Source: Paludibacteraceae bacterium (GTDB lineage Bacteria; Bacteroidota; Bacteroidia; Bacteroidales; Paludibacteraceae). From it: a stretch of DNA of 64,000 nucleotides. The stretch lies in contig CAJOIZ010000002.1 of NCBI GenBank assembly GCA_905234835.1, positions 40,351 through 104,350 on the forward strand, given 5' to 3'. Below, piece after piece: positions 1 to 64,000 of this stretch (position 1 is the first letter of the stretch; the number at the start of each line of letters is the position of its first letter). The translations under genes were made by a program, and so were the position numbers. Under the pieces are notes generated by a model that ran no database searches, was not told where the DNA came from, and worked only from the letters and a program-made list of their open reading frames with translations.

Positions 1-5
1 TGACA

Positions 6-1904
6 ATGATGTCTTTAGGCGTCAATTCTTTCATTTCAAACTCTGCAATTAAGAGATGCGTTTACGAACGAGATCAGCAAGGGCATATAGTGGCTGTTTC
101 ATATCGTAAAAATAATGATGATGATTTTTCTATAAGTGTAACGTGTGATGCAGATGGCATTTACGGCATTAAATATATACTAGATTCTTTAGGCAGATGC
201 ATAAAATTAACATATGTAGATAAAAAAGGAGAACCAGTAAGTAATCGTACGGGGATAGTATCTAAAGAATATACATATGATCAATATGGCAATATCTGCG
301 AAACGAAGAATTTAGACATTAACGGAAAACTAACTTTCAATGAACAATTGTGGGCAAGAGGGGAATGTTACTATAATGAAGATGGTAATTGCTATTTGCA
401 GAAATATTTTGATATTTCTAACGAATTAAGTCCAAACGTATATGGACGGGTGCAGGACTTCTTTCTCTATGACACAGATTGTAATATCATCGAATCGCAA
501 TGCTTAGATGCACGTGGGGATTTGTGTTATGACAAAACGGGAGTTGCAGTCCTTAGGTCGATGTATAATAAGGATGGGAGGACTAAAAAAATAATAAACT
601 TGTCTCCTCAAAAAGAGCCCTGTTGCGATAACGTAACAGGAAGTGCATGGGGGATTATGGAGTACGATAAGTACGGGAGACCAGTTTCTGTAACTTATTA
701 TGGAATAGATGGGAAAAAAACATATATCAAAAAAGGGTACTCATCCATGGTAATATCATATAAAGAAAACAAAAGAACATCTAATACATATTACGATGCA
801 AATGGAGAAATGTGTCTAAATAGAGAATTAAATGTTGCACGACAAACATTTGAGTATGATGAACAAGATTATTTGAAAAAGATTTGCAATTATGGAACGA
901 ATAATGAATTATGTGTAGTTGGGAATGGAGCAATTGAGTGTAGAAATAATCTTCCCAATGGTAATCCAGAAGAAGTATATTTTTTGAACGAACAAGGAGA
1001 AAGATTTAATAATATAAATGGTTTCAATAAAATAAGGATAACCTACAACCCTAATGGTCTAATAACCGAAATGTCATATTATGATAAAAACGATAAGCTT
1101 TGCATGTGTGTAGATGGTTTTGCAATACAACGATTCAAGTATAAGGAGTTAGATTCTGGGATGCAGTACTCAATTTCTTTATATGATACCTTAAATAGAC
1201 CATGTATGCACGCAATACAAAATGTCTCTTCTTGTGTATATGAATTAAATAAATATTCTCAACCTGTTTCTCAGTATACTTATGATACGGTAGGGAGACC
1301 GTGTATAAATAATCAATTATGTGCAAAATGTGAGAATGAATACGACGCTCATGGAAATTTAATACAGACCAAATATTACCAATATAAAGATAATAGGTAT
1401 ATGTTAGCAAAAAACATCGAGGGCGTAGCTATTCAACAAAATAAGTACAACGAGCGCGGGCTATGGATAGAAGCGGCTTCGTATGACGAGTATAATAATG
1501 CCACTTATACCGCATACGGCAACTCAAAATGGCAGAGGTCTTATGATGAGCGTGGACGATGTATTGAATTAAGAAATTACCTTGATGGCAACATGTTATT
1601 TAAAAACGCAGAAGGAGTTGCTATTATTACTTTTACTTATAATGCATCAGGTGATATGGTCGGAGAGAGTTTTCTTGATGAGAATAGGCAACTATGTGAA
1701 AATATATATGGAGTAGCTTATATAGTTAATGAATACAATTCGTTCAAAGGAGTAAAAAGAATAAGTTTTTATGATAGAGAAAACAAACTAACAATGTGTA
1801 GTCATCCAAATTTCAATTGTGCTTATATGGAATTTTTATATGATGAGCGAGGAAATTTAATTAGTACTAGCAAATATGATGAGGAGATGGAAATAATTAA
1901 CTAG
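6..1904 (+). CDS. YD/RHS-like repeat protein (repeated Y-D-x-x-G-x ... YD-x-x-x-x-LC ... G-x-A units); probably the 3' part of a longer gene whose N-terminus lies upstream of the window
   Basis: Open from the window edge. Repeats such as YDERGRCIELRNYLDGNMLFKNAEGVAI and YDKYGRPVSVTYYGIDGKKTY are visible. Confidence 0.7.
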   Translation: MMSLGVNSFISNSAIKRCVYERDQQGHIVAVSYRKNNDDDFSISVTCDADGIYGIKYILDSLGRCIKLTYVDKKGEPVSNRTGIVSKEYTYDQYGNICETKNLDINGKLTFNEQLWARGECYYNEDGNCYLQKYFDISNELSPNVYGRVQDFFLYDTDCNIIESQCLDARGDLCYDKTGVAVLRSMYNKDGRTKKIINLSPQKEPCCDNVTGSAWGIMEYDKYGRPVSVTYYGIDGKKTYIKKGYSSMVISYKENKRTSNTYYDANGEMCLNRELNVARQTFEYDEQDYLKKICNYGTNNELCVVGNGAIECRNNLPNGNPEEVYFLNEQGERFNNINGFNKIRITYNPNGLITEMSYYDKNDKLCMCVDGFAIQRFKYKELDSGMQYSISLYDTLNRPCMHAIQNVSSCVYELNKYSQPVSQYTYDTVGRPCINNQLCAKCENEYDAHGNLIQTKYYQYKDNRYMLAKNIEGVAIQQNKYNERGLWIEAASYDEYNNATYTAYGNSKWQRSYDERGRCIELRNYLDGNMLFKNAEGVAIITFTYNASGDMVGESFLDENRQLCENIYGVAYIVNEYNSFKGVKRISFYDRENKLTMCSHPNFNCAYMEFLYDERGNLISTSKYDEEMEIIN

Positions 1905-1971
1905 AATTATGGATATATTATAGATCGCAACTTAAGAAAGACATGTTATATTAAATTCCTCCAATATATTT

Positions 1972-2079
1972 ATGCCACGAATATTTATATCATACAAACG
2001 CGCAGACAAGGATCTTGTTTTTCCAATTAAGGACAAGATTGAAACCGCAACCGGCGAAAAATATTGGATTGAGTTATAG
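1972..2079 (+). pseudogene. TIR-domain N-terminal relic (MPRIFISYKRADKDLVFPIKDKIETATGEKYWIEL*)
   Basis: Hand translation of the 1905-2081 gap. It starts like a TIR beta-A/alpha-A (RIFISYKRADKD) and stops after 35 codons. It is below the ORF-track length cutoff. Confidence 0.7.
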
Positions 2080-2111
2080 AGATGATAGAGGCCAATGTAT
2101 TGAAAGACAGC

Positions 2112-3239
2112 ATGGATAAAAATTCTAATGAAATATGGATTTTTCTATCCCATTCAAGCGCAGATTTTGAAAAAGTGCGTTTGTTAAGGAATTATCTGGA
2201 GGAGAAATCTTTCAGACCGCTAATGTTCTATCTGAAGTGTTTGGATTCTGATGAGGAAACATACAATTTGATAACTCGTGAAATAGATGTACGTACACGT
2301 TTTATATTATGCGATAGTGAAAATGCAAGAGCATCAGAATGGGTAAAACGTGAAATGGACTATATAACTTCAAAAGAACCAAAGCGTTCGTATGAGATAG
2401 TGGATTTATCAAAGCCAATTGAAGAATTAAAGTCACAACTTGATACTTATACAAATCAAACTAATATTTTCATTTCATATGCGAAGAGTGACAAAAAAAT
2501 GTGTGAATATATATGCAACCGATTACGTAAATATGATTTGAATGTTTTATGTGATTATGAGTTTCTTGATGGTGGAAGTGATTTTGCAGATGAAATAAAA
2601 AAAGAAATCCGGCATGCCGCAAATAATGGATATTTTATAGCTTTATTTACAACAGATTATATCAAGTCAGATTATTGTCTACATGAAATAAGTTACGCCA
2701 AAAACATTGGGGCAAATATAATTCCCATTGCTATAGAGGAGAATGCATATCATTATCTGTTATACACCCAACATATTTTAAATCCTAAAAATGTTATAAA
2801 TTTATCAACAAATGATAGAGCATCTATAGCGGATGATATTACTGATGCAATACTGAAAATGATTCTTCCGGGCGGAACCCGAATTACTCATGCCGAGAAT
2901 TTTAGATCGGGAAAGTTTAATGATATAGATATTGATGAATCTGAAAAGCAATATAAAATTTTGTTAAAAGAAGCTGAAGATTCACAGAACCCGCATGCCT
3001 TAAAATTTATAGGAAGGTGTTATGAATATGGTCTGGGAGTAGAGAAGGATCTTCGGATGGCAGTAAATTATTATGAAGAATATATTCATGCGCCAGAAAT
3101 TAATTATCATGTGGATGAGGTCTTTTTAGTTCATGTAAAAGAACTTCATGAACAATTATATGGAGTAGTTTCATCAAAAAATAAACAAAATGAGAATCTT
3201 CTCTGTAGAAGTATTAAGCGTATTTTTAATATTAGATAG
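2112..3239 (+). CDS. Protein with two tandem TIR-like domains and C-terminal Sel1-like repeat(s)
   Basis: ORF 2082-3239; the likely start is the internal ATG at 2112 (MDKNSNEIWIFLSHSS). TIR1: IFLSHSSADF...SEWVKREM. TIR2: NIFISYAKSDKKM...SDYCLHEISYA. Sel1: ALKFIGRCYEYGLGVEKDLRMAVNYYEEY. Confidence 0.8.
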   Translation: MDKNSNEIWIFLSHSSADFEKVRLLRNYLEEKSFRPLMFYLKCLDSDEETYNLITREIDVRTRFILCDSENARASEWVKREMDYITSKEPKRSYEIVDLSKPIEELKSQLDTYTNQTNIFISYAKSDKKMCEYICNRLRKYDLNVLCDYEFLDGGSDFADEIKKEIRHAANNGYFIALFTTDYIKSDYCLHEISYAKNIGANIIPIAIEENAYHYLLYTQHILNPKNVINLSTNDRASIADDITDAILKMILPGGTRITHAENFRSGKFNDIDIDESEKQYKILLKEAEDSQNPHALKFIGRCYEYGLGVEKDLRMAVNYYEEYIHAPEINYHVDEVFLVHVKELHEQLYGVVSSKNKQNENLLCRSIKRIFNIR

Positions 3240-3242
3240 ACT

Positions 3243-4532
3243 ATGACACTAACCTACGACATATTTATCAGTTACCGCCGAGATGCGTTTGAGTCGGCGA
3301 ATTTATTTGCAACAAGGTTGAAAGCCCTGGGATACCGCGTGTTCTTTGATGTGGAGTCAATGAATCCCGGTAAATTCAATGAGCAGTTATTAGACGTAAT
3401 CAGCAAGTGCAAGGACTTTATTCTCGTACTATCGCCCAATGCGCTTGATCGTTGCAACGATGAGGGAGACTGGGTGCTCAGAGAAACGATGTGTGCGATG
3501 AAGCATAAGAAGAACATTATTCCGATTATGCTTTCCGGTTTTGTATGGCCAACGGAGATGCCAGAAGGCATGGAGGAACTATGCAACTATCAAGCTTTAG
3601 CACCAGCTCCTAATACCTATTACGATTTGCAAGTGCAGCGTCTTAGAGGCTATCTCAAAAGTAAGGCACATTTTCAAACAAGAAAAAGATGGTTGATAGG
3701 GCTAAGTATCACCATTGGTGTATTGGCTGTAATTATGCTAATAGCTCAATTGACGTATATGCCTGTCGCTCAGCATGTAGCCGACAATCTGACCATGCAG
3801 ACGCAATGTATGAATGATTTGGCATGTATTAGTACTACGCTACAATCGGAATGGGGAAAATATGTCGATAAATATAAAATCAGTAAGAAAAGCGTAGAAA
3901 AATTAGAACTGAAATCCCTTATGTGCAAAACGATTCAAATTCAGGAACGCCAACGGGATGCGCTTTTGAAAACACTAAAAGCCAGTTCGATAAGTTTGAA
4001 TGGAATCTATTTGCCTTTATTCTGGATGCACGGAATCAGCCCTGCCGACTTGTTAATTTGTGACACCTACGCGGAGAGCCTGTTTGATGAACTCCAATCG
4101 CAGATAGATTATTATAACGGTCTATTAGAGAGCGATGAGTACACGCAGTTAAACATGCGAATGGCAAAGATTAACTCCAATATTATTATTGCCTATACTG
4201 CTACCTACTACTATGGTTATCTGCAAATGATGACCCATCTGCCAAAATCTACCTATAAAATGTTTTATGAAGTGTCTCCAGATTGGCATAATCTGCCTAA
4301 GGCAGGTATAGGATGGGCAGATGAAGAATATGAGCGTCAGCAAAAAATATTGGCAGATGAAGCCGAAAAAGAAATGGCGCAGTTGGAGATGATTTTAGCT
4401 TATTCGGAGTCTGAATTGGCTGAACAAGAAGAGAAACTAAGACAATTAGAAGAGATGGCGGATGAAGTGCAAAAACGTATCGATACAATGGGTGTGATTA
4501 ATGCTTTTATCTTGCAACAAATGCAACACTAA
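3243..4532 (+). CDS. TIR domain - single TM helix - helical/coiled-coil C-terminal domain protein
   Basis: TIR: YDIFISYRRDAFESANLFATRL...DWVLRETMCAMKHKKNIIPIML. TM: WLIGLSITIGVLAVIMLIAQLTYM. Glu-rich C-terminal coiled coil. Confidence 0.85.
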   Translation: MTLTYDIFISYRRDAFESANLFATRLKALGYRVFFDVESMNPGKFNEQLLDVISKCKDFILVLSPNALDRCNDEGDWVLRETMCAMKHKKNIIPIMLSGFVWPTEMPEGMEELCNYQALAPAPNTYYDLQVQRLRGYLKSKAHFQTRKRWLIGLSITIGVLAVIMLIAQLTYMPVAQHVADNLTMQTQCMNDLACISTTLQSEWGKYVDKYKISKKSVEKLELKSLMCKTIQIQERQRDALLKTLKASSISLNGIYLPLFWMHGISPADLLICDTYAESLFDELQSQIDYYNGLLESDEYTQLNMRMAKINSNIIIAYTATYYYGYLQMMTHLPKSTYKMFYEVSPDWHNLPKAGIGWADEEYERQQKILADEAEKEMAQLEMILAYSESELAEQEEKLRQLEEMADEVQKRIDTMGVINAFILQQMQH

Positions 4533-4540
4533 ACAAACCT

Positions 4541-7246
4541 ATGTCCGAAGAAAAACAATATTATGCCTTTATCTCTTACAAACGAGAAGATAAGAAGGAA
4601 GCGAAACGCTTACAACATCAATTGGAATATTATCGTCTGCCAAATAAACTGCGTCAAGAGAATCCGGAACTTCCTGAATATGTCCGGCCTGTATTCCGTG
4701 ATATGACGGATTTGGATGTCGGTGAACTCTCGACGCTCATACATGAAGCACTTGAGCAATCGCATTATTTAATAGTGGTCTGTTCTCCTCGTGCAGCAAA
4801 ATCAAAGTGGGTAAACGACGAAGTGGAGTATTTTATCTCATTAGACAAGCAAGATAAAATCATTCCATATATAATCGAAGGCGTTCCTCATGCAGATGAC
4901 CCTTCCGAAGAATGTTATCCACCGGCATTGTTGCATCTATCAAAAGAAAAGGAGTTACTTGGTGCCAATATTAATGAAGTAGGCAAAGAAGCAGCAGGAA
5001 TTCGTGTCGTAGCAAAGATGTTCGGTATTCGTTATGATACACTTTATCAACGATATCAAAGAGAGCAAAAGCGCAAAAGGCGAGTGATTGTAATAGCTAT
5101 TGCACTTGTAATTTTATTGCTGTTGTCTTTTGTCGGATATGTGTTGGATAATAACCACTTACTACAAAAGAAGAACGACTTAATAAAATTTCAAAATGAG
5201 ACTTTGGAAATTCAAAAATGCGAAATTGAACAAAGTCGGGATAGTATTATAAAAACTAACGCATTACTTCAAAAGAGTCAAGATAGCATAGAGTCTACAA
5301 ATCAAAAACTTATTGAATATAATGAAAAATTGGTAAAATCAAACTGGCAACTATTGGAAAATGATGCAAAGGCAGTTGCTTCAATAGCAGAAAAATATCT
5401 ACAAGAAGGCGACGCATATGATGCAATGAGATATGCATTATCTGTATTGCCTCATGACATGAAGCATCCAACTCGTCCATGGACCGAAGAAGCAGAGTTC
5501 GTTTTGCGCCGTGCAGCCGTTTCTAATAATTCATGTGTATATACTCCAGATGCGCCATTCTCTGCTGTCTTCAACAGAGATAACTCACTCATTGTATCTA
5601 CCCATGCAGACTCAATGCTTCGATTGTTTGAATATTCGTATGATAAGCCAATACGTTTGAAATATCAAATGCCTTTAAGAGCATCTTATGCTCAATACAG
5701 TCCGAACGAACAATATATTATCGCTAATGACTTTTCTGACACCTCGTTGGTAATTATTGACGTAAAGAGTATGCACATATGTAAACGTTTGACCTATCCG
5801 TCTGGATTGTGGGCGAGTTTTGCTTTTGATTCGACAAATAATGTGTTAATATCTTCTTCACATTCAGGTGATTTCTTATTTTGGAATATGCAGGAAGGAA
5901 AATATTTCGGCACATTGAGGAAAATAATAAAAGGGGCGCATAAGGAGACGTTATCCGAATTAAGAAACTCACTTTCAGTTAGTACAGATGGTACGAGACT
6001 AATTTCTTCTTTAGCATTTGAAAATAAAATTTCGATTTGGGACATCCCAAGCGAAAATCTTATTCGCGAGATATATTCGACTGATATGAGCAGCGAAATC
6101 TTTTTGATTCCCAATAGCCATAATATTCTATATCTTGAAAATGGTTTTAGCTACACACGGCGATGTATTAAAATATTATATGAAAATGATTCTATAGCGA
6201 CGCTTCCTATTCTTATGGAAGGGGTTTCTTGTTGTTCGGTTAGTCATAATGGTAAGTTAGCGGCTGTAGTTGGCGGCAATGAAATTCACTTAGTTGATCT
6301 TGATAATTTGAGCATCATTCGTACGTATAATTATCAGAAAAGAGGTAGTTATTCAGGAATAATGTATTCTGTAGCATTTAATGCATCAGATAATCAAATC
6401 ATTACTGGTGGCGCAGATGGCACTATTAGAACTTGGGATGTGGAGCAAAAGATATTTAATCCTACCATTTCCGTTGATGCATCCGATTGTGTGGCTAGTT
6501 TTGATGCAAGTGGAACCAAAATTATTACAGCTCATGATGATCGAATAATTCGCATTTGGGATAGTAAATCAGAACAACTTCTACAAAGTATTGATACAAA
6601 AAAATTATACCACATGTATAATGATATCAATGACGTGGAATTCGTTGATAATAACAATATTATATGTCGCCAATCAAACTATAAAGTTAAAATAAATTTA
6701 TCGACCTATGAGTGTATAGTAACTAAGTGGTGCTCATTCATGGGAGATACCAGTTTGATGGCATACTCAAGAGATAGTCTATTGGAGGCTATTGTTTTGC
6801 ATGATAATTATAATATTCAATTGACAAATAGAAAGGGTAAGACCGTTTCATTAAAAGGTCATATGGACCGGATTAATAGTGTTGTATTCAGCAATGATGG
6901 AAAATTGTTAGTGTCTGCTGCTGAGGATGGAACAATTCGTGTTTGGAATACTCGGACAGGAAAGATAATGCATGTTCTATATCATGATATGCGAGGTCTG
7001 TATTATGCTGCAATCAGTTATGATAAAAAGCGAGTGGCAACAGTGGATATGGCACATAGGCTTTATATTTGGGATTTGGAATCAGAAAAGGTTACAAATC
7101 ATATTGTATTCGTTTCTACTCCTCGAAAAGTATGTTTCTCCCCTGATGATGAAAGAATATTGTGTGGATTAGATAATGGTGAAATTAAAGTATTATACTT
7201 CCCGCCTATTCAAAAGTTAATAAATGCATCTCTAAAAAGAATTTAA
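4541..7246 (+). CDS. TIR domain - TM helix - coiled coil - WD40 repeat protein
   Basis: TIR: YYAFISYKREDKKEAKRLQHQL...SKWVNDEVEYF. TM: VIVIAIALVILLLLSFVGYVL. WD40 signatures: GGADGTIRTWD, AAEDGTIRVWNTRTGK, HMDRINSVVFSNDGKLLVS. Confidence 0.9.
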   Translation: MSEEKQYYAFISYKREDKKEAKRLQHQLEYYRLPNKLRQENPELPEYVRPVFRDMTDLDVGELSTLIHEALEQSHYLIVVCSPRAAKSKWVNDEVEYFISLDKQDKIIPYIIEGVPHADDPSEECYPPALLHLSKEKELLGANINEVGKEAAGIRVVAKMFGIRYDTLYQRYQREQKRKRRVIVIAIALVILLLLSFVGYVLDNNHLLQKKNDLIKFQNETLEIQKCEIEQSRDSIIKTNALLQKSQDSIESTNQKLIEYNEKLVKSNWQLLENDAKAVASIAEKYLQEGDAYDAMRYALSVLPHDMKHPTRPWTEEAEFVLRRAAVSNNSCVYTPDAPFSAVFNRDNSLIVSTHADSMLRLFEYSYDKPIRLKYQMPLRASYAQYSPNEQYIIANDFSDTSLVIIDVKSMHICKRLTYPSGLWASFAFDSTNNVLISSSHSGDFLFWNMQEGKYFGTLRKIIKGAHKETLSELRNSLSVSTDGTRLISSLAFENKISIWDIPSENLIREIYSTDMSSEIFLIPNSHNILYLENGFSYTRRCIKILYENDSIATLPILMEGVSCCSVSHNGKLAAVVGGNEIHLVDLDNLSIIRTYNYQKRGSYSGIMYSVAFNASDNQIITGGADGTIRTWDVEQKIFNPTISVDASDCVASFDASGTKIITAHDDRIIRIWDSKSEQLLQSIDTKKLYHMYNDINDVEFVDNNNIICRQSNYKVKINLSTYECIVTKWCSFMGDTSLMAYSRDSLLEAIVLHDNYNIQLTNRKGKTVSLKGHMDRINSVVFSNDGKLLVSAAEDGTIRVWNTRTGKIMHVLYHDMRGLYYAAISYDKKRVATVDMAHRLYIWDLESEKVTNHIVFVSTPRKVCFSPDDERILCGLDNGEIKVLYFPPIQKLINASLKRI

Positions 7247-7317
7247 TCGTCTTTCGCTGATAGAAATCCCACTCTTTATGCCTCTATCATAATGTAACAA
7301 TCAAAATTAGTTATCTT

Positions 7318-7615
7318 ATGAAAACGAACAATTACACACCGCAGCCGGTTGACACAAAGGATGTCAAATTGCCGAGAGAGTTAGAAAACATTAGTAGAAC
7401 AAATGGCAAAGAACGTCCATGAAGTATGGGCTGCTGGACGTATTGAAGATGGTTGGACTTACGGCACTAAACGTGATGATGAGAAAAAGACTCATCCTTG
7501 CCTTGTAGCATACGAGGAACTGCCAGAATCTGAAAAAGAGTATGACCGTAAAACCGGTCTTGAAACTTTAAAGTTCATCATCCGAGCAGGATATCAAATA
7601 ATAAAGAAGCAATGA
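7318..7615 (+). pseudogene. RyR-domain protein, apparently interrupted by a 1-nt frameshift near 7390-7400
   Basis: Frame 1 from ATG 7318: MKTNNYTPQPVDTKDVKLPRELENI... Frame 2: (VEQ)MAKNVHEVWAAGRIEDGWTYGTKRDDEKKTHPCLVAYEELPESEKEYDRKTGLETLKFIIRAGYQI. The two halves together form one RyR domain. Confidence 0.75.
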
Positions 7616-8067
7616 AATTTAAAGGCAGCATATACATTACTGACTCAAGCTATATAGCCCTCAAGGAAGATTGGGCGGATGATGATGGCTTTGATCCGAT
7701 GGATGAAACTATTTATTGTCCCGAATTTACTGATAGTTTGATGAAATCCACGGGAACAGGTGATGGAGCATGGAAAGTGTATGAGTGCGAATCGCATAGT
7801 CTTTCCGGAATCCAAGCCATCATCGAAAAAAGTGATTATAGGCGGTACAATGAATTGGGCGAATTTAGCGTGGATTCGGCATCGGCGTGCGTGGTCTATC
7901 AGCATGAAGCAGATGAGTATAATCCGTCCTTTATGGCTACGTTCAAAGACAAGCCACTATGTTGGGTGCTAATCAAGGACTTCGATGGTGTAGTGGAAAC
8001 ATACTATGACTCTGACGGAGAACTCCACTTTATCGGAATAGGGAATCGCTGCTTCTTTACCGCATAA
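7612..8067 (+). CDS. Hypothetical protein, 151 aa, overlapping the end of the RyR gene by 4 nt
   Basis: ATGA overlap at 7612-7615; complete ORF. No family recognised. Confidence 0.65.
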   Translation: MKFKGSIYITDSSYIALKEDWADDDGFDPMDETIYCPEFTDSLMKSTGTGDGAWKVYECESHSLSGIQAIIEKSDYRRYNELGEFSVDSASACVVYQHEADEYNPSFMATFKDKPLCWVLIKDFDGVVETYYDSDGELHFIGIGNRCFFTA

Positions 8068-8153
8068 ATCAAAACAATTACTACTATCCGATAAAAATAC
8101 GACGTACTTTCTCGATATCTTTGTGGTGAGCGGACCTTGCTCCAATTGACACA

Positions 8154-8194
8154 AAAAGAATTGCGCTACATTGTTTATGTAACGCAATTCTTTT
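8154..8194. terminator. Bidirectional hairpin terminator between convergent genes
   Basis: AAAAGAATTGCG ... CGCAATTCTTTT, a perfect 12-bp inverted repeat with inner TACAT/ATGTA. Confidence 0.85.
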
Positions 8195-8209
8195 CAATCT
8201 GGCTTCGTC

Positions 8210-8776
8210 TTAAAAACGATAGCCTATTTTGAAGTAACCCATGTGCGTATTGGCTGTTACATCATTTGCTGTTTGGCTATAGAGTTGATAACCGCCACCA
8301 AAGTTGAATCTGTTCCAATCGATACCCAAACCTACGCGGAAATACAAACCGTCAGCATCTCTATTCGATGATTCAGTAGTATTGTTATTGATTGTTACCA
8401 ACGATTTGAGACCAACCAAGCCACCAAGAGAGAGATCTACATAAGGAGCTAAACTGCCCATAGGATAATAGCCCTTTAAGTTAGCGAAAACGGGCAAATA
8501 ATGATTATACACGAACACATCTGCTGCCGTATACTTCCCTACCGTATACTTTGTATCCCCCATCAGAGTGTGGTAGCCGAGTCCGACACCCGCAAAGAAA
8601 TAGTCCGTTATTCGTGCACCGGCAACTGCGTCCAAAGCAGGACCGCCCATCTTTGAAGTAAAGTCTGCCGACAGGTCAACGTGACCTTGGAAATTTACAT
8701 CCACTCGTGCATAACTCATCATCGGTACGCACACTAATGCCATCGCAATGGCAAAACTCTTAATAATCTTTTTCAT
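8210..8776 (-). CDS. Outer membrane beta-barrel protein
   Basis: Signal peptide MKKIIKSFAIAMALVCVPMMSYA, alternating beta-strand pattern, C-terminal aromatic (GYRF). Confidence 0.75.
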   Translation of the reverse strand: MKKIIKSFAIAMALVCVPMMSYARVDVNFQGHVDLSADFTSKMGGPALDAVAGARITDYFFAGVGLGYHTLMGDTKYTVGKYTAADVFVYNHYLPVFANLKGYYPMGSLAPYVDLSLGGLVGLKSLVTINNNTTESSNRDADGLYFRVGLGIDWNRFNFGGGYQLYSQTANDVTANTHMGYFKIGYRF

Positions 8777-8816
8777 CGTTGTATGGGTTAGAATGTTATC
8801 TTTTTCTTTTGCGCTG

Positions 8817-8824
8817 CAAAAGTA
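8817..8824 (-). promoter_or_regulatory. Bacteroidetes -7 element (TACTTTTG on the minus strand)
   Basis: Plus-strand CAAAAGTA just upstream of the 8776 start codon; matches TAnnTTTG. Confidence 0.6.
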
Positions 8825-8990
8825 CTGCTTATGACTGATATGTGCAATTATTACTCAATTTTAGTGATATATAGACAATAATACACACTGGTTTGTGCCC
8901 GAAAATTATCGTTTGTTAAGATTGGACAACTTTTTTATGCCTTATTTCCTAATAAAGTCGTAAAAAGAGTTTACTTTTCTTAAGAGGGTA

Positions 8991-9021
8991 TTGCATTTTG
9001 CCCGAAAATGTATTATCTTTG
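8991..9021 (+). promoter_or_regulatory. Bacteroidetes primary-sigma promoter: TTG-N20-TATCTTTG
   Basis: TTG at 8991-8993 and TATCTTTG at 9014-9021; predicted transcript start about 9027. Confidence 0.65.
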
Positions 9022-9026
9022 CACGT

Positions 9027-9155
9027 CATTTCAGTGGAAATGGCTTACGCCGTGAGGCGTTTACAAGTGGCAGTCAGACGTTTTATCCTTCTTGTGCACA
9101 GGCGGATAAGAACGGAAAAGGACATCTATCGTACAGGATGTTTTCTTTTTTTCTG
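9027..9155 (+). ncRNA. Candidate structured small RNA (family not recognised)
   Basis: Promoter at 8991-9021, hairpins CATTTC/GAAATG, ACGCC-GTGA-GGCGT and CGTTTTATCC/GGATAAgAACG, then ACATC/GATGT followed by a T-rich tract. No plausible plus-strand CDS downstream. Confidence 0.45.
9120..9155 (+). terminator. Rho-independent terminator of the candidate sRNA
   Basis: GGACATC...GATGTTT hairpin followed by TTTTCTTTTTTTCTG. Confidence 0.55.
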
Positions 9156-9319
9156 TTTCTGTTCGAGTAACAGAGTGTCATCACCTATGTACGACGTTTG
9201 CCGCAACATTGCGCTGCGGAACGGCGGGGCGGAAGCAGACCAACCGCACACAAACTGCAAGTGATCTTTGACAATCGTATTAAGAAAGAACGGAACAAGC
9301 GTTCCATCGTACCGCGCAT

Positions 9320-10000
9320 CTACTGCAACAAGTCCGGGCGGCGTTCACGGGTATGGGCAATGCTCTGTTCAAGCAAGTACTCCTCCACTTTCGCCTGATG
9401 GCCGGAAAGGAGAATGTCCGGTACTTTCCAACCCTTGTAATCAGCGGGGCGCGTATAGACTCCTGCTTCCAATAGCCCGTCCTGGAACGAGTCGTTGAGA
9501 GCGGATTCTACATCACCCAGTGCGCCCGGGAGTAACCGTACAATGGCATCTGTCATAATAGCGGCAGGCATTTCACCACCCGTCAGTACGTAGTCGCCAA
9601 CGGAATACTCCTTCGTAATCAGATGGTCGCGTACCCGCTGGTCCACCCCCTTATAATGCCCGCAAAGGATAATGAGGTTGTGGCAGAGGGAGAGGGTATT
9701 GGCTGTCTGTTGGGTAAACCGTTCACCGTCTGGGGCAGTGAAAATCACCTCATCGTATTCGCGCTCCTGCTTCAATGCGGATATACAGCGGTCGATAGGC
9801 TCAATCTGCAGCACCATACCCGCACCGAAACCGAAAGCGTAATCATCCACTTTCCGATGCCGATCGAGGGTATAGTCGCGCAGGTTATGTACGCATATCT
9901 CTGCCAATCCCTTCTGCTTGGCTCTTCCCAATATTGAATAGTTGAGCGGGCTTTCCAACAGTTCGGGACAGCAGGTGATTATGTCAATTCGCAAGGGCAT
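9320..10000 (-). CDS. trmD: tRNA (guanine-N1)-methyltransferase
   Basis: [31 protein letters not shown]...[15 protein letters not shown]; start reassigned to 10000 because the ORF extension overlaps the next gene. Confidence 0.95.
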
Positions 10001-10010
10001 ATAACATGGG

Positions 10011-12911
10011 TTATTCAGCTTTTGCGGCAGTAGAGAACCGAAAGACAGTTGTCGATTGGTATTTCTCACCCGGACGGATAATAGGCGATTGCCAATCGGG
10101 TTTGTTGGGTGAGTCAGGGAATTTCTGTGTCTCAAGGCATACTGCATTACGGTGTGCATATACCTCTCCGCGTTTGCCTGTTACCGTACCGTCAAGGAAA
10201 TTGCCGGTATAGACCTGCAAACCGGGTTCGGAAGTGAGGACATTGAGTACGATACCCGTTTCGGTCGAAGTCAGTGTAGCTGCGTTGGTTAGTGCCTGTA
10301 GGTTCTGACGCAGTACGAAATTGTGGTCGTAGCCATGTCCGTTATGCATCTGTACGTTGTCGGCATCTATGTCCTGTCCTATCGCTTTGGCGGCTGTCAG
10401 GAAGTCGAAAGGCGAACCAGCGGGAATATCGCTTATCTCGCCGGTGGTCATAAAGGTGTCGTCCACCGGGGTCATCTGTGCGGCATTGATCCATAAACGG
10501 TGGTTCATAACATTCTGAGTGCCATCCCCCGTGAGGTTGAAGTATGAATGATTGGTCATATTGATTACCGTAGGAGCATCGGTAGTGCCGAAATAGTCCA
10601 TACGGAGCGAATTGTCATCACCGAGCGTATAGACAACACCCGCTTCCACACGTCCGGGGAAGCCGTTGTCACCGTCATCCGAAACGAGAGTGAGACGTAG
10701 TGTACGGATATCGGTCTGCTCTGCATCAAAGACGCGATACTGCCAACCGGTAGGTCCTCCATGTAGCGTATGACCGAAATTATTGGTCGCTAACTGGTAG
10801 TCCTGCCCATCAATAGAGATCTGTCCTTTGTTAATTCTGTTAGCGTACCTGCCAATGGTGGCTCCGAAATCGGAGGGGATATTGACATAGTCCTCCACGT
10901 TGTCGAAACCGAGTACCACATCTCTCATTTTGCCATCCTTGTCGGGAACGAGCATCGATACGATGCGTCCGCCGAAATTGGTGATGCACACTTCCATCCC
11001 GTTCTTATTCTCAAGGACAAAGAGACGGGTGGTCTTACCCTGCCTCAGGCTTTGAAACCGTTGCGGGTCTAAACCCGAACGGGTACGAGTAGTCTGGCTG
11101 CCGGCTTCGATTACCGCCTCATTGGCAGCACGTACTTTTTGTTCGTCCACTTTCATTATTTTTCTGTCGTAAGTCATTAAACCGTTCACTTCTCCTTCCA
11201 CATCAGTTGTCTGCGTATAGACTGCCGCCGAGAAACCTTTGGCAACCAACTTCCGTAGCATATCGCTGTAACGCACATACTCCGCCGTCACTTCCTCACT
11301 GCTACCGAAACGGATGTACCCCCAGTTGCGTCTGTTCCACCATAAGTGGTCTTCTACGGGCCAGCCTATACCGCCGTACTCGCCGAGTACATTGACACGC
11401 TCCGCATCATAGAGATACATATCCGGCTGAGGATAATTGTGTAAGTCGGTGATATCTCCAACATGGCGGAAATTACCGCCCGATGACTGATTAACCAAAC
11501 GCGAAGGATCATACTGCTGCGTGAAGGCAACCACTTCCTCGGTGTCAAACTGCCCCCAAGCTTCGTTGAAGGGAACCCACATCACGACTGACGGGAAGGG
11601 CATACAGAAGTCCATTATGTCCTGCCATTCGCGGTAGTAGTTGGCAGCCGACTCATCGGTACGCTCACGGTCAGTGCCGCCCATAAACTGCCTCGGCTCC
11701 CACTCATTGCCCATATCGCCTGAAGGCATATCCTGCCATACGAGCATACCGAGTCGGTCACAATGATAGTACCAGCGTGCCGGTTCCACCTTTACGTGCT
11801 TGCGAATCATGTTGAAGCCAAGATCTTTGGTCTTCTGTATGTCAAAGCGCAGTGCTTCGTCGGTCGGAGCAGTGTATAGTCCGTCGGGCCACCAACCCTG
11901 GTCTAAGGGACCGTATTGGAAGAGTATGCGGTTGTTAAGCTGCATACGCCAGTGTCCTTTTGCGTCCTTAATGCGAGAGATCTTGCGCATAGCCGCATAA
12001 GAACGCACGCAGTCTATCTGTTTTTCGCCACGTTTGAGCGTAACCTGCATATCGTAGAGGAAAGGACTATCGGGCGACCACAGTTTGGCATCAGGTACCT
12101 GAAGGACAATGTTCTGTCCCGCTACGCCACGACCTACAGCCACTTGCCTACCCCCTTCGGTCAGGGTAACGTATGCCACGTCCTGATTGTCGGCAGAAGT
12201 ATGTACAAGCACGTTCAAGAGTGAACGGTCGATATCAGCCGTGGGTATAATGGCGGTTATATGGTTGTCCTGCACCGGTTCCATCCAGACGGTCTGCCAT
12301 ATACCGGTGACTGATGTGTACCATATAGAGCGAGGGCGGCTCACCTGCTTGCCACGGGGTTGGTAACCGTGATCCGTCGAGTCATATACGCGGAGGGTAA
12401 GCACCTGTTTACCTCTTTTAAGGAACGGGGTAGCGTCCACGGAGAAAGGCGTATAACCACCCTCGTGCACGCCTGCCAGTGCACCGTTCACATACACTTC
12501 TGCGCGCCAATCTACCGCACCGAAGTTGATCATCAATCGTCTGCTTCTCCAAGTACGCGGGATATTGAACTCGCGGCGGTACCATAACTCCTGCTTATCC
12601 GTAGGCACCCGTCCGACACCGGACAGAGCAGACTCAATGGCAAAAGGAACAAGGATATCGCCATCCCATGCTGTCGGTTCGGGGAGACCTTTCTCGGTGA
12701 GAGCGTACTGCCACAGTCCGTTCAGGTTACGCCATTCGCTACGGCGCAGTTGGGGACGCGGATACTCGGGGTGTACGTTGGCAGGTGATACCTGTTCCGC
12801 CCATTGGGTGCGGATCTTGTCACCCGCTATTTGCCACTTCGACGGCTTATTGCAATTGCATGCGGTCAGAAGGGTCAGGACACACAGTGTCAAAAATGAA
12901 ATACGTTTCAT
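10011..12911 (-). CDS. Lipoprotein fusion: glycoside hydrolase family 2 enzyme + aldose 1-epimerase (mutarotase)
   Basis: Start [18 protein letters not shown] (lipobox). GH2 core: [16 protein letters not shown]-terminal Gal[28 protein letters not shown]...[16 protein letters not shown]...[12 protein letters not shown]. Confidence 0.88.
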
Positions 12912-12928
12912 AGTATGATAAACTTTGG

Positions 12929-14089
12929 TCATTGGTTGTCTTCGGTTACGTTACCGCCACTCACAATAAACGTCTTCATTGCGGAGAAAGCATTGTCCCA
13001 ACGATGTATGTGATGACGGTCGGTATCGGTAAGGAATATCTGCGAGAAAGGTGCAATCAGTTGCGCCTGCGCGGAAGGTAATACAATGCGTTCGCTTGTC
13101 ACCATCTCAATCAACTGACTTACACGGTGACTGTCCAGCCGGTCGAATATATCGTCAAGGAGCAGGAAAGGCGGTTGTTTAGTTTGGTTAGACAAGAACA
13201 GAGCCTGCGCAAGGCGAAGAGCCAGCAGACATGTCTTGATTTGTCCCTGTGACGCCACCTGCTTGATAGCATACCCTCCGATGGAAAAGAGCAGGTCATC
13301 CTTATGACATCCTACCGATGTCCATCCGAGTATAAGATCGCGCTGGCGTGTCTGCACCCATGCATCAGGCAGGGGACGGTCCGCCAACTGGCTCTGATAG
13401 GTCAGAAGGACCTCTTCACTACCTTTGGACAGAATAGCGTATGTGTCTGTGAAGAAAGGAACAAACTGCTCCGTAAACTGCCGTCGTGCTTCGTATATCT
13501 GTACCGCAAGGGGTTGCATCTGCTGTTCATAGATAGAAAGAACCTCCTCGTATGACGAAGGAGCGGTACTCCCTTCCTTGTCAGAGAGTTGTTTGAGCAG
13601 CGAGTTGCGCTGCTGCAGGAGTTGGTTGTAACTATTGAGAGCGGGCAGATACGTCGGGTCATACTGCGATATCGTGCCGTCCATAAACTTGCGTCTCACA
13701 TCGGAGCCGTCTAACACGATACCAATATCCTGCGGCGATATAAGCACCAACGGCAGGAGACCTATATGGTCACTCAACCGCTGGTATGTCTTATCGCCTT
13801 TGCGGAACTGCTTTTTTCCTCCCTGTCGCAAACCGCAGGCAATGGTCATCTGTTCGCCGTCTTTCTCATATACTCCCTGTACCATCATCATCTGCTCACC
13901 GTGACGGATACAGTCGCGGTCCTGTAGGGAGAAAGCAGACTTGGCGAACGAAAGCATATAGATAGCATCCAACACGTTCGTCTTTCCCTGTCCGTTCAAA
14001 CCTACGAGTCCGTTCAGCCTGTCTGCAAAGCGCAGATGGGCTTCCGGTATGTTTTTATAGTTGAGCAGATGCAGTTCCTTAAGAATCAT
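12929..14089 (-). CDS. recF: DNA replication and repair protein RecF
   Basis: MILKELHLLNYKNIPEAHLRFADRLNGLVGLNGQGKTNVLDAIYMLSF; C-terminal FLLLDDIFDRLDSHR. Confidence 0.95.
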   Translation of the reverse strand: MILKELHLLNYKNIPEAHLRFADRLNGLVGLNGQGKTNVLDAIYMLSFAKSAFSLQDRDCIRHGEQMMMVQGVYEKDGEQMTIACGLRQGGKKQFRKGDKTYQRLSDHIGLLPLVLISPQDIGIVLDGSDVRRKFMDGTISQYDPTYLPALNSYNQLLQQRNSLLKQLSDKEGSTAPSSYEEVLSIYEQQMQPLAVQIYEARRQFTEQFVPFFTDTYAILSKGSEEVLLTYQSQLADRPLPDAWVQTRQRDLILGWTSVGCHKDDLLFSIGGYAIKQVASQGQIKTCLLALRLAQALFLSNQTKQPPFLLLDDIFDRLDSHRVSQLIEMVTSERIVLPSAQAQLIAPFSQIFLTDTDRHHIHRWDNAFSAMKTFIVSGGNVTEDNQ

Positions 14090-14114
14090 AACGGCGCGGC
14101 TGAATCTATCCGTA

Positions 14115-15275
14115 TCAAGCGAAGTTAGTCACATCCTGTTCGGTAACAGGGTTGTCAGCAAGAATAAGAAGTCGCTCTACGACATTGCGCAGTTCACGTA
14201 CATTGCCTTGCCAATGATGCTGTTGCAACGCGGCTATAGCCTCTTCGGAGAAAGTCTTGCATGCACGCCCCTGCTCAGAAGAAATCAATTGGTTGAAATG
14301 GTTCACCAGTAGGGGAATGTCTTCCTTTCGTTCATCCAAGTCCGGTACATGGACAGGAATAACGTTCAGGCGGTGATAGAGGTCCTCACGGAAAGTGCCT
14401 TTAGCAATCTCGTCTTTCAGATTCTTGTTAGTCGCAGCGAGTACGCGTACATTAACGCGAATAGTTTTGTCGCTTCCTACCCTGGTTATCTCGTTCTCCT
14501 GCAAGGCTCGCAGCACCTTCGTCTGTGCCGCCAACGACATATCGCCTATCTCATCGAGAAAGAGCGTTCCGCCATCGGCTTGCTCAAACTTACCTGCACG
14601 GTCCTTTACGGCACCTGTAAACGAACCTTTCATGTGCCCAAACAGTTCGCTTTCTATCAACTCGGAGGGGATAGCGGCACAATTGACCTCGACAAGGGGC
14701 TGCTTATTACGCTGGCTATGTGCATGAATCATCCTTGCTACGACCTCCTTACCCGTTCCGTTACTACCGGTAATGAGTACACGTGCATCGGTAGCAGCTA
14801 CCTTGTCTATCACGTCCCGTACATGACGTATTGCCTCACTCTCACCAATCATTTCGTTTTGGTGAGAGAGTTGGTTGCGTAGTTTGCGCACTTCCTCCGT
14901 CTTGGTCTTTACCTCCGACTGGAGTTGCCTACGGTCAAGAGCGTTCTTTGTTGTGACAAGCAGACGGTTGAGGTCAATGGGTTTTTCGAGAAAGTCAAAC
15001 GCTCCTTTCTTCAACGCTTCCACCGCGGTTTCCACAGTAGCATGTCCCGAAATCATAATGAACGTGGTATCTTCCACCTGTTCCAAGACTTCGATACCGT
15101 CCATGCCGGGCATCTTCACATCACAATATACGAGGTCATACGGCTGCTTCTTAGCAGCCTCTACCCCAGACTTGCCGTCCGCCGCCGTATCTACCGTATA
15201 ACCCTCGAACTCAAGTATCTCCTTGAGCGTGTTACGGATAGCGCGTTCGTCGTCAATGACTAATATACGTGCCAT
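14115..15275 (-). CDS. Sigma-54-type response regulator (receiver + AAA+), lacking a Fis-type HTH
   Basis: Receiver MARILVIDDERAIRNTLKEIL; GSNGTGKEVVARMIH; GSFTGA; GTLFLDEIGDM. Stop follows the AAA+ lid (VTEQDVTNFA*). Confidence 0.9.
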   Translation of the reverse strand: MARILVIDDERAIRNTLKEILEFEGYTVDTAADGKSGVEAAKKQPYDLVYCDVKMPGMDGIEVLEQVEDTTFIMISGHATVETAVEALKKGAFDFLEKPIDLNRLLVTTKNALDRRQLQSEVKTKTEEVRKLRNQLSHQNEMIGESEAIRHVRDVIDKVAATDARVLITGSNGTGKEVVARMIHAHSQRNKQPLVEVNCAAIPSELIESELFGHMKGSFTGAVKDRAGKFEQADGGTLFLDEIGDMSLAAQTKVLRALQENEITRVGSDKTIRVNVRVLAATNKNLKDEIAKGTFREDLYHRLNVIPVHVPDLDERKEDIPLLVNHFNQLISSEQGRACKTFSEEAIAALQQHHWQGNVRELRNVVERLLILADNPVTEQDVTNFA

Positions 15276-15290
15276 TGAATATACGGGTCC

Positions 15291-15608
15291 TTATCCAATC
15301 AGGGAGTTCAATTTGCTCTGTATAGTAGCCTTGGGGTGAGCACCCGTCAAGCGGTCCACCAGTTCTCCGTTCTTGAAAAGCAGGAGTGTGGGAATAGACA
15401 TGATACCGAACTGCTCGCATACCTGCTGGTTCTCATCCACATTGAGTTTACCTATAGCCGCCTTGCCTTCAAACTCCTGTGCAAGTTCGTCGACTACAGG
15501 CGAGAGCATACGGCAGGGACCGCACCAGGGTGCCCAGCAGTCAATCATCGCTACGGTATTGTTCTGTACAAATTCGGCAAAGTTGCCGTCAGTAATTGCT
15601 TGTGCCAT
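15291..15608 (-). CDS. trxA: Thioredoxin
   Basis: WAPWCGPCRMLSPVVDELA. Confidence 0.95.
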   Translation of the reverse strand: MAQAITDGNFAEFVQNNTVAMIDCWAPWCGPCRMLSPVVDELAQEFEGKAAIGKLNVDENQQVCEQFGIMSIPTLLLFKNGELVDRLTGAHPKATIQSKLNSLIG

Positions 15609-15650
15609 ATTGTTTTCTGTTTTATTATTGTTAGTAAGTAACGTTACATC

Positions 15651-16172
15651 TTATTGTGCGTTAACCACGCCTATATACGGGAGGAGTCTTCCCTGTCCGT
15701 TGTCGTCGAGTCCGCATCCGACAAAGAAGTCCGCCGAGTCGTCTGTGATACAGGTATGAAGCGTAATCTCCTCCGGCAGAGAGGTAGTGGTGCGTTTAAG
15801 GAGCGTAAAGAAACATACGGAGTGCGGGCGGAACGAATGCAGATACCGATACAAAGCAATATCGGTCTTCCCCGTGTCGCATATATCGTCCAAAACGACC
15901 ACATCGCGTCCCGTCAGGTTCATCTCAGGCAAGTAGTCCCAATGAATATCTCCACTGCTCATGCCATCGTAGGAATGGAGTTTGACGTAGTAAACCTCGT
16001 TCTGAGGTTCGCCCAAACGATCGAAAACGTGTGATGCAAACCACGTACCGCCATTCATCAGCACGATATACACCGTATCTTTTGTGAGAATCCCTTGCTC
16101 TTGCAGGCGACTGACAGTAGTGTCCATCGCCTCACTTACTTGAGCAGCCGTATATTTGACCTTGTATCCCAT
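15651..16172 (-). CDS. hpt: Hypoxanthine phosphoribosyltransferase family protein
   Basis: PRPP-binding motif VVVLDDICDTGKT; YIVLMNGGTWFASHV. Confidence 0.85.
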   Translation of the reverse strand: MGYKVKYTAAQVSEAMDTTVSRLQEQGILTKDTVYIVLMNGGTWFASHVFDRLGEPQNEVYYVKLHSYDGMSSGDIHWDYLPEMNLTGRDVVVLDDICDTGKTDIALYRYLHSFRPHSVCFFTLLKRTTTSLPEEITLHTCITDDSADFFVGCGLDDNGQGRLLPYIGVVNAQ

Positions 16173-16219
16173 ATCAACTATACATTCCTAAACGTCCAAA
16201 CACCTTAACACATACCTTC

Positions 16220-19123
16220 TTAATATACGAAGATATCCTTGATTTTCAGGCGGCGTACGGCACCGCGAGTCTTAAGGAAGTCCATCGGCATTTCATTCTC
16301 GTTTCCGAGGAAGAAATAACGATAGGTGCGGTTAGCAACATGTTTCTTCTGGAACGCCTGTACATCTTCCAGCGTGAGGTTCTTCACTTCACGATAGATA
16401 TCCTCAAACAGGTCATGGTCCCAGCCTTTGTCGCGGAAGCCGAGGTAAGAGCCAATGGGTGAGGAACGTACATAACGCCGTTTCTCTATGTTCTTGAGCA
16501 GTGAAGACTTGGCTTGTGCAAAAGCAGCCTGCGACATCGGCATGTAGTTGCAAATGGAGTCGAATGTCAGCATACAGTCTTTCAGTTTGTCGTTCTGCGT
16601 GATGATATAAGTGAGGTACGAGTTGTTCTCTCCTTTGTGTCCCGCCATGCTATAGTATGCTGCGGACGTGTAGCACAACGCGCGTGCTTCGCGCATCTCC
16701 TGGAATACAATAGACCCCATTGAACCGTCGAAATACTCGTTGTACAAGCGTATAACGGCTTCGTCTTTCGGAGTATATACCTCTCCCCAGTTGGCATAAC
16801 CCACATAGTAGGTCGTATTGGCATCAAAGGGAGCGATATAGACTTCACTCTTCTTCACTACCTGCGGCTGCAAGCGTTCGGAATGAATCTGCTTAGCACG
16901 ATTGCCTTGCGCCACCAGTCTGGACTGCGAATTGAGAACCTGCTTGAGTTCTCCTTCCGTCATCGGTCCATAGTACGTCACCCTGCACATTCCTGGAATC
17001 AGTTCACGCAACCGCGCAAGCACTTTCTCACCGGAAAGTTTTTTCATCTGCTTCGGCGTAAGTACCATCCGTTGCAAGTTCTTTTTGCCATAGGTACCGT
17101 AGGTGCGCAGGTTGCCAAAGCATGAACGCTGGTCAAGCTTGCTGTCCTCGTGCGCTTTGATACGGTCAGCAACCACCTCCTGATAGACTGTCTCTTCGGG
17201 ACGGGCAGTCAGTACCCAGTCTTCGAGAAGCTGAAGCGTCTTTTGGAAGTTCTCTTGCAAACCGTAAATGTGGAAGTGTGTTTCGTTAGCACTTGCATAG
17301 GCATTGGCTTCCGCTGCAATCTGGTAGAGGTCAGACTGGAACACTTCCGTAGTCATAGTAGCGGTACCGAGATACGACAGGAGGTCTGTAGCGAGCGAGA
17401 GGGACGGATCCTGATGCGTACCTTTCTCGATGCAGAAGTCCAATTCAAAAAGTTCATTCTCCTTGTTCTGCACATAGAGCAGTTCCTGTCCGTTGTTAAG
17501 CGTGGAGCGTGTCAAGTCCTTGTCGAAATTAAGGAACTGCGGTTGGAGTTGGTCAGCAGACATAGCCGCAAGTTCCAACATCCGTGCGGACTGTGCTTCG
17601 CGGTTCATATCAATGGGTGTAATCTTGGGTTTGTCCACCTTGGGCGGATTGACATCTTCGCCCTGCTGTTTGAATACGCAGGCATACCCATCGGTGAAGT
17701 AGCGGTTGGCAACGCGCATGATGTCCTCTTTGGTCACTTTGGCTTTGCGGTCCAATTCGCCTATCACTTCGCTATAAGGGATATTGTAGATATATGAGTG
17801 GAGGAACTTGTTGGCACGGGAGCGGTTCGACTGGAGACTCTCCATCTCATAGCGACGGTGGTTCGCGTTAATAGCCTGCAACATACGTTCCGAAAATTCG
17901 CCACGTTTGAGCTTCTCCAATTCATCCAGCAGCATCTTACGTACCTCTTCAAGTGTCTGTCCTTCTTTCGGACTACCGAACATGAAGAACGTCGTGAAGT
18001 CTTTACCTGCCAGTGCGCCAGCGCCTACGCTGAGCATACGCTGCTGCTGGTCAATGTCCACATCCAAGAGACCACACTTACCGTTTTGCAATACGCTCTC
18101 CATCACTTCAATTACATCAATATCCTCGTGGGTGATATCGGGCATACGCCATCCCATCCATACTTCGGGCGACTCCTTTCCATATACCACCGTATCTCTA
18201 TGCTGTTCGAGAACGGGTTGGTTGGGTGTCTCATAGTTTTCGATATTGGGATTGGGTTGCCACTGTCCGAAATACTCATCTATAAGGGCAATTGTCCTAT
18301 CGAAATCCAAATCACCGGCAAGGCATATCACTACATTATTGGGACGGTAGTAGTTATCGTAGAAGCGGCGAATGTTCTTAATGGAAGGGTTCTTCAGATG
18401 CTCCTGCGTACCTATGATGGAGTGCTGACGATAAGGCACATTAGGATAAAGGATATTGTTGACAGCGAGCATCACCTTATCGCGATCCATTGTGCTGTAC
18501 ATATTGAACTCCTCATATACGGCTTCGAGTTCGGTATGGAATCCGCGGATAACCATATTCTGAAAGCGGTCGGACTCTATAATCGCCCAACGGCGCAACT
18601 CACCCGCCGGTATCACTTCGTGATAGCAAGTGCGGTCATCGGCCGTGTAAGCATTCACTCCCGTTGCGCCAATGAGCGACATCAACTTGTCAAACTCGTT
18701 GGCTACGGCAATCTTCGAGTTGAGGTAGGAGATGCTGTCAATGAGGTGATAGATAGCCGCCCGTTGTTCCGGGTCAGTGGTCTGCCCGTACTGCTCGTAG
18801 AGGTCGTCAATCTGGCGGAGCAGCGGCACTTCTTTCTCGTAGTCGGTAGTGCCGTAACTGCGTGTACCTTTGAACATCAAATGTTCAAGGTAGTGCGCCA
18901 GACCGGTGGAGTTGAGGGGGTCGTTCTGTCCGCCCGCACGAACCGCAATCATCGTCTGGATTTCGGGTTTCTCCGCATTGCGGCTCATGAAGACCGTCAG
19001 GCCGTTATCGAGCGTGTACTGCCGCGCCTGCGCCGGGTCATTGGGGAAGGTTACGTACTTGTAGTCTTTGGCATACGCCATGAAGGCGAACATTGCCAAT
19101 ACGATAGAAAGAATCTTTTTCAT
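16220..19123 (-). CDS. Secreted M16 family zinc metalloprotease (insulinase-like, two-module)
   Basis: Signal peptide; HxxEH motif in GLAHYLEHLMFKGT. Confidence 0.92.
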   Translation of the reverse strand: MKKILSIVLAMFAFMAYAKDYKYVTFPNDPAQARQYTLDNGLTVFMSRNAEKPEIQTMIAVRAGGQNDPLNSTGLAHYLEHLMFKGTRSYGTTDYEKEVPLLRQIDDLYEQYGQTTDPEQRAAIYHLIDSISYLNSKIAVANEFDKLMSLIGATGVNAYTADDRTCYHEVIPAGELRRWAIIESDRFQNMVIRGFHTELEAVYEEFNMYSTMDRDKVMLAVNNILYPNVPYRQHSIIGTQEHLKNPSIKNIRRFYDNYYRPNNVVICLAGDLDFDRTIALIDEYFGQWQPNPNIENYETPNQPVLEQHRDTVVYGKESPEVWMGWRMPDITHEDIDVIEVMESVLQNGKCGLLDVDIDQQQRMLSVGAGALAGKDFTTFFMFGSPKEGQTLEEVRKMLLDELEKLKRGEFSERMLQAINANHRRYEMESLQSNRSRANKFLHSYIYNIPYSEVIGELDRKAKVTKEDIMRVANRYFTDGYACVFKQQGEDVNPPKVDKPKITPIDMNREAQSARMLELAAMSADQLQPQFLNFDKDLTRSTLNNGQELLYVQNKENELFELDFCIEKGTHQDPSLSLATDLLSYLGTATMTTEVFQSDLYQIAAEANAYASANETHFHIYGLQENFQKTLQLLEDWVLTARPEETVYQEVVADRIKAHEDSKLDQRSCFGNLRTYGTYGKKNLQRMVLTPKQMKKLSGEKVLARLRELIPGMCRVTYYGPMTEGELKQVLNSQSRLVAQGNRAKQIHSERLQPQVVKKSEVYIAPFDANTTYYVGYANWGEVYTPKDEAVIRLYNEYFDGSMGSIVFQEMREARALCYTSAAYYSMAGHKGENNSYLTYIITQNDKLKDCMLTFDSICNYMPMSQAAFAQAKSSLLKNIEKRRYVRSSPIGSYLGFRDKGWDHDLFEDIYREVKNLTLEDVQAFQKKHVANRTYRYFFLGNENEMPMDFLKTRGAVRRLKIKDIFVY

Positions 19124-19310
19124 TTGTACAGGTATAATTGGTTAACGTTACAACGCCGCAAAAATAGTATTTTTTCTTACCTTGCGCAACCCTATTCCAC
19201 TTTTTGGCATGAAAAATGCGGATTTCATTGTGTATGTCAAAAAAAAACACTTACTTTGCTGCGTTTTTTGAAAACTAACCTATCGAATAATCGTTTAAAC
19301 ACTTCACACT

Positions 19311-19745
19311 ATGATTTGGTATATCTGGCTCATTATCACACTTGTATTAGTGGTTATCGAACTGTTTACAGGTGGATTCGGCGTCCTTTCTTTCGCTTTT
19401 GGATGCGCCGCCGGTGCCGTAGTATCCTTATGCGGACTGTCGCTCAACTGGCAACTACTGACCGCGATAGCCGTTTCGTTAGTGTTCTTCATCTTTGTCC
19501 GTCCGTTTGCAGTCAAGTTCCTGCTGCGTCAGAAGAACGATGAGGTCCGTACGAACACGGATGCGCTAATCGGTCGCAAGGTACGCGTAACAGAAACCAT
19601 CGACAACAACGCGGGTACGGGACACGTAGCAGTGGACGGCGATGTGTGGAAAGCCGTGGCAAAGGATGACACCCTTATCCCCGTCGGAACAATGGTCCAA
19701 ATCACCGAGCAGGACAGTCTGATTCTGACCGTCACCCCCGTATAA
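19311..19745 (+). CDS. NfeD family protein
   Basis: Two TM segments plus OB-like C-terminus (GRKVRVTETIDNNAGTGHVAVDGDVWKAVA); directly upstream of the SPFH gene. Confidence 0.85.
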   Translation: MIWYIWLIITLVLVVIELFTGGFGVLSFAFGCAAGAVVSLCGLSLNWQLLTAIAVSLVFFIFVRPFAVKFLLRQKNDEVRTNTDALIGRKVRVTETIDNNAGTGHVAVDGDVWKAVAKDDTLIPVGTMVQITEQDSLILTVTPV

Positions 19746-19789
19746 ACTATTTCGCAACCAAAATAAAACAACCTTAAAACATTAGCACT

Positions 19790-20737
19790 ATGAACTCAGG
19801 AACATTTGTACTCATTGCGTTAGCAATTGTAGTTGTCATCTATGTATTGAGCGGCATCAAGATTGTGTCGCAGTCGGAAGTGATGATCGTTGAACGACTG
19901 GGTAAGTACCAGCGCACTCTCGGTGCAGGCATCCATATCATGCTTCCTATCATCGAACGCGCCCGCGAAGTGCGTCAGCGCGGCAGAGGTACATCCGCCC
20001 GTATTGACCTTCGCGAACAAGTATTTGATTTCGACCGCCAAACCGTAATCACGAAAGACAATGTGATGACTGAAATCAACGCCCTACTCTACTTCCAGAT
20101 TGTGGATCCCGTCAAATCCGTTTATGAAATCACAAACCTTCCGTTGGCCATCGAGAAACTGACCCAAACGACCCTGCGTAATGTGGTAGGTGAACTGGAA
20201 CTGGATGAGACACTTACGTCACGCGACACCATCAACTCCAAACTGCGCACCGTATTGGACGACGCAACGAACAAATGGGGTGTGAAAGTCAACCGCGTAG
20301 AGCTACAAGACATTATGCCTCCGGTAAACATCCAAGAAGCAATGGAGAAACAAATGACCGCCGAACGCGACAAACGTGCCGCCATCCTGACCGCCGAAGG
20401 TGAAAAGCAATCCGCCATCCTGAAATCAGAGGGTGAGAAATCGGCAGAAATCAACGCCGCCGAAGCCGAGAAACAAGCTCGCATCCTGCGTGCCGAAGGT
20501 GCCGCCAAAGCACAGGTACTGCAAGCCGAAGCCGAAGCTAACGCCATCAATAAAGTGGCTGAAGCCGTCAAAGGACAAAAGTCCAATCCCGTCAACTATC
20601 TGTTGGCAATCAAGTACATAGATAGTCTGAAAGAGATGACGTCGGGCAAGGACAACAAGACCGTCTATCTGCCTTACGAGGCAACGGGCGTTCTCGGTTC
20701 GCTGGGCACCATCAAGGATATGTTCAAACACGAGTAA
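19790..20737 (+). CDS. SPFH/Band 7 (stomatin-like, QmcA-type) protein
   Basis: VVSQSEVMIVERLGKYQRTLGAGIHIMLPIIERAREV...; Ala/Glu-rich coiled coil. Confidence 0.93.
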   Translation: MNSGTFVLIALAIVVVIYVLSGIKIVSQSEVMIVERLGKYQRTLGAGIHIMLPIIERAREVRQRGRGTSARIDLREQVFDFDRQTVITKDNVMTEINALLYFQIVDPVKSVYEITNLPLAIEKLTQTTLRNVVGELELDETLTSRDTINSKLRTVLDDATNKWGVKVNRVELQDIMPPVNIQEAMEKQMTAERDKRAAILTAEGEKQSAILKSEGEKSAEINAAEAEKQARILRAEGAAKAQVLQAEAEANAINKVAEAVKGQKSNPVNYLLAIKYIDSLKEMTSGKDNKTVYLPYEATGVLGSLGTIKDMFKHE

Positions 20738-20743
20738 CAAGAC

Positions 20744-20774
20744 AGCAACAGCGAACGCTGTTGCTGCTTTTTTA
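20744..20774 (+). terminator. Rho-independent terminator of the SPFH gene
   Basis: AGCAACAGC gaac GCTGTTGCT followed by a T-tract. Confidence 0.85.
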
Positions 20775-20791
20775 TTCCCTCCAGAAAAGCG

Positions 20792-20826
20792 ATACACTTG
20801 CTGTAGCATTTATGCAGCAAGTGTAT
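20792..20826. repeat. 12-bp perfect inverted repeat ATACACTTGCTG...CAGCAAGTGTAT
   Basis: Direct inspection; abuts the 11-bp tandem repeat at 20829. Confidence 0.85.
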
Positions 20827-20828
20827 GC

Positions 20829-20861
20829 TATCCCTATAGTATCCCTATAGTATCCGTATAG
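20829..20861. repeat. 11-bp tandem repeat TATCCCTATAG x3
   Basis: TATCCCTATAG TATCCCTATAG TATCCGTATAG. Confidence 0.9.
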
Positions 20862-20876
20862 TGTGCTGAGGGTAGT

Positions 20877-22067
20877 TTATTGGTCCCAGCCTATACCTTT
20901 ATACTTACTCAAATCCCAGTCCTCGTCCACCTCGTTGAGATAAATAGTGCCGGGTTCGTCTTCCTCCGTGTCCGTGTCATCATCAGCCACGTCCCGAGCA
21001 TCGACAGCAATCGGTGCGTGCGATATCTCGATGACCTGATTCTGCTCTTTCTGCAACTCCGCCCATAGCGCGTCCTTGAGTTCGGGGATGCCCATACCCG
21101 TGACGGAGGATATGCAGAAGACAGGAATACCCAGCTTTTCTTGCAGGGGCTGCGGGTCAAGGGTCTGTATGTCGCACTTGGTCAGCGCCAACAGCCGTGC
21201 CTTAGTGAGCAGTTCGGGGTTGTACTTCTCCAGTTCGGCGAGCAAGATGCGGTACTCCTTTTCTATATGTGCGAGTGCGGACTGTTCGTCTGCGTCGCCG
21301 TCTCTGTCAGGGACAGCTACCGGCACCATGAAGAGCAGCACGGCGTTGCGCTCGATATGCCGCAGGAAGCGGAGTCCGAGTCCCTTGCCCTCGCTGGCAC
21401 CCTCGATAATGCCGGGGATGTCCGCCATACAGAACGAGCAGTTGTCACGTACAGCAACGATACCCAACTGGGGCGTGAGCGTAGTGAAGGGGTAGTCGGC
21501 AATCTCGGGTTTGGCAGCCGAAACGACCGACAAGAGGGTCGATTTGCCTGCATTGGGGAAGCCGACAAGACCGACATCGGCAAGCACTTTGAGTTGGAGG
21601 ACGATGTTGCGCTCCTGCGCAGGTTCGCCGGGCTGGGCATAACGGGGTGTCTGGTTGGTAGCCGAGCGGAAATGCCAGTTGCCCAAGCCTCCACGTCCAC
21701 CTTTGAGGAGGACGAGCTGCTCCTTGTCCTCCTTTATCTCAGCGAGCCATTCGCCCGTGTCGCCGTCATAGACCACCGTGCCGCAAGGGACTTGGATAAT
21801 CTTGTCCTCTCCGTCCTTGCCAAACGAGCGCGACTGACCGCCGTGACCACCGTCGGTGGCAAGGATATGCTTCTGGTACTTAAGGTGGAGCAAGGTCCAC
21901 AAGTTGCGGTTGCCCTGCAGGATAATGTGTCCGCCACGCCCGCCATCGCCGCCGTCAGGTCCGCCCTTGGGGACGTACTTGGCACGATGAAGGTGCATAC
22001 AGCCCGCGCCGCCCTTACCTGAGCGGCAATAGATGCGGACCTGGTCTATGAAGTTTCCGTTCGCCAT
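20877..22067 (-). CDS. obgE: GTPase ObgE/CgtA
   Basis: [61 protein letters not shown]. Confidence 0.96.
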
Positions 22068-22081
22068 GGGCTTAATAAGCA

Positions 22082-22123
22082 GTTATCTTTGCGCCTGCGA
22101 CGAGCGCAAGACGCAAAGATAAC
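22082..22123. promoter_or_regulatory. Palindromic element GTTATCTTTGCG...CGCAAAGATAAC upstream of obgE containing divergent TATCTTTG boxes
   Basis: 12-bp perfect inverted repeat with inner TGCG/CGCA; each arm contains TATCTTTG. Confidence 0.6.
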
Positions 22124-22141
22124 AGATAAAGTGGTTAAAGA

Positions 22142-23560
22142 TTATTGAAGACGAACGCCCTGTGCGTTGTAGCGGATGCCGTCACGAATGATAACGATGC
22201 GGCCTTCTTCGACAACTTTTACGACTTTCACCTCTGCTTCTACCTGGTCAACAGCAGTAGGAGTAGCGCCAAGACGGTAGAGCGTGAGAGGTCCGCCTGT
22301 ATTCTCTGCGTAGCAGGCAAAACCATACGTATTATTATTACGCAGCCACTTGTTGCCAGAGTCTTGGGAAGAAGCAGCACGAGCTACATTCTCAAACTCG
22401 TAAGTATTGGCTTCGGTGACGGAGATGTTCCACTTGGCGTTGTCGGTCGTAGCGTCGTCTAACAAGGTGCCTTTGTTCTTGGCATCCGTGCTGGCAGCGT
22501 ATTTGCCTGTGCTCTCGTTGAAGAGTGTCCAGTGGTCACCTGCAGAAGCAATGTGCCAGATAATGTCGGCTGCGGGATCAACCAATACTTCTCCTGAAAC
22601 AGTAAACGTAGCGACATCAAAACGGTTCACTTTCTCTTGCTTAGCGTTCTCCTGGATGAAGGCTTTCATTGCGTATTCGCCATAGGTGATTACGTAGTCA
22701 CCTTCAACAACTTCACCTGACATCTTCACGAAGCCACCAGAAAGGTCAGCAACATTCAACTTAACTGATACCTGAGCGGATACATTGTCCGCTTCGGACT
22801 TGATGGTTAGGGTCTGGCTGTATTTGCCTTCCGTAGCGGGATTGGCAGTGATGGTCAGTTTGTCGCCACTCTCAGCGAGTGAACCCGATACGCTGAACGG
22901 TGAAGCCAATGCCGTATAGGTTATCTCGCCCTTCAGATTACCGAAAGAAACAGTGATTTCCATCGAAACAGCCTTGTCACCAACGGCTTTGGTGCCGAAA
23001 TCAGCAGCGGCAGGCGTAACGTTAATAAACGGAGCGGTTGACACTTGGAGCTCATACACGGTGAAATTATGTCCGTAGCTGTCTATATTCGATTGCGCAT
23101 AAGCCTTGTAGCCATTGGAGCCTTCGGAGGTCTCACCGAGGAAACGGTCAGCGTTGGAGACGTTGGTGATAGTAGCCTCATCGCCATCGAATGTGAATTT
23201 CCAACGAGCACTTGCATCGTTAGACATCGTAATGTCGGTCTTCTTGGAGGGGTTGCCGAGGAAGATGTGACCTGTAGGATCATCAGCGTACTTCTTTTCG
23301 TTACGGATAGCAAAACCTTCGATATTGTCTCCGTCCAGTTTCCATACGTAGTCCTCTTTACCAGTCAGCGCGGTTGTCTGGTAGTCATCCGTAGCCTGTA
23401 GAACTTTGTTAACGAGCGAGGAGCAGAGAACGTGGTCGTTGCGCTCGAACACATAGAGACCGCCGTCCTTGACCTCGGTCACCTTGACGAGGCTGTACTG
23501 TTGGGCCGAAAGAGTGCCCATTAGCAGCAAAGCTGCTGCGAGAGTAAACAGTTTTTTCAT
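22142..23560 (-). CDS. Secreted hypothetical protein with short C-terminal NG/IIRDG...YNAQG motif
   Basis: Signal peptide MKKLFTLAAALLLMGTLSAQQ; C-terminus VVEEGRIVIIRDGIRYNAQGVRLQ. Confidence 0.75.
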   Translation of the reverse strand: MKKLFTLAAALLLMGTLSAQQYSLVKVTEVKDGGLYVFERNDHVLCSSLVNKVLQATDDYQTTALTGKEDYVWKLDGDNIEGFAIRNEKKYADDPTGHIFLGNPSKKTDITMSNDASARWKFTFDGDEATITNVSNADRFLGETSEGSNGYKAYAQSNIDSYGHNFTVYELQVSTAPFINVTPAAADFGTKAVGDKAVSMEITVSFGNLKGEITYTALASPFSVSGSLAESGDKLTITANPATEGKYSQTLTIKSEADNVSAQVSVKLNVADLSGGFVKMSGEVVEGDYVITYGEYAMKAFIQENAKQEKVNRFDVATFTVSGEVLVDPAADIIWHIASAGDHWTLFNESTGKYAASTDAKNKGTLLDDATTDNAKWNISVTEANTYEFENVARAASSQDSGNKWLRNNNTYGFACYAENTGGPLTLYRLGATPTAVDQVEAEVKVVKVVEEGRIVIIRDGIRYNAQGVRLQ

Positions 23561-23591
23561 AGTTGATTTGGTTTTGGTTAATTATTGTTTA

Positions 23592-23626
23592 GTTGAAAGT
23601 TTAAAGTTGAAAGTTGAAAGTTGAAA
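23592..23626. repeat. 7-bp tandem repeat GTTGAAA x5 (one degenerate unit)
   Basis: GTTGAAA GTTTAAA GTTGAAA GTTGAAA GTTGAAA. Confidence 0.85.
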
Positions 23627-23654
23627 GAAGTTCGGATAGTTTATAGTTTAGAGT

Positions 23655-24254
23655 TTATAATTTGGATTTCGCTTGTGAGCGGGCGGCACGCAGTTTGAGG
23701 ATGGTGTCTATCTGCTCAAAGGTCTGCTCCATTGAGTAGTTGCCGTTGATAAGGAAATAATTGTGGTGGCGCAGATAGTAGGCGCTGACGGGTTTGGTAA
23801 CCTCCTGATAAATACGGAGACGCTTCTTGATGGTATCGAAGTTGTCGTCCGCTCTGCCACTGGTCTTGCCACGTTCGAGAAGGCGTTTGATAACCTCGTC
23901 CTCATCCACCATCAACTCAAGCATCACTGCATCCATCCCCCTGCGACGCAACAGCAAGGTCAGCGCGTCCGCCTGCTCCACAGTGCGGGGATAACCATCG
24001 AAGATGACCCCTTTGCAGTCCTTTGGCAAGTCGTCAATGTAGTGTGCAATGAGGTGTACCATCATGTGGTCAGGAACGAGATTGCCCTTCGATATGAGTT
24101 CGTCAATCTCCTTACCAAGTTCGCTGCCGGATTTGATTTCCGCGCGGAGCATATCGCCCGTGGAGAGATGCTGGAGACCATAGTGTTTGACCAACAGTTC
24201 CGACTGCGTCCCTTTTCCACTTCCCGGAGCACCAAATAATATAACATTGAGCAT
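23655..24254 (-). CDS. adk: Adenylate kinase
   Basis: Start reassigned to MLNVILFGAPGSGKGTQSELL; IFDGYPRTVEQADAL. Confidence 0.93.
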   Translation of the reverse strand: MLNVILFGAPGSGKGTQSELLVKHYGLQHLSTGDMLRAEIKSGSELGKEIDELISKGNLVPDHMMVHLIAHYIDDLPKDCKGVIFDGYPRTVEQADALTLLLRRRGMDAVMLELMVDEDEVIKRLLERGKTSGRADDNFDTIKKRLRIYQEVTKPVSAYYLRHHNYFLINGNYSMEQTFEQIDTILKLRAARSQAKSKL

Positions 24255-24386
24255 ATAAAAACTCCTCTTTTTGTTTACAAGCGACAAAGATAAGGCAAGT
24301 TTTTCTAAAAATACAAAAAAAGTTGCGTATGCCACATTTTTTTCGGTACTTTGCCGCATAAAACCATAATTAACCATTTCACAACT

Positions 24387-25088
24387 ATGAGAACAAGTAC
24401 TATGAAAGGTATTGTACGAGGCATCACAGGCATCGCCTTGTGCGTATTTTTAACAGGCTGCAGCTGCAATACATGCTGCAAAGAAGACGGCGGATGCTGT
24501 GAAAAGCAAGAATGCAAATGCTGCAAGAAACAAACATGCGAACAATGTAACAAGAAAGGATGTAGTATGCAACAGGCAGTGATTGAAAACATTATGACAC
24601 GTGTGAGCGTGCGTCAATTTACGGGCGAGAAAATCAGTGACGAGCAAGTGGAGAGCCTACTGCGTTGCGCGCTTGCCGCTCCCTCAGCAATGAACAAACA
24701 GCCGTGGGAATTCATGGTAATCAGCGACGAGGAGATGCTCGGTCTTCTCGGAGAGACCTTCCCGTACAGCCGTTGCGGCAACGGAGCGGCAATAGCCGTC
24801 ATCCCCTGCGGCAACCTTGAGCGCGCTATCAACGGGATGGAGGATTTCTGGATTAACGATGTATCCGCCGCTACGGAGAACCTGCTGCTTGCCGCCCACG
24901 CGATGGGACTCGGTGCCGTATGGACAGGCGTACACCCTAATGCGGAACGCGTAAAGCAATTGCAGGATATTCTTAACCTGCCCGAACATATCGTTCCTCT
25001 GTGCATCGTTCCCGTAGGCGTTCCTGACGAGCAGCCCGAAGTGAAAGACAAATGGGATGCAAGCAGGATTCACTACAACACATTCTGA
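24387..25088 (+). CDS. Lipoprotein nitroreductase-family protein with Cys-rich N-terminal linker
   Basis: Lipobox LTGC followed by SCNTCCKEDGGCCEKQECKCCKKQTCEQCNKKGC; nitroreductase: RVSVRQFTGEKISDEQVESLLRCALAAPSAMNKQPWEFMVI. Confidence 0.85.
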   Translation: MRTSTMKGIVRGITGIALCVFLTGCSCNTCCKEDGGCCEKQECKCCKKQTCEQCNKKGCSMQQAVIENIMTRVSVRQFTGEKISDEQVESLLRCALAAPSAMNKQPWEFMVISDEEMLGLLGETFPYSRCGNGAAIAVIPCGNLERAINGMEDFWINDVSAATENLLLAAHAMGLGAVWTGVHPNAERVKQLQDILNLPEHIVPLCIVPVGVPDEQPEVKDKWDASRIHYNTF

Positions 25089-25100
25089 CCCGCGAAAAGA

Positions 25101-25133
25101 TAGCCCAAGGGTAGCGCAAGGGTAGCGCAAGGG
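25101..25133. repeat. 11-bp tandem repeat TAGCGCAAGGG x3 (+ partial)
   Basis: TAGCCCAAGGG TAGCGCAAGGG TAGCGCAAGGG TAGCGgaa. Confidence 0.9.
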
Positions 25134-25202
25134 TAGCGGAATGAACAGTTACTTGTCAGACGCGCCGATAGAGTGAGCAAGGATACGGAAAAACAAAAAG
25201 CA

Positions 25203-25234
25203 TTTTGCCGTTTACCTGTTTTTCCGTACTTTTG
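25203..25234 (+). promoter_or_regulatory. Bacteroidetes promoter TTTTG-N19-TACTTTTG
   Basis: TTTTG 25203-25207 and TACTTTTG 25227-25234, upstream of the 25261 start. Confidence 0.7.
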
Positions 25235-25260
25235 CCGCCCGCAATCGTAAACAGAATAAT

Positions 25261-25770
25261 ATGAATAGTTTTCTTGAATTATGCCGTGCGCGGCGGTCGT
25301 ACCGCAAGTACACCTCCGAGCCGGTGAGCAAAGAGCAATTAGACCGCATCCTGCAATGCGCGTTAATGTCGCCCTCGGGCAAACGTCTCAACCCGTGGGA
25401 GTTCTACGTCAACACTAACCCTTCGGTCATCCGCAGCCTGAAAGACTGCCGCCCGATGGGTACGACGATGTTAGATACCGCTCCTGTCGCCATAGCGGTG
25501 GCCTTGGACGCAGAGAAAGCAGACACGTGGCAAGCCGACGGTGCCATAGCCGCCCTGAACCTGCAACTTGCCGCCACAGACGAAGGATTAGGGTCTTGCT
25601 GGTGCCATATATACAACCGCGACAACGCCGAAGAACGCGTGCGGCAAGCATTCGGCATCCCCGCAAACCTCCGCGTCCTATGCCTCATCACCATAGGACA
25701 TAAAGACGAAGAAAGACAAACCTACGACCTGCAAAAACTACCCTACACAAAAATCCACTACACAGAATGA
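25261..25770 (+). CDS. Nitroreductase family protein
   Basis: RRSYRKYTSEPVSKEQLDRILQCALMSPSGKRLNPWEFYV; GLGSCWCHIYNRD. Confidence 0.88.
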   Translation: MNSFLELCRARRSYRKYTSEPVSKEQLDRILQCALMSPSGKRLNPWEFYVNTNPSVIRSLKDCRPMGTTMLDTAPVAIAVALDAEKADTWQADGAIAALNLQLAATDEGLGSCWCHIYNRDNAEERVRQAFGIPANLRVLCLITIGHKDEERQTYDLQKLPYTKIHYTE

Positions 25771-26849
25771 AACCCACAATAGCCATTACAGCCGGCGACA
25801 TCAACGGAGTCGGCTATGAGATTATTCTCAAAGGATTAGAAGACAGCCACATAACAGATATATGCAAGCCCATTATCTATGGGAATGCCAAGATAGCCCA
25901 ACAACACGCTGAGTTGCTTACGGACGAGGTGAAACAGATGCAACTGAACATCATCAGCGATGCCGACTCAGCCGCCGACGGGAAAGTGAACCTCATCACA
26001 TGCTACCCCGATGACACCCCTTTGCAGATAGGCGTGAGCACCCCCGCAGCCGGCAAAGCCAGCCTCGCCTCATTGGAACGCGCCTCACAAGACCTCAAAG
26101 CCGGCAAAGTGCAGGCACTCGTCACCGCTCCTATCAACAAAGAGAACATCCAGTCGGAACAGTTCCGCTTCTCGGGACATACCGAATACCTGACCAAACA
26201 GTTCGCCCAAGGCAACGACTCGCTGATGATGATGGTGAGCGACTGCATGCGCGTGGCATTAGTGTGCAACCATGTGCCACTCCGCAAAGTGCCTGAGATG
26301 ATAACCGAAGAACGCATCCTGAACAAACTGCGGACACTGGAACAGACACTTCGGGACGACTTCACGATAGAGAAACCGCGCATAGCCGTATTGGCACTCA
26401 ATCCTCACGCAGGCGACAACGGCCTGATAGGCACCGAGGAACAGGAGATAATCCGCCCGACCGTGATGAAAGCCGTGGACGAAGGGATATGCGTGTTCGG
26501 TCCGTACTCGGCAGACGGGTTCTTCGGTGCAGGACGGTACGTACACTTCGACGCCGTATTAGCCATGTACCACGACCAAGGACTGATACCCTTCAAGTCG
26601 TTAGATATGAACGGCGTGAACTTCACAGCCGGTCTGAACATCATCCGCACCTCACCCGACCACGGCACCGCCTACGACCTCGCCGGCAAGAACAAAGCCA
26701 ACCCCACATCGTTCCGCCACGCACTGTATATGGCCATCGACCTATGGCGCACACGGGAAGAGAACAAAGAACTGCGGAAAAACCCGCTGCACATAGTGGA
26801 AATAACCAATAACCACAAACGCCCGGACATGCCCCTGCCCACAGAATAA
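25767..26849 (+). CDS. pdxA: 4-hydroxythreonine-4-phosphate dehydrogenase
   Basis: IAITAGDINGVGYEIILKGL; LNPHAGDNGLIGTEE; YHDQGLIPFK; RTSPDHGTAYDLAGK. Confidence 0.95.
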   Translation: MKPTIAITAGDINGVGYEIILKGLEDSHITDICKPIIYGNAKIAQQHAELLTDEVKQMQLNIISDADSAADGKVNLITCYPDDTPLQIGVSTPAAGKASLASLERASQDLKAGKVQALVTAPINKENIQSEQFRFSGHTEYLTKQFAQGNDSLMMMVSDCMRVALVCNHVPLRKVPEMITEERILNKLRTLEQTLRDDFTIEKPRIAVLALNPHAGDNGLIGTEEQEIIRPTVMKAVDEGICVFGPYSADGFFGAGRYVHFDAVLAMYHDQGLIPFKSLDMNGVNFTAGLNIIRTSPDHGTAYDLAGKNKANPTSFRHALYMAIDLWRTREENKELRKNPLHIVEITNNHKRPDMPLPTE

Positions 26850-26869
26850 GAACCTAAAAACGCTACACA

Positions 26870-29503
26870 ATGACAGCAACAGAAATACGCCAGTCGTTCC
26901 TTGACTATATGCAAAGCAAGGGACACACCATAGTACCATCCGCCCCCATGGTACTCAAAGACGACCCCACACTGATGTTCACCAACGCCGGTATGAACCC
27001 GTGGAAAGGTATCATATTAGGCAACGACCCCATAGTTCACCCCCGCGTGGCAGACAGCCAGAAATGCCTGCGAGTGAGCGGCAAACACAATGACCTCGAG
27101 GAAGTGGGACACGATACATACCACCACACGATGTTCGAGATGTTAGGCAACTGGTCGTTCGGCGACTACTTCAAACAGGAAGCCATCGACTTTGCATGGG
27201 AATACATAGTGGATGTGCTGAAGATAGACCCGAAGAACCTCTATGCGACCGTGTTCGAAGGCTCCGCGTCCGATGGACTTGAACGCGACAACGAAGCCGC
27301 AGCCATCTGGGGCAAACACCTGCCCGCCGACCATATACTGAACGGCAACAAACATGACAACTTCTGGGAAATGGGCGATACAGGCCCGTGCGGTCCGTGC
27401 TCGGAACTGCACGTGGACAGCCGTACCGAAGAAGAGAAACAACGCACAGGCATATCAGGTCGCGAACTGGTGAACAAAGACCACCCGCAAGTGATAGAGA
27501 TATGGAACCTCGTGTTCATGCAATACAACCGCAAAGCGGACGGCTCATTGGTAGAACTGCCCAAGAAAGTGATAGACACAGGCATGGGCTTCGAACGATT
27601 AGTCCGCACCCTGCAAGGCAAACAGTCGAACTACGACACGGACGTGTTCCAACCGATGCTTCGCCGCATAGGTGAACTGACCGGCGTAACCTACGGCAAA
27701 GACGAACAGACAGACATAGCCATGCGCGTGATAGCCGACCATATACGCACCATCTGCTTCGCCATTACAGACGGACAGTTGCCAAGCAACGAGAAAGCCG
27801 GTTACGTCATCCGCCGCATCCTTCGCCGCGCCGTACGCTACGGCTACACGTTCCTCGGACAACGCGACGCTTTCCTATACCGGCTCGTACCGCAATTAGT
27901 AGCAGACATGGGCGAAGCCTATCCCGAACTCAAGAAACAGGAACAACAAATAACACCCGTCATACAAGCCGAGGAACAGGCTTTCCTGCGCACATTGGAC
28001 AAGGGTATCTCGCTGCTTGACAAACTGATAGCCGACGCAAAGAAAACTGGCAGAACACAGATCAGCGGCACAGACGTATTCACTCTGAAGGACACCTACG
28101 GCTTTCCATTAGACCTGACGGAACTCATTCTGCGCGAGAACGGGATGACCACCGACGAGGAGGAGTACAACAAGGCACTGGCGCACCAGAAAGAGATGGG
28201 CCGCTCCGCCAACAAACAGGACCTCGGCGACTGGAACGTCATAGAGGAAGGGGAAACAGAGTTCACGGGTTACGACGAGTTAGAGACAGAGACGAAAGTG
28301 CTACGCTACCGCAAGGTGACGCAGAAAGGAAAAGATTTCTATCAGGTCGTGTTAGCCAAGACACCTTTCTACGCCGAGATGGGCGGCCAAGTGGGAGACA
28401 CAGGCATTCTGACCTTTGCGGATGGAACAACGGCAAGAGTGACCGACACAAAGCGTGAGAACGGGTTGCCGGTGCATATCGTCAGCGAACTGCCCGAGAA
28501 CGTTACGGGTACGGTACGTGCAGCCGTGGATGCGGCACGCCGTCAGGCAATAGCGTGCAATCACTCCGCAACGCATATCGTGCACTACGCGCTCCGGCAG
28601 GTATTAGGCGCGCACGTGGAGCAGAAAGGCAGCCTCGTGACAGCGGACAGCCTACGCTTTGACTTCAGCCACTTTCAGAAAGTGACACCTGAGGAGTTGC
28701 GGAAGGCTGAACAACTTGCCAACCGTCTTATCCGTCAGGACTACGCATTGGAAGAGAGCCGCCATACGCCGATAGCCGAAGCGAAAGCGATGGGGGCAAT
28801 GGCGCTGTTCGGTGAGAAATACGGAGACGATGTGCGCGTAATCAAATACGGTCCGTCCATCGAGTTGTGCGGTGGCTGCCATGTACAGCGGTTAGGGCAG
28901 ATCGGTTCGGTACGCATACTGATGGAGACCTCTGTGGCGGCGGGCATACGGCGCATAGAGGCCGTAACCGCAGCGAGAGCCGACGAGGTGTATTACGACA
29001 TGCAAAACATGCTCAACACCATGCGCGACATGTTCCATAACTCTCCCGACCTTGTGGCTGCCATACACAAGCAGATTGAGGAGAACACCGCTCTAAAGAA
29101 GCAGATGGAGGAGATGATGGCACAGAAGATAGCGCAGTACCGCGACCGAATTATAGAGAAAGCAGAGGACTTCGGCGACATACGGTTAGTGCGCTTGGAG
29201 GGTGAGGCAGACAACGCGCTGATTCGCGGTATGCTGCCCATTCTGAAAGGGAAGTTCGCCGACGTGCGCTTTGCTGTATTAGCAGCGACCGTGAGCGAAG
29301 GCAAGCCGCAAATCGCTGTGTTCTTCAGTCAGCCGCTTGTGGATGCGGGACTGAACGCGGGCATGGTCATCAAGTCGGCAGCGAAGCATATACAAGGCGG
29401 CGGAGGCGGTCAGCCATGGATGGCGACAGCAGGCGGACGCAATACGGAAGGCCTAAAGGCGGCTATGGAGGAGATGACTGCTGTTCTTGCAGAAAAGCGA
29501 TAA
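26870..29503 (+). CDS. alaS: Alanyl-tRNA synthetase
   Basis: [42 protein letters not shown]; editing-domain [27 protein letters not shown]. Confidence 0.97.
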
Positions 29504-29509
29504 AGTTGT

Positions 29510-30022
29510 ATGCGACTACTTACCTCCCGATTGAACGATACAGCGCGCTCAGCGGTACGGTTCACTATCATAGGATTAGCTGGAACCGTGCTACAGTACG
29601 TGCTATATGACTTCCTGCTTTGGCTCTTCGCTCAGCGGGACGGGGGTATCAACAACTGGCTTACTAACCTTGCTTTCGTCCTTTCCTTCGTGCTGGAAAT
29701 GTTCAGCAACTATTTCCTTACAACCTACTACACGTTCCGTTCACGTCCGTCGTGGAAGAACGTCAGCGGCTTTGCAGGGTCTCGTGCGGTCAATTTCTTT
29801 GTCCAAATGGGTTTCCTCAACCTATTCCTACTGATTCTGCACCGTTGGGAAGACACTATCAATACTGACCGCTGGGCAGGCTTAGCGGCTATATTGGCAG
29901 CAGGCGTAGTCAACTATTTCCTGCTACGCGTTATCTTCCGCAAGAAGAAAGAGATACAGACGCAGCAACAAGAGAGAGCGGCTACTTATCCTATTAAAGA
30001 CCTGTCGCGTACGGCACGATAA
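29510..30022 (+). CDS. GtrA-like family membrane protein
   Basis: FTIIGLAGTVLQYVLYDFLLWLF; four hydrophobic segments. Confidence 0.8.
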   Translation: MRLLTSRLNDTARSAVRFTIIGLAGTVLQYVLYDFLLWLFAQRDGGINNWLTNLAFVLSFVLEMFSNYFLTTYYTFRSRPSWKNVSGFAGSRAVNFFVQMGFLNLFLLILHRWEDTINTDRWAGLAAILAAGVVNYFLLRVIFRKKKEIQTQQQERAATYPIKDLSRTAR

Positions 30023-30035
30023 AAACAAGAACAAC

Positions 30036-30767
30036 ATGAAATTCCTTATCGCCCCCCTTCACAAGCGGTTAGTATGGTACCTCGCTATGGAAGAGTACCT
30101 TGCCGCTAACGCTAAAGAAGACACAATGTTTATGTGGGTGGTTCGTCCCACTGTCATATTCGGACGGCATCAGGTGATGGAGAACGAAGTGAACATCCCT
30201 TACTGCAAGACGAACGGTATCGAGATGTACCGGCGTAAGAGCGGCGGCGGTTGCGTGTATGCAGACGAGGGTAACCTGATGGTATCATATATATCACCCT
30301 CCCCTCACAGCGAACAAGTGTTTGCACACTATATGCAGTTTATGTCCTATGCGCTGCGCAAAATAGGTTATCCGGCAGTTACTACCGAGCATAACGACAT
30401 CCTTGTGGAGAATAGGAAAGTGAGTGGCAACGCCTGTTACGCCCTCCCTACCAGTACTATTGTACACGGCACTATGTTATGGCAGGTTGATTTCAACCGC
30501 CTGCAACAGGCTATTACTCCTCCTGCAGAGAAATTAGCGAAGCACGGTGTGGAGTCTGTCCGACAGCGAGTGGTCAATCTCTGCACGATACAACAGGACG
30601 AGCGACTGCGTGAAACACCTCCTATTACCAATATGGCAGACCTGATGAACTGTCTGACACGATTGTTGGCTGACTATTCGGACGAACTACCACAGGACGC
30701 ATACGCAGCCATTGACGCTATAGAACAGACGTACCTTGCCCCTACGTTCCTTCATCCTGCGCAATAA
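30036..30767 (+). CDS. lplA: Lipoate-protein ligase A family protein
   Basis: RPTVIFGRHQVMENEVN; YRRKSGGGCVYADEGNLMVSYI; HNDILVENRKVSGNACYAL. Confidence 0.88.
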   Translation: MKFLIAPLHKRLVWYLAMEEYLAANAKEDTMFMWVVRPTVIFGRHQVMENEVNIPYCKTNGIEMYRRKSGGGCVYADEGNLMVSYISPSPHSEQVFAHYMQFMSYALRKIGYPAVTTEHNDILVENRKVSGNACYALPTSTIVHGTMLWQVDFNRLQQAITPPAEKLAKHGVESVRQRVVNLCTIQQDERLRETPPITNMADLMNCLTRLLADYSDELPQDAYAAIDAIEQTYLAPTFLHPAQ

Positions 30768-31637
30768 TTACAGACAGAAACAGGGGAAGGACTTGGATGC
30801 AGAGATTAAGAGAGTCAGTTTAATACCGCATAGTATGTTGCTGACAGCGGATGACTCAATGCCCCGATAGAGGAAAGGATTGGCATAAGGGTAGAAATTA
30901 CCGCCTATTACATCGTTAGGATAGGTGACAGGTGCAAGGGTGGTGGCGTTGTCGCCCGCGAACAGCAAACCATAATCAGCGAACAAGGCGACCGCCAACG
31001 AGAAACGGGTATGCCTTACCTGCGCGGGAAACTCAAACCGGTAACCGGCTTCTATAGAGACCGACATCTTCGGCACAGGCCGATAGCGAGTGGCTACCGA
31101 CCTTTTTTGTGTGTCAAAGAAATGGTCGGGCATATTCTCGAACAGCCCATCCCCGTCAATACCTATAAACTCGTCATAGCGTCCTCGTGTCGTCACTATC
31201 GATGTTACAGTCGTAGGCGAATAAAAGACATAGCCAAACCGAGGACCAGCCAACAGGTAAATCCGATGCTTGGATTCGTACCCTACAAGCAAGGCAAGGT
31301 CAGCCTGCACCTGCCTATGGTGTTCGCGAACGGAAGTGAAGTCAAAATACATCTGCATCTGTTCCCACTCTGTGTCACGCATAGGGAATTGGTCAGAGAA
31401 ATCGCTCTGTCGGAGAAGGCTGTACCTGTAGCCTAACTCAGGTCCCATCTGCAATAAGAATCCCGATTCCTCATATCTGTAACCCAGTCCTAATGTGGCT
31501 CCTGCTCCTCCGATAGCGGATATGTTCTGTTCCGCGTACGGTCGCGGTGAGAGAAGAGCCTCCCAGTGTGGTCCCAGGTCACACCACAAGGCGAAGGAAT
31601 GGACTGCAAGCAATATGGTACAAAAGAAGCTGCTCAT
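30768..31637 (-). CDS. Secreted hypothetical protein, probable outer-membrane beta-barrel
   Basis: Signal-like N-terminus and repeated aromatic/Gly beta-strand patterns (ATLGLGYRYEESGFLLQMGPELGYRYS); overlaps the upstream gene by 4 nt. Confidence 0.55.
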   Translation of the reverse strand: MSSFFCTILLAVHSFALWCDLGPHWEALLSPRPYAEQNISAIGGAGATLGLGYRYEESGFLLQMGPELGYRYSLLRQSDFSDQFPMRDTEWEQMQMYFDFTSVREHHRQVQADLALLVGYESKHRIYLLAGPRFGYVFYSPTTVTSIVTTRGRYDEFIGIDGDGLFENMPDHFFDTQKRSVATRYRPVPKMSVSIEAGYRFEFPAQVRHTRFSLAVALFADYGLLFAGDNATTLAPVTYPNDVIGGNFYPYANPFLYRGIESSAVSNILCGIKLTLLISASKSFPCFCL

Positions 31638-34600
31638 TTGACTATCATTTTTTGTATTTCACCATCTGATTCCATCATGTACACTCCCTGTACGGAAGGA
31701 GCCTCTATATCCGTGCCACTCACAAGGACACGCCCAGACAAATCGTAGATTGTTACAAGGATGTCCTGTCCGTCGCGGCGGACTGCGATACGCTGTCCGG
31801 GATACAACAACGTGGGTATAGGCTGCACATCCTCATGCGGCACAGGAATAATGGGACAAGTCGGGATAAAGTAGTCCTCCCCTACTCTGCGCAAGGAAGC
31901 GTGATAAGGATGTCCCATCAAGAGGGTCTTTCCTACGCCGCAATAGATGAAAGACTGCGTTTCGCCCGGCATCTCTCTGCCGTCCACATACCATCGGTAA
32001 GCGTCCCAGAGCCATCCGCCATTGTAACGGCTGTTCTTGAGTGCGAGAACGTTGTTCCATTTCTGTCCGATGACCGTTGAAGGATAGCGCACAAGGAACG
32101 TGAAAGGCATCTCCTGCACATAGGACTTATAGCGTATAGTCAGCAGTCCGCTGTAGTAATCGGGTCGGATGCTGTCGGGAACAGGGATAAGCACCGAGCC
32201 GCTTATATCTTCTGAACTGATACCCGAGAAGCGGCTGTTACCGAACGTTACATCCAAGCGTTGCGGAGGCAGAATAACATTGGATAAGGCATAGTCAAGA
32301 GCCACGTTATAGTCATCGGCACAAAGGTCAGCTACGGGCAATAAGGCGGCAACAAAAGGCGTATCAACAATAGTGAGATGAAGAGTGACGAGGCTGTCGC
32401 AGCCATGGGTAGTAAGAGTGTCGAACTGATAATCGCCGGAAGACGTGTAGTTCCACCCCTTCCACATATACTCTTTGTACTCAATCATCTCTTCTTCCTC
32501 CTTACCGCTATAGTTGACGGTAAGATGCAAGGTAAATACACTATCGCAACCGTACAGGGTCTTATAGTCCTTACGGTAGTCACCTGAAAGAGTATATGTC
32601 TCACCCTGCCAGTCATACCTCTCGCAGGCAACGGCAGTGTCAGGGATATTGTACGACGGTGCGATAGTCAGGGTAAGGTGTTCCGTGCTGTCGCAACCCA
32701 ATGTGGTTTTGGTTTCGTAGGTATATTCACCAGACTCGGTATAGGTCTGTCCGTGCCACGTATAGGAGACGCAGGCTGTGTCAGTCAGCGACACATACTG
32801 CGGGTGAGCAATGGTCAAAGAAAGTTGTTCCACACTATCGCAGCCCGCTGTGGTTTTGCCTGTCCATAGGTAGGTGCCAGACTCTTTGTATTCCTTGTCG
32901 TGCCACGTATAACTATCGCAGACGGTGAAGGTATGATAAACCGTATCTTGCGCAGATGTGTTGACATGGATATGGATAGTGTCGGATGCTTCACAGACAG
33001 GCATAAAGCGTAGGTTGTCCACGGCAAAGTCGTTTCCGCCGCTCGCCTGATTGTAGTTCTGGAGGGATATTGATATATGTGTATTGCTGCCACTGTACCA
33101 TAGTTGGTAAATCTTCTTCCAGCGACAGGTTGTGTAGTAATATCCGTGGCTGCCCGGTATGTTAGCAGTATCAGGATGGTGTATCTGCGTGAACGTTTCG
33201 CCGTTGATATAGAACTGGAGCGAGGCAACATTCGATATTGTAGGAGAGTTGGAGATAGAGGACACTTCGCAGGAGAAGGCGTACCACGTATCTGTTTTGA
33301 CATCCACTTCGGTTTTAAACACGTCGGTGTTCTTGCCTGATGATGCGCCGTCCACGACCATCATCAGTCCGTCATAGGTGCATCTTGCCCACGGACTATT
33401 GACTTGTCGTGGGAAAGACACAACAGAGTACTGTCCCGGGCTGATGTGCATACCAGCTGGCGGAAGGTTCTCCCATGGTTCTATGTATTGATAATCGGAA
33501 TAGAAACCTGTGTTGCCCATTTCAAAGTCGCCATTGATGATGAGGTTGTCGCCGTACTCAGTGTAACTCTTGACGGTGACTTCGTAGGTGTAGTCGCCCC
33601 GTTGGTCAAGGTTGACAATGGGATTGCGGATAGTCTGGTCGTTGAGTCCGTAGCCGCTCCATAGGTAGTAGTCCGCCTCCTTGTCGGTGGACAGTTGCAC
33701 TTCATCGGTATGACAGAGTTCTGTTTCGGATGCCTCAATATGCACTTCACAATCGGGAGCAGCAGAGAAATCTGCTTTAATGGTAAGGCGGTCGGTAGCG
33801 CGGCAGAGCTTACGGAAAGAGAGGTTGTCAATAGCGAAGTCGTTACCTCCTGAGGCAGTCTGCGTGTTGCGCAGGATAATGGGTATGGAGCCTGCCGTCT
33901 CGCCGGAATACCAAATTGTATATAGTTTCTTCCAGTCACAAGCAGTGGTATTCGGCACATGGCTGTCGCCGAGTACCTGGTCTTTGATATAGAATTGCAG
34001 TTGTGGCTGTTTGGTAACTATGTTCGATACGCTGGCTACATCAACCGAAAAGGCATACCAAGTATGCGGTTCGACATTGACATACGAGGCATAGACACGG
34101 TTGTTAGGCGTGGTGGAGCCATCGATGACCATCATATATCCATCGTACTTGCATAGAGGCCACGGTCCATTTACCTGGTTAGGGTATACCACGAGTGAAT
34201 AATGCCCAGCGCCCTTTATGTATATATTTTCGTACCCCTTAAAATAGATAAAGAAGAGGGGATTGCTAATGGCGCTATAGTCCGTCTCAAAGCCTGTGTA
34301 TCCTCCTTCAAAATTTCCGTTCGGGGCGAGGTTAGGTCCCGTTTCCGTGAAAGCGGTAAGTTCCATCGTGTATTCCTTTTCGCCGTCCGTGTCGATGGTG
34401 GCTTTCGGGTTGCGGATGGCAGGGTCATCCAGTCCGTAGCCTGTCCACTCGTAGTAGTCTCCTGCTCGGTCGGCGTTGAGTTGGACCGTGCCAGGTTCAT
34501 GCAAGAAGGTTTCGGATGCCTCAATATGCACTTCGCACGGCTCAACAACGACAAGGTCAAGCACATCGGTGTCGCTAATGTATCTGCCCGAGACGGAGAG

Positions 34601-35146
34601 TTGTTCCCCCTCAAAGGAGTATGTCTCGCCCTTGTCAATATAGACCTCGTGGAAGCGTGCTACCCGTTGCTCAATGAAAAAATTGAAAGTCAGCGTGTGA
34701 CCATGCCATTGCCCTTGAATAACGAGCGTATCACGATATATACCCGGAGCGCAATCCAATTTTAGATAGGGATAGAAGAAATAGCCCGGATACTTACGTC
34801 TAAACACCGCTGCATCCAGTTCTGTCGGAGTGACACGGCAATTTACACTGTCAAGACAAACGATAGGGACAAGGAAATCGGACTTCTCGCCTTTGGCGTA
34901 TGAAAATGTCAAGCCAGTAATGTTATCCTCAGTGTTGCTTTTCACGGCAAAGCAGCAGGCAAACGAAACCGAGGCGTGTTCTGTGTAGCCTTCACGCAGG
35001 ATGTCAGCGGGATAGAAAAGAACCTCAAAAGGGGGCGTGCCTTCGCCATCGTAATCAACGCGGTAATGCTGCGCACTGACAGGCAGCAAGCAACCTATCA
35101 ACAGGGAGAGCAGACAGGTTATCCTATGTAATGAGCGTGTGGTCAT
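31634..35146 (-). CDS. Large secreted multi-domain protein with T9SS type-A-like C-terminal sorting domain
   Basis: Signal peptide; duplicated NGNFE..YTGFETDY modules; four CxSYxWxGxxYxxSGxYxxxxxTxxGCDSxxxLxLTI repeats; C-terminus VTIYDLSGRVLVSGTDIEAPSVQGVYMMESDGEIQKMIVK. Confidence 0.85.
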   Translation of the reverse strand: MTTRSLHRITCLLSLLIGCLLPVSAQHYRVDYDGEGTPPFEVLFYPADILREGYTEHASVSFACCFAVKSNTEDNITGLTFSYAKGEKSDFLVPIVCLDSVNCRVTPTELDAAVFRRKYPGYFFYPYLKLDCAPGIYRDTLVIQGQWHGHTLTFNFFIEQRVARFHEVYIDKGETYSFEGEQLSVSGRYISDTDVLDLVVVEPCEVHIEASETFLHEPGTVQLNADRAGDYYEWTGYGLDDPAIRNPKATIDTDGEKEYTMELTAFTETGPNLAPNGNFEGGYTGFETDYSAISNPLFFIYFKGYENIYIKGAGHYSLVVYPNQVNGPWPLCKYDGYMMVIDGSTTPNNRVYASYVNVEPHTWYAFSVDVASVSNIVTKQPQLQFYIKDQVLGDSHVPNTTACDWKKLYTIWYSGETAGSIPIILRNTQTASGGNDFAIDNLSFRKLCRATDRLTIKADFSAAPDCEVHIEASETELCHTDEVQLSTDKEADYYLWSGYGLNDQTIRNPIVNLDQRGDYTYEVTVKSYTEYGDNLIINGDFEMGNTGFYSDYQYIEPWENLPPAGMHISPGQYSVVSFPRQVNSPWARCTYDGLMMVVDGASSGKNTDVFKTEVDVKTDTWYAFSCEVSSISNSPTISNVASLQFYINGETFTQIHHPDTANIPGSHGYYYTTCRWKKIYQLWYSGSNTHISISLQNYNQASGGNDFAVDNLRFMPVCEASDTIHIHVNTSAQDTVYHTFTVCDSYTWHDKEYKESGTYLWTGKTTAGCDSVEQLSLTIAHPQYVSLTDTACVSYTWHGQTYTESGEYTYETKTTLGCDSTEHLTLTIAPSYNIPDTAVACERYDWQGETYTLSGDYRKDYKTLYGCDSVFTLHLTVNYSGKEEEEMIEYKEYMWKGWNYTSSGDYQFDTLTTHGCDSLVTLHLTIVDTPFVAALLPVADLCADDYNVALDYALSNVILPPQRLDVTFGNSRFSGISSEDISGSVLIPVPDSIRPDYYSGLLTIRYKSYVQEMPFTFLVRYPSTVIGQKWNNVLALKNSRYNGGWLWDAYRWYVDGREMPGETQSFIYCGVGKTLLMGHPYHASLRRVGEDYFIPTCPIIPVPHEDVQPIPTLLYPGQRIAVRRDGQDILVTIYDLSGRVLVSGTDIEAPSVQGVYMMESDGEIQKMIVK

Positions 35147-35250
35147 TTTTCCATATCGGTTGTTAAATAAGATTGTTTTCAGTATGCCATAAAAAGAGTC
35201 AGAGGGTACGGTGATGTTACGGTGTTCCTTCGGTGTGGTTAGCCTTATCT

Positions 35251-35305
35251 ATCGTGTATGTATCGTATATGTATCGTGTATGTATCGTATATCTATCGTA
35301 TATGT
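35251..35305. repeat. 11-bp tandem repeat ATCGT(G/A)TATGT x5
   Basis: ATCGTGTATGT ATCGTATATGT ATCGTGTATGT ATCGTATATCT ATCGTATATGT. Confidence 0.92.
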
Positions 35306-35399
35306 ATCGTAGCTGATTGCTGCCTTGTCGCTGTCTGTTGGTCAGCTGCGACGTTGAGGACTGCGTGTTAATCAGCGTTGCTGTTAATCTATATAGCAC

Positions 35400-35439
35400 G
35401 AAACGGACACGGTACGACTTGTGTGTACCTGTCCGTTTC
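35400..35439 (-). terminator. Hairpin terminator downstream of malQ
   Basis: GAAACGGACAcGGTAC...GTACCTGTCCGTTTC inverted repeat with one bulge. Confidence 0.65.
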
Positions 35440-35463
35440 ATGTCAAAGAACGTTGTTCGACGG

Positions 35464-38076
35464 TCAACGAACCGAAGTGAGTCTCCGCACTTTGTCGTTG
35501 AAAGCGTCTGCCTTCAAGAGGTCTTCCACGCGTAAGTGCATACGGTAGTTCCAGAAATGCCGCGGATTGGCTGGAACGTTAATGCGTTCGGACTGTGCAT
35601 CGGGTTTGCGTATCTGCTCGTCAATAGCCATCCAGTCCTGCAAGGGGAGAATGACCCACATAGCGGGACTGTACATGTGCTGGTTGATGACCGCTTCGGC
35701 AATCTCGGGCGTCATTTGCGCAGGAGCATCTCCCCAGCGCCCCAACTGCTCGTTGTAGAAACGCTGTGTGACATTTCGGTCTTCCTCCCACCAAGCACGC
35801 AGCGGGTTCATATCGTGTGTTCCCGTAGTGCAAACGCTCAGGTAAGGAGCATCGGCAGGGTGTGCAAAGGTCTGTTTGGGGTCTTTGGGCATCCGCTGAA
35901 TCTCGAGGCTGAGGATATGCAGTTCGTGCATAACGGAGGGCACACATTCGGGCACCATACCGAGGTCTTCCCCGCAGCAGAGCATACCGTTGGAGTGGAT
36001 AAGCGTAGGCAGTTTGCGCATTGCCGAGTCACGCCAGAACTGATTGTGACGACGGTAGAAATAGTCGTTATAGATGTCCATAATGACTTGTTTCTGGTCG
36101 TCATAGAGCTCGTTGAAGGCGTGCGACTGATAGATGGAGATACGCGGGTGGAGGAGTGAAGGATTCGCCTGGTCACGGACGAAGAGTACTTCGCAGTGGA
36201 GATAGAGCAATCCGTTCAACAGGTTGTTGAGCGTATCGTCAGCCAAACGGTCGTTGCGACGGTCCTGCGGCAGAGCCAGCTGGCTTTCTATATACGTCTG
36301 GACCTTAACCTGGTTGTCGTATTCGTCCTTGAACCAATAGACATACCCGTCGTTGGTATTGAGGAAATGCTGCTTGGCATACTCAGTGTCGTAACCGAAG
36401 ACATCGCCGAGGAACGTGGAACGGATATAAGGCAGGGTCATACGGCCTTCGTCCAACTTGACACCCATATTCCAGAGGTCCTGCAGCGAATAAGGCATAG
36501 CGGGCGAGAAATGTCCGCAAAGTCCCCATACATCGGTGCGGCGCATCTGCCAGATACGGAAGAAACCAAGTATATGGTCTATACGATAGGCATCGAAATA
36601 GTCCTGCATCTTGCGGAAGCGGCGTTGCCACCAAGCGTAACCGTCTTTCGCCATCTCGTCCCAGTTGTAAGTAGGGAATCCCCAGTTCTGACCGCTGATA
36701 GAGAAGTCGTCAGGGGGTGCTCCTGCGGAGGCGTCAAGATGGAAGAGCTCGGGATGGGACGCTGCATCGACCGAGTCGGGCGAAATGCCAATAGGTATGT
36801 CGCCTTTGATAGCCACGCCTACCGAATGGGCGTAGTCAACGGCTTCACTCAACTGCTTGTCCGCATGGAACTGCAAATAGAAATACAACTCCTTGTCCTG
36901 CTTGTCGCGACGTGCGATGAACTCAGCATAAGGCACAAGCCAGTCCTCGTTCTTGGCAAAGAACTGACGAAACGCCTCGGTAGCAGCCAGTTTCTTGTAG
37001 TCTTTCTTATAGAGCAGCAGGAAATATTCCATCTTTGCCGCATAGACATTGGGGTAGTCGGCAAACGTGAGGCTGTTGAACTCCTCCTTCTGCTTGTCGT
37101 ACTTCTTCTGCGCAGCGGCAGTGAGTTTGCCCATTGTGGGTATATGCAGATAGATAGGATGCAAGGCGAACACGCTGACCGCCTTGTAGGGATAGGAGTC
37201 AAGGAAAGTATGGGTGATGGTGGTGTCGTTAATGGGCAGAGTCTGAATCATTTTCTGTCCAGTAAGAGCCGCCCAGTCAGCAAGTTTCTTGAGGTCAAGG
37301 AACTCACCCGTACCAAAACCTTCATCGGTTCGCAGCGAGAAGACGGGAACAGCCACACCGGCACCCTTCAGACGGGGTTGGGTACGACGGAAGAGCCTGT
37401 CGTTCTGGCAGATGGTAATACCTTCGCGTATGCCCCATATCTGCCGGTTCTCACCCCATTCCATATCCGCCACTTCGCCCGATTGGAGGTCGTAGATACA
37501 GTATTTGTATTCCACCACTTCGTTCGCCGGAACGCGCAATGCGCCCTGCCATACGGGGAAGCAATGGTCGGTAAGACACAGTTTCTTGGCTTTGTCCCAG
37601 TTGCCGAGCGATGACCCGCTTCCAAGAACCGCCACGCCCTGTGTGGGCAGAATTTGCGGCAGGTCGAGCGAGAAGACAACGACCGCCTCACCTTTCTTCG
37701 GGGCGATATGCTTCATTGCGGCGGCACGGTCAGGACGGCGGAAAGAGAAGGCACGTGTACGGAAGGCGTCCTCCTCGGTCTCGCTGCGCCAGAAGTCGCG
37801 CAGGATGATGTTCTTGTCGGTGGTCTGCCAGTCCAGACGGCGGCTCTCCCCTACCTCGTAGAGGAAGCCTCCGTTGTCAAGGGCAATGGCATAGTGGTAG
37901 GCTATCGCGCCTTTGGGCTGCTCGACCACGACGGATGCCGTCCAGAAGTCCTCGCCCTCGCAGTTGAGGAAGAGGGGGCGCTGTTCAGTCCAGCCGAATG
38001 TTTCGGAGCCTGTTTCGACCACACATAGGCGTTGGCCGAAGACAGCGCGGTAGTTGATTTGAAAAGTCAAAGTCAT
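35464..38076 (-). CDS. malQ: 4-alpha-glucanotransferase (GH77) with two N-terminal CBM20-like starch-binding domains
   Basis: CBM20-like: LCVVETGSETFGW and GVAVLGSGSSLGNWDKAKKLCLTDHCFPVWQG. GH77: AYRIDHILGFFRIWQM, CGEDLGMVP, CTTGTHDMNPLRAWWEED. Confidence 0.93.
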   Translation of the reverse strand: MTLTFQINYRAVFGQRLCVVETGSETFGWTEQRPLFLNCEGEDFWTASVVVEQPKGAIAYHYAIALDNGGFLYEVGESRRLDWQTTDKNIILRDFWRSETEEDAFRTRAFSFRRPDRAAAMKHIAPKKGEAVVVFSLDLPQILPTQGVAVLGSGSSLGNWDKAKKLCLTDHCFPVWQGALRVPANEVVEYKYCIYDLQSGEVADMEWGENRQIWGIREGITICQNDRLFRRTQPRLKGAGVAVPVFSLRTDEGFGTGEFLDLKKLADWAALTGQKMIQTLPINDTTITHTFLDSYPYKAVSVFALHPIYLHIPTMGKLTAAAQKKYDKQKEEFNSLTFADYPNVYAAKMEYFLLLYKKDYKKLAATEAFRQFFAKNEDWLVPYAEFIARRDKQDKELYFYLQFHADKQLSEAVDYAHSVGVAIKGDIPIGISPDSVDAASHPELFHLDASAGAPPDDFSISGQNWGFPTYNWDEMAKDGYAWWQRRFRKMQDYFDAYRIDHILGFFRIWQMRRTDVWGLCGHFSPAMPYSLQDLWNMGVKLDEGRMTLPYIRSTFLGDVFGYDTEYAKQHFLNTNDGYVYWFKDEYDNQVKVQTYIESQLALPQDRRNDRLADDTLNNLLNGLLYLHCEVLFVRDQANPSLLHPRISIYQSHAFNELYDDQKQVIMDIYNDYFYRRHNQFWRDSAMRKLPTLIHSNGMLCCGEDLGMVPECVPSVMHELHILSLEIQRMPKDPKQTFAHPADAPYLSVCTTGTHDMNPLRAWWEEDRNVTQRFYNEQLGRWGDAPAQMTPEIAEAVINQHMYSPAMWVILPLQDWMAIDEQIRKPDAQSERINVPANPRHFWNYRMHLRVEDLLKADAFNDKVRRLTSVR

Positions 38077-38095
38077 ACGTCAGAGGGCGTAAAGG

Positions 38096-39013
38096 TTATT
38101 TCTTAGTGCCGACAAAGCGGTTGCGGCGTACGGCGGCTGCACGACGGGCGTTCGCTTTGCGACGAGCAGGAGCGTAATCCATATCATCGTCCTCTTCGTA
38201 AACACCTGCTACGTGGAGCGTGTATTCGTAGCCGTCACTGCCCAGAACAACTGCCTCCATTTCGGCACCCGTGGCTGTTTCGCTCACGTTGAACGTTCCT
38301 TCAATGAACGAGATGGTTACACCGGTTGTGTCGTTTCCAACAACGGTATATTCGCTCATATAGGTATAATCCGTGTCCATATCCTCCATCGTGTATGTGC
38401 CATTGACGGTCATCGTTTCTGTAGGCGATACGGTAAGGAAATAAATCTTGCTATCGCTGACTTGGGTATAGCCGTAAAACTGCCACCATCCCATATCAGC
38501 CACTTGGTCAACAAACAGCATTTCGTCGTCAAACGTCAGTTCCTTGTTCCCCTTCTTCTCAAGTTTGGGTGTACTGAAAGTAACGGTAACCACGGGAGTA
38601 GAGGGTTTGAACGAAACCGTATCCATTCCTATTGCAAAAACCGTATAGTCTGTTTGCTGGGTGAGGTCATTCACAGTCTGCTGATCCTTACCGATGTAGA
38701 AAATGTCTGAATAATTCAAATCCTCTTCAGACAACCATTCATAATACTCGATAATGTTATCAAAGAACGCTTTGTTGTAACGAGAAGTAATTGAATCCTC
38801 ATTGTAGTCAGCTGTGGGTACTGCGCCGTAGAGATAAGTCATCTCCAAATCAGCAGGCGTTACAGTAACCGTGGCAGATAGCGCCTGTACATTGGAAACC
38901 TCAATAGTGAAATACTTTTTGGTGTCCTGGGGTTCGTCCTTCTTTTTGTTGCAAGAAGAGAACAAACTAACAATCATAAGGCAGCAGAGTGCCGAAAAGA
39001 ATAGTTTTTTCAT
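38096..39013 (-). CDS. Lipoprotein, hypothetical, with Arg/Ala-rich C-terminal tail
   Basis: Lipobox LFSSC; C-terminus YAPARRKANARRAAAVRRNRFVGTKK. Confidence 0.7.
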   Translation of the reverse strand: MKKLFFSALCCLMIVSLFSSCNKKKDEPQDTKKYFTIEVSNVQALSATVTVTPADLEMTYLYGAVPTADYNEDSITSRYNKAFFDNIIEYYEWLSEEDLNYSDIFYIGKDQQTVNDLTQQTDYTVFAIGMDTVSFKPSTPVVTVTFSTPKLEKKGNKELTFDDEMLFVDQVADMGWWQFYGYTQVSDSKIYFLTVSPTETMTVNGTYTMEDMDTDYTYMSEYTVVGNDTTGVTISFIEGTFNVSETATGAEMEAVVLGSDGYEYTLHVAGVYEEDDDMDYAPARRKANARRAAAVRRNRFVGTKK

Positions 39014-39047
39014 AGTTGTTTTTGTTTTAAGTTATTGAATAATATGG

Positions 39048-39956
39048 TTACTTGAAGCAATAGCAACGGTAACGTTTGTCGGAGCCGGGGAAGATGGTGT
39101 AAGCCACGCGCACACCGAACGAGACAGGCTTGGCAAGAGCAGGCAGAGAGATCTGCGGTGCGGGGAAAGCGGAAGCCGAGATGCTCACATTCGGCATGGT
39201 CAAGTTCTGATTCTGCCAGAAAGGATACTCAGCATAGAACTGGAGAGTGACGTAGCGTTCGGTGGATTCCAAAGCATGGGGTGAGTTATAGCGAGAAGGC
39301 GACACTCCTTTCATGCCGAGATGCCATTCATAGCCGAGAGCCGCCACACCATAGAGAGCGAAAGCGGAGCCGGACGCACTACCACCAAAAGATTGTCCGT
39401 TAGACGGGATAGCTCCGATAGACGGGTCGTCAGTGATATGCACGTCGTAGTCTATAAGATAGGCATCAATGGTGCCATTGTTGAGCGTCAGCGTATAGGA
39501 CGGACTGATGCCGAGTGCGAAGCGCGGACCGAGGTCAAGGGCAAACGCACCGAAGCGGAACGAGAGAAGTAGCGGAACTGTCAGTTCCCACTGCTTGTCC
39601 TGATAGTTGGCATCAGCGGCAATGGTATAACGGATAGGTACAGGTACAAGTGTGCCGTCTGAAGCGTGGTTATAGGCGGTAATATCGGTCTGCGAAGAAA
39701 CGGATGAACGTTGGAAAGAGGTCTGCCAACCCAATCCCGCGCCGACTTGAAAGCCGACACGCGACATATAGCCGAGCGGAGTAAGGAATACGTAGCGCAA
39801 GTCCGCCGCGAAACTGCCTCCCGGGCGAGGCTGAATACCGCTGCCAAAGCGCAAGTTCGTACCACCCTGCACGCCCACCTGCAAGCCGTTTCTGCCTTGC
39901 GGGAAAGCAGGCAGGGTGAGCAGAAGGGTGAGTATGGCAAGAAGGGCTTTTTTCAC
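39048..39956 (-). CDS. Outer membrane beta-barrel protein
   Basis: Signal peptide; beta-strand periodicity (LQVGVQGGTNLRFGSG..., LPLLLSFRFGAFALDLGPRFALG). Confidence 0.65.
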   Translation of the reverse strand: MKKALLAILTLLLTLPAFPQGRNGLQVGVQGGTNLRFGSGIQPRPGGSFAADLRYVFLTPLGYMSRVGFQVGAGLGWQTSFQRSSVSSQTDITAYNHASDGTLVPVPIRYTIAADANYQDKQWELTVPLLLSFRFGAFALDLGPRFALGISPSYTLTLNNGTIDAYLIDYDVHITDDPSIGAIPSNGQSFGGSASGSAFALYGVAALGYEWHLGMKGVSPSRYNSPHALESTERYVTLQFYAEYPFWQNQNLTMPNVSISASAFPAPQISLPALAKPVSFGVRVAYTIFPGSDKRYRCYCFK

Positions 39957-39959
39957 GGT

Positions 39960-40763
39960 CTAACGAACTATATAGAGCAATGTCTGGTCAAGTTTAGAAG
40001 TCTTGACGTGTACGAGGTAGCAACCCGTAGCCGACTGCGCGGAGAGAGTCATCGTTTCGGACGCATTGGAGAGAGTGCGGAAGAGCAATCTTCCACTCAT
40101 ATCAAAGACAGAAACAATAGCCTGTTCGGTTATAGGCATACCCGTCAGAGCAAGCGTCTGGTTCTTGTCAGCCACATTCGGCACGAGGCGCAGGTTCGCT
40201 CCTTCGGCATCAGTGAGACCCGTAAGGGATATGCGATAGACGGGACTGCGCAACACGATGTCGCAACGCTCTGATTCGGGATTGGGGAAGTTGCACTGGG
40301 CGTAGTATTCGCCGCTCGGCAGTCCGTCACGGGAGAGGTAGTAACCGGTGGCCACCAAAACATCGTCGCCTCCACCTGCGGCAATAACATTGTCAATCTC
40401 ACCGATTACGCGGTACCAACGCACTTCGGAGGCAATGGGTTCGTAGCCGATTCCCTTGAGGGCGTTGCGATTGAGAACGTACATCTGCGAGAAGAGGTAA
40501 TCAACGGGGAGGATGTACTGCGCATCGCAAGCAGAGATAAAGAGAGCCTGCAGTTCCATCGCCCGTGTGACTTCAACGCGTCGGGGGTTGTCGGTATTGC
40601 CGTCCGACCAACTGACAAAACGGTAGTCGGGTTCGGGTGTGGCGGTTAGAATGACAATCTGTCCGCAGTGAAGTCCGCTCTGCATCCACTCATCGGCGCG
40701 GACAGCACCGAGAGAGAGAAGCATCAAACACAATATAACAAGCCGTTTGGGCAAGGTAAACAC
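39960..40763 (-). CDS. Secreted protein with InlB B-repeat-like domain and T9SS-type CTD
   Basis: CGQIVILTATPEPDYRFVSWSDGNTDNPRRVEV; C-terminus VSVFDMSGRLLFRTLSNASETMTLSAQSATGCYLVHVKTSKLDQTLLYIVR. Confidence 0.75.
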   Translation of the reverse strand: MFTLPKRLVILCLMLLSLGAVRADEWMQSGLHCGQIVILTATPEPDYRFVSWSDGNTDNPRRVEVTRAMELQALFISACDAQYILPVDYLFSQMYVLNRNALKGIGYEPIASEVRWYRVIGEIDNVIAAGGGDDVLVATGYYLSRDGLPSGEYYAQCNFPNPESERCDIVLRSPVYRISLTGLTDAEGANLRLVPNVADKNQTLALTGMPITEQAIVSVFDMSGRLLFRTLSNASETMTLSAQSATGCYLVHVKTSKLDQTLLYIVR

Positions 40764-40774
40764 GATTGAAAGGG

Positions 40775-41284
40775 TTATTGTACCTGAATATCCACAGTAC
40801 CGTGGTCGGCAGTGGCTTTAATCTTGAACTCGCGGTCAACGAAGACAGCATAGACGGTTGTTTCACCAAGAATAGTATAAGCGAAAGTCTTGGATGTAGA
40901 GAGAGACGTACCGGAAGCATCCTCCCAATGGTCGAACTGATAGCAAGGGTCGGACTCGATGGCATCGAGTGTGACGGGTTCACCCGCCTTGCCAGTGAAG
41001 GTGGTCTGCTCCACATCACCCGTACCCTCGTCCTTGACACGGACGTTAATAGTAAACTCTTGCCCCTCAAAGATGGCAATGAAGTCGGTGATAGTGGTTT
41101 CAGAGGAAATCTCCACCTCGCGAGGATTGTCGGTCACGTTATCCGACCAGCGGACGAAGAAGAACCCTTCGGCGGGCTTGGCAGTGAGAGTCACAATCTG
41201 TCCGCAATGAGCAACAGCTTCCGTCTGCGCCATAGCCGACAGGGACAAGACAAAGAGCGAAACGATAAAAATATATTTTTTCAT
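40775..41284 (-). CDS. Secreted InlB B-repeat-like protein (paralogue of the neighbouring 39960-40763 product)
   Basis: MKKYIFIVSLFVLSLSAMAQ; CGQIVTLTAKPAEGFFFVRWSDNVTDNPREVEIS. Confidence 0.7.
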   Translation of the reverse strand: MKKYIFIVSLFVLSLSAMAQTEAVAHCGQIVTLTAKPAEGFFFVRWSDNVTDNPREVEISSETTITDFIAIFEGQEFTINVRVKDEGTGDVEQTTFTGKAGEPVTLDAIESDPCYQFDHWEDASGTSLSTSKTFAYTILGETTVYAVFVDREFKIKATADHGTVDIQVQ

Positions 41285-41318
41285 ACTATGAGGTATTTCT
41301 GAGTATTCTGATTGTGGT

Positions 41319-43058
41319 CTAATCTTCTACGGTAATCTGGATGGTGCCGGTCAGTTCCTCCTTAGGTCGGGCAGTAACGGTCACTTCGCAGTCGGGTTCT
41401 TCGGGTTCAACCTCTTCAGGTCTGCCTGACGTAAAGACGAGAGAAGAAGCGGCGTTGTTGAAATTGAAGTTCCAGTAGTAGAACACGCCATCTTCCGACG
41501 GGTAGTCAGTCCCCCACTTATCCACATTCTTCTGCTCAATGGTCCAAGAGGAGGCTCCGGAAGTAGACTTGAAGGAGTTCTTGATACAGAGTGCTTTTGT
41601 AGGTTTGTTCTTGGAGCATGTCTTCCACATACCGAGATCAAGCGTCTTTTTCGTATTGTCGGTACGTTCGACGTTGATATCATAGCCTCCCCAGTCTGAG
41701 TATCGCATACGATAAATATAACTTTCGATGTACTTGTTTTCATCAAAATTGATGGGTCTTCCGGAGCGGAGCTGCCACGAATTATCAATAGCACAGGCTG
41801 TTCCATCGGTCCATGAGGTGGCGGTCAACGTAGTGGAACGTGCTGTAACAAGACGGAAATAGACGTAACTATCAGTGGTGTGCGCTGTAATCCATTCCCT
41901 CATCTCGGTATTGGAGAACTCAAGGTAGTGAGAACCATCATCGGCTACGTCCATACGGAGCGAATCGAAATAAGTGGACGGATTAGCGGGGTCAATCTCC
42001 GGACCAGTTCCGAAGAAAAGGATGCAGATATGCTTTGTGGGGGTGGTCAAACGTGTCGCTTCCCATTTACCCGTAAAATAGAAGAGGTCTTCTCCGCCGC
42101 GCTTGACTTTCACTTTCTGGTCATAGCGCAGGCGCGTGCCGTTCACCTCCTTCTCAGGAACAATCTCCATCTTGAGCTCGGCAGCTTCCTTGGAGATGAA
42201 CTTGACGTAGTACATACCTCCGTTGGTCCAGTCGCCAATAAGATTGTCAATGGAGTCAATCGTCAGTTTCCACATATCTTCGGAACGGATGAGGCGGTGT
42301 CCAAGGACATTCTCATCGGTCGTTGCGGGATAGAAGTGACAGTCCTGCTTAGCGACCCACACATCAAGGGGCTCATGTATACCGTTCCAAACAAAGCGCA
42401 CGCTGTCTTCTTTCCATAGGCTGAAGGGGAGCATAAATACCGTCTGCGAGTCTTCGGGCTGAATCTGGATGGAACGAGGGAGTGATACAATCTCCGTTTC
42501 ATTGAGACACTGACGTGAGTTGAGGTCAGGTTCGATGTCCACATCACCTGCGGAGGGGACTTCAATCTTCACCCAAGCCTGCACGTTGCGAGTGATACCT
42601 CCGCCCGCCATAATATTGCGGTAACGCGCTTCAACATCTAAGACATAAGCGACCTTGCCGTTGATGGTAGTTTTCTTAAAATCGCGTATGATAGGAAGGT
42701 CAACATAAGAATCGTCCCCAGGTTCTCCTATGGCATCGGCTATGTCGCGGGCAAGAGGACCGTCACACTTGAAATCTATACTAGCAGAGAGAGTATCAAG
42801 CGCCGCCGGATTATCAGGGATATAGACAACGTGCATAGGGAGATCGTAGGTGTAGGCAGTGTACCACGTAGTACCAGTACGGTAGATGTGCTCGGTAATC
42901 CCAGTGCCGACCTTAAAAGCTTCGCTACACGTGCCTTGTGCATAGGCAACAAACGGCAGAAAGCTCGTCACAAGAGCCAACAAAAGCAACCTCAAAGGAC
43001 GGTAAAGACGGTTAGAGCAACTGCGGGTTACAAATGGTAAAAAGGAAATACGGTTCAC
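41319..43058 (-). CDS. Secreted hypothetical protein
   Basis: N-terminal hydrophobic segment LLLLALVTSFLPFVAYAQG; TACTTTTG promoter immediately upstream. Confidence 0.65.
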   Translation of the reverse strand: MNRISFLPFVTRSCSNRLYRPLRLLLLALVTSFLPFVAYAQGTCSEAFKVGTGITEHIYRTGTTWYTAYTYDLPMHVVYIPDNPAALDTLSASIDFKCDGPLARDIADAIGEPGDDSYVDLPIIRDFKKTTINGKVAYVLDVEARYRNIMAGGGITRNVQAWVKIEVPSAGDVDIEPDLNSRQCLNETEIVSLPRSIQIQPEDSQTVFMLPFSLWKEDSVRFVWNGIHEPLDVWVAKQDCHFYPATTDENVLGHRLIRSEDMWKLTIDSIDNLIGDWTNGGMYYVKFISKEAAELKMEIVPEKEVNGTRLRYDQKVKVKRGGEDLFYFTGKWEATRLTTPTKHICILFFGTGPEIDPANPSTYFDSLRMDVADDGSHYLEFSNTEMREWITAHTTDSYVYFRLVTARSTTLTATSWTDGTACAIDNSWQLRSGRPINFDENKYIESYIYRMRYSDWGGYDINVERTDNTKKTLDLGMWKTCSKNKPTKALCIKNSFKSTSGASSWTIEQKNVDKWGTDYPSEDGVFYYWNFNFNNAASSLVFTSGRPEEVEPEEPDCEVTVTARPKEELTGTIQITVED

Positions 43059-43123
43059 TATCAGTAATTCGTGTGGTAATTATTCTTTCTTATACGGAGG
43101 GGTACGCCTCTCCAAAAAACGCG

Positions 43124-43131
43124 CAAAAGTA
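43124..43131 (-). promoter_or_regulatory. -7 element TACTTTTG (minus strand) upstream of the 43058 start
   Basis: Plus-strand GCGCAAAAGTACGG. Confidence 0.6.
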
Positions 43132-43232
43132 CGGTGTTTTTTTGATATAAACAACAAATCATCGAAATATCTTGCATTTTAGGTAATTTCTATCCTGTTC
43201 AGCCGATTCGGTTTGTTTAGAAGATAAAAAGA

Positions 43233-43266
43233 GGCTGCCTGACAACCGTGATGGTGTCAGGCAGCC
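43233..43266 (-). terminator. Rho-independent terminator of the 43290-44765 gene
   Basis: GGCTGCCTGACA...TGTCAGGCAGCC perfect 12-bp stem; T-rich tract on the minus strand (TCTTTTTATC). Confidence 0.88.
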
Positions 43267-43289
43267 GTCGAGATATTCGTAATACGGAA

Positions 43290-44765
43290 TTACTGTTTTA
43301 CGAAGTTGAAGCTGTAGTTCAGTTTGATACCGCAATCGAAGAAGTCCATACCGTTCTTGGCACCGAACTTGAAGCCGTCACCTTGCGTGTAAGCACCGGT
43401 GGTGGTAACATCGTGTGTTACAACGGCAGCCGTGGTTCCAGTAGGTTCAGTAACATTATAGATCTGACCAGCAGCGTTGTTGTTGTAGAGCGAGAAGAGG
43501 CCATAGGAAGCATAAACGCCTACACCGAACGCATTGTTGTTCTTCAGACGCCACTCATAACCGAGTTCAGCACCGAGGAGCAGATTGAGTTTGCTCATGC
43601 TCTGCTGTTTGCCGGTATAAACGCGGGTGTCGCCGTCCATCTTACCCGTGAAATGAGCATTGGTAACTTCCACACCGTAAGCGGGGAACAAGAGACCAAT
43701 GTTGTCATCAGAAATCACTTGTTTGAAGTGATTGAATACGGGAGCCTGAATGCGCGGACCAACGTTGAAGAAGAAACCGCTGTTAGTAATCATCGAGAAC
43801 ATTACGGGGATCTCAAGTATAACTTCGCCGTCATATTCACGTGTGTTACCATACAGGTTGTAGGTATTTCCACTCGGGGTATTGTAGGTGTTCTTGAACT
43901 GAGCGGTAACGCCACTGCGAGCATAACCTACAGAGAGTCCAGTGAGGATACCATACGAGGGATTCATACCTTTCTGCCAGTAGTGAGCATACTGGAGGTC
44001 GAGCAGCACGTCAAAGCCGGGTTTCCAGTTACCGTTGGCATTGGCAGTGGTGTTATGGAGCAGAGATGCTACACCGCCACGCAGGCCAATGGTGAAGCGG
44101 TCAATCTGACGCTTGATGGTCGTGTCGTTCTCAACGGGTCTTGCATCGTCCACTGCGAGTGTTTCTGTTCCATCCTCCTGCTCAGTGATAGCCGGAGTGA
44201 TGTCTTTCTCAACAGGCTGTTCTTCGCGGATAGTGGTCTCTTGCTGTTCTTCGGGCTGACGCACGCGCTCTGCGGGTTTGCGGTCACGCTCGAGCATGGT
44301 CATACCCTCGCGCTTTGCATCCTCTTCGATAGCTTTGCGGCGGTCCTTGTCCATCTGGCGGAGTTCTTCGCGACGCTGTTCAACTTTGCCACGATCCTGT
44401 GCTTCTTTCTGAGCAGCCGCCTCCGAACGTTCTGTTGCTCCAACGAGCAACAGACCATCGGGACCTACCCATGAATTGATACCCTGTACGAGGATACCTT
44501 CGGGGAAGCGTTTGCCACCTACCTGGCCAACGATGTGGCGCACGTAGTAAACCCATTCTGAAGGTTCTTCGCCGGTGAGATACTGCTTCACATCTTTGGA
44601 GATGATGATAGTATCACCTTGGTTGAACGTGTAGCCCTTACCGGGATCTACAGCTTGTTCTTGCAGGCTTTTGTCACGCTTAGCGTGGTTACCTACTACT
44701 ACATCGTCTGCCACGCAGTAAGCGGTCATAAGCAGAGATGCGATTATAAATAATGTCTTTTTCAT
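43290..44765 (-). CDS. Secreted protein with charged central linker and C-terminal outer-membrane beta-barrel
   Basis: Signal MKKTLFIIASLLMTAYCVA; Arg/Glu-rich linker (EAQDRGKVEQRREELRQMDKDRRKAIEED); barrel region FTIGLRGGVASLLHN...NYSFNFVKQ. Confidence 0.7.
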   Translation of the reverse strand: MKKTLFIIASLLMTAYCVADDVVVGNHAKRDKSLQEQAVDPGKGYTFNQGDTIIISKDVKQYLTGEEPSEWVYYVRHIVGQVGGKRFPEGILVQGINSWVGPDGLLLVGATERSEAAAQKEAQDRGKVEQRREELRQMDKDRRKAIEEDAKREGMTMLERDRKPAERVRQPEEQQETTIREEQPVEKDITPAITEQEDGTETLAVDDARPVENDTTIKRQIDRFTIGLRGGVASLLHNTTANANGNWKPGFDVLLDLQYAHYWQKGMNPSYGILTGLSVGYARSGVTAQFKNTYNTPSGNTYNLYGNTREYDGEVILEIPVMFSMITNSGFFFNVGPRIQAPVFNHFKQVISDDNIGLLFPAYGVEVTNAHFTGKMDGDTRVYTGKQQSMSKLNLLLGAELGYEWRLKNNNAFGVGVYASYGLFSLYNNNAAGQIYNVTEPTGTTAAVVTHDVTTTGAYTQGDGFKFGAKNGMDFFDCGIKLNYSFNFVKQ

Positions 44766-44783
44766 AGTGTTTGGTCTCCTCTG

Positions 44784-47700
44784 TTATTGTTGAACTTTCT
44801 GACCTTGTGCATCGTACATCACATTGTCTTCGGTAATGATATAGAGTTTACCGTTGATCATGTGCTTACGTGTGCCTACAGCCGAGCCGTTCGATACGGA
44901 TTGGATGATGGTACGCCATTCACCACCGCACTCTTCATTGCTGGTTGTAACGATGCTGATAACAGCGTAGTAAGTGCCATTGGGCAGAGGCTCATTCTCA
45001 AATTTGTCAAGTGCAGTCAGGTAGTAACCACCCGTTCTAACGAGTTCATCGTTATCCGGATCGGGCGTAGCACCCTTCATTCTGTACCACTTAACCTGCT
45101 TGTCGGTTTCGTCACCTTGTACGAGGTTGAGATCCCACTGTTTGTTGATGGTAACGAGGTCAATGATAAGCAACCAGCCGTTGTTGTACGGATCAACAAG
45201 AGGCAGAGTAGTTACCTGATCACCCTTAGCATCAGGAGCATCTACTGTGAGAGTCTGAGTAGCAGTCTGCGACTTGAGAGTTGCATCGCAAGTGCTAACA
45301 GCTTCCGCATAGAACTTAACGGTCTTGCCCTTCTCCATCTTAGTTGCGCCATCGTAAGCCTTGAAGCCGTCGCCGAGGTCAACATAGATAGTAATATTGT
45401 CTGTTACACCAGCAGCGTCAAACGCAGCCTGAATCTGTTTTTCTACAGCCTTATCATCGTACGGGAGTCCGCAGTATGCTTTGCCCCAGTCGAGAGTGAG
45501 GGTAGTCATATCAAATGCGTCATCGCAGCCTTTCTCTACGGGGATATTCCAGATAGTATCCACGATAAGAGCGGTTTCGCACTCAGTGTATACGGTGTAA
45601 GCCAGACTGATCTGAGTGGTCAGCGTGAGGTTCTCCTGCAGAGCCTTAACGTTCTCGATAGGACGGAAGTCAAGCTGGTCAGGATCTACATCATAAGCTT
45701 CCCAAACAATGGTGTCGTAAGCAGCGAGCGAGTCAGCAGCTGTGAGAGTGGTGTAGTAGTTCTTGAGGAATGCATCGAATGCAGAGTAGTCAAGTTTTTC
45801 ACCAGCTTTCGCAACAATCTTGTCAGCGTCAGCCACGGTGCTGTAGTCGAACGCGGTAGCAGCCTCCATAGGAGTAACTGTGAAGCGGTAGATAGAGTCA
45901 ACGAGGATAGTACCGGCACGTACGGAAACGGTATCGTTCCAAGCGAGGGTGGTAGCATCCTTAGCATCGATAGTGTGCTTAATAACTGTAGTAGTCATTA
46001 CGTCGTCATATACTTCGCCGTCGCAAAGAGTAAGAGCAATGTCCTTGAAGCAGATGCTATCGGGCAACTCATCAATGAAGTCAGCACGGATATACATCGA
46101 AGCTTTCGGAGTGCAGAAGTTAACAACGATAGAAGTGGGGTTAACGGACGTGATAAGGTCACGGTCGATAACTTTCGTCTTGGTCTCGTTGGGCTCGAAG
46201 GTGTATTGTCCGTCACCAAGCGAGTGTTCTTTGCACTCGAAGCGGAGATCTGCACTTGCAGATACCTTCTGGTCAGAGAGGTTAACAATAGTGAGTTGGA
46301 GGTCTTTGCCTTCGGGGATACGAAGTTCTTCTACTTCCTTACCGTCAACAATCTTCGTCTCAAGCATTGCAACGTTGTACCAGAGGCAAGCACCTTGCGG
46401 GTTGGTGTTACCGTTCACCCAGTCGAAGTCGATGGGGTTAGCGCACTCGTCACCCTTGCTGAGGTGCATCTCAACACGGAAGGACATTTCTTTCTCAGAA
46501 GTAACACGCACGTAAACTACATCCTTGCCTTCTGCCGAATTGAGCAACTCACGGCTGAAGATACGAGTGTACTTGTCGTTACCTTTGAGAATCATGCTCT
46601 TGGTAGTCATTTCATACTCAACGGGGCAAACCCAAGCCAGTTCAGCGGTAAGGGTGTTCTCTTCGCCCGAGAGCTCGTTCACAATGAGAGTAGCGTCACC
46701 AGAAGTGTTCTCACGAATCTCCTTGAGGTTGATCATATACCATACGTTGGTGTTGATACCCTGTTTGTAATCGGTATTAACCGCGAAACGAACAGCATCT
46801 TCACAAGCGGTGATAGCCGGATCAAGTTTCTCGCGAGCAACAATTTGCATCAAGAGGTTCTGAGCCTGAGCTGCGGTGAGCTGCAGATATACCCAAGGAG
46901 TATTGAGACCCATCAGAGCTTCAACCATGATGGCTTTCTCTCTCTTGGCGTTAGCACCGATAGTGGCATTGCCAGCAATGAGTTGTTCACCTTCGCAGTC
47001 AGTGTAAACAGCTGCATGAACAGCACCAGCCTTAGCGTCCGTATTGGTGAGACTGAAGATGAGTTTGTCGTTAGCGTGGTTAGCGAGGAGGTCAGCTACA
47101 TTGAGTTTGTACCAGAGGGTCTTGCCAGCTTCGTGACCAAGAACCTTACCGTCCTTGATTTCTACAGCGTGCATGCAGTCAGCACCGGTGTTGGGGTCAA
47201 CCATATCAATGCGGAACTGATAGTCCTGATTGCCTTCGATATTAACGTAAACATACTCAATACCCTTAGCCTTAAGCTGATTAACAAGGCTCTGTTCGAA
47301 CAGCTTAGAGATAGTCTGGTTAGCAGCGAACGAGCGAACAACGCTCTGCATTTCCTCAGTAACGGGGCACTCGTAAGCAATCGAACCCTTGATGGACTGA
47401 GCGGTAGCACCGTTGATAACCATTACGCGCGGAGCGAGTTCAGCATCAACCAGTTTGTCCACTTTAATCTTGTACCAAGCGTTGTCACCGGTCTTGTTGT
47501 AAAGCTTATTAACATCCAGGTCGGTAGCAGGCTCACAAACGGTGATCGGTGTGAACGGATCAGCGTCAATAATAGAAGCCTCGAAGTGGAACTTCTGAGT
47601 AGAGGTCAGACGAATATAAACCTTCTCACCGAAGGACATGAATGTCGAACGTGCGATATCTTTCTCACGTACTTGATTTGCCTTGAGAGCGAGAGACTGG

Positions 47701-49817
47701 CTTTGCGGAGAAGTGCAGGGGCACTCAGGAGCCAACATACCGTCGATAACAGCGTCTTTACCAGTGAGGTTCTTCAGGAGAACGTGCACTTTCTTGCCCT
47801 TCGTGTTCTGGATTTCAGTGAGGTCGATAACGTACCAGAGAGTAACGTCAGCGTCCTGGTTGTGACCGGTAGTCCAGTTGAACGGAATAGCTTTCGTGCA
47901 GTTAGCACCTTCGTTCTCAATCTTCTTGTTAAGACGGAAGCTGAAAGGCTGATTACCGTTGAGCTTGATATAGAACTTGTCACCTTTCTGGAGGTTCTTC
48001 ACAAGATCCTTAGCAATTTCTTTCTTGTAAGTACCATTAGCACCGATAGTGAGAGCGCGTTCCTGATTCTCATAGATATCAGGGCACTGAGTAGCCAGTT
48101 CGCCGTGGATAGTGAGAGTCTTGTCGCCTTCGTTGGTGATAATGATTTCAGGAATGTAGTCAGCACCAATGATATTGTCAGCAGGCACTTCGTACCAAAC
48201 GGTAACGCCAGCAGCCTGTTTGTGACCTTCTTCCCAGTTAAACGGAATAGCGTTCTCCAATACGCAAGTTACCAAAGAAGCGTCTTTCAGCTTAGCGGCA
48301 GCAGGAACAACTTCAACCTTAACGGGCTGTGTGGTGGTAACACCTACATAAACCACGTTGGAGCCGAGCATTGCAATAGTAGAATACTTAACAGTCTTGG
48401 ACAAGGGTTTGCCAACTTCTACCTTGCGAGAAATCGTTTCAACATCAATATAGGGGCATTCGAACGCTACTTCAGCGGTAACGTTAGCAGTTGCCTCGCC
48501 ACGGTTGGTGATAGTAACGGTTACATCTTGCGGAGTAGTCTTGAGGTCGGTGATGTCGATAGCATACCACTGAGTAGAAGACTCCTCTTCGAACTCAACG
48601 TCCTGATAAACTACTTCGTTCCACTTAATAGCCTGTGCAGCGGCGCAAGCATTACCTTCACGCATGTGTTTAAGACGTGCAGAAACCTTGATATTCTGGT
48701 TCGCAGAGATACGAACATAAACATATTTGCACTTCTCAGCATCAAGCGATTCGATGATGTTACGTGCGAAATCCATAAAGTCGGACTCACCAGCAACAAC
48801 GGTATCCTTCTTGATGATAACGTTCTTGGTTGCATAGTCATCAACAGACTCGCTGTTGAAAGCAATTTCTACGGTTACAAAAGCAGGAGTAGTATTAGCC
48901 TCGTTGTTGAGGGTAATCTGCGGCTGATTCTTCTTAACCTTAAGGAGTTCAGCAAGCGTTGTTCTGAATACTTGTCCAGCAGCGCCAACAGTGAACTCGG
49001 GAGTGTCGAATGTTACATCAGTGGGAGAAGCGAAGTTGGTTTCCACAGCGGGACCAGCCACTTTCTTAGTGCTAACAGCGATTTCCTTGCTGTTCTCCAC
49101 TTTGAGGTAGAGAGTAGCTTCTGTCATGCTCTGAATAAGAGCAGCAGGGATCTCGTGTACTTTGGATTTCTTGTTGGGGATAGAACCCTTAAGACCTGCA
49201 AGACCCGTGCTGGGGCAGTCAGTAGAAATCATCGAAACGATCTTAGAAGTAGCTGTCGTTGCCGAATAGGTAATCTCCAAGCCTTCATTGCTCTCGCGAA
49301 GAGCATTGAGGTCGATGGTGTACCAGTGCGTACCAGCTGCGAGGCTATGATCTTTGTAATCATAGTCAGTAGCCTTAAGGCAGGCTTCATCAGCAAAACT
49401 TCCTTCATAAACCTTCGCTGCGAGGTGAATCTTCTGAGTGGTGGTCAGTTTAACGAACATGTCGTCATACCCCATCTTCACGAGCATGGAAGCGGAAGAG
49501 TTCCACACCTTGCTGCCGTTACCGACGATGGTGTAGTTGCGCGCTTCCTCTTCACCTGCGATAATCGCGGAGATGTTCACATCCGCGGAACTGGAAGAGA
49601 GGTTCGAGAGGTAGAGGGCGATACTGGGATCGTCAACAGCCTTGAGTCGGTCAGCCAAAGTAACTACATACCACAGGGATGTATTGGCATCCTGGGTGTT
49701 ACCATTGACCCAATCAAACTCGATGGCATTCGCTTTGGACGAACCATCACCCGTTCCGGCTGCAAACCCTGAGAGGGTCATTGTAGCAGCAATCAGAATT
49801 AGGATTAGTTTTTTCAT
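44784..49817 (-). CDS. Giant secreted protein (1677 aa) with about 10 divergent tandem domains and the short C-terminal motif
   Basis: Signal peptide; recurring W-Y-x-(V/I/L)-x-x-x-x-L ... (E/Q)C ... units; C-terminus HMINGKLYIITEDNVMYDAQGQKVQQ. Confidence 0.8.
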   Translation of the reverse strand: MKKLILILIAATMTLSGFAAGTGDGSSKANAIEFDWVNGNTQDANTSLWYVVTLADRLKAVDDPSIALYLSNLSSSSADVNISAIIAGEEEARNYTIVGNGSKVWNSSASMLVKMGYDDMFVKLTTTQKIHLAAKVYEGSFADEACLKATDYDYKDHSLAAGTHWYTIDLNALRESNEGLEITYSATTATSKIVSMISTDCPSTGLAGLKGSIPNKKSKVHEIPAALIQSMTEATLYLKVENSKEIAVSTKKVAGPAVETNFASPTDVTFDTPEFTVGAAGQVFRTTLAELLKVKKNQPQITLNNEANTTPAFVTVEIAFNSESVDDYATKNVIIKKDTVVAGESDFMDFARNIIESLDAEKCKYVYVRISANQNIKVSARLKHMREGNACAAAQAIKWNEVVYQDVEFEEESSTQWYAIDITDLKTTPQDVTVTITNRGEATANVTAEVAFECPYIDVETISRKVEVGKPLSKTVKYSTIAMLGSNVVYVGVTTTQPVKVEVVPAAAKLKDASLVTCVLENAIPFNWEEGHKQAAGVTVWYEVPADNIIGADYIPEIIITNEGDKTLTIHGELATQCPDIYENQERALTIGANGTYKKEIAKDLVKNLQKGDKFYIKLNGNQPFSFRLNKKIENEGANCTKAIPFNWTTGHNQDADVTLWYVIDLTEIQNTKGKKVHVLLKNLTGKDAVIDGMLAPECPCTSPQSQSLALKANQVREKDIARSTFMSFGEKVYIRLTSTQKFHFEASIIDADPFTPITVCEPATDLDVNKLYNKTGDNAWYKIKVDKLVDAELAPRVMVINGATAQSIKGSIAYECPVTEEMQSVVRSFAANQTISKLFEQSLVNQLKAKGIEYVYVNIEGNQDYQFRIDMVDPNTGADCMHAVEIKDGKVLGHEAGKTLWYKLNVADLLANHANDKLIFSLTNTDAKAGAVHAAVYTDCEGEQLIAGNATIGANAKREKAIMVEALMGLNTPWVYLQLTAAQAQNLLMQIVAREKLDPAITACEDAVRFAVNTDYKQGINTNVWYMINLKEIRENTSGDATLIVNELSGEENTLTAELAWVCPVEYEMTTKSMILKGNDKYTRIFSRELLNSAEGKDVVYVRVTSEKEMSFRVEMHLSKGDECANPIDFDWVNGNTNPQGACLWYNVAMLETKIVDGKEVEELRIPEGKDLQLTIVNLSDQKVSASADLRFECKEHSLGDGQYTFEPNETKTKVIDRDLITSVNPTSIVVNFCTPKASMYIRADFIDELPDSICFKDIALTLCDGEVYDDVMTTTVIKHTIDAKDATTLAWNDTVSVRAGTILVDSIYRFTVTPMEAATAFDYSTVADADKIVAKAGEKLDYSAFDAFLKNYYTTLTAADSLAAYDTIVWEAYDVDPDQLDFRPIENVKALQENLTLTTQISLAYTVYTECETALIVDTIWNIPVEKGCDDAFDMTTLTLDWGKAYCGLPYDDKAVEKQIQAAFDAAGVTDNITIYVDLGDGFKAYDGATKMEKGKTVKFYAEAVSTCDATLKSQTATQTLTVDAPDAKGDQVTTLPLVDPYNNGWLLIIDLVTINKQWDLNLVQGDETDKQVKWYRMKGATPDPDNDELVRTGGYYLTALDKFENEPLPNGTYYAVISIVTTSNEECGGEWRTIIQSVSNGSAVGTRKHMINGKLYIITEDNVMYDAQGQKVQQ

Positions 49818-49914
49818 TTTGATTGTTGTTTTTAGTTAATTAAAGAGTTTAGTTAATTTTTGTTTTATATATTGTCGTATTCCGGTATTTCGGGCAAAAA
49901 GATAGCAAAGGGTT

Positions 49915-51249
49915 TTATTCCTTGCGTTCGACTCCGAGGACGGAAATGCGTTTGTTGTCGTTTATAATATATAAGGTACCATTCTCAATGACTTTGCGGG
50001 GTGCATAGGGGTTAGAGGTTTCATCCAATGCGTCACCGTCGAGGTCAATGACCTGCAAGAGGATATGCTGGGTGCAAGTATTCTTCTTACGGATAATAAC
50101 ATCGTGTTCGCCCATGTGATCCACATAATAGGTCTTCTTATAATACATCGGCAAATCTGACTTGTAGATACGTAGGGTGTCGTGCTTCAATGTCGCGGGG
50201 ATAACATTGACATTGTATGTATAGACGTCCACGGTATCCAAGCTGCGCCAAACAGTGTCACCCGAATAAACAGTGGTTTCCTTGAGGATTGTATCCCTCA
50301 ACTCCAGCGACTTGCCTTCACAGAAAGTGGTATCCATCACTGTCTCCTGCCACTTGATATTGTAACGGAAGCGTACGCGTCCCACATCCTCAGCCTTATG
50401 GCGGAATCGGAAGAAGAGCGTATCACCCGCCGCCTTTGCCTTATTAACGATAGCAGTATCGGGGAAGAAGAGCTTTGTCGAGTCACTCATAGTGCGCGTA
50501 CAAATCAACTCGGGGTTTGCACATGTGCCACGGAGGAAGTCCATTTCGCACGGGAGATTCTTCTTCTGCTGCCACTGAACGAACATCTGCTGGTTCTTGC
50601 GCATATCGGCAGGCAGCCAAGCATAGATATCCTCGTCATGGTTGGTGATATAAGTCATCCCGTTCTTAACCGGGAAGAGGTCTTCACAAGTGGAATGCGG
50701 TCCCTCGTCATAAGCAAAAGCAAGGACACGTCCCTGTCCTCCTTTGAGAGGATAAACGCGTAAGTGAGGCTTCACGATGGTTTCCGCCAGTTCTGCAAGG
50801 TCTCCCATATCGGCAAGCTTGGAGTTAATGAAGTCCACATCAATGTCACGCATTGTATTAGCGCCAACCGACATTGTGTAAGTAGGCTCGGTAGAGGAGC
50901 ACAAAGCATACAATTCAAGGCGGATACCCTTGTCAGAGAACCAATAAGCGGACAGACCGTACTTGAGGTCGGAGACGGTAGCGGAGAACCAAAGAGTGTC
51001 CGTAATTACCGTGTCAAGACCGAAATGGAACTCAACCGTATTGTCCTCGGCACAGTCGCAGTAATAGTAGGGATAGTTGAAGGTTTTCTGAATGAGATCA
51101 CAACGCTCGATTACCTGTTCATCAGGGAGTTGCGAAGGATTGCCAATAGCCTTCTGCGCCAAGAGGAACAGGGGTTGTACGAGCATCAGGGCAACCACAA
51201 ACAGTTGTCTGAAACGTACTCTACGGGATGGATTTTGTATGGATTTCAT
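49915..51249 (-). CDS. Secreted hypothetical protein with short C-terminal motif
   Basis: Start reassigned to MKSIQNPSRRVRFRQLFVVALMLVQPLFLLAQ because the longer ORF runs into a TACTTTTG promoter; C-terminus VIENGTLYIINDNKRISVLGVERKE. Confidence 0.7.
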   Translation of the reverse strand: MKSIQNPSRRVRFRQLFVVALMLVQPLFLLAQKAIGNPSQLPDEQVIERCDLIQKTFNYPYYYCDCAEDNTVEFHFGLDTVITDTLWFSATVSDLKYGLSAYWFSDKGIRLELYALCSSTEPTYTMSVGANTMRDIDVDFINSKLADMGDLAELAETIVKPHLRVYPLKGGQGRVLAFAYDEGPHSTCEDLFPVKNGMTYITNHDEDIYAWLPADMRKNQQMFVQWQQKKNLPCEMDFLRGTCANPELICTRTMSDSTKLFFPDTAIVNKAKAAGDTLFFRFRHKAEDVGRVRFRYNIKWQETVMDTTFCEGKSLELRDTILKETTVYSGDTVWRSLDTVDVYTYNVNVIPATLKHDTLRIYKSDLPMYYKKTYYVDHMGEHDVIIRKKNTCTQHILLQVIDLDGDALDETSNPYAPRKVIENGTLYIINDNKRISVLGVERKE

Positions 51250-51285
51250 TGTGTTTTCGCTGGTTAGAGCCCATAAAAAATCGCG

Positions 51286-51293
51286 CAAAAGTA
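51286..51293 (-). promoter_or_regulatory. -7 element TACTTTTG (minus strand)
   Basis: Plus-strand GCGCAAAAGTAAGC. Confidence 0.55.
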
Positions 51294-51479
51294 AGCATTT
51301 TTCCTATGCTAACAAAACTTCCCTGCATTTTTTTGCAAAATTTTTTCATTCGCTATTTTAGCGTTTCAAAACGGGAGGTTGACGCAAAAGCAAGAAAAAG
51401 CGTTATTTAGCGTGTAAGTACCTGTTTATCTGCTTATTGCGTTGATATTGGTATTGCATCGTTGTTGTATCGTCCGTCG

Positions 51480-51534
51480 AATCACCCGGTAATCACCCGG
51501 TAATCACCCGCTAACCACCCGCTAATCACCCGCT
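51480..51534. repeat. 11-bp tandem repeat AATCACCCG(G/C)T x5
   Basis: AATCACCCGGT AATCACCCGGT AATCACCCGCT AACCACCCGCT AATCACCCGCT. Confidence 0.92.
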
Positions 51535-51560
51535 CTTGGTATGACGCAACATCGATAAGA

Positions 51561-51710
51561 TAACGGGAGACAAAGGGAAAACAACGGGATAGACATAGGG
51601 AAATAAAGGGTAAGGGAATGGGAGACAAAGGGAAAAAGAAGGGGAAACAAAGGGATAAACAAAAGGCGACAAGGGGAAAAGGAAGGGAAAGAGACGAAAG
51701 AGGCGAAAAA
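51561..51710. repeat. Purine-rich strand-asymmetric tract with GGG runs mostly about every 10-12 bp
   Basis: ...ACGGGAGACAAAGGGAAAACAACGGGATAGACATAGGGAAATAAAGGG..., mostly G and A on the plus strand. Confidence 0.8.
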
Positions 51711-51714
51711 GTTT

Positions 51715-51744
51715 TTGGTATATGGACAAATGGCACTATATTTG
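51715..51744 (+). promoter_or_regulatory. Bacteroidetes promoter TTG-N19-TATATTTG upstream of manC
   Basis: TTG 51715-51717; TATATTTG 51737-51744. Confidence 0.65.
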
Positions 51745-51841
51745 CGGCGAGGATTATAATGGGATGATACGAGCAAGGATGCCCGAATTATAAATGCGAA
51801 AAGACTACTAACAAACAGGACACACTATAAAATGCAAGACT

Positions 51842-52975
51842 ATGAATAACTACTGTGTTATAATGGCCGGCGGAATAGGTAGCCGTTTCTGGCCTTTCAG
51901 CCGCAACAACCGACCCAAACAGTTCTTAGACTTCTTCGGAACCGGCAGGAGCCTACTGCAAATGACAGTGGACCGCTTCCGCCCATTAGTGCCGATAGAG
52001 AACGTGATCGTGGTGACAAACGTGGTTTACCGCGACATGATTATGCAACAGATACCTGACCTGAGCAAAGAGCAGATACTATGCGAACCCGCACGGAGGA
52101 ACACGGCACCGTGCATCGCATACGCAGTGATGTATATCAAAGGACAGCTGTGCCGCCAGTACGGATTAGACATACGGACAGCGGACTTTGCCAACGATGA
52201 GCGTCTGCAAGCCAACATTGTAGTCGCGCCGTCGGACCACCTGATTGTGCAGGAACAGCGGTTTGCAGACACCATCCGCCACGGATTAGAGTTCGTTAGC
52301 ACACACGACACCCTGCTGACATTAGGCATGAAGCCTACCCGTCCGGAGACAGGCTACGGATATATCCAAAAAGCACAAGCAACAGACGGCTGGGATGACC
52401 TGTACCGCGTCAAGACATTCACGGAAAAGCCTAATCTGGAACTGGCAAAAGTGTTCGTGGAGAGCCGAGAGTTCCTGTGGAACTCGGGTATATTCCTATG
52501 GAACCTGAAGACCATCGCCAACGCCATTGAACAATACCTGCCCGAACTGCACACCGCGTTCATGACCGCCCCAGAGAAGATGGGTACGGAAGAGGAAGAC
52601 GCTTATATACAAGAGGTTTTCCCGACCTGTCCGAACATCAGCATCGACTACGGCGTGATGGAGAAAGCCGAGTCAGTACACGTGCAGCAGGCCGACTTCG
52701 GTTGGAGCGACCTCGGCACATGGGGGTCACTGTACGAACTGAGCGACAAAGACGAGAAAGCCAACGCGACCCTGAAATGCAATGCCGAATACTATGACAG
52801 CGAAGGGAACGTGGTGGTGCTGCCTGAAGGACACCTTGCCGTGCTGAAAGGGATGAAAGACATGATCGTCGTGGAGTCAGACAAGGTGCTGCTAATCTGC
52901 CCCAAAGAGGACGAACAGCAGATACGGCAGATCGTGATGGACGTGGAACACAACTACGAGGGCAAGTACAACTGA
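51842..52975 (+). CDS. manC: Mannose-1-phosphate guanylyltransferase
   Basis: YCVIMAGGIGSRFWPFSRNNRPKQFLDFFGTGRSLLQMT; VAPSDHLI; FTEKPNLELA; WNSGIFLW. Confidence 0.92.
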   Translation: MNNYCVIMAGGIGSRFWPFSRNNRPKQFLDFFGTGRSLLQMTVDRFRPLVPIENVIVVTNVVYRDMIMQQIPDLSKEQILCEPARRNTAPCIAYAVMYIKGQLCRQYGLDIRTADFANDERLQANIVVAPSDHLIVQEQRFADTIRHGLEFVSTHDTLLTLGMKPTRPETGYGYIQKAQATDGWDDLYRVKTFTEKPNLELAKVFVESREFLWNSGIFLWNLKTIANAIEQYLPELHTAFMTAPEKMGTEEEDAYIQEVFPTCPNISIDYGVMEKAESVHVQQADFGWSDLGTWGSLYELSDKDEKANATLKCNAEYYDSEGNVVVLPEGHLAVLKGMKDMIVVESDKVLLICPKEDEQQIRQIVMDVEHNYEGKYN

Positions 52976-52991
52976 TAGGGCTTGCATATCT

Positions 52992-54953
52992 ATGAGTTAC
53001 TTAAGTTTTGACAAGACGGCACTGGTCAATCTGGACCGCAGTCTGCGGACAGAAATCCTCCATACGAACCGTGCAGGAGCCTATACGGCAACGACATTAG
53101 CGGACTGCAATACACGCAAGTACCACGGTCTGTTAGTGACTCCGCTGCCAGACAAGGGCGACGACAACTACGTGCTGCTGAGCGGATTAGACGAGACAGT
53201 CATCCAACACGGTGCAGAGTTCCACTTGGGCGTGCACCAATACGGCGAGCGGCTGTTCTACCCCAACGGACACAAGTACCTGCGGAGTTACGACTGTCAG
53301 TTGCTGTCGAAAACCACATACCGCGTAGGGGGCGTCATCCTGACCAAAGAACGTCTGTTAGTCAGTTTCGAGCCGCGTGTGCTAATCCGCTACACCTTAG
53401 TGGAGGCAGGACAGGGGACTGTGATGCGCTTTCATCCGTTCCTTGCGTTCCGTCCGACCGACAGTCTGACGCATGAGAACGGCGCCGCCGACACCCATAC
53501 AGAAGAGGTGAAGAACGGTCGGATGTGCCGTCTGTACGAGGGCTTCCCGGGGCTGTACATGCAGTTCTCGAAAAAGGCGGCATACACGGAAGATGCGCAC
53601 TGGTACAAGGATATCCACTACATGAAAGAAGCCGAGCGCGGATACGAGAGCCGTGAGGACCTGATGGTGCCCGGGTACTTTGAGGTAGCAATGAAACAGG
53701 GCGAGTCGGTGGTGTTCTCGGCAGGTGTTTCGGAAATCAATCCTGCGACGCTGAAGAGCATCTGGAAGAAGGAAGAGAGCCGCCACTGGGAAAGAGAGAC
53801 AATGTACGCGTGCCTCAGGAACGCCGCGTCGCAGTTCTACAAGAGAGAAGGCGATAAGTGTTGGTTGTTAGCAGGTTATCCGTGGTTCAAGGCAGAGGCA
53901 CGAGCGGAGTTCTTCTCCTTGGCGGACTGCACGATGGGCATCGGCCGTCCCGAATACTGGGACGCCATCATGAACAAGACGGCAGTAGGCGAGGTGCGCG
54001 CCTTCCTCGAGGGCAGGTACGAGGATATAGGTCTGAAGGGGATGGACGAGCCGGACGTGCTTCTGTGGTTCGCGAGAGTGATTCAAGAATACTCCCATTA
54101 TGTTGATATCAAACAGGTTGCAGCGCAATACGGGGAGCTGCTGTACGACATCATCGTCTTCCTGCGCGAGCAGCGTCATCCGAGGCTGTTCGTCCATCAG
54201 AACGGTCTGGTGTGGACGGACGGGACGAAACGTCCGGCGACGTGGATGAACGCGATGGAAGACGGTCTGCCCATCACGCCACGGACAGGCTATATCGTCG
54301 AACTGAACGCGCTGTGGTACAATGCTATCTGCTTCACGGCACAACTGATGCGCGAGACGGGAAAAGAACAGCGCGCCGACCTGCTTGACTACCAAGCCGA
54401 ACTTGCCCGCGATCAGTTCGTTGCGATGTTCTGGAACGGCTACTACCTTGACGACTATGTGACAGGCAGTTACCATGACAAAGAGGTGCGTCCGAACCAG
54501 ATATGGGCGGTGTCGCTGCCCTACTCCCCCCTCGACAGGATGCAGCAGAAGGCAGTGGTGGATATATGCACGAAGGAACTATACACGCCGAAGGGGCTGC
54601 GGACGCTGTCGCCAAAGAGCGGGTTCTATCGTCCGGTCTATATCGGCGGACACAAAGAACGCAACCGCAACCTGCACAACGGACCCGTGTTCCCGCTGAG
54701 CATAGCCGCCTACGGGAAAGCGTATATGCGTGTGTATCAGCACAGCGGGGCAAGTTTTATGCGCCGTCTGTTAGCGGGTTACGAAGCAGAGATGCGCGAA
54801 CTGACCATCGGGACGCTGAGCGAACTATACGACGGCAACCCGCCATTCAAAGGGCACGGCGGCATGAGTTACGCACCAAGTGTGAGCGGAGTGATAGGGA
54901 TATACAACTGTCTGAACGAATTGGAACAAAACGCAGATAACCAGCCTTCTTAA
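52992..54953 (+). CDS. Glycogen debranching enzyme (amylo-alpha-1,6-glucosidase family)
   Basis: RSLRTEILHTNRAGAYTATTLADCNTRKYHGLLV; WLLAGYPWF; NGLVWTDGTKRPATWMNAMEDG; GMSYAPSVSGVIGIYNCL. Confidence 0.88.
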   Translation: MSYLSFDKTALVNLDRSLRTEILHTNRAGAYTATTLADCNTRKYHGLLVTPLPDKGDDNYVLLSGLDETVIQHGAEFHLGVHQYGERLFYPNGHKYLRSYDCQLLSKTTYRVGGVILTKERLLVSFEPRVLIRYTLVEAGQGTVMRFHPFLAFRPTDSLTHENGAADTHTEEVKNGRMCRLYEGFPGLYMQFSKKAAYTEDAHWYKDIHYMKEAERGYESREDLMVPGYFEVAMKQGESVVFSAGVSEINPATLKSIWKKEESRHWERETMYACLRNAASQFYKREGDKCWLLAGYPWFKAEARAEFFSLADCTMGIGRPEYWDAIMNKTAVGEVRAFLEGRYEDIGLKGMDEPDVLLWFARVIQEYSHYVDIKQVAAQYGELLYDIIVFLREQRHPRLFVHQNGLVWTDGTKRPATWMNAMEDGLPITPRTGYIVELNALWYNAICFTAQLMRETGKEQRADLLDYQAELARDQFVAMFWNGYYLDDYVTGSYHDKEVRPNQIWAVSLPYSPLDRMQQKAVVDICTKELYTPKGLRTLSPKSGFYRPVYIGGHKERNRNLHNGPVFPLSIAAYGKAYMRVYQHSGASFMRRLLAGYEAEMRELTIGTLSELYDGNPPFKGHGGMSYAPSVSGVIGIYNCLNELEQNADNQPS

Positions 54954-54955
54954 CT

Positions 54956-56095
54956 ATGAAAGCACTGATGTTCGGGTGGGAGTTCCCGCCACATATTCTC
55001 GGAGGTTTAGGCACAGCGAGTTACGGACTGACCTACGGTCTGGCGCAGCAGGGGGACATGGAGATTGTGTTTGTTCTTCCCCGCCGCTGGGGCGGCGAAG
55101 AGGAGTCGTTCCTGCGTATCATCGGAGCGGACAGCGTGGACGTGCCGGGACGCGGACACATCGAGTTCTCGGGCCGCTATCCCGACAACCTGTTGGAAGA
55201 GATAAGCAACTATGAGCAGGTCGCCGGCGTGCTGGCCCGTCAAGAATCGTTCGATGTGATTCATTCGCATGACTGGCTGACTTATCCTGCGGGCGTTACC
55301 GCCAAGCGGCTGAGCGGCAAGCCGTTAGTCATCCACGTCCATGCAACCGACTTTGACCGTTCGCGAGGTCAGGTCAATCCGACCGTTTATGCGATTGAGC
55401 GGCAAGGGATGGATATGGCGGACCATATCATGTGCGTGAGCAACCTGACGCGGCAGACGGTGATAGATAAATACGGTCAGTCGCCAGAAAAGGTCTCGAC
55501 GGTGCATAACGCGGTGTTCCCGTTGGCCAACCCCGATGAGTTCAAGCACCATGCGAGGAAAGACCACTTAGTGACATTCTTAGGCAGAATAACGATGCAG
55601 AAGGGACCGGAGTACTTTGTGGAAGCCGCAGCAAGAGTTCTTCGACAGACTGACAATGTGCGGTTTGTGATGGCTGGCAGCGGGGACAAGATGAACGAGA
55701 TGATTGACCTTGTGGCACGCAGAGGGATAGCCACGCGCTTCCATTTTCCGGGATTCATGCGCGGGAAACAGGTGCAACAACTATTAGCCGATTCGGACGT
55801 GTACATCATGCCTTCGGTGAGCGAGCCGTTCGGCATATCGCCGTTGGAAGCCATGCAAGTGGGCTGTCCTACGATCATATCGAACCAGTCGGGCTGCGCG
55901 GAGATTCTTCACCACGCCATCAAGACGGACTACTGGGACATTGACGCGATGGCGGACGCCATCCACGCGATTGTGACCAATCCCGCCCTGTACAAGTCGC
56001 TGAGCGAAGAGGGACGCAAGGAGGTAAACTGCATCCGCTGGGAGGATGCGGGGAAGAAAGTGCGCGCAGTATATGACCTTGTAACGCGCCGATAA
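54956..56095 (+). CDS. Glycosyltransferase family 4 protein (glycogen-synthase-like)
   Basis: MKALMFGWEFPPHILGGLGTASYGLTYGL; DVIHSHDWLTYPAG; PSVSEPFGISPLEAMQVGCPTIIS. Confidence 0.92.
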   Translation: MKALMFGWEFPPHILGGLGTASYGLTYGLAQQGDMEIVFVLPRRWGGEEESFLRIIGADSVDVPGRGHIEFSGRYPDNLLEEISNYEQVAGVLARQESFDVIHSHDWLTYPAGVTAKRLSGKPLVIHVHATDFDRSRGQVNPTVYAIERQGMDMADHIMCVSNLTRQTVIDKYGQSPEKVSTVHNAVFPLANPDEFKHHARKDHLVTFLGRITMQKGPEYFVEAAARVLRQTDNVRFVMAGSGDKMNEMIDLVARRGIATRFHFPGFMRGKQVQQLLADSDVYIMPSVSEPFGISPLEAMQVGCPTIISNQSGCAEILHHAIKTDYWDIDAMADAIHAIVTNPALYKSLSEEGRKEVNCIRWEDAGKKVRAVYDLVTRR

Positions 56096-56907
56096 TGATG
56101 CAGATACGAGCCAACTGCAAAGTGAATGTCGGGCTGCGCGTGAGGCGCAAAAGGGATGACGGTTACCACGAGATAGAGACGCTATTCTATCCCGTCTATG
56201 GGCTGTATGACCTGATAGACATAGAGAAGGACGAGCGCGAAGGCCAACATATCACACTGACGACAAGCGGCATAGGGGTGGATTGTGCGGCAGATGACAA
56301 CCTAATTGTACGGGCATACCTGCGTATGGCGGCGATGTACACAGGAGTCGGTAGTGTGCGTGTACACTTGGAGAAACGCGTTCCTTTCGGTGCAGGATTA
56401 GGCGGCGGGTCGTCGGACGCGACGCATGTAGTGAAGGCTATCAATGAGCTGTTTGCGTTAGGTCTGACACGGGAGCAGATGGCGGAGGCGGTCCGTCCGA
56501 TAGGGGCTGACTGCGCGTTTTTTCTATATAACACCCCCTGTATGGCAACAGGAATCGGCGAAAAGATTCGCCCTGTGGATTTCTCGTGGGCCAGCAAGCG
56601 AATGGTGATGATTAAGCCGCCGGTAAGCGTCAGCACCAAAGAGGCATACGCGGGCATACGGCTGCACGACGAGCCGCTTGACATACAGGTGAACGACTTT
56701 GAGGAGACCGTTTTCGCACGCTATCCGATATTAGGCCGTGTGAAACAAGCGCTGATGAACGCAGGAGCCGAATACGCCGCTATGTCAGGTAGCGGGAGTG
56801 TTGTCTATGGCGTTTTTGAGAAGGATACGGAACGTGGTTCCCTGCCCCTGAACCGACTGATAGACGAAGATCTTGCCGCCATGGTAATCTTCGATGATAC
56901 GCTTTGA
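56095..56907 (+). CDS. ispE: 4-diphosphocytidyl-2-C-methyl-D-erythritol kinase
   Basis: NCKVNVGLRVRRKRDDGYHEIETLFYP; VPFGAGLGGGSSDATHVVKAINELF; AAMSGSGSVVYGVF. Confidence 0.93.
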   Translation: MMQIRANCKVNVGLRVRRKRDDGYHEIETLFYPVYGLYDLIDIEKDEREGQHITLTTSGIGVDCAADDNLIVRAYLRMAAMYTGVGSVRVHLEKRVPFGAGLGGGSSDATHVVKAINELFALGLTREQMAEAVRPIGADCAFFLYNTPCMATGIGEKIRPVDFSWASKRMVMIKPPVSVSTKEAYAGIRLHDEPLDIQVNDFEETVFARYPILGRVKQALMNAGAEYAAMSGSGSVVYGVFEKDTERGSLPLNRLIDEDLAAMVIFDDTL

Positions 56908-57945
56908 GAGCGACAGCCCGAGTCCCCAGCCGCGTTGCTTGGTGGTAAAGCCAGGGCGGAAGATACGCTTGAAATGATTGCGGTCGATACCTTTTCCCGT
57001 ATCGGACACGTCCAACACCAGATTTTTATTTTCCTTGTGCAGCCGTAGCGTGATACTTCCAGTTCCGCTGATGGCATCGATGGCGTTCTTGATGAGGTTC
57101 TCCAAGACCCATTGGAAGAGGGGCGCGTTGAGGCATGTCTGCACATCACGGCAGTTGTCCGCGCAGTCACAGCGGAGTGTCACTTTCTTAGATATACGCG
57201 CCTGCATATAGGCGATGGTCTGACCGATGACCGGGACAACGGGCTGGAGAGTCAGTTCGGGTTCGCTGCCAATCTTGGAGAAACGTTCGGTGATGGCCTG
57301 CAGGCGGGTGATGTCGAGTTGGATCTGGGGGATGTATTCATCATCGGGATAGCGTTGCTGAAGGAGTTGCTGCCATGCGGCAAGGGATGAGATGGGGGTG
57401 CCGAGCTGATGAGCCGTTTCTTTAGTAAGTCCAACCCATACGCGGTTCTGTTCGCTGCGTTGAGTGGTAAAGATGACCACGAGGGCAATGATGACGAAGA
57501 GGGCGAGTACGCCAAAGGAAATATAGGGGTAGATATGCAGGTGGCGGAGCGCGATGGAGTCGTCGTAGAAGAGGTATTGCGTAGTGTTTTCGTCGATGTC
57601 CACAACAATGGGCCCGTGGAGGAGAGTCGGATCAGCAACCGTGTCGCTAACATTGCGAGTGAGGAGGATATTGCCGTCGGCATCCAGCATATAGACGGGG
57701 ATATTGGTATTGTCCTCAATGATATAGGACACAAAATCTATATCAGTGTTTTCGTCCGCCTGAATGAACTGCCTCGTCGCCTCCGCCCATATCTCCATCA
57801 GTTTGGTTTCTTCCTCGGCAAGACGGAGAGAGATGAAATTGGAATAGATGATGGACACTACCACAAAAACGATGGAGAAGGCGAGAGCTATCTCCCAAAC
57901 ATGGTGGTAATGAAGGCGGTCGATGAATGAAACCGTACGTTTCAT
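56785..57945 (-). CDS. Membrane sensor histidine kinase
   Basis: TM segments; H-box KETAHQLGTPISSLAAW; N-box NLIKNAIDAI; VSDTGKGI; GWGLGLSLSKRIIEDYHGGKI. Confidence 0.92.
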   Translation of the reverse strand: MKRTVSFIDRLHYHHVWEIALAFSIVFVVVSIIYSNFISLRLAEEETKLMEIWAEATRQFIQADENTDIDFVSYIIEDNTNIPVYMLDADGNILLTRNVSDTVADPTLLHGPIVVDIDENTTQYLFYDDSIALRHLHIYPYISFGVLALFVIIALVVIFTTQRSEQNRVWVGLTKETAHQLGTPISSLAAWQQLLQQRYPDDEYIPQIQLDITRLQAITERFSKIGSEPELTLQPVVPVIGQTIAYMQARISKKVTLRCDCADNCRDVQTCLNAPLFQWVLENLIKNAIDAISGTGSITLRLHKENKNLVLDVSDTGKGIDRNHFKRIFRPGFTTKQRGWGLGLSLSKRIIEDYHGGKIFVYQSVQGQGTTFRILLKNAIDNTPAT

Positions 57946-57974
57946 AGATAAAAATCAGTTTTTTGACGAATTTA

Positions 57975-58006
57975 TTTGCACGTGTGAAAAACCTGCCGTA
58001 CTTTTG
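57975..58006 (+). promoter_or_regulatory. Promoter TTTG-N20-TACTTTTG of the tRNA-Glu gene
   Basis: TTTG 57975-57978; TACTTTTG 57999-58006. Confidence 0.7.
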
Positions 58007-58019
58007 CGCGCTGTTTTGA

Positions 58020-58092
58020 GGTGCTATCGTCTAGTGGCCTAGGACAACGGCCTCTCACGCCGTAAACCCCGGTTCGAGTCCGGGTAGCACTA
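58020..58092 (+). tRNA. tRNA-Glu (anticodon CTC)
   Basis: Cloverleaf: acceptor GGTGCTA/TAGCACT (one G-U), anticodon stem ACGGC-CTCTCAC-GCCGT, T-arm CCCGG-TTCGAGT-CCGGG. Confidence 0.93.
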
Positions 58093-58093
58093 C

Positions 58094-58149
58094 AAGCGTA
58101 AGAGAAAGAGCAGATTACCGAATGGCGATCTGCTCTTTCTCTTACGCTT
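58094..58149. terminator. 22-bp perfect inverted repeat, bidirectional terminator between tRNA-Glu and the GH13 gene
   Basis: AAGCGTAAGAGAAAGAGCAGAT - 12 nt - ATCTGCTCTTTCTCTTACGCTT. Confidence 0.85.
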
Positions 58150-60632
58150 TATTGTATCCTATTCCCCGAAACAGAATAGACGCTACCGTCTTCACGGATA
58201 ATCCGTAACGTGCCATCAATGATCAGCTTGCGCGTGGACGATACGGATTGCGGGAGGATGTACTCCAAGGAGGTCAGATCCTCATAACTATCGGGAACAA
58301 CGGGTGCAGCAATATACGAACCAGTGAAGACTTTGATTTCGTTGGGCCGCAGGGTGCAGGACTCCGCCGCTTCCTGCCCTCCGTCAAGATAGTCATACCA
58401 CGTGCCTGAAGGCAATGTGACGGTCTGTGATGCCGTGGCAGAAAAGTTACCTACAGCAAACACCTGATTGCTCCATTGAACGCTCTTGATAGCGGCTTTC
58501 TCATTGAGGGACGATGCTGTCGGGTTGCCGGCAAAGACGTGCGGCAAGAGACGCGTACGGAGTTGCAAGATTCGTGCAAGCCGCTGATAACCCTGCATAC
58601 GCGGTCCGGCTGCCATCCACGTTTCAGGACGGTACTTAACGGACATCTTGACTTCGTAATCAACAGTGTTGGTGCCTGTTTCGCTTTTGCCATAGGCATC
58701 GATGCCGTCTGTACCGAAACGTCCCTGCTCGTCCTGGAACTTGGAGAAATCGAAGGCGAGTTCGTCAAAATGGTAGAAGAGTTGGGGACCATTGAGCAGA
58801 CACTGGAGACCAATGACCAACGGAATACGTGCAGCGCGTGACGCTTCGGAAGTCTGGAGGTCACCTGCACCCCACTTTTTGGCTTTGAAGAAGGGACGCT
58901 CCTCATCATGGTTATTGAAATATGATACATAGTTGTCCGAGTTGGCGTCGTTAAGTCCGTCACCCTGCAGCCAAGCACCTGTCGCCTGCTGGAAAACGTA
59001 GGAGGTGTTCTGCCAACACATCATTCCCTGCGAAACAAATTTCGGGCGGTCGGTTCCCATGCTATTGCCCCAATGCTCAAGCATCAGGTACGAGCCAGGC
59101 GAAACGGACTGCATCACATCGTAGTACTCCTTAATATTGGCGGGGGCGTTGTAGGTCTTTCCGCAAAGTCCGTGGCTGAGGTCTAAACGATAACCGTCCA
59201 CCTTGTATTCATCAAGCCAGTAGGCGACAGCGCGGCGGAACATGTCCCTGACAGGTTCAAAATCGTGATTCCAATCCTGATATACATTGTCCGGATGAGG
59301 GGCAGTGACGTTGAAGCAGGGGTTGAACTTGAGGTCGTTGCCGTAGGGATAGAGTTTGTTCATCGGGTTGTTGCCTGTAGCGTGGTTGAAAACCATGTCG
59401 AGGACAACAGCCATTCCGCGCTTGTGACACTCGTCAATGAAGCGTTTGAGCATATCGGGTGTGCCGTAGGCCTTGTCAAGCGCGAAGTAGTGGTTGGGGG
59501 AATAGCCCCACGAGTTGTTACCATCAAATTCGCAGACAGGCATCAGTTCAACGCAGTTAACACCGAGGTTCTGGATGTAGTCAAGTCGTTTGATCAGTCC
59601 GGGAATGTTGCGCTCAGGAGTATGGTCGTATATCCAGAGTTCGTAGATGACGAGGTTGTTCCTATCAGGACGCTGAAATGAGGTAGTGGAAGATGACCAA
59701 GCGTAAGGTGTCTTGCCAGACTGTAAAACCGAGACGTAGCCTTCCGCACCTTTCATAGGATAGGCGATAAGGGATGGGTCTGTCCAGCGGGGTTCATAAT
59801 TATCGTCACCTGTAAGCAGTTTCTCAGAGAAGAGATCGGAGATGAGCATCTTCACTCCGTCGGCACGTACCACGGCATACTGGAAACGGTATTCACGCCC
59901 CTTCTCGATAGGAACAGTAATCCAGAAATAGTTGCCGTCACGCTTCATCTGGTAGTCGTTGTTGAGTTCCCAGTCCGTCATATCTCCGATGAGGTAAACA
60001 TGTTGTGCAGGTACAAGGACGGTGTTGTCGTTGGCAGTCTTGTTGCCTGCAGCGAAGGTGCAGAGAGTAACGGATGTACCATCTTGCGAGTAATATATAC
60101 CGTTGAAGACACCGGCAGGTCGCGCCTGCTCAACGACGGGTGCGAAAACGAAATCCTCCCAGATGGACTCCTTGTTCTCCTTGCCGAGGTAGATGAGGAT
60201 ATCACCGTTGGACGTGGAAGAACTTTTGCCCTGAAGGGAGTTGTTTCCTTGTCCGTTGTGGAAAACCATCACAATAGCAATGATATTTTCCGTAGAGGGT
60301 GCACCGTAGAAGTCGTAGAGGTTGTTGATAGTGAGCGTCCATTTATCCCCCGCTTGGGTCCAAGCTGTTTCCTGCTTCGTACCCCAAGCGTTTTCGGACT
60401 TGATATATTTCCAATCAGTGATGTTGGTACTTTGGTCGGTGATGAGTCCCATGTGGGAGTAACATTCCGTAGCCGTTTTCATACCTCCTGTTCCCTGTGA
60501 CGGGTCGAAGGTAAACTCTATCGCACCAGTATAGCCGAAAGGAATGACTGCGGGATTAGTAGTGACCTGCGCTTTCAGGAGAAAGGCAAAAGACAGGAAA
60601 ACGGGGAGGATGAGGAGTCTGAACGATTTCAT
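58149..60632 (-). CDS. Secreted GH13 alpha-amylase-family enzyme with short C-terminal motif
   Basis: GVNCVELMPVCEFDGNNSWGYSPNHYFALDKAYGTPDMLKRFIDECHKRGMAVVLDMVFNH; DGYRLDLSHG; C-terminus LIIDGTLRIIREDGSVYSVSGNRIQ. Confidence 0.92.
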   Translation of the reverse strand: MKSFRLLILPVFLSFAFLLKAQVTTNPAVIPFGYTGAIEFTFDPSQGTGGMKTATECYSHMGLITDQSTNITDWKYIKSENAWGTKQETAWTQAGDKWTLTINNLYDFYGAPSTENIIAIVMVFHNGQGNNSLQGKSSSTSNGDILIYLGKENKESIWEDFVFAPVVEQARPAGVFNGIYYSQDGTSVTLCTFAAGNKTANDNTVLVPAQHVYLIGDMTDWELNNDYQMKRDGNYFWITVPIEKGREYRFQYAVVRADGVKMLISDLFSEKLLTGDDNYEPRWTDPSLIAYPMKGAEGYVSVLQSGKTPYAWSSSTTSFQRPDRNNLVIYELWIYDHTPERNIPGLIKRLDYIQNLGVNCVELMPVCEFDGNNSWGYSPNHYFALDKAYGTPDMLKRFIDECHKRGMAVVLDMVFNHATGNNPMNKLYPYGNDLKFNPCFNVTAPHPDNVYQDWNHDFEPVRDMFRRAVAYWLDEYKVDGYRLDLSHGLCGKTYNAPANIKEYYDVMQSVSPGSYLMLEHWGNSMGTDRPKFVSQGMMCWQNTSYVFQQATGAWLQGDGLNDANSDNYVSYFNNHDEERPFFKAKKWGAGDLQTSEASRAARIPLVIGLQCLLNGPQLFYHFDELAFDFSKFQDEQGRFGTDGIDAYGKSETGTNTVDYEVKMSVKYRPETWMAAGPRMQGYQRLARILQLRTRLLPHVFAGNPTASSLNEKAAIKSVQWSNQVFAVGNFSATASQTVTLPSGTWYDYLDGGQEAAESCTLRPNEIKVFTGSYIAAPVVPDSYEDLTSLEYILPQSVSSTRKLIIDGTLRIIREDGSVYSVSGNRIQ

Positions 60633-60656
60633 AGTCGGATTATGGTTAATGGATTA

Positions 60657-62663
60657 TTAATGTATAAGTATGCCCTGAGCATTGTATTCCTGATTGTCAC
60701 GGATGATGACCAACCGCCCGTTACAGAAAATCTTTTGGGCTTTCGTTTCATCAACTTGAATGGCAGGGATGTCTGTGATGGTCTGTCTCGCATAAACGGC
60801 TACAGGCTCCTGCGGCTTCTGATAGGCGGAGAATAGCCGCGAGTGGGAGTTATAACTGATAGTGTTGTGTGAGTTGTTCCCTTGGGCGGTAATCTGTGCT
60901 TCTCCGTCCTCAATGCGAATCGCCCAAGAGGCATCCGCTGTGAGTTGCGACTGTGTACGGAGGTAGTTCTTGCTGGAAGAGGCGGCATAAAGATAACCGT
61001 CCTTCGTATGCAAGCCGAATGTACCATCCGATGTGCCTTGTGTCAGAGTTAGGATCTGCACATCTGTGTTGTTTTCATCCTCAATCTGGATAGCGTTACC
61101 GCTGATGGTAACGGCTGCCTCAGAACGGTTGTTTTTGTTCTGAGTGATACCCAAAGCAACTTGATTATCTTCATTCACAATCAGTATTTCGTCACCTACA
61201 AGGAGGTCTTTCTCATCTACAACGAGAACAAAATCGCGAGAAGCAGCCACCTCGCCCGTCACAACAACTGTGGCAGAAGCCTGCTGACCGTCTGCCGTGG
61301 CTGTAATAACAGCGGTACCCGGACTGACACCTTTAACGGTGCCGCTACTAACTGTAGCTACGGTCGGATCGGAGGATGACCAAGAAGCTATGCGTACAGA
61401 TGAGTTGGTAGGAAGGATGGTTGCATAGAGGGTCTGTCTTTCGTTGATACGGAGGGTAACCGAAGCAGGGCTGACAGATACACTCTCCACAGCGATGTGT
61501 TCTGTCTGAGCGGGTTCGATACCAAAGATAGCATCAAGGTCGGATGAAAACTCATAGCCTTCGTAGTCGAGCGCTGTGATGGCAAAGTGTCCGTTGCCGT
61601 CGCCAGACCATCCCCAGTTGATATGCAGTTTGCCATTATTGTCACGTCCGTCGCACACGAATTCGTGTCCGCCTTCGCCGTATGTGTCATTTCCACCCAA
61701 GATGACGGGACGGCCCTGCTCAAGGTCATCATAGATATAACTGAGTATCTGCGGCGTTTTGACAGAGTATTCTGCCGGTGAGAAATTGGCTACCCCATAG
61801 TCTCTCTGGCTGAGCTGGGTAACAAATTTATCCACATTGTATCCAAAGTACTTAACCAGTCCTGCCGCCATATCATCGGTATAGGCACCGCTCCCTTCAT
61901 CATAGGAATAATCCATATCACAGGCGACTCCGCAATGGAGCATAAGAGTGGCGACCGCCTTTGCCTGGTCGGCATTGTAGGAGCCAGCATAGGACTCGAG
62001 CATATTGTCCCAGTCGTATGGTACATTGAAATCGGCGGAAACAGTCTTTTTCAGTTGTGTACTTGTATAGGAGTGCGAGCCTGTACCCTGTGCCGGGTAT
62101 TTCCACATACGCATCACCTGTGCCGTAGCCGTAGCGACACAGCCGGTAAGCGAACGGTGGGTACCATCAAGAGGGCAAAGGTTGCTGTAGGGTTTCTCCT
62201 GATCGTATTCAATACCACCCAAGAGGGGCTCAACAGGAGTGTAATCCTGCACGGCAGCAGGGGTCATTGCTTCACTTACAGCAGAGACGGCTGCGAGTTG
62301 TTTAGCATATCTCTCCAACCACCAGCGCATACTCGGGTTGGCAGTCGAATAATCAAAATCGCCGTGGTCAGTATAACCGAGGATAGGGAGTGCACGTGTA
62401 TCGGCACTAACGAAGACGGCACCTTGCTGCTGAGGTTGGTTGAAGACGTAATATGCAGTGGTAGTCTGACCCGCGACAGTGGCTGTATAAGCCAGTTGCA
62501 TCTCACCAGCCACAGCAGGTGCTGTACGGCGCGCACGGAGTTGTGTGTGCTGATTGACAAAATGCGCCGCCACTTCGGCAGCCTGTTCAACAGAGCGTTC
62601 GTCCGCCATAAGAGAAAGAACGAACGACAAGGAGAGGAGAATAGAAAAGAGTCGTTTCATCAT
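60657..62663 (-). CDS. Secreted C10 (streptopain-like) cysteine protease with BIG2-like domain and short C-terminal motif
   Basis: Catalytic GCVATATAQVMRMWKYP; GGHEFVCDGRDNNGKLHINWGWSGDGNGHFAI; BIG2: VSVSPASVTLRINERQTLYATILPTNSS; C-terminus IFCNGRLVIIRDNQEYNAQGILIH. Confidence 0.9.
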   Translation of the reverse strand: MMKRLFSILLSLSFVLSLMADERSVEQAAEVAAHFVNQHTQLRARRTAPAVAGEMQLAYTATVAGQTTTAYYVFNQPQQQGAVFVSADTRALPILGYTDHGDFDYSTANPSMRWWLERYAKQLAAVSAVSEAMTPAAVQDYTPVEPLLGGIEYDQEKPYSNLCPLDGTHRSLTGCVATATAQVMRMWKYPAQGTGSHSYTSTQLKKTVSADFNVPYDWDNMLESYAGSYNADQAKAVATLMLHCGVACDMDYSYDEGSGAYTDDMAAGLVKYFGYNVDKFVTQLSQRDYGVANFSPAEYSVKTPQILSYIYDDLEQGRPVILGGNDTYGEGGHEFVCDGRDNNGKLHINWGWSGDGNGHFAITALDYEGYEFSSDLDAIFGIEPAQTEHIAVESVSVSPASVTLRINERQTLYATILPTNSSVRIASWSSSDPTVATVSSGTVKGVSPGTAVITATADGQQASATVVVTGEVAASRDFVLVVDEKDLLVGDEILIVNEDNQVALGITQNKNNRSEAAVTISGNAIQIEDENNTDVQILTLTQGTSDGTFGLHTKDGYLYAASSSKNYLRTQSQLTADASWAIRIEDGEAQITAQGNNSHNTISYNSHSRLFSAYQKPQEPVAVYARQTITDIPAIQVDETKAQKIFCNGRLVIIRDNQEYNAQGILIH

Positions 62664-62754
62664 AAAGGTATTATTGTTTCAGCCCTTACTGAGTTGCATT
62701 GGTAAGCAAGGGCGGTAATCAGCCGCCCTTGCCTGAAAATGAGGAGCAGAAAAG

Positions 62755-63702
62755 TTATTTCACTTCCACACCTTGTGCATTATAGCGTTTGCCATCGTGG
62801 AGGATGTAGAGAACGCCGTTTACGATAACCTTGCTACCTTCGGCATTGATCTGCATCTCATCAAGTGCAGTAGCACCTGCCTCAAAGGCAACATACATAT
62901 TGTCTCTGCCTTCACCAATAATCTTGATGTAGAGAGTGTACTTACCTGTTTCGGTAACTACATAGTAACCATCGGTAGCAGTGAACTGATAACCTGCTTC
63001 GTCAAGAGCTACCAACCATTCCGCTTTGGCTACATTATCGTAGTTCTTGAATCTGTCGCCTACTGTCAAGGTGGCGGTAACAACGTATTCGGTGCCTTCG
63101 CCCTTATATTCTTCGTTCTTCACACCTGCATAGTAGTCATTATCGTTCACCATAATACCGAAGTCGGGAGTATCATCGCCGGTCGGAATATCTGAAAGCT
63201 GAGCATACCATTTGCCCTCGTAGAAATAAGGAGCAGTGGCGTTCCAAGTCAAGTCGGCAGTCTTTTGCTCACCTTCTCCTACTACTCCGTTGTTGAAGAT
63301 TATATTCACATATTCAACAGCAAACGTATAACTATATACATCAAAACCGTTTACTTGGTCTCCGGTCTTCGTCATTGCTTCACCGGGCCAGTCATTCAGC
63401 ACGTTGTCCGTCTCACCCTCTTTGTACCATACGTAAGCCTTCACAGTCTCCCACTTGTTCGTGTTCACATAGTAAAGAGTAACAGTAGTGGCAGGGGCAG
63501 GGATGTCTTTTGTCTCTGCATACCATTTACCATCGTAGTAGTAAGGAGTAGCGGCATCCCATACGAGGTCAGAAGTCTGAGCCTTGTCGCCGTTGTTGAA
63601 GATGACGTTCACATACTCAGTAGCAAACGTGTAGCTGTAGATGTCATAACCGTTCACTTGGTCGCCCGTCTTAGTCATTGCTTCACCTGACCATTCGTTC
63701 AA
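62755..63702 (-). CDS. C-terminal part of a secreted protein with tandem SBM26-like starch-binding repeats and short C-terminal motif; frame broken at about 63721
   Basis: Repeats TLYYVNTNKWETVKAYVWYKEGETDNVLNDWPGEAMTKTGDQVNGFDVYSYTF; C-terminus VIVNGVLYILHDGKRYNAQGVEVK. Confidence 0.75.
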   Translation of the reverse strand: MNEWSGEAMTKTGDQVNGYDIYSYTFATEYVNVIFNNGDKAQTSDLVWDAATPYYYDGKWYAETKDIPAPATTVTLYYVNTNKWETVKAYVWYKEGETDNVLNDWPGEAMTKTGDQVNGFDVYSYTFAVEYVNIIFNNGVVGEGEQKTADLTWNATAPYFYEGKWYAQLSDIPTGDDTPDFGIMVNDNDYYAGVKNEEYKGEGTEYVVTATLTVGDRFKNYDNVAKAEWLVALDEAGYQFTATDGYYVVTETGKYTLYIKIIGEGRDNMYVAFEAGATALDEMQINAEGSKVIVNGVLYILHDGKRYNAQGVEVK

Positions 63703-63980
63703 CGGATGATCCGTCTCACCCTAGTCTCCCACTTGGTCGTGTTCACATAGTAAAGAGTTACAGTAGTGGCAGGGGCAGGAATGTCTTTTGTCTCTGCATA
63801 CCATTTGCCGTCGTAGTAGTATGGAGTAGCAGCATCCCATACGAGGTCAGCGGTCTGATCCTTGTCGCCGTTGTTGAAGATGACCTTCACATACTTCGTA
63901 TCAAACGTGTAGCTGTAGATGTCATAACCGTTCACTTGGTCGCCCGTCTTAGTCATTGCTTCACCTGACCATTCGTTCAA
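63699..63980 (-). pseudogene. Out-of-frame upstream SBM26-like repeat of the same gene (or an assembly artefact)
   Basis: MNEWSGEAMTKTGDQVNGYDIYSYTFDTKYVKVIFNNG... near-identical to the next repeat; a 25-nt segment is missing at 63721/63722. Confidence 0.6.
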
Positions 63981-64000
63981 CGGATGATCCGTCTCACCCT

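Follow-up and report, generated by a model that had tools for sequence, protein, structure and literature searches.

The described signals closest to the one analyzed here are the C-terminal sorting domains (CTDs) of the T9SS, among which the type A CTD (TIGR04183 / PF18962, Por_Secre_tail) is the canonical form. In Porphyromonas gingivalis, the loss of two C-terminal residues blocks the secretion of RgpB, and the loop between strands 3 and 4 of the CTD (motif B) has a functionally important glycine (PMC11285876), while the signal of HBP35 maps to the last 22 residues (PMC11969387). Shorter CTDs occur in Prevotella intermedia; these comprise 43-55 residues from the cleavage motif to the C-terminus, are cut at PT/GI, and carry, in this order, Y...G (motif B), GxY-I (motif D) and motif E, which is basic (Ye et al. 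2025, PMC11969387). Type B CTDs (TIGR04131) have 150-235 residues and are paired with PorP/SprF genes, and different T9SS signals use different shuttles (PMC12618676). Because of the RgpB truncation and the need of HBP35 for its last 22 residues, a working signal without motifs D and E would be unexpected.

In a 64,000-nucleotide stretch of the genome of an uncultured rumen Paludibacteraceae bacterium, which was analyzed as a whole and is called the window, an earlier note had described six secreted proteins of unrelated fold that end in an alignable short tail, and had read it either as a further tag for sorting or anchoring or as a shortened variant of the CTD. Translation placed all six tails at the extreme C-termini of minus-strand ORFs (Table 1). 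In six-frame scans of the window, an HMM built from any five tails found the sixth with E = 1e-5 to 6e-11, and the next best stretch found with the HMM of all six reached only E = 0.04. The carriers are otherwise unrelated, as had been stated, and include a C10 peptidase, an alpha-amylase, a CBM26 protein and three proteins without a confident family. A signal peptide was visible in five of the six (in ORF 49915-51288 it puts the likely start at 51249), whereas the N-terminus of ORF 62755-63702 was unseen because of the contig end and the frame-shifted CBM26 repeats. From 62755 to 64000, near-identical CBM26 repeats follow one another in a run with a changing reading frame, and the gene at 62755 is probably broken by assembly or by a frameshift. 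Opposite ORF 44784-49817, a stop-free ORF of 1661 codons (44787-49772) was also observed, which is likely a composition effect opposite a 1677-aa gene. The claimed difference of the six tails from the type A-like CTDs at 31634 and 39960 was confirmed: ORF 39960-40763 passed TIGR04183 (cut-off, 23 bits), and ORF 31634-35146, although sub-threshold, has motifs B, D and E visible by eye.

Table 1. C-terminal tails, cleavage-like motifs and CTDs used for comparison in the window.
Feature	Position	Strand	Carrier or context	Basis
Tail 1, KVVKVVEEGRIVIIRDGIRYNAQGVRLQ	22145..22228	-	ORF 22142-23560	Translation, HMM, signal peptide
TAVD, cleavage-like motif	22247..22258	-	38 residues before C-terminus of tail 1	Motif enrichment
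Type A-like CTD, for comparison	31637..31891	-	ORF 31634-35146 (IYDLSGR...GVYMM...IVK)	TIGR04183, 12.3 bits (below cut-off)
Canonical type A CTD, for comparison	39963..40217	-	ORF 39960-40763 (VFDMSGR...GCYLV...)	TIGR04183, 28.5 bits
Tail 2, GTRKHMINGKLYIITEDNVMYDAQGQKVQQ	44787..44876	-	ORF 44784-49817	Translation, HMM, signal peptide
Tail 3, APRKVIENGTLYIINDNKRISVLGVERKE	49918..50004	-	ORF 49915-51288	Translation, HMM, signal peptide, homologues
DALD, cleavage-like motif	50023..50034	-	39 residues before C-terminus of tail 3	
Tail 4, STRKLIIDGTLRIIREDGSVYSVSGNRIQ	58152..58238	-	Alpha-amylase ORF 58149-60632	Translation, HMM, Pfam, homologues
Tail 5, KAQKIFCNGRLVIIRDNQEYNAQGILIH	60660..60743	-	C10 peptidase ORF 60657-62663	Translation, HMM, Pfam
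Tail 6, EGSKVIVNGVLYILHDGKRYNAQGVEVK	62758..62841	-	CBM26 ORF 62755-63702	Translation, HMM, Pfam, AlphaFold2 (predicted three-stranded sheet)
TALD, cleavage-like motif	62860..62871	-	38 residues before C-terminus of tail 6	

For a genuine sorting tag, the earlier note had expected strict C-terminal placement, signal peptides and co-occurrence with T9SS genes. A profile search of the host genome (2.68 Mb in 57 contigs) gave 101 tail matches at E ≤ 1, and among the best 90 of the 101, which were extracted for placement, the stop codon followed 0-15 residues on in 90/90 and 0-1 residue on in 60; no internal copies were seen in the host genome. The consensus of 55 representatives was xxxKxxxNGxLYIxRxGxxYxAQGxxVx, with K, G and G invariant. 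Using a simple heuristic rule instead of SignalP, Sec-type signal peptides were called in 51 of 76 assessable frames, including most of the intact N-termini, and many of the remaining frames were very short or truncated at a contig end; a single doubtful lipobox was the only candidate lipoprotein signal, and none was convincing. Carriers identified by Pfam scanning, which are typical surface cargo, comprised C10 and M6 peptidases, endonuclease I, metallophosphatase, CBM26/CBM77, BspA-type LRR and InlB B-repeat proteins. Many tail genes lie at contig ends (C2, C3, C13, C18, C37, C38, C40, C43, C45 and C55; L039, L041, L051 and L086 among the loci), which suggests that the repeated tail or neighbouring Ig-like/GESG-repeat sequence breaks the assembly there. 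Four frames of 27-48 aa carry the tail with no upstream protein (L052, L062, L075 and L098, at C33:14317, C39:22339, C3:62760 and C9:41948) and are probably decayed genes or frameshifts.

No existing sorting-domain model, which the earlier note had named as grounds for rejection, matched the tail: neither the six proteins nor the 55 tails hit TIGR04183/PF18962, none of the Pfam, NCBIfam and PDB sequences provided a model covering it, no sequence match to the type B CTD (TIGR04131) was found, and a text search for the tail sequence returned nothing relevant. The tail and the type A CTD have in common that they form the C-terminus of surface enzymes and adhesins exported by Sec, that their genomes encode SprA/PorU/PorV, and that a T[AG]xE cleavage-like motif precedes them. 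Within 30 residues upstream of the tail, T[AG][IVLM][ED] was found in 28/84 cases, compared with 1.1% of background windows, and clustered 17-19 residues before NG, although the strict motif is absent from two thirds of tails. The motif lies a median of 40 residues from the C-terminus in tails and 79 in canonical CTDs. In 19/84 (L020, L021, L032, L044, L049, L056 and others), the tail is immediately preceded by a second upstream module, RxRIVxEG...ELEVxNG, instead of the TA[IV]E cleavage-like motif, and this module may represent a different linker or cleavage context.

Profile comparison between the tail and canonical CTDs scored 18.1, above the best of 150 column shuffles (13.4), with modest match probabilities of 14-28%. 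In this alignment, the cleavage motif, NG-LxI and Y..xG were colinear with the first half of the canonical CTDs, that is, a strand, a turn, an LxI strand and motif B. Against an NG-bearing canonical subset, the N-terminal half scored 19.8 and the D/E half 8.7 (shuffle mean, 8.3), but the subset was picked with a tail-like pattern, and therefore the unselected score of 18.1 is the fairer result. The GxY motif D and the basic C-terminal strand of motif E are absent from the tail, in which the protein ends after motif B, and no remnants of D or E were seen when the window was read past the stop codons in three frames. AlphaFold2 predicted three strands (residues 23-27, 30-35 and 38-40) with pLDDT of about 88-91 for the six window tails, following a poorly predicted linker. 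The canonical CTDs of the window reached only pLDDT 57, too poor for superposition, and a fold search with a 48-residue tail model gave chance matches only. By analogy, the invariant G of YNAQG would correspond to the functionally important motif B glycine of P. gingivalis.

Homologous proteins were found to differ in the type of tail. The window amylase (58149-60632) shares 48-50% identity with proteins of two other genomes (L193 and L203 in G486/G496) that end in a canonical CTD, and the alignment pairs STRKLIIDGTLRIIREDGSVYSVSGNRIQ, the end of the window protein, with the first half of that CTD (ITVYPTLTNGVVYLSEQANVTVYNLSGQAIA). For an endonuclease I (L100) and L242, a homologue with 43% identity, the resemblance extends as far as the predicted cleavage region, beyond which the two have different tails; in both families the tail type switches at the same boundary. 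Homologues of the protein at 49915 in G496/G486 (L245 and L223, 31-33% identity) also end in a canonical CTD.

A PorV-based search of named genomes grouped the organism with MAGs of rumen Paludibacteraceae. With uncapped scoring, 42 to 87 tails were counted in each of its nearest named relatives, which come from yak, roe deer and other ruminants; a rectal MAG (26), a partial genome of 0.9 Mb (12) and 'Paludibacter sp.' NALB_7813_3 (9) had fewer, and Prevotella and marine Bacteroidales relatives have 0-2. In an order-wide sample, 12/392 genomes matched the tail at E ≤ 0.001, one of them falsely, through an internal match in a distant genome (L112), which was the sole non-C-terminal case among the loci examined in other genomes. 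In the family sample, 43/150 genomes had the tail, with large numbers only in the genus of the window, where all 13 genomes carry the tail, SprA and PorU. The expected T9SS genes were all present in the host genome, with PorV and PorU adjacent on contig C10 and SprA on contig C23. Such co-occurrence alone proves nothing, because SprA is near-universal in the order (370/392, compared with 12/12 tail-bearing genomes), and it is likewise uninformative within the family (SprA in 144/150 and PorU in 143/150). A PorV paralogue specialised for the tail was also considered and rejected, as tail-rich genomes have 2-3 and tail-poor genomes 2-4 PorV-family copies.

Quantitative comparison of the two signals separated one group of genomes from the rest. 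Eleven tail-rich genomes, which constitute one rumen Paludibacteraceae clade of the genus, have 37 to at least 55 tails and 3-15 canonical CTDs (TIGR04183), compared with 9-10 tails and 39-41 canonical CTDs in their nearest relatives, the other two genomes of the genus (canonical range given for the closest relatives, 39-48), and 0-12 tails and 12-90 canonical CTDs in other genera. Adding tails and canonical CTDs gave a steady sum of about 42-63 for those genomes of the tail-rich clade and of its closest relatives whose tail counts were uncapped. On the PorV tree, tail counts climb stepwise from 0 to 2, 9-12 and 37 or more towards the tail-rich clade (support 99/98), within which canonical CTD counts drop. 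The comparison of tail-rich genomes with the rest gave p = 1.4e-5, a value that describes essentially one evolutionary event because the tail-rich genomes form one clade. The rank correlation between tail and canonical counts within the genus (rho = -0.33, p = 0.27) lacked significance. What carries the signal in the counts is the split of the 11-genome clade from the rest, and the anticorrelation does not amount to 30 independent points. Judged from these gene counts, the tail has largely displaced the canonical CTD in the eleven-genome rumen clade.

The reading of the tail as a sorting signal was supported, and between its two versions a shortened CTD is favoured over an unrelated tag, because canonical CTDs were replaced, tails were swapped in homologues and the tail is similar to the first CTD half. 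We therefore consider that the tail is probably a half-length T9SS sorting signal of ~40 residues, corresponding to the first half of a type A CTD up to motif B. The P. intermedia short CTDs could offer a precedent, of which the tail would be merely a diverged form with B, D and E compacted: the two are similar in length from cleavage motif to end (median 40 vs 43-55), share a PT/GI-type cleavage motif and a predicted three-stranded sheet, and both coexist with long CTDs. Compared with the published motif description, however, the Y...G element is the last in the tail, with nothing after it, and the first in P. intermedia, whose CTDs keep B, D and E and end in motif E; neither the B-D-E order nor the invariant basic residue of E was found in the 90 tails, the D/E half resembled canonical CTDs only at chance level in the above NG-bearing subset, and the setting of the tail is rumen Paludibacteraceae. 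This makes a diverged P. intermedia-type CTD unlikely, and since the short CTDs keep B, D and E by description, the tail represents a different shortening. What appears to be new here is therefore a CTD shortening that ends after a B-like element and is covered by no Pfam, NCBIfam or PDB sequence model. HBP35, with a five-stranded CTD, likewise exemplifies a reduced CTD that still works, but what it cannot do without are the last two strands (D/E), exactly those absent from the tail.

An independent sorting or anchoring tag recognised by a receptor other than PorV, such as a PorP/SprF-type shuttle or a cohesin-like scaffold, would agree with the weak sequence similarity between the tail and CTDs, and the type B CTD, an alternative T9SS signal with its own shuttle, illustrates that different signals use different shuttles (PMC12618676). 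Such a tag is quite improbable given that tails substitute for canonical CTDs on homologous proteins, and that PorV-family copies, the only shuttle family counted, are alike in tail-rich and tail-poor genomes. The length and hairpin fold would also permit a mini-domain for surface retention or glycan binding, carried by proteins that are exported in some other way; its confinement to the C-terminus in 90/90 with no internal copies in the host genome, and the displacement of canonical CTDs by it, render this very doubtful indeed.

For the half-length CTD, the following mechanism could be proposed. An N-terminal signal peptide would direct export by Sec, and the last ~26 residues would fold in the periplasm into a three-stranded sheet (KxIxNG / xLYIxRNG / xYNAQGxxV) equivalent to strands 1-3 of an ordinary type A CTD together with the loop between its strands 3 and 4 (motif B). 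The YNAQG loop, which resembles motif B, would engage the outer-membrane T9SS, SprA and then the PorV shuttle. PorU would cut within the flexible linker, near T/[AG][IVL][DE], and link the mature protein to a glycan at the surface; what we infer, then, is that the tail proteins are secreted, bind PorV, are cleaved by PorU and become anchored. In an ancestor within the Paludibacteraceae, some CTDs may have lost everything beyond motif B, after which the short form would have spread over most cargo of one rumen clade and displaced the full-length CTD. We regard it as about an even chance that a naturally truncated CTD, made up of only its first three strands plus the motif B loop and lacking the D/E motifs regarded as essential in P. 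gingivalis, is enough for a protein to be exported by the T9SS and processed by PorU, and that this CTD has taken the place of the full-length signal throughout the clade's secretome.

One half of the signal may then be enough, even though the far end was thought indispensable, and the two lineages would provide a natural test of which CTD part is the real export signal, with P. gingivalis pointing to the last strands and the tail lineage to the motif B loop. Current annotation overlooks the tail proteins: TIGR04183 alone predicts 14 T9SS cargo proteins in the host genome, and the tail raises these to over 100, so rumen Paludibacteraceae would, if the reading is true, export far more polysaccharide-degrading and adhesive proteins via T9SS than recognised. 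Protein engineers would also gain a very small tag for T9SS export, as the signal has 26 residues. Outside the family, a genome of a different family in the same order (G271; loci L104, L115, L120, L124 and L128) was found to carry a variant of the tail, KKYxENGxLIIEVxGVKYDVTGRVVK, in at least seven copies, and the tail is therefore not confined to one family.
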